NCBI GenBank assembly: GCA_035307765.1
Contig: DATGHU010000033.1
Coordinates: 1 to 56,857, forward strand
Source of the DNA: a bacterium
Lineage (GTDB): Bacteria > Sysuimicrobiota > Sysuimicrobiia > Sysuimicrobiales > Segetimicrobiaceae
Direction: 5' to 3'
DNA: 56,857 nt
Part shown: positions 1 through 56,857 of the stretch, piece after piece
Layout of the letters: each line of letters begins with the position of its first letter
How positions within the stretch are numbered: the first letter of the stretch is position 1
Notes under the pieces: generated by a model
What the model saw: only the letters and a program-made list of their open reading frames with translations
Told to the model about the DNA's origin: nothing
Database searches by the model: none
Translations under genes and position numbers: made by a program

Positions 1-2192
1 GCGCCGTGGTAGCTGCTGACCGTCGAGATCCCCATCTTGGACATGACTTTGAGCAGCCCCGACTCGATCGTCTTCCGATATCCGGCGAGGGCGTCGACCG
101 GCGCGCGGCCGGCGCGCTCCGCTTCGTCGGCGATCAACTCATAGACGAGGTACGGGTTGACGGCGTTGGCCCCGAACCCGACCAGGGCCGAGAGCTGGTG
201 AACGGTGCGGGCCTCCCCGGTTTCGGCGATCAGGCTCACCCGCATCCGCAGGCCGCGCCGGATGAGCTCCTGGTGCACGGCCCCGACGGCGAGGAGCATC
301 GGGATCGGCGCGGACGCGGCAGCCGCGCCGCGGTCGGAGAGGATGAGCAGGACGGCCCCCTCCTCGACGTGGTAGACGGCTTCGTCACAGAGCCGGACGA
401 CCGCCCGCTCCAACCCCTCCCCCCCTTGGGCGACGGGGAAATCGGCGGGCAGCGTTCGAGTCCGGGCGCCCTCGAGCGCGCGCAGGTCCGAGAGCTGCGC
501 GTTGGTGAGGAGCGGGCTCTCCAGCTCGATCAGCCGCGCGTGCTCGGGGGTTTCTTCGAGATAGTTCGGCCGGACCCCCAGCAGGGTGCGGAGCGACATC
601 ACGAGCCGCTCGCGAAGCGGATCGATCGGCGGATTGGTGACCTGGGCAAACCGCTGCTTCACGTAGTCGTAGAGCAGGCGGGGCCGGGCGGAGAGCACGG
701 CGAGCGGCGTGTCATCGCCCATCGACCACACCGGCTCCGCCGCGTCCTTCCACATCGGCTGGAGCACCCGCTGCAGTTCTTCCTGGGTGTACCCAAAGGC
801 GGTGAGCGCCCGCGCCAGGGCTGCGTGGCGGTCGGCGCCGCCGGCCGCCGCCTCATCCTCCTGCGCCACTTCCTCGAGCCGCCGTCGTCCCGCCGACAGC
901 CAGGCGGCGTAGGGACGCCGCCCGGCGCGCTCGGCCTTGATCGTGTCATTGGTCAGGATCCGCCCCGCCGCCGTGTCCACGGCGATCATCCGGCCCGGGC
1001 CGAGCCGTCCCTTCTCCACCACTCGTGCCGGGTCGAGGTCGATCACCCCCACCTCGCTCGCCACGACCACCAGTCCGTCGTCGGTGATCGTATACCGTGC
1101 CGGGCGCAGCCCGTTCCGATCGAGGGCCGCTCCCACCGCGCGGCCGTCGGTGAACGCCAGGGCCGCAGGCCCGTCCCACGGCTCGGAGAGCCCGGCGTGG
1201 AACTCGTAAAAAGCCCGCAGGGCCTCGGGCATATCGGCGACGGTCTCCCAGGCCTCCGGCACGAGCAGCATCATGGCGTGGAGCAGGTCCCGACCGGAAT
1301 GGACCAGGAGGTCCAGAACGTTGTCAAGCATCGCGCTGTCGCTTCCGCCCGCCTGGATCACCGGCAGCAGGTCGCGCATTCGCTCCCGCCAGAACGGAGA
1401 GCGCAGATCGGCCTCGCGGGCGCGCATCCAGTTGACGTTGCCCCACAGTGTGTTGATCTCGCCGTTGTGGGCGAGCAGGCGGAAGGGCTGCGCCAGCGGC
1501 CAACTGGGGAACGTGTTCGTGCTGTACCGCTGGTGGAACACGGCGAGGGCCGTCTCGAACTGCGGGTCGCGGAGGTCCGGGTAGAACCGGGGGAGCTGCG
1601 GGGCGATGAACATCCCCTTGTAGACAACGGTGTGGTGGGAGAGCGAGGAGATGTACGCGTCGTCGATGCGCTCCGCCGCCCACCGCCGCTCGATTACGTT
1701 GCGGGCGAGGTACAGCAGCCGTTCGAAATCCACCGGGCCCAACCGTTCCGGACGGCCGATCATCACCTGCTCGATCTGCGGCCGGGTGCGGGCGGCCTCG
1801 CCCCCCAGCGCCGCGACCGCCACGGGCACCTTCCGCCAACCGAAGAGGACCAGCCCTTCCTTAATGATGGTCTCCTCGATGATCGCCCTCGCCCGGGCCT
1901 GCCGGCCGGACGCCATCGGCAGGAAGATCATGCCGACCCCGAGATCCGAGTGCCTGGCGACACGGACCCCGAGATGCTGCAGGTCGGAGGCGAGCAGGCG
2001 ATGGGGAATCTGGGTGAGGATCCCCGCCCCATCGCCCGTCTTGCCGTCGGCGGACACCGCGCCGCGGTGGGTGAGGTTGGCGACCGCCTCGAGCGCGCGC
2101 TCGAGAATGGCGTAGCTCCGGCCCCCGGTCGTGGCCACGAACCCGACCCCGCAGCTATCGTGCTCAAACCGTGGGTGATAAAGACCGGACAT
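1..2192 (-). CDS. gltB: Glutamate synthase large subunit, N-terminal part (runs off left edge)
   Basis: Large subunit of glutamate synthase (GOGAT), which moves the glutamine amide to 2-oxoglutarate to make glutamate. About 730 codons lie in the window and the gene continues past position 1; full-length family members have about 1500 residues. Translation of the minus strand begins MSGLYHPRFEHDSCGVGF, so the nucleophile of the class II glutamine amidotransferase domain is Cys14, behind a 13-residue propeptide that would be removed. Further family motifs follow: THRGAV, a NGEINT segment and RNGLRPAR. The ATG at 2192 is chosen because GGGGAGGAG lies just upstream and because it places Cys14 correctly. 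The gene sits behind a riboswitch-like leader. The small subunit (gltD) is not in the window. Confidence 0.95.
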   Translation of the reverse strand, partial: MSGLYHPRFEHDSCGVGFVATTGGRSYAILERALEAVANLTHRGAVSADGKTGDGAGILTQIPHRLLASDLQHLGVRVARHSDLGVGMIFLPMASGRQARARAIIEETIIKEGLVLFGWRKVPVAVAALGGEAARTRPQIEQVMIGRPERLGPVDFERLLYLARNVIERRWAAERIDDAYISSLSHHTVVYKGMFIAPQLPRFYPDLRDPQFETALAVFHQRYSTNTFPSWPLAQPFRLLAHNGEINTLWGNVNWMRAREADLRSPFWRERMRDLLPVIQAGGSDSAMLDNVLDLLVHSGRDLLHAMMLLVPEAWETVADMPEALRAFYEFHAGLSEPWDGPAALAFTDGRAVGAALDRNGLRPARYTITDDGLVVVASEVGVIDLDPARVVEKGRLGPGRMIAVDTAAGRILTNDTIKAERAGRRPYAAWLSAGRRRLEEVAQEDEAAAGGADRHAALARALTAFGYTQEELQRVLQPMWKDAAEPVWSMGDDTPLAVLSARPRLLYDYVKQRFAQVTNPPIDPLRERLVMSLRTLLGVRPNYLEETPEHARLIELESPLLTNAQLSDLRALEGARTRTLPADFPVAQGGEGLERAVVRLCDEAVYHVEEGAVLLILSDRGAAAASAPIPMLLAVGAVHQELIRRGLRMRVSLIAETGEARTVHQLSALVGFGANAVNPYLVYELIADEAERAGRAPVDALAGYRKTIESGLLKVMSKMGISTVSSYHG

Positions 2193-2227
2193 ACCACGAC
2201 TCCTCCCCGCCGATATCCGCGTATAGC

Positions 2228-2282
2228 AAAAGCCCGAGAGAGCGATCCTCTTCGATGAGAGGAACCCCTCCCTCGGGCTTTT
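2228..2282 (-). terminator. Riboswitch expression-platform terminator of the gltB leader
   Basis: Minus-strand arms AAAAGCCCGAG (2282-2272) and CTCGGGCTTTT (2238-2228) are exactly complementary, with an inner CCTCT / AGAGG hairpin, and end in TTTT. It lies 35 bases before the gltB start codon. Its 5' arm is also the 3' conserved block of the aptamer, so the two structures exclude each other. Confidence 0.85.
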
Positions 2283-2400
2283 ATCCCAAAGGTGTGGCGC
2301 CGCTTAGGCCGCCTGTGCCGCTCGGTCCGGGCCGGCCGCTTGTGGAAGCCGCGGAACCCTAGGCACACTCCCTCTTGCGCCCGACCGTTCCGTCGGGCCG
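2266..2400 (-). ncRNA. ykkC-family riboswitch aptamer, probably the ppGpp subtype (2a), in the gltB leader
   Basis: The minus-strand leader of gltB carries the conserved blocks of the ykkC class in the right order: CTAGGGTTCCG at 2362-2352, GGACCGAG at 2328-2321 followed by GCGGCACAGG, and GGGATAAAAGCCCGAGGGA at about 2286-2268. A perfect 7-bp hairpin (GCCCGAC / GTCGGGC, 2398-2379) precedes the first block, where the add-on P0 helix of subtype 2 aptamers would lie. From family knowledge, ykkC subtype 1 senses guanidine, 2a senses ppGpp and 2b senses PRPP; 2a members are linked to amino-acid biosynthesis. The gltB context therefore favours ppGpp. The last conserved block is shared with the 5' arm of the terminator at 2282-2228, so ligand binding would block termination and act as an ON switch. 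The class call is firm; the ligand call is inference. Confidence 0.82.
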
Positions 2401-2446
2401 AACAAGCTGATCGGGCGGGCACGATCTCCGCCGGATATTTAGCCAT

Positions 2447-2475
2447 TTTTTACCAAATCCCGAAGGCTTTGTCAA
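2447..2475 (-). promoter_or_regulatory. Sigma-70-type promoter for gltB
   Basis: On the minus strand a perfect -35 TTGACA (2475-2470) is followed after 17 bases by TAAAAA (2452-2447). Transcription would start near 2440, giving a leader of about 250 nt that contains the whole aptamer and terminator. Confidence 0.7.
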
Positions 2476-2511
2476 TGGGGAAGGTCGATTGTTCGGATTT
2501 TTGATCAATGT

Positions 2512-2537
2512 CACCCGGCCTTTTCCCGAGCCGGGTG
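2512..2537. repeat. Perfect 8-bp inverted repeat upstream of the gltB promoter
   Basis: CACCCGGC (2512-2519) and GCCGGGTG (2530-2537) flank a 10-base spacer. It lies between the gltB promoter and the next gene on the plus strand. It may be an old terminator or an operator; no further signal was seen in the 200 bases up to 2770. Confidence 0.35.
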
Positions 2538-2770
2538 GGTGCGCCGGGGAGTCACGTGGCCGCCATCCGCTCGCGGGCAGGGGGCACACCGCGCGTGAAC
2601 GGTTCCGCGCGACCGGCGGACTCCGCATCCGCCCGCAGTGCGGCGCCGCTCGGAGGCGGGTCTCCCGCCGCGGGGTGCAGGAGCGGATCGCGGGCGGGGA
2701 GCCGGGCGCCCGATCGTCCGAGGAGTCTAACCTCAAGAGGCGGGGGGTATGCTACTCCATAGTGGAAACA

Positions 2771-3931
2771 ATGCCTTCCCCGCGGCGGCCGGTAGCAGTG
2801 GCCTGGCGTCGATTCGTCTTGACGCCCCTCCAGGCCCTCACGCGAGGCCTCGCCCGGGTGGCGGCCGCCCTGGTGGGAGCGGGGGCGACAGTCGGCCTGG
2901 CGATCCGCTCGCGGGTCGCACCATTCGCATCAGCGCAGCGAGCGTCCGGCGGCATCCTGATCCTGCAGAAACAAGTGGCGTCGGCGCAGAGGCAGATCGC
3001 GCTCCACCACCAGCGCGAGCGGAAGTTGGCGACCGACCTCCTCAGCGCCGAGCAGGTGGTGGTCGAGATCACCGAGGCCGCGCGGGCTCACGCCCAGGAG
3101 ACGATCGAGGCGGCCCAACTGGCGGCGGACGAGATCATTCAGGGAGCGCGCGTCACGGCAAACGGTGAACTGGCGCGCGCGCAGGCGGCGGCAGACGACA
3201 CCCTGCGGACCGCCCGCGCGCAGGCGCACGAGGAACTCACCGGGATCGCCCAGCAATCCGCCGCGCGGATGGAAGAGCTGCAGGCGGCGGCGGACCGGAC
3301 GATCGCCGAGACTCGACAGATGGTCATCGAGATAAAGCGCGCCGCGGAAGCCCACGCCGCGGCGCTCGCCGAGAAGGCCACCTCATTCGAGGCGGAGCGA
3401 GAGGAGTACGCCCAGGGCCTGAAGCTGCTGGTCCAGCGGCACGTCGAAACGCTCGACACGGTCACACAGCTGCACTCGGGCGTGCAGCAAGAGCTTCTGC
3501 CTGCGCTCCGCCGGCTGATGGCGGGGCTCAAGGGCGCGGAGGCCGACTGGCTGAAAAGGCGGGGGAGCAAGAACGGGGAGGAGCGGGACCCTCATACCGT
3601 CGACATCCCCCCCACCCCTTTCCCTCCCGGCGCCGACGAACTCCCCCCCGCCGGATCCCCCCAGCGCGAGGGGGTGATCACGGTGCGCCACGTCACCTCA
3701 TTTAAAGAGGCCGCCAAACTCGTCAACACCTTATCCCAGATCCCCGGCGTCCAGGGGATCCGCCTGCGGTCCTACAGCGGCGGCGTGGCGACGGTCGACG
3801 TTGCCCTTGGAGGGCGGACCTTCGCCGGGCTCGACCTCAAGGCCCTCGATGGGATCCCGATCGCCGTGGTCGAATCGACGGAGACCCAGTTGGTCCTCCA
3901 AGTCGTCCGCGCGCCGCAGCGACCCGCCTAA
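2771..3931 (+). CDS. DivIVA-like coiled-coil protein with C-terminal alpha/beta domain
   Basis: A 386-residue protein of unknown function. Residues about 20-45 (LTRGLARVAAALVGAGATVG) form an amphipathic or weak membrane segment. Residues about 60-290 are a long Ala/Glu/Gln-rich coiled coil resembling the repeats of DivIVA/GpsB or F-ATPase b-type helices (for example AQAAADDTLRTARAQAHEEL). A Pro-rich linker follows, then residues about 302-386 look like a compact ferredoxin-like domain (VRHVTSFKEAAKLVNTL, then GGVATVDVALGG). Such a layout suits a membrane-associated scaffold, perhaps in cell division or polar organisation, but this is inference. The ATG at 2771 is chosen; an in-frame GTG at 2762 is an alternative nearer to the G-rich stretch at 2738-2747. 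The upstream in-frame extension to 2489 has no coding look. Confidence 0.7.
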   Translation: MPSPRRPVAVAWRRFVLTPLQALTRGLARVAAALVGAGATVGLAIRSRVAPFASAQRASGGILILQKQVASAQRQIALHHQRERKLATDLLSAEQVVVEITEAARAHAQETIEAAQLAADEIIQGARVTANGELARAQAAADDTLRTARAQAHEELTGIAQQSAARMEELQAAADRTIAETRQMVIEIKRAAEAHAAALAEKATSFEAEREEYAQGLKLLVQRHVETLDTVTQLHSGVQQELLPALRRLMAGLKGAEADWLKRRGSKNGEERDPHTVDIPPTPFPPGADELPPAGSPQREGVITVRHVTSFKEAAKLVNTLSQIPGVQGIRLRSYSGGVATVDVALGGRTFAGLDLKALDGIPIAVVESTETQLVLQVVRAPQRPA

Positions 3932-3941
3932 CCCGGAGGGA

Positions 3942-5096
3942 TCACGCCGGGACGTTCCGCCGGTACGCCACCTCGCCCGCCACCAGCGTGAGGGCCACGC
4001 TCCCCTCCCGGTCCAAGACGACGAGGTCGGCGTCGCAGCCGGCCGCGATCCGGCCCTTCCGGCCGAGGCCCAGCAGGCGGGCGGGCACAAGGCTCGCCGC
4101 CTGCACCGCGTCCCTCAGGCCGATCGACCCCGCCCGTGCGAAGTTGTGGACGCCCCGCACCATCGCCAGCACGCTCCCCGCAAGCGTCCCGTCGGCGAGC
4201 CGCGGGACGCCGTCGCGGACCTCGACGGTCTGAGGGCCGAGCGTGTAGCTCCCGCGTCCCATTCCGGCCGCCGCGATCGCGTCCGTCACCAGGGCGATCC
4301 GGGCCGGCCCGGCCACCCGCGCGACAAGTTGCAGCGTCGCGGGATGGAGGTGGATGAGGTCGGCGATCACCCCGACGATCAGCGCGGGGGTCAGCAGCGC
4401 CGCTCCGGCCGTCCCCGGCTCGCGGTGGTGGAACCCCCGCATCGCGTTGAACAGGTGCGTCACCATACGCGCCCCCCAGCCGACGGCGGCGACCACTTCC
4501 TCGGCGGTGGCATCGGTGTGCCCGATCGCCACGACAATCTTCCGCGCGGCGAGCCACCGGACCAGGGCATCGGCTCCCTCAAGTTCGGGAGCCAGCGTGA
4601 CGATCCGGAGCAGGCCGCCGCCCCGCCGGTGAAACTCTTCGATCTCGGCGATCGAGGGATGACGGAGGTCCTGCGCGCGGTGCGCGCCGCGCCGCAGAGG
4701 GTTGAGGTAGGGCCCTTCCAGATGGACCCCCAAGATCTGCGGCAGGGCCCCCCGACGAGGCGCGGCTGCTACGGCCACGGCGATGGCGCTGCGCATTTCC
4801 TCGAGCGGGGCGCTGATGACCGTCGGCAGATACGCGGTGACGCCGGTCGCGGCGAGATATCGGCCGAGGAGCGCGTACGCCTCCGGACCGCACCGCATGC
4901 AGTCCACGCCGGCTCCTCCGTTGACCTGCAGATCGATAAAGCCGGGAATCAGCGTGGCGTCCGGAAACGCCAGGTGCTCGACGGATTCCGGAGGACGTCC
5001 CGCCGCGACCCGGGCGATGCGACCCCCCTCGATCACGACGTGTCCGGGGCTCAGGTCCCTGTCCGCGGCGAACACGGTCCCGGCGGAAACGATCAT
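3942..5096 (-). CDS. nagA: N-acetylglucosamine-6-phosphate deacetylase
   Basis: Cytoplasmic amidohydrolase of 384 residues that converts GlcNAc-6-P to GlcN-6-P plus acetate. Recognisable elements are the entry motif PGFIDLQVNGG (51-61, the E. coli-type form without the HxH pair), the metal ligand Glu127 in HLEGPYLNP, His193 in IGHTDA, His214 in THLFNAM and the catalytic Asp272 in VTDAI. Length is typical. The ATG at 5096 matches the family N-terminus; the longer reading frame to 5435 runs through the divergent acetyltransferase and is not real. The gene is divergent from the murQ/anmK operon, whose product GlcNAc-6-P is its substrate. Confidence 0.95.
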   Translation of the reverse strand: MIVSAGTVFAADRDLSPGHVVIEGGRIARVAAGRPPESVEHLAFPDATLIPGFIDLQVNGGAGVDCMRCGPEAYALLGRYLAATGVTAYLPTVISAPLEEMRSAIAVAVAAAPRRGALPQILGVHLEGPYLNPLRRGAHRAQDLRHPSIAEIEEFHRRGGGLLRIVTLAPELEGADALVRWLAARKIVVAIGHTDATAEEVVAAVGWGARMVTHLFNAMRGFHHREPGTAGAALLTPALIVGVIADLIHLHPATLQLVARVAGPARIALVTDAIAAAGMGRGSYTLGPQTVEVRDGVPRLADGTLAGSVLAMVRGVHNFARAGSIGLRDAVQAASLVPARLLGLGRKGRIAAGCDADLVVLDREGSVALTLVAGEVAYRRNVPA

Positions 5097-5173
5097 GCCC
5101 CGGTGCTTTCGGCCCGCGCGCGTCACCTCCTGCGGCGATCCGGTGGCCGCACAGACCGATGGTCGGTCGACCG

Positions 5174-5197
5174 CGACCGCGCTAAGCGCGGCGGTCG
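5174..5197. promoter_or_regulatory. Candidate operator palindrome between nagA and the salvage operon
   Basis: Nested inverted repeats lie in the 151-bp divergent gap: CCGCGCT-A-AGCGCGG (5177-5191) inside CGACCGC...GCGGTCG (5174-5197). Another palindrome, GGTCGGTCGACC, is adjacent (5161-5172). The position fits a repressor site controlling both directions, but no regulator gene is present nearby and the site matches no operator I recognise. Confidence 0.4.
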
Positions 5198-5247
5198 GAC
5201 CGCGGCGTGCGGGAGGCCCGCCGCCGCTCCCCGGAGAATAGGGGACC

Positions 5248-5730
5248 GTGACGATCCGGCCGATGCGCGAGGCCGATGGGGACGCCTGCGCGGCCATCAT
5301 GCTCGACCTCCCATTGATGGCGCGGTACGGGGTGACAACGGCGGAGGCGGCGCGGGCCGGGCTCGCGGACGTCTTCGGCGGGACTTGCTGGGGTCTGGTC
5401 GCCGAGGAGGACGGGCGCGCCGTCGGATTCGTCATCTACACCCTGCGGGGAACGTTCGTGCACAGCGGCTACGTGCGCACGGTCGCGGTCGCCCCAGACG
5501 CGCAGGGACGCGGGATCGGTCGCCGGCTGATGGACGCCGTGGAAGCCGCGATCTTTGCGCAGGGGCCGAACGTGTTCCTCCTCGTGTCGACCGAGAACGC
5601 GGGAGCCCAACGGTTCTATGAGGGTCGCGGGTACCGGCGGGTCGGCGAGATCATCGACTACGTGCGGCGGGGCATCACCGAGATCGTCTACCGCAAGACG
5701 CTCGGCCCGATTCGGGACCGAGACGCATAA
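5248..5730 (+). CDS. GNAT family N-acetyltransferase
   Basis: A 160-residue acetyl-CoA-dependent acetyltransferase. The acetyl-CoA pyrophosphate loop is QGRGIG (86-91), after the strand YVRTVAVAP, and the C-terminal motif NAGAQRFYEGRGY is the usual motif B. Starts at GTG 5248 behind GGAGAATAGGGG. It is the first gene of the plus-strand run and ends 12 bases before the binding-protein gene. The substrate cannot be read from the sequence; an amino-sugar or muropeptide-derived amine would fit the neighbourhood. Confidence 0.88.
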   Translation: MTIRPMREADGDACAAIMLDLPLMARYGVTTAEAARAGLADVFGGTCWGLVAEEDGRAVGFVIYTLRGTFVHSGYVRTVAVAPDAQGRGIGRRLMDAVEAAIFAQGPNVFLLVSTENAGAQRFYEGRGYRRVGEIIDYVRRGITEIVYRKTLGPIRDRDA

Positions 5731-5742
5731 GGGAGGTGCTCG

Positions 5743-7278
5743 ATGTCACTCAAGCGGTTCCTCGCTCTGCTCCTCGTGCTGCCGCTGGCGGCGGGGGTTG
5801 GCGCGCTCGCCGCGGTATCCACCACTCAGGCGGCGGCCGGCAAGACCACCCTCACCGTCGGCGTCGATCAGGAGGTCGTCGGGCTGGACCCGAATAAGGT
5901 GACGGCCTTCTCCTCATTCCGCCGCATCGACCTGCTCTATAACAAGCTGGTCACCTACGATGCCAACCTCAGGGTGGTGGGCGATCTGGCGGAATCCTGG
6001 GACACGCCGGATGCCCGGACCTACGTCTTCCACCTCCGCAAGGGCGTCCAGTTCCACGACGGGCAGGAGATGACCGCCGACGATGTCGTCTTCACGATCG
6101 AACGGATCCTCGATCCAAAGACGGCCTCGCCGGGGCGGTCGTACCTCGACGCGATTGAAAGCGTCACCGCCGCCGACCGCGAGACGGTGCGCATTCGCCT
6201 CAAGTACCCGCTGGCCTCGCTGCTCTCAGGACTGGCCTCGGGCAACGCCGCGATCGTCGAGAAGACGGCGGTGGAGAAGTCGGGCGACCTCCAGAAGACG
6301 GAGGCCGGGACCGGCCCGTTCATGCTCGCGGAGTGGGTGCCGGATAACTTCATGCGGCTCACCAAGAACCCCCACTACTTCAAGCGGGGACTGCCGAAGG
6401 TCGATGAGGTCGTGTTTCGCATCATCCCCGAGCAGGCGTCGCTGCTGGCCGGCGTTCGCAATCGGAGCGTCGACATGGCGACGATCTCCGACGGCAGCGT
6501 GGTCAAACAAGCTCAGGCGGACCGCGGGTTGACGGTGCTGCAGGTTCCCAGCCTCAATCTGCGGATCTTCTCGTTCAACACCACGCGCCCGCCGTTCACC
6601 GATGCGCGAGTGCGAGACGCGATCGCCTACGCCATTGATCGGGAGGCGATCGTCAAGGCGGCGGAGTTCGGGCTCGGCGAGGTGAGCGGCCCGGTCCCGG
6701 CGCCGGACAAGCTCTGGGCGCTCCCGGTCGGCGATTTCCCCGAGTACCATCCGAACCCGACCCGGGCGCGGCAGATGCTGCAGGACGCGGGCGCCGCCGG
6801 GGCGGCCTTCAAGATCGTCGCCTCGCCGACCTACGAGGGCGGCCTCGCGGTGGCGCAGGTCATCCAGAGCCAGCTGCGCGCCGTGGGCCTCAACCCCACG
6901 ATCGAGAACATCGAATGGGGCACCTATATCAATCGCTGGGTCAAACGCGATTTCGACACGATGGTCGAACTGCGGGGCGGCGACCCCGACCCCGATCGGT
7001 TCCTCTACCGCACGTTTTACAGCACCGGCGCGGTGAACAACTTCCTCTTCAAGGACGCGGGCATCGACAAATTGCTCGACCGCGGCCGGGTGCACGTGGC
7101 GGCGGCAGAGCGCAAACCGATCTACGACGATCTGCAGAAGGCGCTGGTGGAAAAGGCCCCGGCGGTGTTTCTCTACGCCCCCTACGAATCACAGGTGTTG
7201 CAGCCCTACGTCAAGGGGTTTCGCCTGATCCCGACCGGGGCGCTCAACTACCTGGAACAGACCTCGATCGAGCGATGA
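5743..7278 (+). CDS. Peptide/opine-type ABC transporter substrate-binding protein (SBP_bac_5)
   Basis: A 511-residue extracytoplasmic solute receptor of the DppA/OppA family. Residues 1-31 form a signal peptide (SLKRFLALLLVLPLAAGVGA, cleavage near AAA). Family landmarks include LAESWDTPDARTYVFHLRKG, FHDGQEMTADDVVFT and the TGPFMLAEW segment. Start at ATG 5743 with a GGGAGGTG site. It is followed directly by two permease genes and then murQ and anmK, so the most likely ligands are muropeptides or anhydro-MurNAc peptides, as for MppA-type receptors; this is inference from context. Confidence 0.93.
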   Translation: MSLKRFLALLLVLPLAAGVGALAAVSTTQAAAGKTTLTVGVDQEVVGLDPNKVTAFSSFRRIDLLYNKLVTYDANLRVVGDLAESWDTPDARTYVFHLRKGVQFHDGQEMTADDVVFTIERILDPKTASPGRSYLDAIESVTAADRETVRIRLKYPLASLLSGLASGNAAIVEKTAVEKSGDLQKTEAGTGPFMLAEWVPDNFMRLTKNPHYFKRGLPKVDEVVFRIIPEQASLLAGVRNRSVDMATISDGSVVKQAQADRGLTVLQVPSLNLRIFSFNTTRPPFTDARVRDAIAYAIDREAIVKAAEFGLGEVSGPVPAPDKLWALPVGDFPEYHPNPTRARQMLQDAGAAGAAFKIVASPTYEGGLAVAQVIQSQLRAVGLNPTIENIEWGTYINRWVKRDFDTMVELRGGDPDPDRFLYRTFYSTGAVNNFLFKDAGIDKLLDRGRVHVAAAERKPIYDDLQKALVEKAPAVFLYAPYESQVLQPYVKGFRLIPTGALNYLEQTSIER

Positions 7279-7294
7279 CGGGCCGCCGGGCCGC

Positions 7295-8248
7295 GTGATC
7301 GCCTATATCGCGACCCGGCTCCTCACCCTCCTCCCCGTCCTCTGGGGGGTCTCGGTGGTGGTGTTTCTCCTCATCCACATGATCCCGGGGGACGCCATCC
7401 AGATGTTTCTGGGGACCCAGGTCGCCATGACCCCCGCCCAGATGGATGAGCTCCGGCGCCTCTTCGGGCTCAACAAGTCGCTCCCGCTCCAATACGTCGA
7501 CTGGATCGGCCGCGTCCTGCGGGGAGACTTCGGCGTCTCCTTGCGCACCAGCCGGGCGGTCCTCCCGGACATCCTGACCCGGCTCCCGGTCAGCGCCGAG
7601 CTGACGGCGCTGGCCCTCGTCTTCGCGCTCGCGATCGCGCTTCCGGTGGGCATCGCGTCCGCGCTCAAGCGCGGAAGTGCCGCCGACGCAGCGATCCGCA
7701 TCGGCGGACTCGTCGGGTTGAGCATCCCCAACTTCTGGCTGGCAACGATGCTGCTGCTCTTCCTGCCCGGCCGCATCCTCCCGATCGCCTCGATCGGCAT
7801 CTACGTCCGGTTCTTCGCGAACCCCATCGGCAACCTCACCGTGATGGTGCTCCCGGCATTCTCGCTGGGGGTGGTGCTCGCTGCCGTGTTCATGCGGTTC
7901 GTGCGCTCCTCACTGCTCGAGGTGCTCGGCGCGGACTACGTACGCACGGCGCGCGCCAAAGGGCTGCGCGAGCACCTGGTGATCAACCGGCACGCCCTCC
8001 GCAACGCCCTGATCCCGGTCATCACGGTGGTGGGGTTCCAAGCCGGCTATCTGCTCGGGGGAACGGTGGTCATCGAGGAGGTGTTTGCGCTGCCGGGGAT
8101 GGGCCGGTTCGCCCTCAACGCCATCAGCCAGCGCGACTACCCGGTCGTGCAGGGGGTGGTGCTCATTATCGCCCTGCTCTTCGTCCTGACGAACATCGTG
8201 GTGGACCTGCTGTACGCGTACGTCGACCCCCGGGTACGGTACGAATGA
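7295..8248 (+). CDS. ABC transporter permease, DppB/OppB family
   Basis: A 317-residue inner-membrane permease with about six transmembrane helices (the first is YIATRLLTLLPVLWGVSVVV). The cytoplasmic EAA loop that docks the ATPase is ADYVRTARAKGLREHLVI followed by NRHALRNALIPV. Starts at GTG 7295; the stop overlaps the next start as ATGA. It pairs with the following DppC-type permease. No ATPase gene (DppD/DppF) is found anywhere in the operon. Confidence 0.95.
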   Translation: MIAYIATRLLTLLPVLWGVSVVVFLLIHMIPGDAIQMFLGTQVAMTPAQMDELRRLFGLNKSLPLQYVDWIGRVLRGDFGVSLRTSRAVLPDILTRLPVSAELTALALVFALAIALPVGIASALKRGSAADAAIRIGGLVGLSIPNFWLATMLLLFLPGRILPIASIGIYVRFFANPIGNLTVMVLPAFSLGVVLAAVFMRFVRSSLLEVLGADYVRTARAKGLREHLVINRHALRNALIPVITVVGFQAGYLLGGTVVIEEVFALPGMGRFALNAISQRDYPVVQGVVLIIALLFVLTNIVVDLLYAYVDPRVRYE

Positions 8249-9135
8249 GCCCGTCGGCCGCCGCGGGGCGGACCCGGCCGCGCGCGCCGGCCCCCCTGCG
8301 GCCGCGACCGGGCTTGGCGGCGCGCTTCTTCCGCGCGCCCGTGGCGGTGGCGGGCGCCGCCATCGTGGGCGCGTACGTGCTGACGGCGGCGGCCGCGCCG
8401 GTGATCTCCGCTCACGACCCGCTGACCATGGCCTCTCAGGCTCTGCTCGCGCCTCCGGGGGGGGCGTACCCCTTCGGCACCGACCAATTCGGAAGAGACC
8501 TGCTGAGCCGGCTCGTCTACGGCGCGCGGGTGTCGCTCGCCGTCTCGTTCGCGTCGGTGTGGCTCGCGCTGCTCGTCGGGGGCGCCGCGGGCATCGCCAG
8601 CGGGTATTTCGGCGGGTGGCTCGATGGGGTGCTGATGCGGATCATGGACGTGATCTTCGCGTTTCCCGCGGTGCTGCTGGCGATCGCGATCATGGCGGTC
8701 GCGGGGACGGCGGTATGGACGATCGTGGTGGCGATCGGTGTCGTCTACACCCCGCAGTTTGCCCGGGTGACGCGCGCCAGCGTCATCGCGACACGCGCGC
8801 TGGAGTTCGTCGAAGCGGCCCGAGCGATGGGCGCCGGGACGCGCCGCATCCTGGCGCGCCACATCCTCCCCAACATCGGCGCGCCGCTGATCGTCCAAAT
8901 CTCGCTCAGCCTGTCGCTGGCGATCTTGACCGAGTCCGCGCTGAGCTTCCTCGGGCTGGGCACCCAGCCCCCCACCCCGTCGTGGGGGAACATGCTCGCC
9001 GACTCCCGCCGGTTCATGGCGATCGCCCCCTGGACCGCCGTCTTTCCGGGTGCCGTGATCGCCTGCATCGTGCTCGGATTCAACCTGCTCGGAGACGGCC
9101 TCCGAGACTTGCTCGATCCGCGCCTCGGGGTCTGA
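8245..9135 (+). CDS. ABC transporter permease, DppC/OppC family
   Basis: A 296-residue second permease with the N-terminal helix and large periplasmic loop typical of DppC (PFGTDQFGRDLLSRLVYGAR is the family landmark). The EAA motif is EAARAMGAGTRRILARHILPN. Overlaps the previous stop by ATGA, so translation is coupled. The next gene, murQ, begins 26 bases downstream. Confidence 0.95.
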   Translation: MSPSAAAGRTRPRAPAPLRPRPGLAARFFRAPVAVAGAAIVGAYVLTAAAAPVISAHDPLTMASQALLAPPGGAYPFGTDQFGRDLLSRLVYGARVSLAVSFASVWLALLVGGAAGIASGYFGGWLDGVLMRIMDVIFAFPAVLLAIAIMAVAGTAVWTIVVAIGVVYTPQFARVTRASVIATRALEFVEAARAMGAGTRRILARHILPNIGAPLIVQISLSLSLAILTESALSFLGLGTQPPTPSWGNMLADSRRFMAIAPWTAVFPGAVIACIVLGFNLLGDGLRDLLDPRLGV

Positions 9136-9161
9136 GGGACGGGACGGGGAAGGAGGACGGC

Positions 9162-10067
9162 ATGGCCACCGACCACGGCCCGGCGACCGAAGCAATCAAC
9201 CCGCGCACGCGAAACTTGGACCTCCTGCCGGTGCTCGACCAGGCGCGGCTGATGAACGCGGAGGACCGCGAGGTCCCCGCGGCCGTCGCCGCCGTCGTCC
9301 CGCAGATCGCCGAGGCCGTCGGCCGGATCGCGGACGCGCTCCGCCGCGGCGGACGGCTGCTGTACGTCGGCGCCGGGACGAGCGGCCGCCTCGCGGTGCT
9401 CGACGCCGCCGAGTGTCCGCCGACGTTCGGCACCCCGCCCGACCTGGTCCAGGCCGTGCTGGCGGGGGGGGCCGGCGCGGTCGCCCAGGCCGCGGAGGGC
9501 GTCGAGGACGACACGCGCGGCGGGGAGCGGGAAATCGACGCCAGGTCGGTGGGTCCCGACGATATCGTCGTGGGGATCGCGGCGAGCGGGGGCACCCCGT
9601 TCGTGCTGGGGGCGGTCCGCCGGGCGCGGGCGCGCGGGGCGGCCACGATCGCCCTCGCCTGCGCTCCCTCCTCCCCGCTCGAGGCGGCCTGCCACATGGC
9701 GATCGTGCCGCTCGTTGGGCCCGAGGTCATCGCCGGCAGCACCCGCCTCAAGGCCGGCACCGCCCAGAAGCTGGTCCTCAACATGCTCAGCACCCTCGCG
9801 ATGGTGCAGTTGGGCAAAGTCTACGGGAACCTGATGGTGGACCTGCGTCCCAGCAACGACAAGCTGCGCCGGCGCGCGGTCCGGATCGTGGAGGCGGCCG
9901 CGGGAGCGACGCCGGCCGAGGCGGAAGAGGCGCTCGCGCGCGCGGAGGGCCGGGTGCCGGTCGCGATCATCATGCTGGCGGCAAAACTCGACGCGGCCGC
10001 GGCGGCCGATCGGCTGGCGCGGGCGGGGGGAAGCGTCCGCCGGGCGATCGGGGGCGAGCGCCCGTGA
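9162..10067 (+). CDS. murQ: N-acetylmuramic acid 6-phosphate etherase
   Basis: Cytoplasmic SIS-domain enzyme of 301 residues that cleaves the D-lactyl ether of MurNAc-6-P to give GlcNAc-6-P and D-lactate. The sugar-phosphate loop is GAGTSGR (70-76), followed by the acid/base Glu84 in AECPPTF; VEDD, GIAASGGTPFV and ALACAPSSPL also match the family. The C-terminal part SNDKLRRRAVRIV is the usual end domain. Starts at ATG 9162 behind AGGAGG; the upstream in-frame extension overlaps the permease and is rejected. Its stop overlaps anmK by GTGA. Confidence 0.97.
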   Translation: MATDHGPATEAINPRTRNLDLLPVLDQARLMNAEDREVPAAVAAVVPQIAEAVGRIADALRRGGRLLYVGAGTSGRLAVLDAAECPPTFGTPPDLVQAVLAGGAGAVAQAAEGVEDDTRGGEREIDARSVGPDDIVVGIAASGGTPFVLGAVRRARARGAATIALACAPSSPLEAACHMAIVPLVGPEVIAGSTRLKAGTAQKLVLNMLSTLAMVQLGKVYGNLMVDLRPSNDKLRRRAVRIVEAAAGATPAEAEEALARAEGRVPVAIIMLAAKLDAAAAADRLARAGGSVRRAIGGERP

Positions 10068-11272
10068 CCTCCGATCTCTTCGCCCGCCTGCGGGCCAAAC
10101 CAACGAAGCAGATCGTCGGCATCATCTCCGGCACGTCGGCCGACGGCATCACCGCGGCCGTGGTCGCCGTCACCGACCGCGTGGGGAAGCCGCCCGCCGT
10201 CGCGCTCCGCGGCTGGAAGACGACGCCGTATCCGGCCGAGGTGCGGCGTCGGGTGGTCGATCTGTTCACGGAACCGGCGACGACCCAGCGGACGGCATCG
10301 CTGCACTATCTCCTCGGCGAACTCTTTGCCGACGCGGCGGTGGCGGCGATCGGCGTCGCCGGGGTGGCCGCACCGGCGGTCGACCTCATTGCCTCCCACG
10401 GACAGACCGTCGCCCACGTCGCCGTGCCCGACCCAGCGGATCCTTGGGACCGGGCGGCGACGATGCAGCTCGGCGAAGCCGCGGTGATCGCCGAACGCAC
10501 CGGCCGGCCGGTCGTCGCGGACTTCCGCGCGGCGGACATGGCGGCGGGCGGGACCGGCGCGCCGTTTGTGCCGTACGCCGACCTGCTGCTGCTCGGGGGC
10601 CCCACCGGGCGCATCGCGCTCAACCTCGGGGGGATCTCAAACTTCACGGTGCTCCCCCCCGGCGCGCGGCGCGACGACGTGTACGCCTTCGATTGCGGGC
10701 CCTCCAACATGATGCTCGACGGCCTCGCCCTAGCGTTCTACGGCGAGCCGTGCGATCGCGACGGCGCGCGTGCCGCGCGCGGGCGCGTGCGTGAGGACCT
10801 GCTGGCGGACTTGATGGGGCATCCCTTTATCTCCGCTCCTCCGCCCAAGGCGGCGGGACACGAGCAGTTCGGGCGCCCCTTTCTCAAGGACCTGATCGGC
10901 CGCTGGGGAGCCCTGCCCCCGGAAGACCTCCTGGCCACCGCCACCGTGTTTTCGGCGGAGGCTATTGCCGCGAACATCCGCCGCTTTGTCCTTCCCCGTC
11001 ACCCCGTCGAGGAGGTGATCGCCTCGGGCGGGGGCGTGCACAACCCGACGCTGATGCGTCGGCTCGCCGCGGCGGTAGCCCCGCTGCACGTGCGGCCGAT
11101 CGACGAGTTCGGGGTGCCTTCGGACGCCAAGGAGGCCATCGCGTTCGCGCTTCTCGGACACGCCAGCCTGATGGGCATCCCCGGGAACCTCCCCCGAGTG
11201 ACCGGCGCGCGCCACGAGGCGATTCTCGGGAAGTTTACGTGGCCGCCCGGGGCGCCCGGGGGGTCCGCGTGA
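10064..11272 (+). CDS. anmK: Anhydro-N-acetylmuramic acid kinase
   Basis: A 402-residue kinase of the hexokinase/actin fold that opens the 1,6-anhydro ring of anhMurNAc and phosphorylates it to MurNAc-6-P, the substrate of MurQ. Visible motifs: GIISGTSADG (19-28, phosphate loop), ASHGQTVAH, NLGGISNFT and DCGPSNMMLDG near residue 210 with the catalytic aspartate. The C-terminal EEVIASGGGVHNPTLM binds the nucleotide. Start GTG 10064 overlaps the murQ stop. Family members often have MSGTSMDG at the first motif; the Ala here is a mild variation. Confidence 0.96.
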   Translation: MTSDLFARLRAKPTKQIVGIISGTSADGITAAVVAVTDRVGKPPAVALRGWKTTPYPAEVRRRVVDLFTEPATTQRTASLHYLLGELFADAAVAAIGVAGVAAPAVDLIASHGQTVAHVAVPDPADPWDRAATMQLGEAAVIAERTGRPVVADFRAADMAAGGTGAPFVPYADLLLLGGPTGRIALNLGGISNFTVLPPGARRDDVYAFDCGPSNMMLDGLALAFYGEPCDRDGARAARGRVREDLLADLMGHPFISAPPPKAAGHEQFGRPFLKDLIGRWGALPPEDLLATATVFSAEAIAANIRRFVLPRHPVEEVIASGGGVHNPTLMRRLAAAVAPLHVRPIDEFGVPSDAKEAIAFALLGHASLMGIPGNLPRVTGARHEAILGKFTWPPGAPGGSA

Positions 11273-12381
11273 ACGACCGGGTCGATGCCTCGCCGGCCGG
11301 AGCCCTCGCCCCGATCCGGCGCCTCCTCGAGGACGGCGTCGGACGCGCCTATCCGGGCGCGGTCCTGGAGGTTTCCCGCGGCGGCGAGGTGGTCATCCGG
11401 TGGACGGTCGGAGCCCGCACGCTGGTCCCCGGGCCGCAGCCCGCCGCGCCCGAGACGATTTACGACCTCGCGTCGCTCACGAAAGTGGTCGTCACCACCC
11501 CGCTGATCCTCCAGGCGGCGGCCGAAGGCCGCCTGCGGCTCGACGACCCCATCGCCGCCCACCTGCCCGAGTCCGCCGCGTCGGCAGTCACACTGCGGCA
11601 CCTGCTGACCCACACGTCCGGCCTCCCGGCGTGGATCCCGTTCTACCTCGAGACGTCCGGCTACGACGCCGTAATCGCGCGGACGGCGGCGATGGCCGCG
11701 GACGCCTCACCGGGGTCGCAGGCGGTCTACAGCGACCTGGGATTCATCCTGCTCGGAGAGGTCGCGCGCCGGGCGCTCGGGAAGCCCCTGGACGCGCTCG
11801 CGCGCGAGCGCGTCTTCACCCCTCTCGGCATGCACGATACAACGTACCGCCCCCTCCCCGCGCGGCGCGGCCGCATCGCCCCGACAGAGGACGGCACCGC
11901 GACCGAACAGGCAATGGTCGGCGAGGAGGGACGACGGCACACCTGGCGCCGCGCTCTGATCTGGGGGGAGGTGCACGACAGCAACGCCCATGCCATGGGG
12001 GGCGTCTCCGGGCACGCCGGGCTGTTCGGCACCGCGGACGATCTGACCGCGTACGGGCAAATGTGGCTCGGGGGCGGACGCGGCCCCCGCGGCACGGTCC
12101 TCGAGGAGGATCTCGTCCGGGAGGCGACCGTGCGCCGGACCCCGACCGGCACCCGCGGGCTGGGGTGGGCGCTCGCCGGGACCGACGGGTGGTGGGGAGC
12201 GGCCCTCTCCCCTCGCGCGTACGGCCATACCGGGTTTACCGGCACGGCGCTGGCGATCGATCCCGCGCACGACCTGGTGATCGTCTTCCTGACCAATGCG
12301 ATCCATCTCGGACGGGACCGCACGGAAATCCTAGCGCTTCGCCCCAAGATCGCCGCCGCGATCGCCGCGGCGCTTTGCTAG
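11269..12381 (+). CDS. Serine hydrolase of the beta-lactamase/PBP fold, AmiE-like (muropeptide amidase candidate)
   Basis: A 370-residue class C beta-lactamase-fold protein with the catalytic SLTK tetrad (Ser69-Lys72), HLLTHTSGLP, a Y-S-D motif in place of Y-x-N, and an HTG third motif (AYGHTGFTG near 320). There is no signal peptide, so it should act in the cytoplasm. From family knowledge, the Bacillus subtilis murQ cluster encodes AmiE (YbbE), a serine hydrolase of this fold that acts as N-acetylmuramoyl-L-alanine amidase. Placement between anmK and a sugar kinase supports the same job here: removing the peptide from imported muropeptides. A D,D-peptidase or esterase remains possible. Start GTG 11269 overlaps the anmK stop (GTGA). 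Confidence 0.8.
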   Translation: MNDRVDASPAGALAPIRRLLEDGVGRAYPGAVLEVSRGGEVVIRWTVGARTLVPGPQPAAPETIYDLASLTKVVVTTPLILQAAAEGRLRLDDPIAAHLPESAASAVTLRHLLTHTSGLPAWIPFYLETSGYDAVIARTAAMAADASPGSQAVYSDLGFILLGEVARRALGKPLDALARERVFTPLGMHDTTYRPLPARRGRIAPTEDGTATEQAMVGEEGRRHTWRRALIWGEVHDSNAHAMGGVSGHAGLFGTADDLTAYGQMWLGGGRGPRGTVLEEDLVREATVRRTPTGTRGLGWALAGTDGWWGAALSPRAYGHTGFTGTALAIDPAHDLVIVFLTNAIHLGRDRTEILALRPKIAAAIAAALC

Positions 12382-12436
12382 CGCGCGCGGCGCGGGAGGA
12401 TCGGCTGTCCGGAGTCTCGAAACATGCTCCAGCCCC

Positions 12437-13426
12437 ATGGAGTACTTCCTCGGCGTTGACGGCGGCGCCACCAGCACGACGTGCGCGGTGTGCGACCGCG
12501 ACGGACGGATCCTCGGCATCGGCCACGGCGGCCCCAGCAACCACATCCTGGCCCCCGGCGGGGAGGCGCGCGCTCGCGCGGCCATTGAGAGCGCGCTGGG
12601 GAACGCGCTCGCGGCGGCGGGAGCCTCGCCGTCGGCGTTCGACGCGGCGCAGTTCGGGATGACGGGCATCAACCGCGACTCCGAACCGGCGCGCGTGTTC
12701 GGGCGAGTGGTCTCGTCCCTCCTCACGGCCCGGATCACGCAGATCGACAACGACGCGGCCGTGGCGCTGGCCGGCGCGCTGGCCGGCGGGCCGGGGGTCG
12801 TGGTCATCGCCGGGACCGGGTCGGTGGCGCTGGGCCGGGATCCGTCGGGCCGGGAGGCGAGGGCCGGCGGGTGGGGATACCTCTTCGGGGACGAGGGGAG
12901 CGGGTTCGCACTCGGACTGGGCGGCGTGCGGGCGGCGCTGCGCGCCCGCGATGAAACGGGCGGTCCCACCGTGCTGGAGACCATGATCCCGCAGCGGTTT
13001 GGCGCCGACCTCGGCGAGATCCCGCTCCGCTATTACGAGGGCCGGGTGCCGCGGTCGGAGATCGCCGCCCTCGCCTCCGCCGTGACCGCCGCCGCCGCGG
13101 ACGGCGATCCGGTCGCGCGGACCCTCGTCGACGACGCCGCCGAGGGGCTCGCCGGGATCGCGGCCGCGGTCATCCGGCGCCTGACCTGGCCCGATGGGAC
13201 GGTGGCGGTCGCCGCCGTGGGCGGCGTGTTCAAGGCGGGCCCGACCCTGCTCGCCCCGCTCAAGGCGGCCATCGCCGCCCGGGCGGCCGGGGCGGTGCTG
13301 GTGCCGCCCCGATTTGCCCCGGCGGTCGGCGCGCTGCTGCTGGCGATGCGCGCCGCGGGGGTCCGCCCCACGCCCGAACGGCTGGCGCTGCTCGCCGCGA
13401 CGTGGGAACTGCGGAGCGCGGCGTGA
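12437..13426 (+). CDS. BadF/BadG-family sugar kinase (N-acetylglucosamine/N-acetylmuramic acid kinase type)
   Basis: A 329-residue ASKHA kinase. ATP motifs are GVDGGAT (6-12), VVIAGTGSVALG and GDEGSG, with the adenosine motif AVGGVFKAG near the C-terminus. Related family members include mammalian NAGK and clostridial MurK, which phosphorylates both MurNAc and GlcNAc. In this operon it would capture free GlcNAc, MurNAc or ManNAc released from muropeptides; which one cannot be read from the sequence. It begins 55 bases after the serine hydrolase, the longest gap in this stretch, so an internal promoter is possible. The stop overlaps nanE (GTGA). Confidence 0.88.
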   Translation: MEYFLGVDGGATSTTCAVCDRDGRILGIGHGGPSNHILAPGGEARARAAIESALGNALAAAGASPSAFDAAQFGMTGINRDSEPARVFGRVVSSLLTARITQIDNDAAVALAGALAGGPGVVVIAGTGSVALGRDPSGREARAGGWGYLFGDEGSGFALGLGGVRAALRARDETGGPTVLETMIPQRFGADLGEIPLRYYEGRVPRSEIAALASAVTAAAADGDPVARTLVDDAAEGLAGIAAAVIRRLTWPDGTVAVAAVGGVFKAGPTLLAPLKAAIAARAAGAVLVPPRFAPAVGALLLAMRAAGVRPTPERLALLAATWELRSAA

Positions 13427-14145
13427 CGTCCCACCTCGTGGATCGGCTGCACCGCCGCCTGATCGTCTCCTGCCAGGCGCTGCCCGGAAGCCCTCTGCGC
13501 GATCCGGCCATCATCGCCGCCCTCGCGCAATGCGCCGAACGCGGCGGGGCGGGCGGGGTGCGCATCGACGGCCCGGAGGACGTCGCGGCGACCCGCCGGG
13601 CGGTCGCGGTTCCCATCATCGGCCTCTACAAGGTGCGCGGCTCGTCCCCGATCTACATCACCCCGACGCTCGACACGGCGCGCGCCGTCGCTCGGGCCGG
13701 GGCCGACATCGTGGCGGTGCAGGCGACCAGAGAACGCAACGCCGCCGGGGACTCCCTCGCGGCGCTCATCGCGGGGGTTCACACGGAGTGCCGCGTCCCG
13801 GTGATGGCCGATGTCTCGACCCTGGAGGAAGGCATCGCCGCGGAAGCGGCGGGCGCCGATCTCGTCGCCACCACCATGGCGGGGTACACCCCGCACAGCC
13901 GGCAGATCGCCGGGCCGGACCTCGCGCTCGTCCGGGACCTCGCCGGCCGGGTCTCGCTCCCCATCGTTGCCGAAGGGCGGATCCGCACGCCGGACGACGC
14001 GGCCGAGGCGTTCGGCGCGGGGGCGTGGGCGGTGGTCGTCGGCCGGGCGATCACGATGCCGGAGTCGATCACCGAAGGGTTCGTGCGCGCGGTGACCGCG
14101 GCCCAGGGTCCGCCGGGGGCGGGGCGGCCGACCCCCCACTCCTGA
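13423..14145 (+). CDS. nanE: N-acetylmannosamine-6-phosphate 2-epimerase
   Basis: A 240-residue TIM-barrel enzyme converting ManNAc-6-P to GlcNAc-6-P. Characteristic segments are VPIIGLYKV with catalytic Lys70, PTLDTARAVARAGADIVAVQ, VMADVSTLEEG and IVAEGRI with catalytic Glu184. GTG 13423 is chosen because it overlaps the kinase stop as GTGA; the upstream in-frame ATG at 13402 has no such support. Its presence in a murQ/anmK operon without nanA or nanK suggests that the preceding kinase also supplies ManNAc-6-P. Confidence 0.94.
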   Translation: MTSHLVDRLHRRLIVSCQALPGSPLRDPAIIAALAQCAERGGAGGVRIDGPEDVAATRRAVAVPIIGLYKVRGSSPIYITPTLDTARAVARAGADIVAVQATRERNAAGDSLAALIAGVHTECRVPVMADVSTLEEGIAAEAAGADLVATTMAGYTPHSRQIAGPDLALVRDLAGRVSLPIVAEGRIRTPDDAAEAFGAGAWAVVVGRAITMPESITEGFVRAVTAAQGPPGAGRPTPHS

Positions 14146-14147
14146 AG

Positions 14148-15935
14148 ATGTGGCCCGCGCGCGCCTGCCGGGACCCGAAGGTCCAAGCCCTGGCTGCGCT
14201 CTCTGCCTACGCCCTGGTCTCCGTCCTCTACTTTGGGCTGCCCATCCTCGGGAACCTCTCACGCGCGTACGTCGGAGGCGCGACGGGGAACCCGCACGAC
14301 CCATCGGCCTTCATGTGGTATCTCGTCTGGTGGCCGTTCGCGCTCGCCCACGGGCTCAACCCCTTCCTGCCGAAGGTCGTCTGGGCTCCGAGCGGTTTCA
14401 ACTTGGCGTGGGCGACCGGGATCCCCGGGGCGAGCCTGCTGGCCGCACCGATCACGCTGACCGCGGGGCCGGTGGTGGCGTACAACATCCTCTGCCTGCT
14501 CGCCCCCCCGCTGGCGGCGTGGAGCGCGTTCCTGCTGTGCCGCCACATCACGCGGGCCTTCTGGCCGGCGGTGCTCGGCGGGTACCTGTTCGGATTCTCC
14601 ACCTACGAACTCGGCCACATGCTCGGCCACCTCAACCTCGTCCTGACGTTCCTCATCCCCGGGTGCGTCTACCTGGTGCGGCTGCGGCTGGACGACACGC
14701 TGAGCCCGCGGGCGTTCACGGCGCTGATGGCGCTCGCGCTGGTGATGCAGTTTTCGTTTTCGACCGAAATTTTCGCCACGATGACCCTCCTCGGCGTGAT
14801 CGCCATGGGGACGGGGTACTGGATCCTGCCGGGCGAGATGCGGCCGCGCCTCCGCGCCACCGGCCTCCACATCGCCTTGGCCTATGGGCTGGCCGCGGTG
14901 GCCCTCAGCCCGTACCTGTACTACGTGTTCGCGCAGGGGTTTCCGCGGACGCCGTTGTATCCGCCGGCGCGGTACGCGGCCCCGCTGCACACCTTCCTCA
15001 TCCCCACCCCGGTCACATATCTCGGCGGGCATCTCTACCAGGCGATCACCGGCGTGCGGCCCCAGCACCTCGACGAGCGCACCGCGTATCTGGGCGCCCC
15101 GCTGCTCGCCATCGTCGGGCTCTACGGCGTCCGCCGCTGGCGCGCCCCCGCCGTGAAGTTCCTGGTACTCCTGTTCGGGCTGATCTGCGTGGCGTCGCTG
15201 GGACCCGATCTCCACCTGGGCGACCTGCATCTCCCGCTGCCGTGGGCCCTGCTCACGGGGCTGCCGATCATCAATCACGCGCTGCCGGCGCGGGTCACCG
15301 TCTACGCGTTCCTCATCGCCGCCCTCATCGCCGCCCTGTGGACGCGGGCGGCCGAGACCCCGCGCTGGGCAACGTGGACGCTTGTTCCGCTCACCGTCCT
15401 CAGCCTGCTGCCGAACTTGGGGCTGGCCAGCACGACCTCCGATCTCGACACGCCCCCGCTGTTCACGCAGGGACTCTACAAACGGTACCTCGCGCCGGGG
15501 GAAAACATCCTGATCTTCCCCTACGGCCCGATCGGCAACAGCATGCTGTGGCAGGCGCAAACCGGCATGTACTTCCGGATGGCGGAGGGGTACCTGGGGC
15601 CGATCGTTCCCCGGGAGTTCAAACGCTGGCCGATCGTCAGGGGGTTCTACGCTCGCGAGTTCACCCCGGCCGACCGCAGGCGGTTGATCTCGTTTCTCCG
15701 GGCGCATGACGTCCGGACGGTCATCGTCGTGGGCGGGAGCGCGGGGCGGTGGCCGCAGGTCCTCTCCGCGTTGGGCACGCCGCCCATCCGCGCGGGCGGG
15801 GTGATGCTCTACACGGTGCCGAGCGGCGTTTTGGATGCGCCGCGCCGCGCGGCGGCCCCGCTGGAGAAGTCGCTCGCCGTCATCGGGCGAGGAACAACGG
15901 GTTTGTCCACGCGCGGCCGCCCGACGGCCCGGTGA
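14148..15935 (+). CDS. Large polytopic membrane protein, GT-C-like (glycosyltransferase candidate)
   Basis: A 595-residue protein with about 11-12 predicted membrane helices in the first 430 residues and a soluble C-terminal tail (SAGRWPQVLSALGTPPI). The first loop carries acidic and aromatic residues (NPHDPSAFMWYLVWWPFALA) reminiscent of GT-C lipid-linked sugar transferases, but no decisive motif is visible. It starts 2 bases after the nanE stop, so it is co-transcribed with the salvage genes. It overlaps the convergent PHP gene by 56 bases at the 3' end. Confidence 0.8.
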   Translation: MWPARACRDPKVQALAALSAYALVSVLYFGLPILGNLSRAYVGGATGNPHDPSAFMWYLVWWPFALAHGLNPFLPKVVWAPSGFNLAWATGIPGASLLAAPITLTAGPVVAYNILCLLAPPLAAWSAFLLCRHITRAFWPAVLGGYLFGFSTYELGHMLGHLNLVLTFLIPGCVYLVRLRLDDTLSPRAFTALMALALVMQFSFSTEIFATMTLLGVIAMGTGYWILPGEMRPRLRATGLHIALAYGLAAVALSPYLYYVFAQGFPRTPLYPPARYAAPLHTFLIPTPVTYLGGHLYQAITGVRPQHLDERTAYLGAPLLAIVGLYGVRRWRAPAVKFLVLLFGLICVASLGPDLHLGDLHLPLPWALLTGLPIINHALPARVTVYAFLIAALIAALWTRAAETPRWATWTLVPLTVLSLLPNLGLASTTSDLDTPPLFTQGLYKRYLAPGENILIFPYGPIGNSMLWQAQTGMYFRMAEGYLGPIVPREFKRWPIVRGFYAREFTPADRRRLISFLRAHDVRTVIVVGGSAGRWPQVLSALGTPPIRAGGVMLYTVPSGVLDAPRRAAAPLEKSLAVIGRGTTGLSTRGRPTAR

Positions 15936-16788
15936 CCTCCACGCGCAGGAACTTTTCCCGGCCGAGGAGCGCGTAGGTCGCGCTGGTGAGGGGCGATCCG
16001 TCCGCGACCACCCGCCGCCCCCACCGGTGATCGCAGGCAAACCTCACCTCGGCCGCTCCCGGCGGCGCGATGCGCACCGTCGCTGTCTGCCCGTCGAACG
16101 TCACGTCGTCCAGCACCGGCCCCGTGGACCCGTAGAACGCCCCCGCCCCGAGCGCGCCGACCACCGCCTCCGGCGTGAGCGTCTCCGCCCGCAGCATCGT
16201 CCAGGCCTGCCCGAAGTCCCGCAGGCGCCAGTGGGCGTCGTCGTTCGCCGCTCCCAGCAGCGGCTTGCCGAGGCTCAGACAGTCGTCCCAGTGCACCCCG
16301 CTGTACCCTTTCCCGATCTCGATCTCGGTGTTGGCGTTGAACACCTCGATCCCGGCGATCCCCTCCAAGGGCAGCAGGTCGTCCAACACCAGCCCGCTCC
16401 AGTAGGGATGCGCGACGAATACGACGGCGCCGGCCCGGCGGAGCGCGCCGATCACGTCCTGGACGGGGAGCCGGTAACGCGCCGCCACGTCGCGCGGGAG
16501 ATCGACCATCTCCCGCAGGCCGATGCCGACGAGATGGTAGGGCTGGCCGGCCCGGGACCGGCCGACGTCCACCTCGGTCCCCGGGACCAGCAGCGGCCGC
16601 GCGCGTCCCCCGGCGGGGGGAGGGGTCAGCTGGTTGTGATCGGTGATCGCGACAAAGTCGTACCCCTGCTCGCCGTACCAGGCGACGAGGGTGTCGACGG
16701 ACCGCCCCCCGTCGGAGTTCGTGGTGTGGCAGTGAAAGATGCCCCGGTACCACCGCCCCGCCTGCGCAAACGGATTGACCAGTCCCAC
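15880..16788 (-). CDS. PHP-domain metallohydrolase (CehA/McbA-like)
   Basis: A 302-residue PHP-fold phosphoesterase. Metal-binding motifs: FHCHTTNSDGG (18-28), ITDHNQL, the Glu of VPGTEVDVG, VAHPYWSG and NDDAHW. Such proteins hydrolyse phosphoesters with two or three metal ions. It is the last gene of the ugp/glpK operon, so a glycerophosphodiester or similar phosphoester is a reasonable substrate guess; this is inference. GTG 16788 is the start, behind GAGGAGGGGG. The 3' end runs 56 bases into the opposite-strand membrane protein gene. Confidence 0.88.
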   Translation of the reverse strand: MGLVNPFAQAGRWYRGIFHCHTTNSDGGRSVDTLVAWYGEQGYDFVAITDHNQLTPPPAGGRARPLLVPGTEVDVGRSRAGQPYHLVGIGLREMVDLPRDVAARYRLPVQDVIGALRRAGAVVFVAHPYWSGLVLDDLLPLEGIAGIEVFNANTEIEIGKGYSGVHWDDCLSLGKPLLGAANDDAHWRLRDFGQAWTMLRAETLTPEAVVGALGAGAFYGSTGPVLDDVTFDGQTATVRIAPPGAAEVRFACDHRWGRRVVADGSPLTSATYALLGREKFLRVEVTGPSGGRAWTNPLFLAR

Positions 16789-16800
16789 GCGTCCCCCTCC

Positions 16801-18357
16801 TCAGGCCGTTCCCGGCTCGGACGTCACCCATCCCCGCGTGCGCGCCACCGCGCGCCGCCATCCCGCGTACCCCGCCTCGCGGCGCGCGGCCGACCAAGTG
16901 GGCTCGAACCGGCGGTCCACTTCCCACTGCTCGCGCAACCCGTCGAGCGAGCCCCACACCCCGCCGGCCAGCCCCGCGGCGTAGGCGACGCCAAGGGCGG
17001 TGGTCTCGCTGACCGTGGGGCGGATCACGGGGATCCCCAGGATGTCCGCCTGGAGCTGCATCAGGAAATCGTTGCGCGACGCCCCCCCGTCCACCCGGAG
17101 GCCGGAGAGGCGGATGCCCGCGTCCTGCTCCATCGCCTCCAGCACCTCCCGGGTCTGATAGCAGATCGCCTCCAGCGTGGCGCGGACCAGGTGCGCACGG
17201 GTGATGTAGCGGGTGAGGCCGACGATCACGCCGCGGGCATCCATGTCCCAGTGGGGCGCGAAGAGACCGGAGAACGCCGGCACGAAGTAGATGCCGCCCG
17301 CGTCGGCCACGCTCGCCGCGATCGCTTCGGTCTCCGCCGCGGTCCGGATCAAGCCCAGGTTATCCCTCAACCACTGCACCGCCGCGCCGGCGACGGCGAC
17401 CGACCCCTCGAGCGCGAACGCCACCTCGTGCGGGAGCGCATAGGCCATCGTCGACAGGAGCCCGTGGCGGCTGGCCACGGGGTGGTCGCCCGTGTGCGCC
17501 AGGAGGAAGCAGCCCGTCCCGTACGTGTTCTTCGCGTCGCCGGGCCGGTAGCAGGTCTGCCCGACGAGCGCGGCCTGCTGGTCCCCCAGGTCTCCGGCCA
17601 CCGCGACGCGCGCGCCGAACGGGCCGTCCGCGAGCGTGACCCCATACCGCTCGCTGCTCAGCCGGATCTGGGGCAGGATCGCCGGCGGCAGGTCCGCGAG
17701 CCGGAGCATTTCGTCGTCCCACGCCCGGGCTCGGAGGTCCATCAGCATGGTGCGCGAGGCGTTCGTCGCGTCGGTCACGTGCACCCCGCCCGCCGGACCC
17801 CCGGTGAGCCACCAGATGATCCACGAGTCCATCGTGCCGAAGCAGACCCCGCCCCGCTCCGCGTGCGACCGCACCCCCGGCACGTGCTCGAGGATCCAGG
17901 CGGCCTTCAGCGCGGAAAAGTAGGTCGCGATCGGCAGCCCGGTGCGCCCCCGCACGGCGGGCTCCACCCCCCGCGCGATCAGCGCCTGGCATGCCTCGCG
18001 CGTTCGCGTATCCTGCCAGACGATCGCGCGGTAGAGCGGCCGCCCGGTCCGCCGGTCCCACAGCACCGTCGTCTCACGCTGGTTGGTCACCCCGACGGCG
18101 GCGAGACGGCCCGCCGCCCCCCCCGCGCGCGCGAGCGCGCCGCGAACCACGCGTACGGTCTTCTCCCAGATCTCCTCGGGATCGTGCTCCACCCATCCCG
18201 GCTGAGGGGTCAGCTGCGAATGTTCTTCGTAGGCGCCCGCCACCGGCCGGCCGGCCTCGTCGAACAGCATGCATCGGGTCCCGGTCGTCCCTTGGTCGAT
18301 CGCCGCCACGAGGGGGCCGGGCCCGGCCCCCTCGTGCCGCGGGAGGGGATGCGGCAT
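16801..18357 (-). CDS. glpK: Glycerol kinase
   Basis: A 518-residue FGGY kinase that phosphorylates glycerol to sn-glycerol-3-phosphate in the cytoplasm. The start motif [12 protein letters not shown] (18-29), [11 protein letters not shown], the RETTVLWDR segment, IWQDTRT and [11 protein letters not shown] all match GlpK. The ATG at 18357 gives a 14-residue N-terminal extension compared with most homologues; no better start with a ribosome site is visible. The gene lies 12 bases after the ugpB stop and 12 before the PHP gene. Confidence 0.96.
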
Positions 18358-18369
18358 GGCAACCGGGGC

Positions 18370-19728
18370 TTAGGCGACTCCCATCGTGCGGTTGTACACG
18401 GCGATGGCCTGGTCGACGCTCCGCGCCGCGTCGTCGAGCGCCTGCCGGGTAGACTTCCGGCCGAGGACCCTCGCCTCGATCGCTTCCTCGGACTTCTGCC
18501 GCGCCTCCGGGAACACCCCGAGCAGCGCTCCCTGGGTCGCGCGGTTGATCGGACTGCTGCGCAGTTCGCTGATCGCGGTCAGGAATTGTGGGTGGGCGGC
18601 CAGCGCGGCCTGCGCCACCGGCTCGCGGTACGCGTCCTTGCGGATCGGGAAGTACCCCGTGCCGACATACCACGCCGCCTGCTGCGCGGGCGCGCTGATA
18701 AACTTGACGAACTCCCACGCGGCCTGCTGTTCTTTTTCCGGCCGGTTTTTCAGGATCCACGCCGACGCCCCGCCCACGATGCTCCCGCCGGTCTTCGCCG
18801 CCGGGGGCTTGGGGAAGTACCCGGTCCCCACCTCGAACTGGCCCGCCGCCCCCCGCAGCAGGCTCGCCAGCACCGCCGTCGAGTCCACCGTCATCGCGGT
18901 CTGGCCAGCGACGAACGCGCGCTGGCTCGCCGCGGTCGGCCGCCCCGGGTTGGTGGCGATCCCGTCTTTCACCATTCCCGCCCACCAGTCCAGGATGCGG
19001 GCCCCCGCCTCCTCCCGGTTGTAGACGACCTCGCTGGCCGGCTTATCCCGACCGTTGCCGTTGTTGGCGTACAGGGCGCCCTGGCGGGCGAGGAGCTGCT
19101 CAAAGAACCATCCGTAGATCGCGATCGTGATCCCCGACTTCGTTGTGCCGCTCTGGACCAACTTCCGCGCGGCCGCGTCGATCTCCTCAAACGTCCGCGG
19201 GGGCTGCTTCGGGTCCAGCCCCGCCTTCTTGAACATATCGACGTTGTAGTATAGGATCGCGCTCGAGGTGTTGAACGGCATCGAGTAGAGACGATCTCCC
19301 ACCCGGTAGTAGGCGAGGATGTTCGGCTCGAATTGGGCGAGGCTGAACTTCTCGCGATCGATGAAGTCCTGCATCGGCACGATCCCCTTGCTGTCGATCA
19401 TGAACCGGGTGCCGATGTCGTACACCTGGGCCACCGCCGGCACCGCCGTGGACTGGATCGAGGCGCGCAGCTTGTTCACGGCGTCGTCGTAGGATCCCTG
19501 GAACTGGGCCTCCACCTGGATGTCCGTGCGCGAGGCGTTGAACCGGTCCACGAACGCCTTGACCACCGTCTCCCCGAGGTTGCCGCCCATCGAGTGCCAG
19601 AAGACGATCCGGGTCGGCGCCTGCGCCCGCACCACGGCCGGAGCGAGCCCGACGCCCGCGGCGGCGACCCCCACCGTCCCGGCCGCGGCGAGAAAGTGAC
19701 GTCTGGTCATGCGCGTGCGTGTCATCAT
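18370..19728 (-). CDS. Extracellular substrate-binding protein, UgpB-like (Tat-exported)
   Basis: A 452-residue ABC receptor of the family 1 solute-binding group. The N-terminus has a twin-arginine signal (TRRHFLAAAG) with hydrophobic core and cleavage near VRAQA, so export of a folded protein is expected. IVFWHSMGGNLGE and FNTSSAILYYNVDMFKKAG match UgpB, which binds sn-glycerol-3-phosphate and glycerophosphodiesters. The neighbouring glpK and HAD phosphatase support that ligand. The start is next to GGAGGTGG; two adjacent ATG codons exist (19728 and 19725). Confidence 0.92.
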   Translation of the reverse strand: MMTRTRMTRRHFLAAAGTVGVAAAGVGLAPAVVRAQAPTRIVFWHSMGGNLGETVVKAFVDRFNASRTDIQVEAQFQGSYDDAVNKLRASIQSTAVPAVAQVYDIGTRFMIDSKGIVPMQDFIDREKFSLAQFEPNILAYYRVGDRLYSMPFNTSSAILYYNVDMFKKAGLDPKQPPRTFEEIDAAARKLVQSGTTKSGITIAIYGWFFEQLLARQGALYANNGNGRDKPASEVVYNREEAGARILDWWAGMVKDGIATNPGRPTAASQRAFVAGQTAMTVDSTAVLASLLRGAAGQFEVGTGYFPKPPAAKTGGSIVGGASAWILKNRPEKEQQAAWEFVKFISAPAQQAAWYVGTGYFPIRKDAYREPVAQAALAAHPQFLTAISELRSSPINRATQGALLGVFPEARQKSEEAIEARVLGRKSTRQALDDAARSVDQAIAVYNRTMGVA

Positions 19729-19835
19729 CCACCTCCGTCTGAGTGAGGCTTACCCTTAGGCCTACGCGCCGTTGGCGTCGTAGGATCCATTGCCCGCCGC
19801 CGGACGGCTCCCCTGCCACCCCCTCGGGGGGCCGC

Positions 19836-20723
19836 TCACCCTTTGACCGCCCCCGCCGTCAGGCCCCGCACCACGTGCCGGTAGCCGATCAGGAACAGGA
19901 ACACCGTCGGGGCGACGATCATGACGATCCCCGCCATGACGAGGCTCCAGGAGACCGACTCCTGTGACTGCAGGAGGGCCAGGCCGATCTGCACCGTCCG
20001 CATCTGCTGCGAGTTGATGACCAAGAGCGGCCACAGGTACTGGTTCCAGGTGGACAGGAAGGCATAGATCGTCAGCGTCGCGAACGCCGGCCGCGCGAGC
20101 GGCACCACGATCGTCGCCAGGTATCGACGCCGCGAGCAGCCGTCGATCAGCGCGGCGTGCCAGAGCTCTCGCGGGATCGAGAGGAAGAACTGGCGGAGGA
20201 GGAACGTCCCAAACGCCGTCGCCAGGTACGGGGCGACGAGGGCCGGATAGGTGTCGAGCCATCCCACGCTCCGGATCGTCAGGTAGTTGGGGATGAGGGT
20301 GACCTCGCCCGGGATCATCAGCGTGGAGAGAAACAGGAAGAACAGCGCCTGGCGCCCGGGAAACTCGATGTAACTGAAGGCGAACGCCGCCAGCGCCGCG
20401 GTGACCAGCTCTCCCACCGTCACCGCTCCCGACTGGATGAAGGAGTTGAGGAGGAACCGCGCGATCGGCGCGGCCCGCAAGGCGTCGGAGTAATTCGCGA
20501 AGTCGAAGGTGCGCGGCCACAGGGACGGCGGGTACTGGTTGACCTCGGCCGGAGTCTTCAGGCTGGTCGCCACCGCGTAGAGGAGAGGAAACAACACGAT
20601 CAGGCCGAGGGCCAGCATCAGCGCGTTGAGTCCCCACTCCGCCGCGGTCCGCTTCCAGGAGCGCCGTGAGGCCCGAGCGCCCGCGGGGCCGCGGTCCGTC
20701 ACCGGCGGGGACCCCGGGGTCAT
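19836..20723 (-). CDS. ABC transporter permease, UgpE-like
   Basis: A 295-residue permease with about six helices; the EAA loop is ELWHAALIDGCSRRRYLATIVVPL in the MalG/UgpE position. Start ATG 20723 overlaps the ugpA-like stop (ATGA). The longer in-frame reading up to 21758 belongs to shadow translation of the upstream gene. About 107 bases separate its end from the binding-protein gene, unusually wide for this operon. Confidence 0.93.
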   Translation of the reverse strand: MTPGSPPVTDRGPAGARASRRSWKRTAAEWGLNALMLALGLIVLFPLLYAVATSLKTPAEVNQYPPSLWPRTFDFANYSDALRAAPIARFLLNSFIQSGAVTVGELVTAALAAFAFSYIEFPGRQALFFLFLSTLMIPGEVTLIPNYLTIRSVGWLDTYPALVAPYLATAFGTFLLRQFFLSIPRELWHAALIDGCSRRRYLATIVVPLARPAFATLTIYAFLSTWNQYLWPLLVINSQQMRTVQIGLALLQSQESVSWSLVMAGIVMIVAPTVFLFLIGYRHVVRGLTAGAVKG

Positions 20724-21652
20724 TGGTAGGTCACGAACCGCTCGAACACGGTGAACTGCGCCGCGGTGAGGATCAGCACGAGGACGAACAGCAGCATCGC
20801 TTGCGCCGCCGCCAGCCCGAACCGGAAGTTGAAGAACGCATTTCGGTAGATGGAGTAGACGATGACGTTCGTCGCCTCCACCGGCCCGCCCTGGGTGAGG
20901 ATGTTCACCTGGCCGAACGACTGCAGGACGCCGATCGTGGCGACGACGCCGACAAAGAACAACGCGGGCGAGATCGCCGGGATCACCACGTTCCGGAACA
21001 CCCCCCACCGGCCCGCCCCATCGATCCGGGCCGCCTCGGTCAACTCGTCGGGCACGCCCTGGAGGGCGGCCAGGAGCACCACGACATTGAACCCGAGGTC
21101 CTTCCAGACGGTCGTCGCCGCCACCGCCATCAGAGCCCATCGCGGATCGGTGAGCCATCCCACCTTCGGCAGATGGATGAGGCCGAGGAGGTAGTTGAGC
21201 ATGCCGACGTTCGGATCCAGGAGCCATTCCCAGATCAGTGCCGCCGCCGCGATGCTCACCGCGATCGTGAACGAGTAGGCGGTGCGGTACGCGACCACCC
21301 CCCGAATCTTCCGGTTGGCCAGCATGGCGAGCGGCAGCCCCAGGACGATGCCGGCGGGAACCGTGTACAGCGCGAAGAGAAAGGTGACGCGCAGGCTGTT
21401 CAGGAACGCCGGATCCTGCAGCAGTTGGGAGTAGTTGCTGCCGCCGATGAACAACCCCAACCCTCCGAGGGGGCTGGTCTCGTAGAGGCTGAGCTGGACG
21501 TTCTTCAGCAGCGGGTAAAAGACGAAGACGGCAAAGACCGCGAGCGACGGGAGGAGGTAGGCGAGGGCCCCCAGGAGATCGCGGCGGCCCCGCGCACGGG
21601 CCCGCCGCCGCACCGCATCCCCCGCGTCCCTGCCCGTCCCCCGCCCGCTCAA
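20720..21652 (-). CDS. ABC transporter permease, UgpA-like
   Basis: A 310-residue permease of the MalF/UgpA group (LLGALAYLLPSLAVFAVFVF at the first helix; EAA loop DELTEAARIDGAGRWGVFRNVVIP). TTG 21652 is the likely start because it overlaps the HAD stop codon as TTGA, the same coupling used elsewhere here. Forms the importer with the UgpE- and UgpB-like proteins; the ATPase (UgpC/MsiK type) is not encoded nearby. Confidence 0.93.
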   Translation of the reverse strand: MSGRGTGRDAGDAVRRRARARGRRDLLGALAYLLPSLAVFAVFVFYPLLKNVQLSLYETSPLGGLGLFIGGSNYSQLLQDPAFLNSLRVTFLFALYTVPAGIVLGLPLAMLANRKIRGVVAYRTAYSFTIAVSIAAAALIWEWLLDPNVGMLNYLLGLIHLPKVGWLTDPRWALMAVAATTVWKDLGFNVVVLLAALQGVPDELTEAARIDGAGRWGVFRNVVIPAISPALFFVGVVATIGVLQSFGQVNILTQGGPVEATNVIVYSIYRNAFFNFRFGLAAAQAMLLFVLVLILTAAQFTVFERFVTYQ

Positions 21653-22470
21653 CGCGGCCCCCTTCCCGGGGTGGGGGTGGGCAGCAGCCCGCGGAGGTCC
21701 TCCAGCACGAACTCGGGGCGGACGGCCGCGCCGGCGAGGTCGGCCCGTCGGGTCGCACCCGTCAGCACGAGGGCCGTGTGCATGCCGGCGCCGACGCCCA
21801 TCGCCACATCGGTGGACAGCCGGTCGCCCACCATGATCGTCAGCCCCGCCGGAAGGGCGAGGCGGGCCAGGACGGCGCGGGCCATCACGGGCGAGGGCTT
21901 CCCCACCACCTCTTCCACCTTCGCTCCCGTCGAGGCCTCAATCGCGGCCACCACGGCGGCGCAGTCCGGCAGGCCTCCCCCTGGCACCGGGCAGTACGGA
22001 TCCGGGTTGGTGGCGACGAATCGGGCGCCGGCCCTGATCGCGTCGAACGCGATCTGCAATTTGCGGTAGTCAAACCCCCGGTCGAACGCGGCGACCACGA
22101 CCTCGACCCGGCCGGCCTCCTCGGTCAGGGAGAACCCCGCCGCCCGCAGTTCGTCCAGAAACGACGGCTCCCCGATCACGAACAAGCGCCGGCCGGGAAA
22201 CCGACTGCGCAGGTACTCGACCATGACCCCGGAAGAATTCAGCACGTCATCGGCGGACGTCGGAATCGTGAGCGCGGTCAACAGATCAGCGTACGCCGCC
22301 CGGGAGCGCAGGGGATTGTTCGAGAGGAAGACCACCCGGCTCCCCGCGGCCCGGAGCCCGGCGATCGTCTCCGCCGCGCCGGGCAGCAGGGTGTCGCCGA
22401 GATACACGGTGCCGTCGAGGTCGAGCGCATACCCCGGATACCAGCCGGGGCGCGCCGATCCATCGGTCAT
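21649..22470 (-). CDS. HAD-IIA phosphatase (NagD/Rv1692-like, possible glycerol-3-phosphate phosphatase)
   Basis: A 273-residue haloacid dehalogenase-type phosphatase. Motif I is LDLDGT (nucleophile Asp17, general acid Asp19), motif II FLSNNP, and motif IV VGDRLSTD near 225, with the IIA cap between. From family knowledge, some HAD-IIA enzymes (mammalian PGP, mycobacterial Rv1692) dephosphorylate glycerol-3-phosphate. As first gene of an operon with Ugp-like importer and glycerol kinase it could set the glycerol/G3P balance. The start at 22470 has no strong ribosome site; the stop overlaps the next gene (TTGA). Confidence 0.88.
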   Translation of the reverse strand: MTDGSARPGWYPGYALDLDGTVYLGDTLLPGAAETIAGLRAAGSRVVFLSNNPLRSRAAYADLLTALTIPTSADDVLNSSGVMVEYLRSRFPGRRLFVIGEPSFLDELRAAGFSLTEEAGRVEVVVAAFDRGFDYRKLQIAFDAIRAGARFVATNPDPYCPVPGGGLPDCAAVVAAIEASTGAKVEEVVGKPSPVMARAVLARLALPAGLTIMVGDRLSTDVAMGVGAGMHTALVLTGATRRADLAGAAVRPEFVLEDLRGLLPTPTPGRGPR

Positions 22471-22491
22471 GGCGCAGTCTTCGAGGCTTGG

Positions 22492-22548
22492 ATGCCCGCT
22501 GCCTTCCCCTCCCCCCAAGGGAAACGGCGGCCGTGCTTCGAAGGGCAT
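22492..22548. repeat. Long bulged hairpin in the divergent HAD/aminotransferase intergenic region
   Basis: ATGCCC-GCTGCC-TTCCC (22492-22508) pairs in order with GGGAA (22519-22523), GGCGGC (22526-22531) and GGGCAT (22543-22548), leaving a 2-base and an 11-base bulge. That gives 17 base pairs, one of them G-T wobble. It sits in the leader of either divergent gene and ends 30 bases before the aminotransferase start. It could be a regulatory RNA element or operator. Confidence 0.45.
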
Positions 22549-22578
22549 AGCGGTCACGACGCAGAGAGGAGCGCGCCC

Positions 22579-23766
22579 ATGCCAGGCCGTCACTTCCTGC
22601 AGATCCCCGGCCCGACCAACGTCCCGGATCGGATCCTCCGGGCCATGGACCGCCCCGTGCCCGACCATCGCGGACCTGAGCTCCCGCCGCTCGTCGCCGA
22701 GATCCTGACCGGGCTGAAGCGGGTCTTCCAGACCGCGCGCGGGGAGATCGTCCTCTATCCGGCGTCGGGAACCGGCGCCTGGGAAGCCTCCCTGGTGAAC
22801 ACCGTCAGCCCGGGCGACCGGGTGCTCGCCTTCAACAACGGATACTTCAGCCACCTCTACGCTGAGGTCGCCCGGCGGCTGGGGGCAGTGGTGAACGAAA
22901 TCGATCTCACCTGGGGAGACGGCATCCCGCCCCGGCTGGTGCACGACCTGCTCGCCCAGGACGCCGCGGGGACGTATAAGGCGGTCCTCGCGGTGCACAA
23001 CGAAACCTCGACCGGGGTCACCTCCGACCTCAAAGCGATCCGGGAAGCGATGCGCGCGGCGAAACATCCCGCCCTGCTATTGGTCGACGCCGTCAGCGGC
23101 CTGGCGAGCGTGGATCTCCGCTTCGACGAGTGGGAGATCGACGTCGCCCTCACCGGCAGCCAGAAAGGGCTGATGCTGCCCCCTGGGATGGCGATCCTGT
23201 GCGCGAGTCCGCGGGCGATCGAGGCGAGCGCGCGGGTCACGACGCCGCGGTACTTCTTCGACTGGCGACCGGTTTTGGAGGAAAGCCGGCGCGGGTACTT
23301 CCCCTACACGCCGGCGACGCTCCTGCTCTACGGTCTGCGCGAGGCGGTCCGGATGCTTCTGGAAGAGGGGCTCCCCAATGTCTTCGCCCGGCACCGCCGC
23401 CTGGCGGGAGCCGTCCGCCGGGCGGTCACGGCCACCGGGCTGTCCATCCTGTGCCGCGACCCCGTGCTCTCCTCGCCCAGCCTGACCACGGTGCTCGTCC
23501 CCGAGCACGCGGACGCCGACGCCGTGGTGCGCGCGGGGGCGGCCCGCCTCAACCTCGCGCTCGGGACCGGGCTCGGCCGCCTCAAAGGAAAAGCGTTCCG
23601 GATCGGGCACCTCGGCGCCCTCAACGAGCTTGAGGTCCTCGCCACCATCGGCGGAATGGAGATGGCATGTGCCGTGGCCGGCATCCGCCTGCCCCTCGGC
23701 GCCGGTCTCACGGCCTGCCTGCACGCGCTCATGGAGCAACACGCCCCGGCCGCCGCGGCGATCTGA
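22579..23766 (+). CDS. Class V aminotransferase, serine-glyoxylate/alanine-glyoxylate type
   Basis: A 395-residue PLP enzyme that would transfer the amino group of serine or alanine to glyoxylate. Landmarks: LQIPGPTNVPDRILRAM, DHRGPEL, the PLP-phosphate segment ASGTGAWEASL, VDAVSGL with the PLP-pyridine Asp170, and the Schiff-base Lys196 in TGSQKG. Start ATG 22579 follows AGAGAGGAG. It is a single gene, divergent from the glycerol-phosphate operon. Serine-glyoxylate aminotransferase is the best call from the FNNGYFS and GYFPYTPAT segments, but donor preference cannot be settled by eye. Confidence 0.9.
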   Translation: MPGRHFLQIPGPTNVPDRILRAMDRPVPDHRGPELPPLVAEILTGLKRVFQTARGEIVLYPASGTGAWEASLVNTVSPGDRVLAFNNGYFSHLYAEVARRLGAVVNEIDLTWGDGIPPRLVHDLLAQDAAGTYKAVLAVHNETSTGVTSDLKAIREAMRAAKHPALLLVDAVSGLASVDLRFDEWEIDVALTGSQKGLMLPPGMAILCASPRAIEASARVTTPRYFFDWRPVLEESRRGYFPYTPATLLLYGLREAVRMLLEEGLPNVFARHRRLAGAVRRAVTATGLSILCRDPVLSSPSLTTVLVPEHADADAVVRAGAARLNLALGTGLGRLKGKAFRIGHLGALNELEVLATIGGMEMACAVAGIRLPLGAGLTACLHALMEQHAPAAAAI

Positions 23767-23962
23767 CGGCAGGCGGACCACTCGCCGCCGGCGCCGCGGA
23801 CACGGTCCAAACCACCGCGGGAACACCGCGCACCTGCTCGACCCGCTCCCCGCTGCGACGAGCACCGCGGCGAACCGGGAGCACCGGATGCTCACGCGGT
23901 GACGGGGATCGGCTCCCCGTTGACGCCCGTGTGCCCGTGACGATCGACGCGCCGCGTGCCGC

Positions 23963-23986
23963 CCCGCCCCGGGACGCCGGGGCGGG
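23963..23986. terminator. Bidirectional GC hairpin between convergent genes
   Basis: CCCGCCCCGG and CCGGGGCGGG form a perfect 10-bp stem with a GACG loop, directly abutting the S9 peptidase stop codon and 200 bases past the aminotransferase stop. It lacks a T-run on both strands. Confidence 0.5.
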
Positions 23987-25918
23987 CTACAGGTTCTCGA
24001 TGGGGACGGGCTCGATCGGGTCCGCCGGCGAAAATCGAAACACCCGCGAGTAAAAGTACAGTTCACCGTCCAGCGCCCGCTTGATGTTCTCCGCGCGGCG
24101 AAACCCGTGCTGCTCTCCCTCGAAGGCCAGATAGGCCACGGGGAGTCCCTTCGCCCTGAGCGCCGCGACCATCAGCTCCGCCTGATTCGGCGGCACGATC
24201 TTGTCGTCGAGCCCCTGGAAGAGAATCATCGGGCAGGCAATCCGATCGACGGAGTGGATCGGCGACCGCTCGCGGTAGCGCTCCCGCATCTCGGGGTAGG
24301 GGCCGACCAACCGCTCGAGGTAGCGGGACTCGAACTTGTGGGTGTCCCGCACGAAGACCTCGAGGTCGCCGATGCCGAAGTGGCTCGCCCCCGCCTTGAA
24401 GACGGATCGAAACGCCAGCGCGCACAGGGTCGTGTACCCTCCCGCGCTCCCCCCGCGGATGATCAGCCGGGTGCCATCGACCAGCCCGCGCCGCACCATC
24501 TCCCGCGCGCCGTTGACGCAATCATCCACGTCGACCACGCCCCATTCCCCGTTGAGCCGCTCGCGGTACCGGCGGCCGTAGCCGGTGCTACCCCCGTAGT
24601 TCACGTCGAGGAAGGCGAAGCCCCGGCTGGTCCAGTACTGAACCCCCAGGTCGAGCGTGGCGGAGGCCGCGCCGGTCGGGCCGCCGTGGCTCCGGACCAG
24701 GAGCGGGGGCTTCTCGCCGTCGGGCGCCGCAAAGTCCCGGTTGCGCGGGGGGTAAAAGAACCCGTGCGCCGTCTGCCCACCCTCGGTCGGGAATTCGACC
24801 GGTTCCGCCAGAGAGAGGTATCCGGGATCGACCGTGATTTCCCCCGAACGGCGCAGCACCTCCGTTCGACGGGAAGCCAGATCGATCCGAAGAATCGCCG
24901 TGGCGGCGCTCGGGGACCCGGCCCCCAGGACGACGTATCCCGGCCCGGCGCGCACGCTCCACACCTCGGAGAAGGACGGTTCGATCGCCTCGAGTCCACC
25001 ACGCGCCGCGTCCAACACCCCCAGGTGCCACATCCCTCGTGCCTTGTGGGCGCAGATGATGCGGCCGGGGCCGTCGAAGCCGTAGGTAGACATCCCGAAC
25101 ACCCACTGCGCCGTCCCAAACTCCCCGGCCATGCCACACAGCGGCTCGACCTGCCCGCCACGCCACCGGTAGAGATTCCACCACCCCGTCCGATCGGAGA
25201 CAAAGTGGAGGACGCCGTCGGGCGACCACTCCGGCTGAAAGATCGACTCCCGCTCGCCCCCCGCGATCAACTCGCTCCGCCCCAATCCCCCGTCGTCCCG
25301 GACCTCCGCGGTCCACAACTCGGTCCCGTCCCAGGGCATGTTGGGATGGCGCCAGGTGAGCCAAGCCAATCGCGACCCGTCGGGGCTGAGGCGGGGGTTG
25401 GAGTAAAAGTCGTTGCCGGAGACGAGCACGCGCCCCGCAGAGGGACGGCGCAGGTCGATTCGCACGAGCGTATTCACCGCCTCGCGCGCCGGATCGGTGT
25501 GGTCCTCGCGCACACAGACCAGGCCCTCACGCGGCCGGTCGATGATCGCATCGGCGTACCGCCACTGCCCGGGGGGGGTCAGCGGCTCGGGGGCCCCCCC
25601 GGGGGCCCGTCGATACAGACGGTGGTCCCCAAAATGCGAAAAGTACACGGTCCCTCCCGCGGCGAGGAACGCCCCCCCGCCGTATTCGTGCACGCGGGTG
25701 CGGGCGTTGAACTGGGGGGGGACGACATCCTGCGTCCGCCCGTCCGGCGTGCGGCGGACAACGGTGCTCCTGCCGCCCTCGGTCGGGCGCGTCTCCACCC
25801 AATAGATGTCCTCGCCGTCGACGGCGATCTCCCCGAGCCCAACCGTGTGGGATACGATCAGGTCTGAGGTGACGGGGGATTTCCACGAACCGTGGGGCGC
25901 GATGCGGCGATCGGGCAT
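23987..25918 (-). CDS. S9 family prolyl oligopeptidase-like peptidase (acylaminoacyl-peptidase type)
   Basis: A 643-residue cytoplasmic serine peptidase. The N-terminal 370 residues form the beta-propeller (repeated SPDG segments: [22 protein letters not shown]). The C-terminal alpha/beta hydrolase has the nucleophile in GGSAGGYTT (Ser near 490), Asp near 570 in GLDDKIVPP and His near 603 in GEQHGF. This is the S9C arrangement of dipeptidyl/acylaminoacyl peptidases. The ATG at 25918 ([10 protein letters not shown]) fits homologue length; the in-frame extension to 26095 looks non-coding. It stands alone between convergent and tandem neighbours. Confidence 0.93.
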
Positions 25919-26164
25919 GCGAGTGCTCCTCTGCCTATGGATGGCGGGCGGATCTTGCACCGCCCGGTTCAGCCGGCCGCACGGGGTGGAGGCGGAGACC
26001 TTGGACAGCACCACGCCGGGTTTGAAAGCCGATCGGGTCAGGACCGAATCATGCCGACCGCCAGCCGGACGGAGCCGCCCACGCGGCGACGACAATGCTT
26101 ACGCCGCCGCCGGCGCGCGGTCCTGCGCTGTGAAATGCCCCAAATCGACGTGAAGAGAAGAAGC

Positions 26165-26180
26165 TGTCAGTGCCGACAGA
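26165..26180 (-). terminator. Weak terminator after the lytic transglycosylase
   Basis: On the minus strand a CTGTC / GACAG stem with a 6-base loop is followed by CTTCTTCTCTT. It lies 10 bases after the transglycosylase stop codon. The remaining 250 bases up to the S9 start show no gene. Confidence 0.35.
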
Positions 26181-26190
26181 CGCTCACGGG

Positions 26191-28350
26191 TTAGGGGGTC
26201 GCCGAGGGGTGACCGTCCCGATAGAGCCACCGGTACATGCCGGCGGACTGGAGCACCGTCTTCACGTACAACCGGGTTTCGGTGTACGGAATCTCCTCGA
26301 CAAACGCATCGGGGTCAAACACGCCCCGCCGCGCCTCCCAGCCCCGGACCGCCTCGGGGCCCGCGTTGTAGGCGGCGATGGCCAGATCGACCCTGTTGAA
26401 CAGGTGAAGGAGCTCCTCCAACACCACGGCCCCCAACGAGATGTTGGTCTGCGGGTCAACGAGTCCCCGCAGATCCGGCGCCGGCATCCCGGCCAGACGG
26501 GCCGCGCCCTTCGCCGTTCCCGGCAGCAGCTGCATCAGTCCATACGCGTTGGCGGGTGAGACGGCATTGGGATCGAACCGGCTCTCCTCGCGGATGATCC
26601 CCGCCACGAGATAGGGATCGACCCCGGTTCGCCCGGCCGCGCGCGTCACGGTCTCCCAAAACGCCTGCGGGTATAGGCCTTCCCAGAGCAGCAGCGGCAG
26701 CCCGCGTCCGGAGCCACCGGCGGCGTCGCGCACCTGCTCGGCCATCGCAATCGCTCGACCGACATCGCCTTGCTGGGCGTAGCGCTGGCTGAGGCGCGCC
26801 CCGATGCTTTCACGATACTTCGACGGGACCGATGCCGCGGCCGCGGTCAACTCCATCGTCGCGTCATCGATCTGCGCGAGCGCGTCCAGCTCGCGAAACT
26901 TGTCGAACGACGGGACTTCTCCCAAAGGCGGATCCGCAAGCGGCGTCACGGTCGCCCTGATCGGTTGGTTGAGCCGCGCCGCTCCCCGCTGTCCGTAATA
27001 CGAATCGGGGTACTCGGCGGCGACGCGCCGGTACCCATCCTGCGCCTGGTCCTTCTGCCCGAGCGCCTCGGCCGCGCGCCCCGCCCAGTACAGCGCCGCG
27101 GGGGCGGCCTCCCCGCCCCGCTCCTGGGCCACGCGCATCCAGGCGGAGCGGGCGGGGCCGAGCTCGTGCGACCGGAACCGCACCCACCCCACCGCCCACA
27201 ACGCCCGCTGCCCCCACAGGGTGCCGGGGAACCGCTCCCCGGCCTCGCGGAAAAGCCCCATCGCCGGGCCGAGCGCCCCCCGATCTTGGCGCACTTCCCC
27301 GATCGCGAACAGGGACCGCGGAGCGAGCGAGGAGCCGGGATAGTCCTTGATCAGCTCTCGGGCGATTGCCAGCGCGTCGCCCTCGCGATCCCGCCGCAAC
27401 GCGATCCGCTCGAGATAGTACAGCGAGTCGTCGCCGTGCGATCGATGGAGGTTCACGACCCTGCGAAAGTCGGAGCCGGCGTCATCGAGATGGCCGCTCT
27501 GGAACGCCATGACCCCGAGCTGGTACAGGGCGTCGTCCGCGACCCGCCAACCGTCGGGCATGCCGAGCACGCGCTGGAGCTCGGCCCGCGCCGGAGCGAA
27601 GTTTCCCCCGCCCATGTCGGCCAGCGCGCGTCCGTAGAACACCTCGGGGGGGGTGGTGTCGGACGGCAGAGGATGGACCGCCGCCAGGGCCTGCAGACGG
27701 GTCCACGCCGGCTTCCAGAATGGGCTGCCCTCGAATCCCCAGCGGACCCGGCGGTACGCCTGCGCCGCCTCCGCCCAACGATTGGACTGCAACAGCGCTT
27801 CGCCCATGTCGAACCACGCCTGCGCGGCGTGGGCCCCCTGCCCGTACGCCTCCAGGTATCGATGGAAGGCGTCCGGCGTGTCGGGGGCATGGATGCCCCA
27901 GAGGCTCTCGGCCTCCCAGAACAGCGCGAGGCCGCGCAGCGAACTCGTGGCGAATCGCGTCAAGAGATCCTGAAACTCTTGCGCGGCGGCGTTGTAATCA
28001 CCGGCGTGAAACGCGGCCACCGCCCGGTAGTAGATCGCGTGATCGGCAAGGACGGGGAGCTTCGTCTCGGCCTCGCTGAACGCGGACTCGGCCAGCGCAA
28101 ACTTCTCCATCTGCAGGTTGATGATCCCGAGCAGATAGGCCGCCCGGCCGCCGTTGACGCCGGGGTCCGATTCCAGAGCATCGAGCACGATGCGGGCCTG
28201 AGCGAGGTGACCGAGGCTGTACGCCTCCACGGCGTTTTTGAGGTCTTCGTCAGGCGTGGCGAGCGCACGGATGGGCCCCGTCAGCCCAAGTCCGAGGATC
28301 AACCCCACGGCGATAACGGTGCGCGTCCCCACACCTCCTATGAGTGCCAT
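26191..28350 (-). CDS. Soluble lytic murein transglycosylase (Slt70-like, TPR-rich)
   Basis: About 719 residues, exported by a signal peptide (TVIAVGLILGLGLTGPIRALA). Residues about 35-520 are alpha-helical TPR-type repeats (for example ALYQLGVMAFQSGHLDDAGSDF), forming the superhelical ring of Slt70. The C-terminal SLT domain carries the catalytic Glu near 587 in IREESRFDP, then YGLMQLLPGTA and AIAAYNAGP. It cleaves peptidoglycan with formation of 1,6-anhydroMurNAc, the substrate of AnmK encoded earlier. Start is uncertain: ATG 28350 gives the best signal peptide; ATG 28383 and 28437 are in frame, and none has a clear ribosome site. Confidence 0.92.
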   Translation of the reverse strand: MALIGGVGTRTVIAVGLILGLGLTGPIRALATPDEDLKNAVEAYSLGHLAQARIVLDALESDPGVNGGRAAYLLGIINLQMEKFALAESAFSEAETKLPVLADHAIYYRAVAAFHAGDYNAAAQEFQDLLTRFATSSLRGLALFWEAESLWGIHAPDTPDAFHRYLEAYGQGAHAAQAWFDMGEALLQSNRWAEAAQAYRRVRWGFEGSPFWKPAWTRLQALAAVHPLPSDTTPPEVFYGRALADMGGGNFAPARAELQRVLGMPDGWRVADDALYQLGVMAFQSGHLDDAGSDFRRVVNLHRSHGDDSLYYLERIALRRDREGDALAIARELIKDYPGSSLAPRSLFAIGEVRQDRGALGPAMGLFREAGERFPGTLWGQRALWAVGWVRFRSHELGPARSAWMRVAQERGGEAAPAALYWAGRAAEALGQKDQAQDGYRRVAAEYPDSYYGQRGAARLNQPIRATVTPLADPPLGEVPSFDKFRELDALAQIDDATMELTAAAASVPSKYRESIGARLSQRYAQQGDVGRAIAMAEQVRDAAGGSGRGLPLLLWEGLYPQAFWETVTRAAGRTGVDPYLVAGIIREESRFDPNAVSPANAYGLMQLLPGTAKGAARLAGMPAPDLRGLVDPQTNISLGAVVLEELLHLFNRVDLAIAAYNAGPEAVRGWEARRGVFDPDAFVEEIPYTETRLYVKTVLQSAGMYRWLYRDGHPSATP

Positions 28351-28501
28351 GATCGCGCTCGCGATAGACCGTGGGAACACCATCCGGCGGTCGGGGTCGA
28401 ATGAATCAGAGGAAACCCGGGCGGCGCCGGGTGTCAAAATCTCGGTCGAGGTGTTCGACGGTCTTCGCGGCCCCCCCTGCGGAGGGCCCGGGTGGGGCGC
28501 G

Positions 28502-30757
28502 CTACTTGCCGGCGCCCTGCGAGTAGATCGCCCGGAGGCTGCTGAGGTAGAGCACGCCGTGCGGGGCGCGGGTCGGATCGGTCTCCACGACGTAAAACGA
28601 CGTCCACGTGATCGGGTAGGTGAGCCCCGCGGGCAGCTGGGCCGTCACCGAGCGCCATCCCACCCAGGTCACGCGGCGTGCAAAGGTGACGGTGCCGGGG
28701 GGACCGCTGGCCTGGTCATACGTCCCCCGGAGCCAGACCCCGCTCCCATCGCCATGTACCCAGAGCGTCATCCCCGTGGGCGTGCCGGTGAGGCCGAGTC
28801 GGGTCATCAGGTACGCCGCTCGGGTGGTCGGCCCATCGAGACGGAACGCCAGCTCCGCGGATGGACGATGCGCATGACTGGGGGCGGTGACCAGGGCAAC
28901 CGAGCCGGTGACGCTGTCCGGGTACCCACGAAACGCCCAGTCTCCGCGATCGAATTGGGACACAGGCCGCGCGGCGCTCCCGATCGCGACGTGCACCTGA
29001 GCCGCCACACCGCCGAGGTGAACGCTGATCGTCCCCTTCCCGGGTCTGTCCCCCGCGACGAACTCTCCAGGCGCCGCGATGGTGCCGAGGGCGGGCGGGT
29101 TCACGACCCACGTTCCGGAAGCGGTCGGCAAGATCACCGGGTGGCCCTCGGCGTCGAGTCCCGAGAGCGCGAAACTCCATCCGGCGCCCGGGACCAGCGT
29201 GACCGACTCCGGGCTGACCACGACGCGCCTCAGGCGATTCACCACGACAACCCGGACCGATCCCGCTGCCGGTCCGCTTTGCACCTGGAGCACACCGTCG
29301 CCGGGAGCGGTGCCCGCGGTGAGGACCCCGTTGGTGTACGTCGCAATTGGCGGCAGCGCCGAGACCTGAAGCGGCTCCGGCGGGGGCACCGGGTTGCCCT
29401 GCGCGTCGACACCGATCGTCAGCAGGGATGCCGCCGCCCCGGCGAAAAGGTACAGCGGTTGGTTGGCGTTAACCATGAGCCTGACGGCCGCACCGGGCAC
29501 GGACGTGCTCTGGATGAGCAGCGCATCGGCGACCGGGCGCTCCCGGCCGTCGGAGGGGGAGTTGACGACGGTCGGCGCGGGTTGCCCCGGAAGCCGGGCG
29601 ACGAGGGTGGCCGATCCGCCGCTGTCAAAGGCCATCGCCTGGTAGGCACCGAGCCACTGCATGTAGGCGCCGAACTGGGGCCGGGTGAGCCCGATGCTGA
29701 GGTTCGGCTGGCGGCCGTCGACCTCGACGAACGTGAGCGTGCGGCCGTCCCGCGCGATGCCGACGGCGATCACCGGGTTGCGGTGGTCGCGCTCCTGCGG
29801 CGACGGGGCATCGGGGTCGTCGACCACCTGCCCGTTCTGCACGAGCACCGGCCCGCCCCCGATGATCCCCTGGAAGTCCCGCCAGTCGGGATCCGTCGTC
29901 AGGTTCAGCTGGACGACCGCGCCGGCGGTGAGCTTCTGCGTGAGCCAATCCGCACCGCTCCCCCGGCCGAGAAGGATGACCTCGCCCTTGGGGAAAGGCG
30001 CGTAGAACGCCTGTTGCGGCCACACCTGCTTGACGAAGTACCGGCCCGAATCGGGCAGGCCCGACCCGGCCAGAGGCGTCACCGAATCCGGCTTCACGAG
30101 CAAGGGGCTGGAATCGTCGGCCGGACTCAGCTCCACGACCATCTGTCGCACGCCCGAATCCGGCGGGGGAGCGCCAAACCCGCGCACGTCGGAGAGGGCG
30201 ACCACCCCGTCCGTCGGCAACGCGCTATTGTAGCCGTCGAGGGGATGCGTCTCTCCGGTCTCGGGCAGCGCGACGGTCCCGGTCCACCGGAACCGGACGA
30301 TGCGGGCGGTCCCGTCCTTCCCGATGGCCAGGGCCACGAACCGCCACGGGCTGCGGAGCAACCCCTCGTCGCGGACGAGGATGTTGAGCGGGATCCCCGA
30401 CCCGCCGATATCAAAGTAGTCCGCGTTGACGCCTGCGATCGCCCCGTTCCGCAGCACGAGCGAGGAGGTCGTCTCATCATCGCTCATCAACCGGTCGTGG
30501 GCCAGCGCCGTGGTCACGCGGACCGTGGGGTTGTTAAGGTCCACCCGGAGGTGGTGGATTTCGAGCGGTCCGTCCGTCGTGGTGAGGCCGAAGTGGCTGT
30601 AGAGCACGCCCGAGGCGACGGGGACGGTGAAGCCTGAGGAGAACAGCACCGCCGGCCAGTTGGCCGGGAGCGACTGCGCCAGGCCCCGACCGGCGAGACC
30701 GAGGCATGAGACGAACACCAGCCAACCGAGGAAACGACGATGTCTGGGTGAGCACAT
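28502..30757 (-). CDS. Exported phosphodiester glycosidase family protein (NAGPA domain) with Ig-like and carbohydrate-binding-like domains
   Basis: About 751 residues. Signal peptide at 1-28 (RRFLGWLVFVSCLGLAGRG). Residues about 110-420 match the phosphodiester glycosidase/exopolysaccharide family (NADYFDIGGSGIP, FQGIIGGGPVLVQNGQ, RNPVIAVGIARDGRTL, MAFDSGGSATLV). A bacterial Ig-like segment follows (RRVVVSPESVTLVPGA, about 500-590), and the last 150 residues look like a beta-sandwich binding module. The family removes phosphodiester-linked sugars from glycans. ATG 30757 is chosen for the signal peptide; ATG 30802 is also in frame. Upstream of the transglycosylase on the same strand and divergent from the glycosyltransferase gene. 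Confidence 0.88.
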   Translation of the reverse strand: MCSPRHRRFLGWLVFVSCLGLAGRGLAQSLPANWPAVLFSSGFTVPVASGVLYSHFGLTTTDGPLEIHHLRVDLNNPTVRVTTALAHDRLMSDDETTSSLVLRNGAIAGVNADYFDIGGSGIPLNILVRDEGLLRSPWRFVALAIGKDGTARIVRFRWTGTVALPETGETHPLDGYNSALPTDGVVALSDVRGFGAPPPDSGVRQMVVELSPADDSSPLLVKPDSVTPLAGSGLPDSGRYFVKQVWPQQAFYAPFPKGEVILLGRGSGADWLTQKLTAGAVVQLNLTTDPDWRDFQGIIGGGPVLVQNGQVVDDPDAPSPQERDHRNPVIAVGIARDGRTLTFVEVDGRQPNLSIGLTRPQFGAYMQWLGAYQAMAFDSGGSATLVARLPGQPAPTVVNSPSDGRERPVADALLIQSTSVPGAAVRLMVNANQPLYLFAGAAASLLTIGVDAQGNPVPPPEPLQVSALPPIATYTNGVLTAGTAPGDGVLQVQSGPAAGSVRVVVVNRLRRVVVSPESVTLVPGAGWSFALSGLDAEGHPVILPTASGTWVVNPPALGTIAAPGEFVAGDRPGKGTISVHLGGVAAQVHVAIGSAARPVSQFDRGDWAFRGYPDSVTGSVALVTAPSHAHRPSAELAFRLDGPTTRAAYLMTRLGLTGTPTGMTLWVHGDGSGVWLRGTYDQASGPPGTVTFARRVTWVGWRSVTAQLPAGLTYPITWTSFYVVETDPTRAPHGVLYLSSLRAIYSQGAGK

Positions 30758-30902
30758 TCGGCGACCCGTCCGATGCTGCAACGTCTGCGTCAACCGATCC
30801 ATTCGCCGCTCGGCGGCGCCGTCCTGCCTTGGCGACGATTTTTGCGGCGCCGATCGCTCGCAACACCAGGAGACCGCCGGCATCCCGACGAAGCGCCGTC
30901 GA

Positions 30903-32501
30903 GTGTCCGCTGAAGATCGCCACGCCCCGGCCTGGACCCTTTGGCTCCTGCTGGCAGGGGGGACTGTGCTGCTGGCCGGGATGCCGCTGCCCCTCACCGA
31001 CGGCGTGACCGCCTTCTACGGGAAGATCGCCAAGAACATCCTCGCCTCGGGCGACTGGCTCACCCTCCATCACCGGATCATGCCGGTCGTGGACAAACCG
31101 CCCATGACGTTCTGGCTGATGAGCGCCTGCATGGCGGTGTTCGGCACCGGGGAGTGGGTCCTCCGGGTCTGGCACATCGGCCTCGCCATCGCGACGGTGC
31201 TGACCACGTTCGCGCTGGCCCGCCTCGCCCTGCCCCGGCCTCAGGCGCTCCTTTCCGCCCTCATTCTGTTGACGACGATGCAGTTCTTCTATCAAAGCCT
31301 TGTCCCGGAGCAACACATTCCGCTCACGCTCTTCGTCACGCTGGCCGTCTACGGGTTCCTTCGGTGGGAGCGCGGAGCCCCCGGCGCCGCTGCCGTCCTC
31401 GCCTCGTGCGCGGTGGCCTGCGCCGTGCTGTCGATCGGCCTCGCCGGCCTGGTGATGCCGGTGCTGATCGTCGGCGCCCACCTCATGGTCGACCGCCCCC
31501 GTCTCCCCCCCCGCCCGCTCCCCGTGGCCATCCTCGCGGTCCTCGTCTTCCTCGGCCTGACCGCTCCTTGGTTCGTCATCGGGATCCTCCGCCAGGGCCG
31601 ACCGTTTGCCGACACCTTCTTTCTCGGCGGCACCCTCGGCGTGGGACGGTACTTCCATCACGTGCAGACCTCGCCGACCACGGTACCCTGGTGGGCCGGG
31701 TTCGGGGCGTACGTGCTGCTGGTCCCCCTCGGATTCCTTCCGTGGACCGGGTGGCTGTGGCCGGCGCTGAGGGGCGGGTGGGCAGCCAGGCGCGAGGAAC
31801 CCCTGCTCTGGACCTGCACGCTGTGGGTCATCGTGGTGCTGGGGTTCCTGTCCCTCTCCCTGGGAGACAAATCGAGCCGGTACATCCTCCCGGTCTTTCC
31901 CCCGCTCGCGGTGCTGGCCGGGCACGCGCTGGGCCAGCCCCGGTGGGCGAAACAGGCGGCCGCGGTTTCGCTCGCCGCGGCCCTGCCGCTGCTGGGCGTC
32001 GTGGCCGTCGTCCCTTTTTGGAAGTTTCCCGAGGAGTCTCGACACTACGCCCCGCTCTTCTGGGCGTTCCTCCCACCGTTCGCTCTGGCGCTCGCCAGCT
32101 ATGCGGCCCTCACGTTTCTGGGCCGTCCGCGGAGGGCGATCGTGGTGCTGGCGGCGATGACGCTGCTCGCCTACGGGCTGGCGATGGCGATGCTGGCCCG
32201 AACGTGGGACCAGATCTCACCGTGGCGACCGCTCGCGCGGATCATCAACGCCATCCCGGTCGCCGATGCTCAGGTGCTGGTCCTGGGGGCATTCAATGAG
32301 TTCGCCGACTACTACATCGACAGGCCGGTCGAGTTCGTGAACGGGGATACGCTCGCCCGAGCCTGGCGGGGGGGACGCGTCCTGGCCATCGTGCCGGAGG
32401 CCGCCGCAGGATCGCCCGTCCTGCCCACGCCCACGGTCCTCGCCATCACCCCGAGCGGCCTCGCGCTTGTCAGCAACTTCCCAATTTCCCCGCCGCGGTG
32501 A
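30903..32501 (+). CDS. GT39-type membrane glycosyltransferase (ArnT/PMT-like)
   Basis: A 532-residue polytopic protein with about 12 helices. It has the PMT/ArnT layout: first helix, then a loop starting with the acidic residue of PLTDGVTAFYGKIAKNIL, the LHHRIMPVVDKPPMTFWLM signature (K-P-P) and PWWAGFGAYVLL / RYILPVFPPLAVLAGHAL further on. Such enzymes move sugars from polyprenyl-phosphate carriers to lipid A, proteins or polysaccharide. The start is uncertain: GTG 30903 fits the family N-terminus, while the in-frame ATG at 30627 would overlap the divergent gene extensively. Confidence 0.86.
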   Translation: MSAEDRHAPAWTLWLLLAGGTVLLAGMPLPLTDGVTAFYGKIAKNILASGDWLTLHHRIMPVVDKPPMTFWLMSACMAVFGTGEWVLRVWHIGLAIATVLTTFALARLALPRPQALLSALILLTTMQFFYQSLVPEQHIPLTLFVTLAVYGFLRWERGAPGAAAVLASCAVACAVLSIGLAGLVMPVLIVGAHLMVDRPRLPPRPLPVAILAVLVFLGLTAPWFVIGILRQGRPFADTFFLGGTLGVGRYFHHVQTSPTTVPWWAGFGAYVLLVPLGFLPWTGWLWPALRGGWAARREEPLLWTCTLWVIVVLGFLSLSLGDKSSRYILPVFPPLAVLAGHALGQPRWAKQAAAVSLAAALPLLGVVAVVPFWKFPEESRHYAPLFWAFLPPFALALASYAALTFLGRPRRAIVVLAAMTLLAYGLAMAMLARTWDQISPWRPLARIINAIPVADAQVLVLGAFNEFADYYIDRPVEFVNGDTLARAWRGGRVLAIVPEAAAGSPVLPTPTVLAITPSGLALVSNFPISPPR

Positions 32502-32510
32502 AGCGGCGGG
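32489..32510. terminator. Hairpin shared by convergent stop codons
   Basis: CCCGCCGC and GCGGCGGG form a perfect 8-bp stem with loop GGTGAA. The TGA of the plus-strand glycosyltransferase lies in the loop and the minus-strand DUF4340 stop begins right after the stem. On the minus strand it is not followed by a T-run. Confidence 0.5.
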
Positions 32511-33878
32511 CTACTTCTTCTTTGGAGCCGCCGGGGCCGGGGCCGTCTTCGTCGGGGCGCCTGACTGCGGGGTCGGCTTCACCGGCTGAGCGAGCCCCAG
32601 GAACGTCTTCACCGAGCCCGGGAGGCTGTCGAAGGCGTTCGCGGCCAAGTGGTACTGGAGCGCCAGCGCCGGATCCGTGGCGAGCCACCCGCCCTTCGGC
32701 TCTTTGTACACCTGCACGAGAAACTGCGCGTCGGCGGCACCGTCGGTCTGAATCTCAAACGCCGGTGTCCCGGACGGCGCCGAGGCGAGGGGCTCCACCT
32801 TGTCGGCATCGGTGAGGTTCATGGTCGAGAACAAAGAAGAGATGTCGGCGTCGGAGAGCCCGCCGCCGGTAAAGCCCGGCCCCTGGCGCCGGACGGCCAG
32901 GGTTTGGGCGCCGCGGCGCCAGGTGAGGCTGGTGAGGTCCTGGCTATTGTATGGAAGGAGTCGCCGGCTGACGAGCGACAGCGCATCCGGGGTCTCCTTT
33001 CCGACGATCGAACCGTCGAGCTCCAGGACCGCCTGCGAGCCGGCGGCCGCCGCGTAGGCGATCTTCCCCCGCTGGGCGAGGAGGATCCGCAGCGGCTCGG
33101 GATGGTCCTTCACCGTCACATCGATGGTCACCGCGGGGTGATCCAGTCCGTAGGCGGAAAGGTCCGTCGTCCCGTCGTGGAACACCTTGGCCTCGGTGGT
33201 CGTGAGCGGGAAAAAGAGGTCCGTCACCTTGAAATCGTCGGCCGGCCATGCGTGCGGGCCCTCGATCTTCCACCGGTCCGGGCCCAGCCGATCGACGACC
33301 AGCGTCCCGGTCGGCGAGACGATTCGGACTTTCTGGACGTCGGCGTTCGCGAAGTCCGCGACCGTCTTCTGACGGAGGTCGGTCGCCGACTTGGCCAAGG
33401 CATCCCGGGTGGAGCTGTCGATCTCATAAATCTTCCCCCCCGGCTGCACGCGCGCGTACGACACCGACCCGACCGGAGCGGGTTTGCCGATTTCGAGCGA
33501 AACGGTCTGTCCCTTGGACGCGCCGAGCGTAATCTGCGCGGTGGGGGCGTCGAGTCCGTAGGCATGAACGTCACCCCCCGTGCCGAGCGTTTGCGTCGGC
33601 ACGACACCCGTGATGGTGTCGAGCAGGCCGCTCACCGCGAAGGACGCCGCCGGGACCTTGATCGGACGGGTCAGCTCCCAGTGGGTGGCGTCTCGGCGGG
33701 AGAGCTCGACCTGGCCCTTGGAAGAGACCAGGGCGATCGTGGTGATATCCTTGCTCGCCAGCTGCACGAGGTGCTTCGCCTCTTCCGCCCGCTGCGCTTG
33801 CGGTCGGTCGACGAGGAAGATGTATCCGATGACGATGGCGAGCGCAACGGCAAGGCCAACCGTGATCCGGGGGCTCAC
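32511..33878 (-). CDS. DUF4340 domain-containing exported/membrane-anchored protein
   Basis: A 455-residue protein with one N-terminal membrane anchor (VGLAVALAIVIGYIFLVDRP). Two DUF4340-type repeats are seen, each with an AYGLD signature (DVHAYGLDAPTAQITLG and DLSAYGLDHPAVTIDVT). The tail is Pro/Ala/Lys rich. In many bacteria this protein is encoded with a GldG-like protein and ABC-2 exporter, as here; function is unknown. GTG 33878 is preceded by AGAAGGAG and overlaps the upstream stop as GTGA. Confidence 0.9.
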   Translation of the reverse strand: MSPRITVGLAVALAIVIGYIFLVDRPQAQRAEEAKHLVQLASKDITTIALVSSKGQVELSRRDATHWELTRPIKVPAASFAVSGLLDTITGVVPTQTLGTGGDVHAYGLDAPTAQITLGASKGQTVSLEIGKPAPVGSVSYARVQPGGKIYEIDSSTRDALAKSATDLRQKTVADFANADVQKVRIVSPTGTLVVDRLGPDRWKIEGPHAWPADDFKVTDLFFPLTTTEAKVFHDGTTDLSAYGLDHPAVTIDVTVKDHPEPLRILLAQRGKIAYAAAAGSQAVLELDGSIVGKETPDALSLVSRRLLPYNSQDLTSLTWRRGAQTLAVRRQGPGFTGGGLSDADISSLFSTMNLTDADKVEPLASAPSGTPAFEIQTDGAADAQFLVQVYKEPKGGWLATDPALALQYHLAANAFDSLPGSVKTFLGLAQPVKPTPQSGAPTKTAPAPAAPKKK

Positions 33879-35272
33879 AGGCTTCTCCTTCTAAAGTAGA
33901 CCGTGCCGCCAAGCAGCAGGAGGGCAAGCGGAAGCGCAACCACGCTGCCCAAAAACAGGTAGCGCCCTTGGGTCCCCGCGATGATGAACGCGTCAAAGGG
34001 GGAGGTGCGCGGGGCGATGCTCACGAGGTCGCCGGACTGCGTCAACCACGCCACGGCGCTCGTAAAGAGGTCACGGTTCCCCACCAGTCCGATGTAGGTG
34101 TTTCGGATGAACGCGCTGTTGCCGAAAATCACCGCCGATCCCTTGGGGGCCGCCGCTGCGGGCGGCTGGGGTCCGGACGCGGTCGCGTCCGGTTTCTTGG
34201 CGGGGGTCGGGGGGGCGCTGGGCGCGGGGGCCACCTCAACCGCCAGCGTGGCCGGGCCCTTGACGTCGGTCCCCGGTTCGAACCGGAGGTTGTCGGTGTT
34301 CAGATTGACTTTGACGTAACTCGCGTCCGAGCTCTTCACGACCGGCGTCACCGTCAGTCCCAGCGTTTTGGCCTGCGGGGCCAGCGGGGTGCTCAGCGGA
34401 AACGCGGTGGCGACGGTAAAGTTCTGCGTGATGTCGTTGAACGGATACTGGGTGACGATCGGAACCCGCGGGTCCCCGCCCAGGAGCCGGGAGACGGGGT
34501 CGATGACGACGCCGCCGGGGGCGGCAACATGAAAGGTGGTTTCGAGCCATGTCCGGATCCCCGAGGGCGTCTGGGGATCGATCAAGATCAGTAGCTTCCC
34601 CCCGTTCGCGAAGTACCGGTCGAGGGCGTCCCGCTCCTGAGGGAGAAAGTCTCGGGTGGGCGAAGGGACCACCACCGCGTTCGCATCGTCCGGCACCTGG
34701 CCGGTCTGAACGAGCAGCAGGGGCTTGACGTCAAACCCCTTACCCGTCAGCGCCTGCTTCACCGTCCCCATCCCGTTCCGGGTAAAGTCATCGAGCGGGG
34801 CTTCGCCCTCGCCCTGGAGCGCATAGACGACCTTTTTTGACGTCTGCAGAAGATGCAGCAGCCCGTTCGTCAGCTGTTCCTCGGTGTCCGAATCGACGGT
34901 GTAGGAGGCCTTCCCGCGGGTGAGGACGATCTGCCCGTAGGAGGTGATCTTGTACTTCTGGGCGTCCGCGGGATTGCGATCGGGGTCCACGATCCGGTAT
35001 TGGAAGTTCTTCGAGTAGTATTGATAGATGGTGAGGAACTGCCGGTAACTCGACGCCGTGTCCGCGTTGGGGAAGGCCACCGCGTCCACCGGACCGGGCA
35101 GGGATCGGAGCACCTTGATCGTTTGGGGCGAGAGCGAGTGCTCGCGGGTTGCGGTCAAGTCCCAGCGCGTGTGGTGTTCGCTTCCCAGGTAGTTCAAGGC
35201 GGCGAGAAGGGCCGCGATGAGCACCGCGGAGACCAGTGCGTTGGCCGTCAACAGGGTGTTGCGCCGCTGCAT
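33875..35272 (-). CDS. GldG-like ABC transport system protein
   Basis: A 465-residue protein with a helix near each end (LLTANALVSAVLIAALLAALNYLG and LFLGSVVALPLALLLLGGTV) enclosing a large extracytoplasmic domain with the GldG/IFT52-like segment (ALQGEGEAPLDD, VVVPSPTRDFLPQERDALDRYFANGGKLLILIDP). An Ala/Pro-rich insert lies at about 350-385. GldG works with an ABC-2 permease (GldF) and an ATPase (GldA). Start ATG 35272 is 4 bases after the permease stop. Confidence 0.9.
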   Translation of the reverse strand: MQRRNTLLTANALVSAVLIAALLAALNYLGSEHHTRWDLTATREHSLSPQTIKVLRSLPGPVDAVAFPNADTASSYRQFLTIYQYYSKNFQYRIVDPDRNPADAQKYKITSYGQIVLTRGKASYTVDSDTEEQLTNGLLHLLQTSKKVVYALQGEGEAPLDDFTRNGMGTVKQALTGKGFDVKPLLLVQTGQVPDDANAVVVPSPTRDFLPQERDALDRYFANGGKLLILIDPQTPSGIRTWLETTFHVAAPGGVVIDPVSRLLGGDPRVPIVTQYPFNDITQNFTVATAFPLSTPLAPQAKTLGLTVTPVVKSSDASYVKVNLNTDNLRFEPGTDVKGPATLAVEVAPAPSAPPTPAKKPDATASGPQPPAAAAPKGSAVIFGNSAFIRNTYIGLVGNRDLFTSAVAWLTQSGDLVSIAPRTSPFDAFIIAGTQGRYLFLGSVVALPLALLLLGGTVYFRRRSL

Positions 35273-35276
35273 CGCC

Positions 35277-36038
35277 CTACCTCCACTTCCGGGACTCGAG
35301 CGCGAGGATCCCCAGGAACAAGAAGAATCCTCCCAGGCTGAGGAAGAAGACGATATCCGTCGTGTCGATGACCCCTGTCGCCATGTTCTGGAAGTGTGAG
35401 GAGACCGACAACGCGGAGAGGACCTGCTGCACCCCCGTGCTGGAGTTCTGCTGAGCGAAGCCCAGGACGTAGAACATCAACAGTAGCCCGAATCCGATCG
35501 CGGCGGACACGATCTGGTTTTCGTTGAGGGTCGAGGCAAACAATCCGATGGCGAGCATCGCCCCTCCCAGCAGCACCAGCCCGAGATACGTCGCCGCGAG
35601 CAATCCCCAATCCAACCGCCCGATCAACGCGAGACCGAGAGGCATGTACGTGCTGATCGCCAAGAGGACGCCGAAGAGGAGGAGGACCGCAAGGTACTTC
35701 CCCAACACGATCGCCGTGGTCGTGACCGGGGAGGTCGCCAGCAACTCCATGGTGCGGGCCCGATCCTCCTCGGAGACCAGCCGCATGGTGAGCACGGGCA
35801 CGAGCAGCATCAAGATGAACACCGTATCGCCGTAGAGCGGGCTGAAGATGATCCGTGTCGGGTTGAAATCCGGCGGCGGCGTTCCCTGCAGCTGCAGGAC
35901 TTGCAACGTGTAGACCCCGACCAACGAGAAGTACAGCCACCCCATGATGACAAAGAACATCGCGAGCGCCACGTAGGCGATCGGTGAGCTGAACAGCTGC
36001 CGGAGCTCCTTGCGGGCAATGATCAACGTCCCCCTCAT
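35277..36038 (-). CDS. ABC-2 type permease, GldF-like
   Basis: A 253-residue membrane protein with six helices, starting with the ABC-2 family opening MRGTLIIARKELRQLFSSP. EEDRARTMELLATSPVTTTAIVLGKYLA is the conserved cytoplasmic segment. It forms the channel with the ATPase encoded immediately upstream (ATGA overlap) and the GldG-like protein downstream. Cargo unknown. Confidence 0.93.
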   Translation of the reverse strand: MRGTLIIARKELRQLFSSPIAYVALAMFFVIMGWLYFSLVGVYTLQVLQLQGTPPPDFNPTRIIFSPLYGDTVFILMLLVPVLTMRLVSEEDRARTMELLATSPVTTTAIVLGKYLAVLLLFGVLLAISTYMPLGLALIGRLDWGLLAATYLGLVLLGGAMLAIGLFASTLNENQIVSAAIGFGLLLMFYVLGFAQQNSSTGVQQVLSALSVSSHFQNMATGVIDTTDIVFFLSLGGFFLFLGILALESRKWR

Positions 36039-36982
36039 GTGCGGTGATCCTCCGGCGCCTCCTCGTGCGTCACCAACTTCAAGAACACGTCCTCCATGCT
36101 CATCGCCAACGGACGGAGCTCCAACAGGCCCACCCCCGCCTCAACGATCATCCGGGCGATCGTCTCGCGCAGGTCTTTGCCCAGGGCCGCTTCGACGATA
36201 ACCTCCCCTTTCGCGGCGCCGTGGGTGACGTGCACCACTCCCGGGAGCGCCGCGAGGCGCCCGCTCAGTCCGCCGTCGGGGCGGGCGACCCGCACCAGGG
36301 TCTTCTCCGATCGTCGAAGCCGCGCGGCCAACTGCTCGTAGGTGTCGACGGCCACGATGCTGCCCTGGTTAATGATGATCACCCGATCGCACACCGCGGT
36401 CGCTTCGGGGAGGATGTGGGTGCTGAGAATGATGGTGTGGTTCCCGCGCAGGCCTTTGATGACGTTTCGAATCTCAACGATCTGGCGCGGATCCATCGCC
36501 GACGTCGGCTCGTCGAGGATCAGCACGTCGGGGTCGTGCACGATCGCGTGGGCCAGTCCTACCCGCTGGCGGTACCCTCGGGAGAGGTTGCGGAGCAGCC
36601 GATCGGCGACCTCGGCGACCGCGCAGAGCGAGATCGCCCGGTCCACGGCCGCGTCGACCCGGCGCCGCTCCACCCCCTTCAGCCTGGCCACGAACCGCAG
36701 GTACTCACGGGTGGTCAGGTCGTCGTAGAGAGGCACGGTCTCGGGCAGGTACCCCAAATGCCGCTTGGCCTCGAGGGGTTTTTGCACCACGTCAAATCCC
36801 GCCACGGTCGCCCGCCCCGCGGTGGGGGCGAGGAACCCGGTGAGAATCCGCATCGTCGTGGTCTTCCCCGCTCCGTTCGGTCCCAGGAATCCAAGGATCT
36901 CGCCTGGCTTCGCCTGGAACGACACGTCTCGAATCGCCCAGCGCTCGCCGTAGTTGCGGGACAATGAGTCGGCCTGGATCAC
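36035..36982 (-). CDS. ABC transporter ATP-binding protein, GldA-like
   Basis: A 315-residue ATPase: Walker A GPNGAGKTTT (about 34-43), Q-loop region YLPETVPLYDDLT, signature LSRGYRQR (a variant of LSGGQ), Walker B VLILDEPTSAMDP and the H-loop STHILPE. The C-terminal 80 residues are the regulatory domain seen in Nat/Gld-type ATPases. GTG 36982 is chosen because GGGAG lies at proper distance; the frame opens further to 37024 without support. First gene of the four-gene exporter operon. Confidence 0.93.
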   Translation of the reverse strand: MIQADSLSRNYGERWAIRDVSFQAKPGEILGFLGPNGAGKTTTMRILTGFLAPTAGRATVAGFDVVQKPLEAKRHLGYLPETVPLYDDLTTREYLRFVARLKGVERRRVDAAVDRAISLCAVAEVADRLLRNLSRGYRQRVGLAHAIVHDPDVLILDEPTSAMDPRQIVEIRNVIKGLRGNHTIILSTHILPEATAVCDRVIIINQGSIVAVDTYEQLAARLRRSEKTLVRVARPDGGLSGRLAALPGVVHVTHGAAKGEVIVEAALGKDLRETIARMIVEAGVGLLELRPLAMSMEDVFLKLVTHEEAPEDHRT

Positions 36983-37149
36983 GATCCTGACTCCCTTTCG
37001 CGCGGCCTGAAATGCCCCGGCCAAACCGCGATCGGATCGCAGGAATGCCAGGGAGGAGGCCGCAAGCGAACAGCCTCTATCCTAATCTGGAGTGCCGGAT
37101 GTTTGCAAGGGGGGAGAGGAGCTGCGTTCCGACCTGCGAATGCTTCTCC

Positions 37150-38766
37150 ATGCGCATGCCGATGCAATTCGGAAGCATCCTGGTCGTGGCCCTCCTCGTG
37201 GTCGACCTCGCGACGGCCGCGACGCCGGTGGCGGCGGCCCGCCACACCCCTCCCCGTCTTGCGTTGTGGATGGAGCCCGGGGCCAATCTTCGAATCCTCA
37301 CGACCGTCGACGGTGTGGAGCGTACCCTCGATCGCGCGCGTGCCGCTGGGGTCGATGTGGTCATCCCCGAGGCCAAGAACGCCTGGGGATACGTCACCTA
37401 TCCCAGCGCGTTCGCGCCCACCATCGATACGTCGCCAATCCCCCATTCGGCCCCCCCGGCCTACCCGCCGCCGACGGAGTGGTATCCGCACGGCTACGAT
37501 ATGTTGGGTACGATCGTTCGAGAAGCTCACGCGCGCGGGATGCGCGTCGACGCCGCGGTGAACACCTTTGGCGAAGGCTACTCACCGCTCGGCGTGGGGC
37601 CTGCCTTTGCGCACCCGGAGTGGCAGGCCACCGCGTACCTCGGCACGCGATCGATTCTGGCGCCCGATGGAACATCCTACGTACTCGCCGGAGTAGATGT
37701 TCCCCGGGAGGCGAACGCGCTCGTGCTCTACACCCCCGCCTCCGGCCCCTCCGCCCCTTCCTCCCGCTGGGGAGTCGAGGTGGCGGTAGAGGGGGGACAC
37801 GTCACCGATGCGCGAGACCGCGCGGCGGGCGCCGCCGATCCCGGCCCCACCCCCATCCCACGCCACGGGTACGTGCTCTCCGCGCACGGCGACGCGGCAC
37901 GCTGGCTGGCGCGCGCCCTTCCCGTGGGGGCCGCGGTCACCCTGGGCCCGGCGGAGGTCCGGATGGTGCCGTCCGCGGCGCACAGTATTTTCGCGTTCGC
38001 CAACCCGGCCGATCCGCGGGTCTACGGGTACGAGCTCGCGGTGATCTATGAACTGGTGACCCGGTACGACCTGGACGGCATCATCCTGGACCGAACAAGG
38101 TACCAGGACATCACCGAGGACTTCTCCCCCCTCAGCCGGGCGCGCTTCGAGGCGTTCGTGGGGCACCCCGTGGCACACTGGCCGCAAGACATCTACGCGT
38201 ATGAGGCGAGCGGGTACTGGGTCAAGCGCGTGCCCGGCCGGCTGTACCGGCAATGGCTGGGGTACCGTGCGCACTCGATCCTGACGTTTACACGCGCCGT
38301 GACCGGGATGGTCCACTCGCTGAAACCGCAGATGGCGGTCGGGATGTATGTCGGCGCCTGGTATCCCGTGTACTACGAAGAAGGGGTCAACTGGGCCAGT
38401 CCGGAGGTGCACCCCCCCTACCCCTGGATCGGCCCGGAGTGGGTGCGGTCCGGCCTGGCACCCCTCCTCGACTACCTCATGATCGGCCTCTATTACCGCC
38501 CGATCACCGTGTGGGACGCACGCGCGCAGCACGCCAACCCCGAAACCAGCATCGAGGGAGGGGCGTGGCTCGCAACCTCGCTGGTCCAGGGAGCCACCCC
38601 CGTTGTCGGTTCACTCCTGGTCTCCCTGTACGACGGGGCACCCAATCGGCTGGCGCGGGCGGTGCGGACGTCGCAAGTCTGGACCCGGGGGACGATGCTC
38701 TTCGACCTCGTCTATCTGAACGAGGACGATCTGTGGCCGGGTGTTCCCAGCGCGGACGCGCCATAA
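37150..38766 (+). CDS. Exported GHL10/DUF187-type glycosyl hydrolase-like protein
   Basis: About 538 residues with a signal peptide (QFGSILVVALLVVDLATAA). The catalytic-type (beta/alpha)8 barrel is recognised by WMEPGANLRI, GVDVVIPEAKNAWGYVTYPS, YDMLGTIVREAHARGMRVDAAVNTF, YDLDGIILDRTRY and YLMIGLYY. Family 10-like hydrolases of this type are thought to act on surface or biofilm polysaccharides. A Pro/Ser insert at about 190-230 interrupts the barrel. ATG 37150 suits the signal peptide; ATG 37099 has a better ribosome site (GGAG) but gives a 17-residue longer leader. Confidence 0.85.
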   Translation: MRMPMQFGSILVVALLVVDLATAATPVAAARHTPPRLALWMEPGANLRILTTVDGVERTLDRARAAGVDVVIPEAKNAWGYVTYPSAFAPTIDTSPIPHSAPPAYPPPTEWYPHGYDMLGTIVREAHARGMRVDAAVNTFGEGYSPLGVGPAFAHPEWQATAYLGTRSILAPDGTSYVLAGVDVPREANALVLYTPASGPSAPSSRWGVEVAVEGGHVTDARDRAAGAADPGPTPIPRHGYVLSAHGDAARWLARALPVGAAVTLGPAEVRMVPSAAHSIFAFANPADPRVYGYELAVIYELVTRYDLDGIILDRTRYQDITEDFSPLSRARFEAFVGHPVAHWPQDIYAYEASGYWVKRVPGRLYRQWLGYRAHSILTFTRAVTGMVHSLKPQMAVGMYVGAWYPVYYEEGVNWASPEVHPPYPWIGPEWVRSGLAPLLDYLMIGLYYRPITVWDARAQHANPETSIEGGAWLATSLVQGATPVVGSLLVSLYDGAPNRLARAVRTSQVWTRGTMLFDLVYLNEDDLWPGVPSADAP

Positions 38767-38771
38767 TCGGA

Positions 38772-38800
38772 AGGGGCCCCTCGGCGTGCGAGAGGCCCCT
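38772..38800 (+). terminator. Terminator hairpin of the GHL10 gene
   Basis: AGGGGCC-C-CTCG (38772-38783) pairs with CGAG-A-GGCCCCT (38789-38800) around a GCGTG-type loop, 6 bases after the stop codon. No T-run follows. Confidence 0.5.
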
Positions 38801-38946
38801 CCGCGTCCACGTGCGTTTCCGATCGATCGTTTCTTACGCGCTTCCTAAGGATCTGCGAGCAGAGAAAGCGCTGGTCTGCCCTCCAGCCGTACCGTCGACG
38901 TCCAGCTGAGCCGCAGCGTGGGCGACGGCCGGTGTAGGCGAACGCG

Positions 38947-39024
38947 CTACCCGGTCACCACCTCGCTTTGCGAATACTGGCGGCAGATCGGACGGTACAG
39001 CGAGGAGCGTCTACTATGATCCAT
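38947..39024 (-). CDS. Candidate 25-residue peptide with a near-perfect ribosome binding site
   Basis: On the minus strand AAAAGGAGGTGATGCGG stands before ATG 39024 with 8-base spacing, and a 25-codon frame follows (begins MDHSRRSSLYRPIC, ends EVVTG, TAG). It is the strongest ribosome site in this region. The peptide is basic at the start and has no recognisable family. The rest of the 365-base gap between the glycosyl hydrolase and the toxin gene shows nothing else. It may be a real small protein, a leader peptide or chance. Confidence 0.3.
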   Translation of the reverse strand: MDHSRRSSLYRPICRQYSQSEVVTG

Positions 39025-39131
39025 CCGCATCACCTCCTTTTGTAACTAACCACAATCATGACGCCCACGCCCCTCTGCGTCAAGGGTTGTTTCGCCGAGC
39101 GGGAACGTGGGCATCTAATCTGCCCCGATGC

Positions 39132-39530
39132 TTATCGCTTCTTCGAGTGCGCCCGCAACCATACGGCGATGCCGTCGCGGGTGGAGGTCCCCCGGGCAAC
39201 GTTCGTGATGAACTCGACCGACTCGTGGGCCGGGGTCAAGCTAAGCCGGTAGCCGGCTCCCTCAATAAAGAGCCTGGCGGCCTCGAGCGCCGTGCGCTTG
39301 TTGCCATCGTGGAAGACCTGGTCTCGGGTCAGCCGGTCCAGATAGAACGCCGCCATGTCCCACACCGACGGTTGGGGGCGCAGGGCGATCCGGGTCTGGA
39401 CGAAGTTTACGAGCGAGTCCAGGCTCGGGGGATAAACCACGTTTTGCTCCCCCGCGAGGTACAGTCCTCCCGTGGCATGGATCATGCGCTGGTTAACCGT
39501 CTTTAGCTGTTCAACCGTAAGGTATTTCAT
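39132..39530 (-). CDS. Doc/Fic-family toxin (death-on-curing type)
   Basis: A 132-residue protein of the Fic fold. Doc-type toxins phosphorylate elongation factor Tu and stop translation. The central motif is QVFHDGNKRTA (71-81), with the NKR triad of Doc. The residue two before Phe, usually the catalytic His (H-x-F-x-D/N-G/A-N-K-R), is Gln71 here. SVWDMAAFYLDRLTRD and LFIEGAGYRLSLT are other Doc-like segments. ATG 39530 overlaps the stop of the upstream small gene as ATGA, as in toxin-antitoxin operons. The His-to-Gln change may mean altered chemistry or an inactive toxin. Confidence 0.85.
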   Translation of the reverse strand: MKYLTVEQLKTVNQRMIHATGGLYLAGEQNVVYPPSLDSLVNFVQTRIALRPQPSVWDMAAFYLDRLTRDQVFHDGNKRTALEAARLFIEGAGYRLSLTPAHESVEFITNVARGTSTRDGIAVWLRAHSKKR

Positions 39531-39811
39531 CGTTTCGCCAACGCCTCCCAGACCGTTCGGTAGTCTCGAAGGCTGCGCTCTAAGCTACCGGTGAACACTC
39601 GTTCGCTCAGGGACTCAGGGGCGGGCAACGGCCTTGATCGGCGGGCTCCTGTGGACCGCGATCGTACCACTTTGATTCGGGTCCTCGGCGACGGGCGATT
39701 TCTGACAATCCGCCGCCGTCTGGCGCCGGATTTGTCCCGGGAGGCCGAAGATTTGGGCCGACGCGGCGAACTAGGCCGCCGCACGCGCGATTTTGTGGAT
39801 GCACCTGGCAT
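39527..39811 (-). CDS. Putative antitoxin partner of the Doc-like toxin: basic N-terminus, short helical C-terminus
   Basis: A 94-residue protein, first gene of the pair. ATG 39811 follows GAGGGAG at 7 bases, and a promoter lies just upstream. Residues 1-60 are extremely rich in Arg, Ser, Lys and Pro (for example KSRVRRPSSPRRPKS) and probably disordered or DNA-binding; residues 65-94 (ESLSERVFTGSLERSLRDYR) look helical, as would fit a toxin-binding tail. I recognise no Phd, AbrB or RHH domain, so antitoxin function rests on position, overlap with the toxin and the autoregulation-like promoter. The longer frame to 39859 is rejected in favour of this start. Confidence 0.6.
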   Translation of the reverse strand: MPGASTKSRVRRPSSPRRPKSSASRDKSGARRRRIVRNRPSPRTRIKVVRSRSTGARRSRPLPAPESLSERVFTGSLERSLRDYRTVWEALAKR

Positions 39812-39830
39812 GTATGAACTCCCTCGAATT

Positions 39831-39891
39831 AATCTAGCATGGCTGTATAGTAGGTGCAATCCCCTATGGGGCTACCAGGCCTCTGAGGCCT
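39831..39891 (-). promoter_or_regulatory. Promoter and palindromic operator candidates of the toxin-antitoxin operon
   Basis: Minus strand: -35 TTGCAC (39859-39854), 17-base spacer, -10 TAGATT (39836-39831). Immediately upstream lie two palindromes, CCCCTATGGGG (39861-39871) and AGGCCTC-T-GAGGCCT (39877-39891). Palindromes beside the promoter are typical of antitoxin autoregulation. Confidence 0.6.
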
Positions 39892-40118
39892 CTAGACAGC
39901 GCACCAGCAGATGACTGAAAGCGAGGAATGGCAATATATGGAGCCAGGATGAGTACTGATGGAAAATCGTGGGATATATCTGATATTCAGCCGAATTTGG
40001 TCAAAAATCAAACAGCGCCAAAGAACGAAAGCCTGGTTAACACCGAGGACACCGGAGAGGCGCTTCCGGTGTCCTCAATCGCCACGAATGGGATGAACGG
40101 GTTGAATGTAGGGTGGAG
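39892..40118. other. AT-richer gap with no confident gene
   Basis: This stretch is clearly lower in GC than its surroundings. A 57-codon plus-strand frame from ATG 39949 (MSTDGKSWDISDIQ) ends at 40122, but it runs through the perfect hairpin at 40045-40076 and into the cold-shock stop. I treat it as probably non-coding, possibly imported DNA with the toxin locus. Confidence 0.4.
40045..40076 (-). terminator. Perfect 12-bp hairpin after the cold-shock gene
   Basis: GAGGACACCGGA and TCCGGTGTCCTC are exactly complementary around an 8-base loop. It lies 43 bases after the cold-shock stop codon on the minus strand. No clear T-run follows, so termination is likely but not certain. Confidence 0.55.
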
Positions 40119-40322
40119 TTAACCGACGACTCGGACGTTTTGGGCCTGCGGCCCCTTTTGCCCCTGGGTAATCTCAAACTCGACGATCTGGCCCTCCTCC
40201 AGGTTGCGGAAGCCCTCCCCGGCGATCCCGGTGTAGTGAACGAACACGTCCTTTCCTTCCTCTGGCGTAATAAATCCATAACCTTTCTCTCGATTAAACC
40301 ATTTCACAGTACCCTTTGGCAT
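40119..40322 (-). CDS. Cold-shock protein (CspA family)
   Basis: A 67-residue single OB-fold nucleic-acid chaperone. RNP1 is KGYGFI and RNP2 VFVHY; the N-terminus [10 protein letters not shown] and C-terminus [11 protein letters not shown] are canonical. GGAGGAA lies before ATG 40322. Single-gene unit with a hairpin downstream. A second csp gene lies at 50260. Confidence 0.97.
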
Positions 40323-40371
40323 ACGCTCGTTCTTCCTCCCCCGGGGGCCGGTTGCCCTGATTCCGATCCCT

Positions 40372-41508
40372 TTATACCACGGCACCTCCGCGAATCCTGC
40401 CTGCAAAGCCTCCCCCGAGGGACCCCCCCGCTTCCCCGAAGCGCTCCAGCGTGTACCCCCGGAGGTCCTCGGGGAGCGTCTCGCCAACGACCACCGCGGC
40501 CATCGCCTCCCCGATCAACGGACAGAGGGTCACACCGCTGTGAGTTGCGGCCACGAACAAGTTGTCAACACCAGGCACCGCTCCCAGTATGGGCAACCCA
40601 TCGTCCGGAACCGCCCGGATCCCGGCGAAGGCGCGGATGACCCGCGCCGTCCCGAGCGGTGGAAGCAGCCGGACGCCCGCACGCGCGACCTGCCTGATCT
40701 GGTCCAAGGCGGCCTCCCGGCTCATGCCCACCTCTTCCTGGGTGTAACCGAAGAGGACCTCTCCGGTGACCAGTTGCCGGGCGCCGTGTATGGTGTGACG
40801 AAGTAGCGGGGGCAGGGCTTCGCTTACCAGAACGTGACCCCGCACCTGGTGGATGGGGATCGCGACACCGATCTCCCGACCAATCTGCGGGGCCCACGGC
40901 CCCACCGCCAGCACCAAGGAGCGCACCTCGACCTCGCCCCGGGGGCTCTCGAGGAGAAAGCCATTGGCGAGGGCGCGGGTGGAGACATGGCCGCAGTGAT
41001 ACCAGGCGGTGGCCCCGTGGGCACGCGCCGCGGCTGACAACCGCCGCACCAAGAGGAACGGATTCACGCTGCCGTCGAGTGGCGAATAGGTCGCGCCCAG
41101 GATGCCGGGGGAGAGCGCCGGCTCCCGCCGCAGGACCTCGTCGCGCGGAAGCCAGCGCACCTCGATCCCGGCCGCCGTCTGACGATCCACCAGCACCCCG
41201 GCGGTGTGGGCGTCCTCCTCGGTCAGTGCGGGAGCGAGGCCCCCCGTCCGAAGGTACTCAATAGGGCCGATGGCCTCCTGAAGGGACGGAAAGCGCTCCG
41301 CGCTGCGCAAGTTCGCTCGAGCATAGGCGGCGGGCGCCTTCGTGTGAACCCACACCCACGCGGAGGTGGCGGACGACGTTCCTCCTCCCGGCCCTTCGCG
41401 ATCGAGGAGGATGCAGGAAACCTGGCGGCGCGCCAGATGATAGGCGATCGAGCATCCGACGACCCCCGCCCCCAGGATGCCGACGTCGAAGGTCGACGGT
41501 TCAGCCAT
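40372..41508 (-). CDS. FAD-dependent amino-acid dehydrogenase/oxidase, DadA-like beta subunit
   Basis: A 378-residue D-amino acid oxidase-fold flavoprotein. The dinucleotide motif is [15 protein letters not shown] (10-24) and the C-terminal FAD motif is [16 protein letters not shown]. It resembles the catalytic subunit of heteromeric opine oxidase, HcnC and related dehydrogenases. The gene overlaps the upstream BFD-type flavoprotein by 8 bases, the usual pairing for such two-subunit enzymes. Substrate unknown. Confidence 0.9.
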
Positions 41509-42790
41509 CGACCCCGGGCCGAGCCGCGGCCTCGCCGTCAGGGCCGGCAAGAGCGGACAGGGGAATCGGGCGAACCGGCGGGCGCACCCGAGGTAACGGC
41601 ACTTGCCCGATCGGTACCCCCAGCGCTCCGCTGAGCCACTGCATGACCGGAGGACCGCACCGCCGCCACTGGCACACCCCCATCCCGCAGCGGGTCCACC
41701 GCTTCAACTCGTCGGGCGTCCGGGCGCCGTCGTCCAGCCCGGCCTGCAGCGCCGCCAGCGTCACGCCCTGACACGGACACACCACGGTCTCAGGCGGTCC
41801 CTGCCAGCGCTCGACGACCGCGTCGGGCATTGCGCCGATCACGATCGATTCCCGCGCCCTTGCGCACAGGGACGCCGACATCGCCCGGAGCTGACCCCAG
41901 GATTCTTCGATCTTCGCCTCGGGATCGGGAAGGAGATGGAGCCCGCGGAGGGCGGACCGCGCGGCGAGCCGCCCCGACTCCGCCGCCGCGCGCGGCGTGT
42001 CCACGCCTCCGCCGTCCCCGGCGATGTAGATCTCGGAGGTGGGGCCGTGCAGCGCCAGGGTCCGATCATATCGCGGGACGAATCCGCCGAGCCTGGGATG
42101 ATAGACGCACGGGGTCCCCGCGAGCCGGACCAGATCCGTGAGCGGCTCGCGTGGAGATTCCACGCACAGCAGCCGGCACTCGTGCTCGGTCCCGTCCGCG
42201 AGCACCACCCGGTCCAGCGCTTCCTCCCCTCTCGCCCCGGCGACGGGGCCGGGAATAACGGGAATCTCCTGAGGAAGTCCCTTCGGGCGCTCTGCGCTCA
42301 CCATCAGGACCTGGGTCCCTCGCTCGGACATTCGCGTCGCGAGCGTGGCCGCGTCGGCTCCCCCGACGACCACGGCAGGTCCGGCGGCCGGATCGACCTT
42401 GCCGGCGCGGACCAGTTCCCAACCCCCCTCCAGGGTATGGACCCCCCGCAGCGTCCACCCCGGAAAGGGGACGAGCCACTCGTGGGCTCCGGGGGCCAGG
42501 ACGATCGCGTCGGCGGCGACCTCGCGGGTCCGCCCGGCGCGCAGCACGGCCAGGGAACGGCCGAAGATCCCCCAGACTGTACTCCCCCTCCACACTTCGA
42601 CCGACCGGAGGTCGCGCATCAGTCCCTCGGCGAGCCCCCGCGCGCCGGGGACGATCACCGCGCGTCCGCCGAGCACGGGACGTTCCTCGATCAGGAGCAC
42701 GCGCGCCCCCGCGGCCCGCGCCTCGCCCGCGGCGGCGAGCCCGGCCGGACCGCCGCCCACAACGGCGATTTGGACCCGAATCGGGGTCAC
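41501..42790 (-). CDS. NAD(P)/FAD oxidoreductase with C-terminal BFD-like [2Fe-2S] motif (HcnB/OoxA-like alpha subunit)
   Basis: A 429-residue protein. The FAD motif is AVVGGGPAGLAAAG (9-22), a second nucleotide motif is PAVVVGGADAATLA, and AGDGGGVDTP completes FAD binding. Four cysteines near the C-terminus (CPCQG and RCGMGVC, with another Cys following) match the BFD-like [2Fe-2S] binding region of opine oxidase and hydrogen cyanide synthase alpha subunits. GTG 42790 overlaps the upstream stop as GTGA. Works with the DadA-like protein encoded next. Confidence 0.88.
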   Translation of the reverse strand: MTPIRVQIAVVGGGPAGLAAAGEARAAGARVLLIEERPVLGGRAVIVPGARGLAEGLMRDLRSVEVWRGSTVWGIFGRSLAVLRAGRTREVAADAIVLAPGAHEWLVPFPGWTLRGVHTLEGGWELVRAGKVDPAAGPAVVVGGADAATLATRMSERGTQVLMVSAERPKGLPQEIPVIPGPVAGARGEEALDRVVLADGTEHECRLLCVESPREPLTDLVRLAGTPCVYHPRLGGFVPRYDRTLALHGPTSEIYIAGDGGGVDTPRAAAESGRLAARSALRGLHLLPDPEAKIEESWGQLRAMSASLCARARESIVIGAMPDAVVERWQGPPETVVCPCQGVTLAALQAGLDDGARTPDELKRWTRCGMGVCQWRRCGPPVMQWLSGALGVPIGQVPLPRVRPPVRPIPLSALAGPDGEAAARPGVDG

Positions 42791-45057
42791 GGTGACGACG
42801 TTCGCCGCAGGGCCGCCACGACGGCTTCGGGCACGATCGGCAACTCCTCGACGCGGGCGCCGCTGGCATCCATGATGGCGTTCGCCACCGCGGCGGCCAC
42901 CGGCACGACGGGAGGCTCCCCCACCCCCTTCGCCCCGTAGGGACCCCGCTCCGACGGAACCTCCACCAGGGTCACCTCGATCGCCGGGACGTCTGCGGCG
43001 CGGGGGAGCGCGTAGTCGAGGAACGTCCCGGTCGCGACCGATCCGTTCTCGTCGTAGATCATCCGCTCGAGCAGGGCCCAGCCGATCCCCTGCGCCACCC
43101 CCCCGTGAATCTGGCCCCGCACCGCCGCTGGGTTGATCGCCCGCCCGACGTCTTGGACCACGGCGTAGTCGACAACCCGCACCCGACCCGAATCCGCGTC
43201 CAGCCGGATGCGGGCCACATGCGCGCCGAACGCCGGCGCCCGCTGGACGATCGCTTCGGAAGCGACGCCGAACAGCGGTGGATGAGCTGCGCCAAAACCA
43301 GAGGTGAGCTTCACGAGCTCGGCCACCGCAACGCTGCGCGTGGGGACGCCGCGGACGCGCACCGCGCCGTCGACGACTTCCAGATCCGCTTCCGCCGCCT
43401 CGAGTTGTGTGGCCGCCAACCCCAGGAGCTGACGACGCGCCTCTTCGGCCGCCTTGACCACGGCCGAGCCCACCGTGTAGGTAATCTTGCTCCCGCCGGA
43501 CATCCCGGCAGCCGGCGCGCTGTCGCTGTCGGCCCCCACCACCCGGACTCGTGACACCGGAAGCCCGAGCATCTCCGCCGCGATTTGCGCGAGCCCGGTG
43601 GCCGTCCCGCTGATGTCGACCGAGCCAACGATGACCTGCGCGGTGCCATCGGGGTTCATCTTCACGCAGGCGCTCGCCGGCTCGAGACCGCCGAGCCACC
43701 CCCCGGCCGCGACCCCCACCCCCCGGCCGCCGCGGTCGCGATTGCGCCAGAGCGGCGTCTCCTGCGCGGCGCGGAGCACCTCGCGGAGCCCGATCCGCGG
43801 CCAGGAGTCACCGTTTGGCATGGGGTCCCCGCCCTGGGAGGCGTTCCGGATCCGGAACTCGATTGGGTCGAGCCCCAGCGAGCGTGCCAAATCGTCCATC
43901 ACCGACTCGAGGGCAAACGCCGCCTGCGGAGCGCCGGGGGCCCGATAGGCGCCGACCGGCGCTTTGTGGGTCAGGACCTCACGCCCCTGGATATCCAGGT
44001 GGGGAGCTTGGTAGTTGCCGCCGAGCATCAACGCAGCGATGTTCAGCGGCGCGCCGGGGAGCGCGCCCGCGTCGAAGAGGAGGCGCGCCTGGATCGCGGT
44101 CACCGAGCCGTCTCGGCGCGCGCCAACCCGAACCTCCAGAGCCGACTGGGGCGCGGGCGTGGCGGTCCGGAACTCGTCGGAACGGGTCAGCACGACGCGT
44201 ACCGGCCGCCGCAGCACCATCGCCATCGCCCCGGCGATAGGTTCCAGGAGCAGGATTTTAGCCCCGAAGCCGCCACCGACCGCCATCGGGACGATGCGCA
44301 CGGCCGATTCCGGGAGCCCGAGCACCTGCGCGACGTTTTCGCGTGAGTAGAATAGCGCCTGGGTGGCCGTCCACACCGTAAGCCGCCTCGCCGCCGAATC
44401 GTAATCCGCGATGGTGGCGTGAGGCTCGAGATAGGCTTGGTGGATCACCGAGGTCCGGAACGACCGCGCAATCACCAGGTCTGCCTCGCGCAGCCCGCGG
44501 TCGATGTCGCCGCGCGCGAATCGAACCCGGCTCGTGACGTTGCTGGGCCTCTGGTCCGCCGGACCCTCGTCGACCTTGAGCGCCGCGTGGAGGCTCGCCT
44601 CGCCGCTCTTTCCCGCCAGATCGGGCTGCACAAGCGGAGATGCGGGGTCGGCCGCAGCGACCGGATCGATCAACACAGGCAGCGCGCCGAATTCCGCAGC
44701 GGCGGCAAGCCGCTCCAACCCGTCCGCCGCCGCCGCCTCGCTCTCCGCGACGATGGCGGCGACGGGCTCGCCGACAAATCGCACCTCTCCCTTCGCGAGC
44801 AGATAGCGTCCGCGCGCGTTGGGTACCGCGTCCCCGAAGGGCAGATCCTGCTCGCAGATCACCGCGACGACCCCGGGCACCGCCAGCGCGGCGGCGACCG
44901 GGAGGCGACGGATTCGAGCGTGCGCGTAGGGGCTCAAAAAAAGACGGGCGTGAAGCAGCCCGCGCATCTCCTCGTCCGCGACAAAATGTGTACGACCGGT
45001 GACTTTCTCCTCCCCATCGACCCGCGGGAGCGACCGTCCGATCGCCGAAAACGCCAT
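42787..45057 (-). CDS. Xanthine dehydrogenase-family molybdopterin-binding subunit
   Basis: A 756-residue large subunit of the xanthine dehydrogenase/aldehyde oxidase/CO dehydrogenase family. Motifs: GRTHFVADEEMRGLLHARL at the N-terminus, GGGFGAK, GAYRAPGAPQA, the QGIGWAL segment and GVGEPP with the catalytic Glu714. These enzymes hydroxylate substrates at a Mo-cytosine-dinucleotide centre and normally pass electrons through a separate [2Fe-2S] subunit and a FAD subunit. Neither gene is adjacent; instead two flavoproteins with one Fe-S motif follow in the operon. ATG 45057 begins MAFSAIGRSLPRVDG, the usual start. Confidence 0.93.
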   Translation of the reverse strand: MAFSAIGRSLPRVDGEEKVTGRTHFVADEEMRGLLHARLFLSPYAHARIRRLPVAAALAVPGVVAVICEQDLPFGDAVPNARGRYLLAKGEVRFVGEPVAAIVAESEAAAADGLERLAAAAEFGALPVLIDPVAAADPASPLVQPDLAGKSGEASLHAALKVDEGPADQRPSNVTSRVRFARGDIDRGLREADLVIARSFRTSVIHQAYLEPHATIADYDSAARRLTVWTATQALFYSRENVAQVLGLPESAVRIVPMAVGGGFGAKILLLEPIAGAMAMVLRRPVRVVLTRSDEFRTATPAPQSALEVRVGARRDGSVTAIQARLLFDAGALPGAPLNIAALMLGGNYQAPHLDIQGREVLTHKAPVGAYRAPGAPQAAFALESVMDDLARSLGLDPIEFRIRNASQGGDPMPNGDSWPRIGLREVLRAAQETPLWRNRDRGGRGVGVAAGGWLGGLEPASACVKMNPDGTAQVIVGSVDISGTATGLAQIAAEMLGLPVSRVRVVGADSDSAPAAGMSGGSKITYTVGSAVVKAAEEARRQLLGLAATQLEAAEADLEVVDGAVRVRGVPTRSVAVAELVKLTSGFGAAHPPLFGVASEAIVQRAPAFGAHVARIRLDADSGRVRVVDYAVVQDVGRAINPAAVRGQIHGGVAQGIGWALLERMIYDENGSVATGTFLDYALPRAADVPAIEVTLVEVPSERGPYGAKGVGEPPVVPVAAAVANAIMDASGARVEELPIVPEAVVAALRRTSSP

Positions 45058-45286
45058 GCGCGATGCCCCTCACCCGTTGTCCCCCAGACACACGATGAAC
45101 TGCGGCGGCACGCTGGGGGCGCTTGACTGTTTCCAGCCCCGCCCGAGGGGCTCCTGCTCGCACGATCTCAAGGGAACCTGCCAACGTTTAGCGAACGCTG
45201 TGGGGAAAACTGGGTAAACACTGGGAGGGAAGTGGGGGGTCACGCCGGTCCACGGTCTCTCCCGAAGGGTCCACCCCGGGGGGTTC

Positions 45287-46258
45287 ATGCCGAGGTTCCA
45301 CCGACAACTTCAATGGTTTGGCCCGGTCCGCTCGTGGGGGCGCCGCGGGTTGAACCGCCGTGGAGCGTTGCTCCTTGGCGTCCTGCTGCTCACCCTGGTC
45401 GCCACGCGAGGGGGGATGCGGGCGCCGACCCCGGCCCCATCCGGCCCATCGGCCAGGGGCACCGGGGCACCCCCCCGGTCAGCCATCCCGCACGGGAGCG
45501 ATCGGTTCCTGATCGTGGGACTGACTCAGGATCTGCACCGAACCGACTCCATCATGGTGGTGCAGTGGGATGCGGCACGCCAACAGGCCCGCATCCTCGG
45601 CGTCCCCCGCGACACCGGCGTCGTCATTCAAGGGATCGGGTACACGAAGCTCGTCCACGCTTACGCGACGGGCGGCATCGGTCGAACCCGCGCCGCCGTC
45701 GTCAAGCTCCTCAACATCCCAATCGCCCATTACTTCGTCTTCAGCATCCCCGCGATGCGCCACCTCGTCGATCTGATCGGCGGGGTCCCGCTCACCGTAG
45801 AAAAGCGCATGTTCTACAATGACCGGGAGCAGCATCTCTTCATTAACCTCCAACCCGGACCCCAGGTGCTGGATGGGCCGCGGGCGGAACAGTACGTCAG
45901 ATTCCGCAACGATCCCGAAGGCGACATCGGGCGCATCCGCCGCCAGCAGCATTTCGTGCGCGCGGCACTTCAGGCGGTCCATCGGCCAACGGTGTGGGTC
46001 CGGCTGCCGCAGATCATTTCGACGGCACGTGCCGACCTCGGAACCGACCTGACGAGCGAGGATCTCCTGGGGTGGGCCCATGAGGTCGACCACCTCGCCA
46101 CGGATGCCGTTTCGGCCCAGACCATCGAGGGCCACCCCGCCACGCAATTCGATGCGATCATGCGGATGCCGCTGAGCTTCTGGATCCCCGATATGGACGA
46201 CTTGCACGCGAAGGTGCGCTGGCTTCTCACCGGCGTTCTGCCGCCGCCCAAGCCGTAG
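45287..46258 (+). CDS. LytR-CpsA-Psr (LCP) family protein
   Basis: A 323-residue membrane-anchored phosphotransferase; one helix (GALLLGVLLLTLVAT, about 26-40), then the extracytoplasmic LCP domain. Conserved residues: RTDSIM (85-90), VPRDT (106-110), and the arginines of RFRNDPEGDIGRIRRQQ. LCP proteins attach teichoic acids or other glycopolymers to peptidoglycan from lipid carriers. ATG 45287 follows a G-rich site. The 229-base gap to the divergent molybdenum gene has no clear promoter. Confidence 0.92.
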   Translation: MPRFHRQLQWFGPVRSWGRRGLNRRGALLLGVLLLTLVATRGGMRAPTPAPSGPSARGTGAPPRSAIPHGSDRFLIVGLTQDLHRTDSIMVVQWDAARQQARILGVPRDTGVVIQGIGYTKLVHAYATGGIGRTRAAVVKLLNIPIAHYFVFSIPAMRHLVDLIGGVPLTVEKRMFYNDREQHLFINLQPGPQVLDGPRAEQYVRFRNDPEGDIGRIRRQQHFVRAALQAVHRPTVWVRLPQIISTARADLGTDLTSEDLLGWAHEVDHLATDAVSAQTIEGHPATQFDAIMRMPLSFWIPDMDDLHAKVRWLLTGVLPPPKP

Positions 46259-46375
46259 CTCCTGGCGGTCGCCCTCGGGTCGCGCGGCGAACGTCGAACC
46301 GCGCAACGCCAACGACGTTGGTACCGTGCCGGCCCGCGCCAATGGGCGTGGGGTTCGGCGGGCACCGGATCGACG

Positions 46376-47113
46376 TCAGTAGAGACCGCCGTTTACGTCC
46401 ACAATCGCCCCGTGCATATGGCGGGCGCCCGGCCCGGCGAGAAACACGACCACGTCGGCGACGTCCTCCGGCTCAGCGATCCGTCCGAGCGGGGTCTTAC
46501 GTGCGATCGCCCCCCGCTGGTCCGGCGTCATGACACGCGAGAGCAACGGGGTTTCAACCGGACCCGGACAGACGCAGTTGACGCGAACCCCCATCCCCGC
46601 CAATTCCACGGTGAGATGCCGGGTCAGGCCGATCACACCGTACTTCGAGCAGGTGTAGTGGGCACCGTTGGTGAGGCTGGCTCGCCGTCCGGCGATCGAT
46701 GACACGAGCACCACCGATCCCCGGCGGCGCAGAATATGGGGCAGCGCTGCCTGTACGCAGAGGAAGGCGCCCTTCAGGTTCACGGAGAGCACCCGGTCCC
46801 AATTCTCCTCCGAGATCGTCAGAAACGGGTCGGGGAACCCGATCGCGGCATTCGCCACCAAGACGTCCACCCCGCCGCATTGCTCGACCGCGGTCCGGAT
46901 CATCGCCTCAACTTGAGCGCGATCTGCCACGTCGGCCGCCACCGGAACGCACCGGCCGCCCTGCGATGCGATCGCGTCGGCCGTCTCCTTTGGAGGCTGC
47001 AGATCCGCGGCGACGATCCGCGCCCCGCTCGCCGCGAATCTCTACGCGGTCGCGCGCCCGATCCCCCCCGCCGCCCCGGTGATCACGATGGTCAGAGGCC
47101 CCGCCTCGCTCAT
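46376..47113 (-). pseudogene. SDR family oxidoreductase interrupted by an in-frame amber codon
   Basis: Read through, this is a 245-codon short-chain dehydrogenase starting at ATG 47113 behind GGAGGAGG. The cofactor motif ITGAAGGIGRATA (residues 11-23) is followed by TAG (codon 24, 47044-47042) and then RFAASGARIVAADL in the same frame. Downstream are NAAIG, SSIAG, the catalytic YTCSKYG and CPGPVETPL, intact to the stop. Homologues usually have Glu (GAG) at this point, so one G-to-T change explains the break. A product from the internal ATG 46942 would lack the nucleotide-binding strand. TAG is a normal stop in this window, so readthrough is unlikely. Confidence 0.8.
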
Positions 47114-47159
47114 CCGCAATCCTCCTCCGGCCGTACGCCGGCAGTGGTGTCTTCTCCTC

Positions 47160-48143
47160 TTAGGGAAATGCTGCCAGCGCGTCGTTGAGCAGCCGGGCAA
47201 ACCCCGGCACGTCAAGCGCCTCGGCCACCCGGACGTTCGGGGGCAGGCCACGGGGAGAGCCGCCGATCGCGGCCGTGGGGTTGAATGCGGGGACGTGCCG
47301 CGCATCGCAGACCGTCATGCCGCGTGTGTATTCCCCTTCGCGCTCCACCACGACGTGCATCGGGACCCACGAGATCAGGGCCGGTTCCAGCAGAATAGCC
47401 ACCGCACAGGGGTCGTGCAGGGGGGCCACAGCCGCTCCGGTCGACCGCCGGACTCCTTCAAGGTAGAAACGGAGCAGCGCCGCGATGGTCTCCCCCGTTC
47501 GCGTCCCGAGAGCGGCGAGGCCTTCGATCATTGGGGCGTCGACCGTGGCCTGGCGGGTGAGGTTCAACCCGCACATCCAGAGCGGGATCCCGCTGCGGAA
47601 CACCGCGTCCGCCGCTTCCGGATCGAACCAGATATTGAACTCGGCGACCGGGGTCACGTTCCCGAGCGTGACGGACCCCCCCATCACACTGATCTCGCGG
47701 ATTCGCTGGATCAGGTCCGGGGCCCGGCGCAGCGCTTCGGCGATATTGGTCAGCGGACCGGTGGCGATCAGGGTCACCCCATCGTGGGCGCGCGCCGTGT
47801 CGATGAGGAACTCCACCGCATGGCGTCCGTCGAGCCGCGCGCGGGGCGGAGGAAACTCGTACCCATCCAATCCACTCTGGCCGTGGATCTCGGGGGCGTG
47901 TCTGGGCTCCCCGGCCAGCGGACGTGCGCACCCACGGGCCACCGGGATGGGGAGCCGGGTAAGATCAACGATGCGCCGCGCGTTGAGCGTCGTTCGCTCA
48001 ACGTCCACGTTCCCGGCAACCGCCGTGACCCCCAGCACATCGAAGTGCCGCGCCGCGAGCAGGATCGCCAGTGCATCGTCGTGACCGGGATCACAATCCA
48101 GGATGACCGACCGTCGTGCTGCAGAGTGGCCAGGCCCTTCCAC
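47160..48143 (-). CDS. Inosine-uridine-type nucleoside hydrolase
   Basis: A 327-residue IUNH-family enzyme that cleaves the N-glycosidic bond of ribonucleosides. The Ca2+-binding motif is DCDPGHDDA (16-24), with VAGNVDVERTTLNA, TGPLTNIAEALR, MGGSVTLGNVTPVAEFN and the HDPCAVA segment holding the second metal ligand. GTG 48143 has GGAGGGGGG ahead of it. It precedes the broken SDR gene by 46 bases and could be co-transcribed. Confidence 0.93.
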   Translation of the reverse strand: MEGPGHSAARRSVILDCDPGHDDALAILLAARHFDVLGVTAVAGNVDVERTTLNARRIVDLTRLPIPVARGCARPLAGEPRHAPEIHGQSGLDGYEFPPPRARLDGRHAVEFLIDTARAHDGVTLIATGPLTNIAEALRRAPDLIQRIREISVMGGSVTLGNVTPVAEFNIWFDPEAADAVFRSGIPLWMCGLNLTRQATVDAPMIEGLAALGTRTGETIAALLRFYLEGVRRSTGAAVAPLHDPCAVAILLEPALISWVPMHVVVEREGEYTRGMTVCDARHVPAFNPTAAIGGSPRGLPPNVRVAEALDVPGFARLLNDALAAFP

Positions 48144-48367
48144 GATCCCCCCCTCCGCGCCCCCGTACTCTCATGGCGTCTTCCGCCCCCGCGCGCCAAC
48201 CCCCTTCGCGACGAAATCCTCGCACGGAATTCCCCCAACCCGCCGGCAATCATTCAGGGGGACGACGGGAGGAAAACCTCCGGTCAGGGAGCGTGTTGAT
48301 CTGGGTAACTATAGTACACAAAGGTGAGTGCGAGGCGCGGAAATGACACATGAAGCAGGAGGTCGCG

Positions 48368-48835
48368 ATGCGACACACCCTAGCGGCAATCACCCTCGTC
48401 CTGGCCATCGCGGTACCCGCGAGCGGGGCGCCGACGGTAGCGCTTCCATATAAACTCGCCGCGGACTCAGTCCCGGCACCCTGGTTCACTTCGGGGATCG
48501 TGGCGGGGCGGTTCGGAGGGGTCCCGGTGATTGGAAGTTTCCGGGGGACCTCATCCCTGGGCGTGTTAACCCTTACCACCCACAAGGCAACCTTCGCCTT
48601 CGGCAGCTACGCGTGCGCCCACGGCGTCTGCTCCTTTACCGGGGTCGTTGCCGGTCTCCGGGTGCGCCGGATCGCGCTCCCCCTCAACCTCCGCGGGGCG
48701 GGGCGCTTGATCGCGGGGGTCCTTCCCACCCGGCGGGCGTGGCTCTCGGCGGTGGCAACCTGGGCAAGGCTGCATCTAACCCGTGAGCAGCGGGACACGA
48801 TCATCGCGGAGGTTGAAAAGGCCACCGGAACGTAG
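48368..48835 (+). CDS. Small exported protein of unknown function
   Basis: A 155-residue protein with a signal peptide (AAITLVLAIAVPASG, cleavage near ASGA). The mature part has short beta-like segments (SGIVAGRFGGVPVIGSF; ATFAFGSYACAHGVCSFTG) and two cysteines that could pair. No family recognised. ATG 48368 sits behind AGGAGG; ATG 48350 is in frame but the ribosome site favours the second. A TATAGT -10-like hexamer lies at 48310-48315. Confidence 0.75.
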   Translation: MRHTLAAITLVLAIAVPASGAPTVALPYKLAADSVPAPWFTSGIVAGRFGGVPVIGSFRGTSSLGVLTLTTHKATFAFGSYACAHGVCSFTGVVAGLRVRRIALPLNLRGAGRLIAGVLPTRRAWLSAVATWARLHLTREQRDTIIAEVEKATGT

Positions 48836-48918
48836 TGGCGGGGGCTACCTCAGACGAGCTGCACCCTCGAAGTGAAATCGCCTGCCTAGATAATTTGTCG
48901 GCAGGCCGCGGGATCGGG

Positions 48919-49116
48919 TTATCCGGGCGTCCCCTGAGAGGGATCGGTCCCGGGCGCACTCACGGGCGATGGGTCTTCGGGAATGGAGCCTGCGGCAGGG
49001 TCTCCTTGGTCTCCGGTAACTTTCCGGGCGTGCTTGCGGGCTAACTTGGCCTCCCGCTTCGCCTTTCGCTTAAGCTCCTTCGTCCGCTTAAGACTGGAAT
49101 AGTTCGGGCGGGCCAT
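48919..49116 (-). CDS. Small basic conserved-type protein (MARPNYSSLKR...)
   Basis: A 65-residue protein: residues 5-33 are a Lys/Arg/Glu helix (KRTKELKRKAKREAKLARK), then a Pro/Asp/Ser tail. This resembles short Lys-rich hypothetical proteins widespread in bacteria, often near cold-shock genes, with possible RNA or ribosome contact; this is a loose comparison. Start ATG 49116 has AAGGGAG upstream and an extended -10 promoter. Confidence 0.7.
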   Translation of the reverse strand: MARPNYSSLKRTKELKRKAKREAKLARKHARKVTGDQGDPAAGSIPEDPSPVSAPGTDPSQGTPG

Positions 49117-49147
49117 TGGGCACGCTCCCTTGACCTCGAGTGGTTTC

Positions 49148-49156
49148 AGTATATCA
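49148..49156 (-). promoter_or_regulatory. Extended -10 promoter of the small basic gene
   Basis: Minus strand TGATATACT: TGn motif followed by TATACT, 32 bases before the start codon. No good -35 is present, as usual for extended -10 promoters. The 253-base gap 49117-49369 holds nothing else recognised. Confidence 0.55.
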
Positions 49157-49369
49157 TGCAACGCCAGTTGGTGCCCGCGACGGCGATCCGATTCGACAGT
49201 CCACGCGCGGAATGTTACACTGCAGTAGTACCCCGCTCTACTTGGTCGTCTCGAGGCAGACCGCCGCCCCATTGACGCCAAACTACGCGCATGTGCAGGA
49301 GATGGCCGATGACGCGCTCCCCAAATCGAACCCGGGCCCGGTCGGTCTTCCGGGGCCGACTCTAGACGC

Positions 49370-50158
49370 ATGCGGACGCGAGGCCCGAACGGGCCGGATC
49401 CCGAATGGCGCGAGCGAACCCTTCGCATTCGTGCCGCTGCCCGCAAAGGCAAAACACCGGCCGAAATCGCCGAGGTGCAGGGACTCCCCATTGCCACGGT
49501 GGGCCGAATGCTCGCCCGGGTCGATCATCCTCGTTTGTCCGATCCCGCAGATCTCCTTCAAACTCACCGGGAGAAACCGGGAATGGCTCCCGCCGACGTC
49601 CAAATGTATTGGCTCGGATTCCTCACGGCGGCGGGCCACATCTGGGGCCAGGGTTCCTCCCTCACCCTCGTCGTCACGTTGGGCGAGGAGTCGCGCGACT
49701 CGATCGAAACCTTGATCGCCGACCTCGCGACCGATCATGTGCGGTACGAGTTTTGCCGCAGCAATATCCTCGGCTGGCAGGTCTACCTGCGAGACGAAGC
49801 ACTGTGCAAGGCCCTGTTTCCATGGGGTGTCCCCTCGGCCCTCCAGGGCGACGACCCCGCGCTACTCGACGACCTTCCCAAGGAGTTAGCCGGCCCATTC
49901 ATCCGCGGCTATGCGGATGGGAGCCGGAAACCGCCGCACTCACCCAACGGCCGGAAGGACGATCGGTGTGTATGGTACGGTAGTCCGGAGATCCTCACGG
50001 GGATCAAATCGATGATCCAGCGGCTCTGGGGCATCTCGGGCGTCGTGTCGAAGAAGCCAGGGGGAGCCGAACTGAGGTTCACGAGCCACGGAGCCTGCCG
50101 CACCCTCCAGGCGCTATTGGACGCGTACCCCTCCCGCGCCCCTGCGGGGGCCCCATAG
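49370..50158 (+). CDS. HTH plus LAGLIDADG-fold protein
   Basis: A 262-residue protein. Residues about 20-50 form a helix-turn-helix of the resolvase/homeodomain type ([20 protein letters not shown]). Two LAGLIDADG-like helices follow: motif 1 [12 protein letters not shown] (80-91) and motif 2 [15 protein letters not shown] (173-187), each leading into a beta-rich half, as in single-chain homing endonucleases. The catalytic acidic residue expected at the end of motif 1 (A-D-G) is replaced by Ala (A-A-G); motif 2 keeps Asp183. The protein may thus be a DNA-binding regulator derived from a nuclease, as WhiA is. No ribosome site stands before ATG 49370. Confidence 0.75.
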
Positions 50159-50259
50159 GGCCAGGAACCCTTTGCGTTTGCCCCTTTTATATGTCATACT
50201 GTACGGGCATCAGCAGGCTGAAAAGTCGGTTGGTAGCACGGATCATGACGAGGTGCGGC

Positions 50260-50466
50260 ATGGCAGTGGGAACGGTCAAGTGGTTCAATTCGGAGAAAGG
50301 CTATGGATTCATCACCCCAGATTCCGGCACGAAGGATCTGTTTGTGCATTACAGCGCGATCCAGGGCGACGGGTACAAGTCGCTGAACGAGGGCCAAAAG
50401 GTCGAGTACGAAGAGACCGCTGGGCAGAAGGGGCCACAAGCCTCCAACGTCCGGGTGCTCGGGTAG
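50260..50466 (+). CDS. Cold-shock protein (CspA family), second copy
   Basis: A 68-residue OB-fold protein: [13 protein letters not shown]1 KGYGFI, RNP2 LFVHY and the end [14 protein letters not shown] 50260 follows GAGGTG at good spacing; the in-frame ATG at 50191 is too far upstream. Compared with the copy at 40119 it has a longer loop (PDSGTK) after RNP1. A strong hairpin lies 100 bases downstream. Confidence 0.96.
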
Positions 50467-50567
50467 ATCGAGAGGAACCCGGAGATCGCCCGGGGACGCG
50501 CAACCTACGTTCGCAAGTGCTGACGCTCTAATAGCGCAAACAGCCGACGCAAGGTCTTGGCCGGGAA

Positions 50568-50591
50568 GGGGGTGGGTTCATACCCACCCCC
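50568..50591 (+). terminator. Perfect 10-bp hairpin between csp and the zinc-ribbon gene
   Basis: GGGGGTGGGT and ACCCACCCCC flank the tetraloop TCAT, followed by TCTTCC. Likely terminates the cold-shock transcript. Confidence 0.6.
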
Positions 50592-50645
50592 TCTTCCTCG
50601 TGAGCGGCCGATGACCGGTTGAACAGCGACGAGGGAGGCATCCAA

Positions 50646-50864
50646 ATGCGCCGTGAACCGTGCAAGGGATGTGGTCGGCCCAGGCCACCGCTCGCTATTG
50701 AACAAGGCGATGATTTCTGCTCTACCGAGTGTGCCCGGCGGCACTACGGCACTTCGTTGGCCGAACGGCACAGTGCCATTTCCTGGCGCAGGGACGCGCG
50801 GGGGAGAATTGCGACCGGACCCAGGACCGCACTTTCCGGACGGCCGCGGGGGCGAATGGCGTGA
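50646..50864 (+). CDS. Zinc-ribbon miniprotein
   Basis: A 72-residue protein with a four-cysteine cluster CKGCG (Cys6, Cys9) and CSTECARRH (Cys25, Cys29), suited to bind one zinc ion, followed by an Arg-rich tail. ATG 50646 is preceded by GGGAGG at 6 bases. The CSTECARRHYG part resembles the metal-binding knuckle of many small bacterial zinc-ribbon proteins; function unknown. Confidence 0.65.
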   Translation: MRREPCKGCGRPRPPLAIEQGDDFCSTECARRHYGTSLAERHSAISWRRDARGRIATGPRTALSGRPRGRMA

Positions 50865-50909
50865 CCGATTGGCTCGGGGGCGTTCGACCTCATACCCGCG
50901 AAGACGCGT

Positions 50910-51281
50910 CTACTTGAGCCCCTCGATGCGGTTGGCTTCGATCTCGTTGCCGAAGGTGTAACCGGCCACCCGCTTGACCTTCTCGAACGTACCGGTGACC
51001 TGCACCCTATCCCCGTTCGAGAGCCCCTGATGGTTCCAGGCGAACACCGCCACCGTAGCCGCTCTATCCGCGAGGCGAAACGTGGTGTACGGGTTTCCCG
51101 CTTTAGACATTCGCTCTTGGTAGTCGTTCACGGTCCCCGTCACGGTGACGATTTTCCCATCAAATTGCTCGGGGTCTTGGATAAGCGCGCGGACGCTGAG
51201 GGACGGGTCTGCTCGCGCGACGGTGACGCCGACCAGAAGCAGTAACGCCACGGAAAGCACCCTGTCCTTGAGGTGGTACAT
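50910..51281 (-). CDS. Exported OB-fold protein
   Basis: A 123-residue protein with a signal peptide (VLSVALLLLVGVTVARA). The mature part reads as an OB fold of the tRNA_anti/BOF-like type: DGKIVTVTGTVNDYQER, TTFRLADRAATVAVFAW and GDRVQVTGTFEK. Such exported OB domains bind ligands or nucleic acid; role unknown. ATG 51281 has AGAGGTGAT before it. Confidence 0.78.
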   Translation of the reverse strand: MYHLKDRVLSVALLLLVGVTVARADPSLSVRALIQDPEQFDGKIVTVTGTVNDYQERMSKAGNPYTTFRLADRAATVAVFAWNHQGLSNGDRVQVTGTFEKVKRVAGYTFGNEIEANRIEGLK

Positions 51282-51657
51282 TGGATCACCTCTACCACAC
51301 AGCGGCACGTGTGATGGCACTGGTGTACCCGTGTGACTGCCCTCAACGCCCAAGCTTTAGACGGGCGGATTTCGGGAAGATTGTCGCAAGCAGGACGCGG
51401 TGAACAAACTCCCAGGGGGGACGCGGGACCGCGTTCGATCACCCGCGACATTGGTGGGCCGGGGTCGGGAAGTGAGATCTCGATCGCGGAGCCCCATCTC
51501 CCTCACACGCCGGTGGGGTGTGCCGGGGGAATGACGGATCCCGAAACTTCGCAGGCTTCGCCTCAAGCGGGTTCGGGTCGGCTCAGGGCTCGGCGTGCTT
51601 GTCGAACCCATTCGCGGAACCCGGGGGCGCCGGGGTTCTCCCAACCTGCGCGAAATG
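51282..51657. other. Gap without a recognised gene
   Basis: About 375 bases between the OB-protein start and the terminator of the next gene. Open frames exist on both strands but have no ribosome site, and their composition is Arg/Pro/Ser-rich as in shadow frames. The promoter of the OB-protein gene must lie here, but I could not fix it. Confidence 0.5.
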
Positions 51658-51700
51658 AAAACGCCCCCCGCCACCACTGGGTGACGGGGGACGCCGTTTT
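51658..51700 (-). terminator. Intrinsic terminator of the Pro/Gln-rich secreted protein gene
   Basis: On the minus strand AAAACG and CCCCCG pair with CGGGGG and CGTTTT, the stem ending in TTTTCATTTC, 11 bases after the stop codon. Confidence 0.75.
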
Positions 51701-51711
51701 GGACGGTCGTC

Positions 51712-52101
51712 TTACTGCGACTCTTCCTGCCTGACAACCCGCGCGGCGTCGTCCTGGGAGATCCAAATGCCGGTCTGCTGAAACGTCAAGTAGCGCAGAA
51801 ACCCGGCGAGCGACATGCCGTTTGTCTCTGGGGTGTATGGCTGGAGACCCGTGACGTCCGGCCACCGCCCGCCAGTGGGGTGCGTTACCGTCGGCCCGAC
51901 AAAATAACTCGGCACCTGAACGGGGGCCGCCGGGGCCTGCGGCGCCTGTCCAGGCGCTGACTGGCTCGGCTGCGGAGCTGGTTGGGACGGCTGGGCCGGT
52001 TGCGCAGGTGGAGGCGTAGACGGGGTCTGCGCCAGCGCGCCGGGCGCTAACGCTGCGAAGAGCAGGGCGACGGCCACTACAGTCATCAACGATTTTGTCA
52101 T
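51712..52101 (-). CDS. Secreted Pro/Gln/Ala-rich small protein
   Basis: A 129-residue protein with a signal peptide (TVVAVALLFAALAPGALA, then QTPST). The mature protein starts with a low-complexity Pro-Ala-Gln-Ser stretch of about 40 residues, likely an extended surface linker, and ends in a small helical domain (MSLAGFLRYLTFQQTGIWIS, DDAARVVRQEE). ATG 52101 is preceded by AAGGAGGG; extended -10 promoter and terminator frame it as a single-gene unit. No family recognised. Confidence 0.75.
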   Translation of the reverse strand: MTKSLMTVVAVALLFAALAPGALAQTPSTPPPAQPAQPSQPAPQPSQSAPGQAPQAPAAPVQVPSYFVGPTVTHPTGGRWPDVTGLQPYTPETNGMSLAGFLRYLTFQQTGIWISQDDAARVVRQEESQ

Positions 52102-52133
52102 TCGCGGCCCTCCTTGGGTCTTGCTCATCCCGT

Positions 52134-52142
52134 ATTGTATCA
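52134..52142 (-). promoter_or_regulatory. Extended -10 promoter of the Pro/Gln-rich secreted protein
   Basis: Minus strand TGATACAAT (TGn plus TACAAT), 33 bases before the start codon, the same design as the promoter at 49148-49156. Confidence 0.6.
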
Positions 52143-52527
52143 TGGCGGCCAAAAGAAACATGCCCCACGCGCAGGCCGGATAGACCTCAGGTGTGCCGCA
52201 CGCATGCGCTGACAGACCAAACCGGCGCCGCCAGGAATTGCCCGGCACTGGTCAGTGTGAATGCAATGTTCTACGGAAAGTGGGCGATTTTCGCCGCCAC
52301 AAGGTCTCTCAACGATCAAGACGAATCCCGTGCAAGGAACGGACATGATGTACACACATCGGCGGGGGACACCATTCCAGCGTGGACACACCGGCGGGAC
52401 ATTGAAGGTTGGAGGGGCGGCACATCCCGAAATGAGCGCGCATCGATCTGCGGCAAAGTTGTAAATGGGCGCGCCGCGGGGTAGAGCGAGTTTGGGAGTT
52501 TACCCACGCCTCGGTCGGGGAGGGAGA
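52143..52527. other. Divergent intergenic gap without a recognised gene
   Basis: About 385 bases between two divergent single genes. Short frames lack ribosome sites. The promoter of the PPOX-like gene should lie near 52480, but I see no convincing hexamers. Confidence 0.45.
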
Positions 52528-52953
52528 ATGGTGGCTGAACAGCTGGGTGACGCACACATTCACCGGTTTCTCGCGACAAAGGAAGTCGTTGTGCTCGCGA
52601 CGGTCCAGCCGGACGGCTCTCCCCTTGCCACGCCGGTGTGGTTCCTGCACCGGGTGAATACCCTGACGATGATCAGCGAGACAGCCACCCAGAAGGTCAG
52701 GAATCTCCGGCGCGATCGCCGGGTCTGCGTGGTCGCGGATTCCGGGACACGATCGGACAATCAAGGCGTCATCATCCGTGGATACGCAGAGTTCCTCCCT
52801 GAGTCAACGGAGCAACAGGCGCTGGTCGAAGCGCTTCTGGAAAAGTACCACCCGGACCTCCGGCACCGGTGGGGAGGTGGAGTGATGCCGCAGGACCGGG
52901 TGATGTTCCGGATCGTCGCACAGCACGTGCGAAGTTGGGGGCTATCTCCTTAA
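52528..52953 (+). CDS. Pyridoxamine 5'-phosphate oxidase-like flavin-binding protein
   Basis: A 141-residue split-barrel protein. VVVLATVQPDGSPLATPVWFLH is the family entry, and TATQKVRNLRRDRRVCVVAD matches the F420/FMN phosphate-binding helix of PPOX-class proteins; RGYAEFLPE follows. Such proteins bind FMN or F420 and reduce varied substrates. ATG 52528 sits directly behind GGGAGGGAGA; the earlier ATG 52465 lacks such a site. Confidence 0.85.
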   Translation: MVAEQLGDAHIHRFLATKEVVVLATVQPDGSPLATPVWFLHRVNTLTMISETATQKVRNLRRDRRVCVVADSGTRSDNQGVIIRGYAEFLPESTEQQALVEALLEKYHPDLRHRWGGGVMPQDRVMFRIVAQHVRSWGLSP

Positions 52954-53118
52954 CCGTCCTCCCCCGCATCCCGTTTGCTCACGTCGCACCCCCGGCACTC
53001 ATGGCTTCCTCTAAGGGCGGCATTCAGCCGGTCTCGAAGAGCGCTCGCTGCACGCGCGAGTCCCGATGGCGAACCCATGAGCAGCGGGGTGCCGAGGCAA
53101 AGAAGCACTCCCAACACT

Positions 53119-53847
53119 TCACTGCACCGAAACAGCGACCTGATCGCTCAATGCCCCCCGCACTGGCGTATGGTCGTTGTTGTAGAGACCGGCTTTCAAC
53201 GTGTGTTTGCCGCGCGTAAGCTGAACATCGGCAACATTCGATGCCGAGATGCCGGCGAGTTTGCCGTCCACGTAGAGCCGCCAATGGCCCTCCCCCGCCT
53301 TCGCCGCGGTCCCCATGGCGACCGGATTCTCCTTGAATCCCTTGACCTTGACCCACACGATCAGGTACGCGCTCACCGCAGAGTGATTATGCGGGACGAG
53401 GATCTTAATTCCCGGTTGCCCGGAAGTCGGAACGTAGTGCATGGCGCTTTTCGGAGGGATGGTAATGGTGATTTCTGAGCTCGCCGCACCCGCCACCGGA
53501 GTATGATCGTTGTTGTGCAATTCCGCCTTGATGATATGTTTCCCGGCGGTAAGGATGGGAAAGGTATCATTCGGAATGGACACGACCTCATCGGCGGAAA
53601 GCCCAGCGAGCTTCCCATCAACATAAACGTGCCAATGACCTTCCCCCGGCTTGGCAGGTTTTCCAATCGCACCCGGATTAAGATCGAAGTTCTGCACCCT
53701 GGCCTCGATGACCATCTGGCTCCCAGACACAGTGGCACTATTCCGCGGAGAGACGATCCGAATCGAAGGCGCGGGTTGAGCGCCGGCTGGCACAATGAGT
53801 AGCGCTGCGAACACAAGTAACGTCACGAAAGTGATGGATCGTTGCAT
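53119..53847 (-). CDS. Secreted protein with two tandem DUF4399-like domains
   Basis: A 242-residue protein with a signal peptide (VTLLVFAALLIVPAGA). Two homologous units of about 100 residues follow: each has a VSPRNSATVSG / VPHNHSAVSA opening, GEGHWHVYVDGKLAG / GEGHWRLYVDGKLAG, and LHNNDHTPV / LYNNDHTPV. The second half therefore arose by internal duplication. His- and Asp-rich turns (GEGHWH, NNDHTP) could bind a metal. Function unknown. ATG 53847 follows GGAGGTGGTGA. Confidence 0.85.
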   Translation of the reverse strand: MQRSITFVTLLVFAALLIVPAGAQPAPSIRIVSPRNSATVSGSQMVIEARVQNFDLNPGAIGKPAKPGEGHWHVYVDGKLAGLSADEVVSIPNDTFPILTAGKHIIKAELHNNDHTPVAGAASSEITITIPPKSAMHYVPTSGQPGIKILVPHNHSAVSAYLIVWVKVKGFKENPVAMGTAAKAGEGHWRLYVDGKLAGISASNVADVQLTRGKHTLKAGLYNNDHTPVRGALSDQVAVSVQ

Positions 53848-54200
53848 TCGTCACCACCTCCTTCTTGTACTGCAGATACCCCGCATGACACTGCCACAGA
53901 CCTGGAAACAGACGACGTCGACTCACCGCCCCTCAAGAGCCGTCTCGGGTTGATCCGGGAACGCTCTACGCGGTGACGTGTGCATCAAATCTGCGTTCAG
54001 GTGGGAATTGAGCTCGGGCGCCGCGACTCATGTCGCAGACTGCCCAGGGGCGGAGGTGCCACACGGTATCGCGGGAGGCGGCGGTTTCGCTTGCGTTGGC
54101 GCCGCGGGCTAAATGACCGCGAATTCACAATCTCGTTTAACCGCAGTGGGGAGTGCACGGGAAACGACGAGAGTTGACGTTCGGGTCCGGAATGCATGTG
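53848..54200. other. Gap without a recognised gene
   Basis: About 350 bases; open frames on both strands lack ribosome sites and look like noise. The promoter of the DUF4399-like gene must be here but was not fixed. Confidence 0.45.
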
Positions 54201-54238
54201 GGGGAAACGACATCAACTCCTTCCCAACGTTTCCCCCG
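54201..54238 (-). terminator. Perfect 10-bp hairpin after the secreted 197-residue protein gene
   Basis: GGGGGAAACG (54201-54210) and CGTTTCCCCC (54229-54238) are exactly complementary with an 18-base loop, 25 bases past the stop codon. No T-run follows on the minus strand. Confidence 0.5.
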
Positions 54239-54262
54239 ATTCCTCGTGGGGGCGTCCCGATC

Positions 54263-54856
54263 TTATTTCCCTCCCAAAGAGCGCGTTGCTGGCGCTTGGG
54301 GAAGCGTCGACGAGATCGGGCGAAACGTATCCATGATCTGTTGCAGCTGAGGCAGATCCCGCTGCACATTCTCCGGGCGGTCTGCGGTCGTGCCAACGAT
54401 CATGAACGCCCGTCGACCCATGGTCACGCAGCTCTGAATGCTGCGTCGCTGCTCCCCCGTCGGAGCGCGCCACGTGTAGGATCGGGCGTATGCAGGGAAC
54501 CCTCCGATCGTGGTTGGTCCCTGCTGAATTGTCGTCCACCTATGGATTGAGAACCGCATCACCGTGTCCGCTTCCCCAACACAAGCCTGAGGAGAAAGCG
54601 GCGAAAATGTGTCCTGAACAATCACGTCGACGCTGTCGGGGAGCCCTCCGGACCCGGCGGGCGCCTTCGCCGTCACGGCCGCGGCCCGGGTGGACGTAGA
54701 GGTTTGGACATTCCAGGTGGCCGGCACAGCAATCATAAACCGGCTCAGCGGGTCATGGACGCTCTTGAGCGTGGTCGCCTGAAGTACGCCAGGCATAGAC
54801 ACCGCGATGGCGCCACTTGTGACCACGGCAGCCAGCACCGCATCAATACGTTTCAC
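54263..54856 (-). CDS. Secreted protein, DUF1795/PsbP-like
   Basis: A 197-residue exported protein (signal AVLAAVVTSGAIAVSMPGVLQA). The mature part has the PsbP-like pattern: a basic/amphipathic entry (DPLSRFMIAVPATWNV), a central VDVIVQDTFSPLSP, then GFPAYARSYTWR and CVTMGRRAFMIVGTTA, ending in an amphipathic helix (QLQQIMDTFRPI). Two cysteines may form a disulfide. GTG 54856 is the start, behind GAGGTGAT. Family placement is by pattern only. Confidence 0.75.
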   Translation of the reverse strand: MKRIDAVLAAVVTSGAIAVSMPGVLQATTLKSVHDPLSRFMIAVPATWNVQTSTSTRAAAVTAKAPAGSGGLPDSVDVIVQDTFSPLSPQACVGEADTVMRFSIHRWTTIQQGPTTIGGFPAYARSYTWRAPTGEQRRSIQSCVTMGRRAFMIVGTTADRPENVQRDLPQLQQIMDTFRPISSTLPQAPATRSLGGK

Positions 54857-55217
54857 GGGGTGATCACCTCATCTCGACGCCCCTGCCCCGGACGCCAGTA
54901 GATCTCACGCCTAAACGTACCTGGCACACTAACATCTTACCCCGGTGGCATAGGTGGCTAAACACGTAACGCGCGGGTAGGTCATCCTGTTCGGTAAGCT
55001 CCGGACACGCTTCGCAGATCGCAGAAACGCAAGTCGGCGCCCCCCCTCTCAATCGCCTGCCCACCCACAGATCGGAGATGCACGGGTGTCCCTCGGATCC
55101 ATTCGCTCGAAGATACGACCATCTCTCTGCCGCAGAGAAACCCGGGCGCATGGTTCGGCAATCGTCGCGTCAACCGCGGACTTCCCAGGTTTGTCTCGCC
55201 GCTTTAAGGGGAAAAAA
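54857..55217. other. Gap upstream of the structured leader, no recognised gene
   Basis: About 360 bases. A 95-codon minus-strand frame (55151-54864) has no ribosome site and is Arg/Cys rich in a shadow-like way. TAAGAT near 54935 on the minus strand could be the -10 of the 54856 gene. Nothing else is supported. Confidence 0.4.
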
Positions 55218-55279
55218 TACACGCAGGGTCGGCCGAACAGGGTTGAAGACGACCCCTGATCTCGGAGATCCTGCGTGTA
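55218..55279 (+). ncRNA. Structured leader candidate with a closing 10-bp stem and inner arms
   Basis: TACACGCAGG (55218-55227) pairs perfectly with CCTGCGTGTA (55270-55279). Inside are CAGGG...CCCTG (55238-55258) and GATCT-CGG-AGATC (55258-55270), which can give a three-way-junction-like fold. It ends 70 bases before a 102-residue gene. Read on the minus strand, the stem runs into TTTTTT, so it could instead be a terminator for antisense transcription. Confidence 0.4.
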
Positions 55280-55349
55280 CCACCCACGGCGGAACCTCAG
55301 ATCTCACCGATCTTGCTCCAATCTCCTCGACGACCTGAGAGGTGATTCC

Positions 55350-55658
55350 ATGCAGCGGCCACAGCACAAACCCGAGAAGATGCCGCCCGACAAGCAGTGG
55401 CGAGTACGGTTCGAAGTCCGGCACGAATATCCGTCACCTGCGATTCCGAACGCAATGGTCAATTTGCGTCAGGACTTGGGCGATCGCCTGATTGACATTC
55501 TCAGTGGGTTTGGGCTGCTGGCGATCCTCGTCCGCGTGGTTGCCCAATCGAAAGAGGAAGCCGAGCTCTATGCAAGGAAAATTCTCCTCCCACTGCTCCC
55601 CCACAGCGGACTGGGATATTTTGCGATCACGCGGATTGAGGGCAGAGAAATGCGATAG
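55350..55658 (+). CDS. Small cytoplasmic protein of unknown function
   Basis: A 102-residue protein. WRVRFEVRHEYPSPAIPNAM, LIDILSGFGLLAILVRVVAQSKEEAE and YFAITRIEG suggest a beta-alpha-beta fold of ferredoxin-like type, with a helix AELYARKILLPLL. No family recognised. ATG 55350 follows GAGAGGTGAT. It lies behind the structured element at 55218-55279 and converges with the small membrane protein gene. Confidence 0.7.
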   Translation: MQRPQHKPEKMPPDKQWRVRFEVRHEYPSPAIPNAMVNLRQDLGDRLIDILSGFGLLAILVRVVAQSKEEAELYARKILLPLLPHSGLGYFAITRIEGREMR

Positions 55659-55703
55659 CTCGCCCCCGGGCCGAACGGGTCGGTGCGCTCCTACAATCCC
55701 CAA

Positions 55704-55844
55704 TCAGTCGTATGGACGCGAGATGATTTCAGCGAGCGCTCCCGCTACCAGCACACCGCCGAGGATCAGTATCCCGATAAGGACGCGCCGGGTCGAGCGC
55801 CCCCGCCAACAGGCTACGGGTGCAATATTCATCGCCGGGATCAC
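55704..55844 (-). CDS. 46-residue single-pass membrane protein
   Basis: Start GTG 55844 overlaps the stop of the upstream gene as GTGA, so translation is coupled. The sequence has a basic patch (CWRGRSTRRV) followed by one membrane helix (VLIGILILGGVLVAGALAE) and a short tail ending in RPYD. An in-frame ATG at 55832 is the alternative start. Such a gene would be missed by length cut-offs. Function unknown; probably acts with the 90-residue protein encoded upstream. Confidence 0.7.
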   Translation of the reverse strand: MIPAMNIAPVACWRGRSTRRVLIGILILGGVLVAGALAEIISRPYD

Positions 55845-56113
55845 CGTGATGCCTTCGAGAGCACGTCTTGCGAGATCCGCTTGCTCAGCCCTAGCAGCGC
55901 AACATTGACGGCAGCATTGGCGCTCTCCTGACCCCCAAGCGCCCCGACAGGAATGTGCGCTGTATGTACGTATGTTCCCCGCGAAAAGGTCACGATCAAC
56001 GTATCGTCGCCGGTGACTTCGATGCTCCCCACACCAACATCATCCCGGCCGAGGGCGGCGACAGCTTGCTCAACCACGCCACGATACTTCTTGAAGTCCT
56101 TGGCTGCAATCAT
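55841..56113 (-). CDS. Conserved-looking 90-residue protein
   Basis: A 90-residue soluble protein: amphipathic helix (DFKKYRGVVEQAVAALG), beta segments (GSIEVTGDDTLIVTFSRGTYVHTAHIPVG) and a C-terminal helix (ANAAVNVALLGLSKRI). No family recognised. ATG 56113 is behind AGGAGGAGA, and the gene is coupled to the downstream small membrane protein. Confidence 0.72.
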   Translation of the reverse strand: MIAAKDFKKYRGVVEQAVAALGRDDVGVGSIEVTGDDTLIVTFSRGTYVHTAHIPVGALGGQESANAAVNVALLGLSKRISQDVLSKASR

Positions 56114-56210
56114 CTGTCTCCTCCTTCTCCCGGTGCGATTGGTTCCCGTTCCTTCAGTTGAGGCGCCGGTGTCACCCGCTCAGGTATGGCGCTGGCCCTC
56201 TGACTGTGCC

Positions 56211-56477
56211 CTACCGTATTTTCTTCCCCACGTACCACCCTTCCAATCCCGATGCGCGAGAGAGCCAGACGGACGTAGGGTTTTCTCCTTCCCCCACCCC
56301 GTCGGGGCCCTCGAGGATCGCCTCAGCGATCCACACAGCCAACAGACAGTCAAGACGGTCAATGAACTCTGACACCCGTTCCCGCTGTATTTCGCTCGGG
56401 GTCACGGGACCCGGTCGCCACTGTCCGAAGGCGATGGTCGGCTGAAACGAGGCGTAGTGTCGCATATCGTTATGCAT
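56211..56477 (-). CDS. Hypothetical 88-residue protein
   Basis: A plausible small protein (MHNDMRHYASFQPTIAFG; helix VSEFIDRLDCLLAVWIAEAI; end GWYVGKKIR). ATG 56477 is preceded by GGGGCGAGA and overlaps the end of the upstream 68-codon frame. Composition is normal for a coding region, but no family is recognised. Confidence 0.45.
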   Translation of the reverse strand: MHNDMRHYASFQPTIAFGQWRPGPVTPSEIQRERVSEFIDRLDCLLAVWIAEAILEGPDGVGEGENPTSVWLSRASGLEGWYVGKKIR

Positions 56478-56676
56478 TCTCGCCCCTGCCCCCACGGCCC
56501 ATCAGGGCATGGGGTGGCCGCAGGTCCAACTTCACGATGCTCACCTTCTCAAATCGACCCCAAAACCCGGATGGCCTCTCATTGCCGCCGAAAATGTCCG
56601 CCACCCCCCTAACCCGATAAGCTAGTGCAATGTCCGAAATGTATTGATACTTAACGATGGCTGGTGTATGCTCCAT
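56470..56676 (-). CDS. Hypothetical 68-residue frame next to the transposase start
   Basis: MEHTPAIVKYQYISDIALAY through LRPPHALMGRGG, with no ribosome site before ATG 56676; its start overlaps the transposase promoter on the other strand. It might be a gene fragment cut by the insertion sequence. It overlaps the next frame by 8 bases. Confidence 0.3.
   Translation of the reverse strand: MEHTPAIVKYQYISDIALAYRVRGVADIFGGNERPSGFWGRFEKVSIVKLDLRPPHALMGRGGRGENA
56644..56672 (+). promoter_or_regulatory. Promoter of the IS630-like transposase
   Basis: TTGATA (56644-56649), 17-base spacer, TATGCT (56667-56672). The predicted start site coincides with the ATG at 56679, implying a leaderless mRNA. Confidence 0.55.
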
Positions 56677-56678
56677 GC

Positions 56679-56857
56679 ATGAGCCGACCCGCCGCGCCCC
56701 TGACGGTCCTGGAGGAGCAACGTCGTGAGATTCACCGACACCTGCGCCAACGCACGCTGCCCATGGGACGAGCGCTCCGCCTGCGCGCCGTCTTGCTGGC
56801 GGCGGACGGCGCGGGGCCGAGTGTGATCGCGGAACGGCTGGAGACCAGCCGGATCAG
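56679..56857 (+). mobile_element. IS630-family transposase, N-terminal fragment (runs off right edge)
   Basis: The last 59 codons encode MSRPAAPLTVLEEQRR followed by HRHLRQRTLPMGRALRLRAV, LLAADGAGPSVIAERL and ETSRI. The R-x-R-A-x-x-x-L-L-A-A-x-G-x-G-x-x-x-I-A pattern with its helix-turn-helix is the usual start of IS630-type transposases; the DDE catalytic part lies beyond the window. No ribosome site is present, consistent with leaderless translation from the adjacent promoter. Terminal inverted repeats could not be delimited. Confidence 0.7.

Follow-up and report, generated by a model that had tools for sequence, protein, structure and literature searches.

A probable ppGpp-type ykkC riboswitch upstream of glutamate synthase in Candidatus Sysuimicrobiota

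Introduction

The leader of a glutamate synthase gene at the start of an uncultured bacterial contig raises the question of whether an RNA element controls this gene and, if so, which ligand that element would sense. The window considered here is the whole stretch of DNA that was analysed (56,857 nucleotides), and its nearest named relative is Terrabacteria group bacterium ANGP1, now Candidatus Sysuimicrobiota, class Sysuimicrobiia. An initial annotation had placed a ykkC-family riboswitch, probably of the ppGpp subtype, between a promoter and the gene. Published work on the ykkC superfamily provides positions by which such an assignment can be judged. Position 46 is A in guanidine-I RNAs and the equivalent position 49 is a pyrimidine in the other subtypes, while position 96 is G in PRPP aptamers and is not G in native ppGpp aptamers; the single change G96A converts a PRPP aptamer to a ppGpp aptamer, a switch of about 40,000-fold (PMC6031431). 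The element specific to ppGpp and PRPP aptamers is P0, a helix joining the two ends of the aptamer, which is common to both subtypes (PMC6031431).

Results

A ykkC aptamer precedes gltB

Three alignments served for comparison: A1, of 34 relatives from the class; A2, of 31 RNAs of PRPP type, most of them ahead of purine genes; and A3, of 18 guanidine-I RNAs, mostly with SMR transporter genes downstream. A further 10 2a-type (ppGpp) RNAs from other genomes lie before ilvE, a sodium-dependent transporter, ABC transporters and a glutamate-synthase-type gene, among others. The covariance models were R1, a class model built from the 34 relatives with the window's genus left out, R2 (PRPP) and R3 (guanidine-I). 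The features of the locus are as follows.

2447-2475, minus strand: putative promoter, TTGACA (2475-2470), 17 nt, TAAAAA (2452-2447) with TGG before it
2379-2398, minus strand: 5' hairpin GCCCGAC...GTCGGGC, upstream of and outside the conserved aptamer
2376-2257, minus strand: ykkC aptamer including P0 (RF00442, 52.2 bits; R1, 112.5; R2, 86.1; R3, 47.6)
2369-2375, minus strand: P0 5' strand AGAGGGA, pairing with 2264-2258
2352-2362, minus strand: conserved block 1, CUAGGGUUCCG, from the RF00442 alignment and the sequence
2318-2328, minus strand: conserved block 2, GGACCGAGCGG, containing C2320, from alignments A1, A2 and A3
2291-2295, minus strand: ACACC, the segment joining P2 to P3 (equivalents of A74-C78), with almost no variation in A1 and none in A2
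2274-2288, minus strand: P3, UGGG AUAAAAG CCCG, in which column pair 99-112 alternates between GC and AU, a two-sided change
2273, minus strand: A at the equivalent of position 96, a site with G in every PRPP and guanidine-I reference
2258-2264, minus strand: P0 3' strand UUCCUCU, pairing inside the terminator hairpin in the predicted OFF state
2225-2281, minus strand: intrinsic terminator, its 5' arm overlapping the P3 3' strand (2278-2268), its 3' arm at 2242-2232, followed by UUUU
2200-2208, minus strand: GGGGAGGAG, resembling a ribosome-binding site, 7 nt ahead of the gltB start
1-2192, minus strand: gltB, glutamate synthase large subunit (NF008730, E 3e-239; GATase_2 and Glu_syn_central), start codon at 2192

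RF00442 (Guanidine-I), the only Rfam family to match the leader, aligned end to end at 2373-2266 on the minus strand, covering model positions 1-107 of 107, with 52.2 bits (E 2.6e-8 in 801 bases searched), a score under the curated cut-off of 63. The class model R1 gave 112.5 bits (E 1.1e-25), the next best match in the window having an E of 0.21; because this model was made from close relatives, its score speaks for homology and not for the ligand. By a full-length covariance-model match, though one below the 63-bit cut-off, the aptamer belongs to the ykkC superfamily, and the ykkC-family riboswitch first annotated ahead of gltB is thus borne out, with a complete aptamer and slightly shifted limits. 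All three conserved ykkC blocks are present (CTAGGGTTCCG at 2362-2352, GGACCGAGCGG at 2328-2318 and GGGATAAAAGCCC at 2287-2275). No second credible ykkC element was found in the 3.82 Mb genome, where the other RF00442 matches are noise (E 1.1 and 8.4). The family and domain matches listed above likewise confirm that the gene downstream encodes glutamate synthase; it is truncated by the end of the window, which is also the end of the contig.

Fold and covariation of the aptamer

Covariation was assessed for 30 proposed pairs in 34 relatives outside the window's genus, with 500 shuffles and five measures. Standard pairs make up 95.4%, compared with 89.1% in the shuffles, two-sided changes occur in 15 of the 30 pairs, and none of the 500 shuffles reaches the observed value on any of the five measures; the signal is lost when the pairing partners are slid. 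For P0 there are two-sided changes in three of six pairs, and 96.6% of cells are paired. P0, P1 and P3 all form in the minimum free energy (MFE) fold of the aptamer alone. P0 also carries the conserved AG on its 5' side (A2369, G2368) and GG on its 3' side (G2266, G2265) that characterise the ppGpp subtype. The window copy departs from the near-invariant positions in two places: U2288 faces G2274, and G2267 replaces the usual A.

Some other copies in the class are also irregular. Two family members (L031 and L060) have a shortened P3-P0 junction and are likewise off the near-invariant pattern, and a gltB-linked copy at L061 9133-9301 (minus strand), in which a large insertion separates P2 from P3 and the P0 strands match poorly, may be degenerate.

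The extra 5' hairpin, which had been taken as a mark of the ppGpp subtype, does not serve as one. The hairpin exists at 2398-2379 but is unconserved and differs from P0. The 64-nt leader containing it has no stability beyond that of shuffles (z -0.83). A stable hairpin is absent from the leaders of relatives L028 and L005, and 5' hairpins are not common to the relatives.

A terminator that competes with the aptamer

The terminator hairpin at 2281-2225 has an MFE of -36.9 kcal/mol (z -6.32), and none of 200 shuffles is as stable. A simple terminator scan did not call it, because the U-run comprises only 4 U. Across the class, 39 of 43 copies have a downstream 3' arm that fits the P3 3' strand with no more than one mismatch. 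The C/U position that varies in this strand covaries in most copies with both its P3 and its terminator partners (the table has a few rows displaced by one base in P3). Since the terminator 5' arm is the P3 3' strand, and the P0 3' strand is also taken in, aptamer and terminator are mutually exclusive; in a longer RNA the MFE fold favours the terminator over the aptamer. The last conserved block therefore doubles as the terminator 5' arm, as had been proposed. From this mutual exclusion we predict a transcriptional ON switch, a logic that can indeed be read from the sequence as the initial annotation held.

The promoter is less clear. TTGACA with a 17-nt spacer agrees with the consensus promoter first described, and similar layouts recur in relatives L028 (TTGACA-N17-TAATCG) and L032, but the -10 element, TAAAAA, is weak and a consensus promoter scan made no call at 2475-2447.

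Diagnostic positions and the question of subtype

At the equivalent of position 46/49, which is A or G in the 18 guanidine-I RNAs, U or C in the PRPP RNAs and mostly C in the 2a set, all 34 class relatives and the window (C2320) have C. At position 96 the same 34 relatives and the window (A2273) have A, with G in 31 of 31 PRPP and 18 of 18 guanidine-I RNAs. The window thus has the pyrimidine at 49 of the ppGpp subtype and, at 96, one of the states found there (A, C, U or an absent base). C2320 and A2273 stand where guanidine-I RNAs have A46 and G89, and the gene is gltB where that subtype would have one for guanidine export or degradation. For a PRPP aptamer G96 would be expected in place of A2273, and a purine biosynthesis gene in place of gltB here and of gltB, ilvB and cimA in the class. 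The register of position 96 is an alignment choice, since the class RNAs have one base fewer after P3 than Firmicutes 2a and 2b RNAs; A2273 was assigned to it from its adjacency to GCCC, and the G-A following GCCC/U is constant.

Comparisons of whole sequences were less informative. A Firmicutes 2a profile gives the window 55.5 bits and PRPP profiles give it 53.9, where true 2a and PRPP controls part by at least 17 bits, and such sequence-only profiles were rejected as a judge of ligand for the class RNAs. R1 in turn scores a Firmicutes 2a RNA (91.3) and a PRPP RNA (89.4) alike. Rfam was also rejected as a judge of subtype: RF00442 gives PRPP and ppGpp-type RNAs 52-69 bits and, as with guanidine-I RNAs, no other family is reported for them. 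The model search suggested with the initial annotation accordingly returned a match (52.2 bits) but allows no ranking of subtypes, because Rfam has no separate ppGpp or PRPP model. As overall sequence does not tell 2a and PRPP RNAs apart here, the ppGpp assignment rests on the two bases, P0 and gene context.

Gene context across the class

Among the 43 genomes of the window's class, 33 have a ykkC match; some genomes of the window's genus and family have none. The genes downstream are mostly gltB, next acetolactate-synthase-type genes (ilvB) and, twice, a citramalate synthase gene (cimA). Neither a purine gene behind the class ykkC elements nor a guanine aptamer in tandem with them was seen. 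Glutamate synthases are listed among the contexts of subtype 2a (eLife 2018, PMC5912903), and the amino-acid gene set of this subtype is described there and in PMC7266159, which gives glutamate synthesis as a ppGpp riboswitch target. As a gene for amino-acid biosynthesis or transport, a group that includes glutamate synthase, gltB thus fits the ppGpp subtype, and the proposal that an amino-acid biosynthesis gene favours ppGpp gains from the class-wide gltB/ilvB/cimA set, which agrees with subtype 2a. The contexts of the NDP (2c; NUDIX/HAD hydrolase) and 2d (EamA/TauE) subtypes do not fit the genes found in the class.

In at least five acetolactate-synthase-type leaders of the class a T-box above the Rfam cut-off adjoins the ykkC element. 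Tandems of ykkC followed by T-box were located at L025 1654-1872, L048 4944-5236 (minus strand), L015 1647-1861, L013 1241-1455 (minus strand) and L007 427-644. Such ppGpp/T-box tandems have been described (PMC5912903, PMC9481103), and those in Sysuimicrobiia are predicted to act as AND gates. The gltB leader of the window is without a T-box. Within its own genome, a T-box without ykkC precedes the best match to acetolactate synthase (G000 C7:74433-74988, minus strand; L214, L219), unlike in other families of the class, so that here the switch sits on gltB alone. The same genome has a RelA/SpoT domain in an 835-aa open reading frame.

In another phylum, a c-di-AMP riboswitch (L210 2261-2397, minus strand; 104.7 bits) lies about 650 bases upstream of a ykkC element before a glutamate-synthase-type gene.

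Discussion

The gltB leader very probably holds a ppGpp-responsive riboswitch of ykkC subtype 2a that acts as a transcriptional ON switch. This reading, the best supported of those considered and the one first proposed, is drawn from C2320, A2273, P0 and the gltB/ilvB/cimA regulon taken together. The two irregular sites of the window copy (2288 and 2267) and the terminator's run of four U weigh against it. The class RNAs resemble ppGpp riboswitches in their P0-P1-P2-P3 architecture, the C at 49, the lack of G at 96 and the ON-switch terminator layout, and also in their amino-acid genes, among them glutamate synthase and, in related genomes, acetolactate synthase behind a T-box tandem. They differ from them in being GC-rich, in having GAGGG and not GAGCGG after P3, one base shorter, and in an overall sequence that is no closer to Firmicutes 2a than to PRPP RNAs.

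These differences bear on two alternatives. A PRPP riboswitch (ykkC subtype 2b), in which accumulation of PRPP would turn glutamate synthase on, would have the same fold, with P0 and the pyrimidine at 49 common to both subtypes (PMC6031431); the 2a and PRPP profile scores of the window are close and the R2 model still gives 86.1 bits. We nevertheless regard it as very unlikely: every class relative has A in place of the invariant G96 of the PRPP RNAs, and the regulon is one of amino-acid synthesis, with T-box tandems and with neither purine genes nor a tandem guanine aptamer seen. The near-equal distance of the class RNAs from Firmicutes 2a and PRPP RNAs, together with the shorter stretch after P3, could instead suggest a lineage-specific variant that reads pppGpp, pGpp, GDP or another nucleotide in place of ppGpp. 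The Sysuimicrobiota RNAs would then form a separate ykkC specificity class on amino-acid genes, for example for pppGpp, pGpp or another guanosine nucleotide, with a shortened P3-P0 junction. Such a class seems unlikely to us, as the ppGpp-defining base, P0 and the regulon are all retained and the same ligand is the more parsimonious explanation.

That RF00442 is the sole Rfam match, and that the core blocks and P1-P3 are shared, might be read as pointing to a guanidine-I riboswitch (RF00442, subtype 1). The match falls below the curated cut-off of a model that also finds PRPP and ppGpp-type RNAs, however, and R3 gives 47.6 bits against 112.5 for R1 and 86.1 for R2. With C for the guanidine-binding A, A for G89, P0 present and other genes downstream, among them no transporter or carboxylase gene, guanidine sensing is scarcely credible. 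Decay of a former riboswitch, with ligand binding lost and only a terminator or leader left, would account for the two near-invariant positions at which the window copy differs and for the genomes of the genus and family without a match. It is nonetheless a most improbable history for a copy whose R1 score of 112.5 bits is not below those of the other two genus members (L058, 110.6; L059, 108.9), and whose aptamer, folded alone, makes P0, P1 and P3.

Under the preferred ppGpp reading, amino-acid shortage would lead RelA/SpoT to make ppGpp, which would bind between P0, the P1/P2 stack and P3. In the ppGpp structure the base C75, within A74-C78, pairs the ligand guanine (PMC6031431); here the guanine would pair the C of ACACC, where G96 sits in PRPP aptamers. 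Bound ppGpp would stabilise P0 and P3 and so withhold sequence from the terminator at 2281-2225, and RNA polymerase would read through into gltB, raising glutamate synthesis. Without ppGpp the terminator would form. We infer the ligand, the direction of control and the use of the switch in the cell from the architecture and context set out above.

A riboswitch-mediated link between the alarmone and glutamate synthase is not new, having been published in 2018 (PMC5912903); among the papers searched, none deals with these RNAs in Sysuimicrobiota. The present finding extends the reach of ppGpp-type riboswitches to an uncultured phylum, in which they would form a small regulon of amino-acid genes (gltB, acetolactate synthase and citramalate synthase). 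Natural variants that combine A at 96 with a shorter junction offer material for understanding how ykkC aptamers set their specificity. If the reading is true, the alarmone would act on these amino-acid genes directly through RNA.
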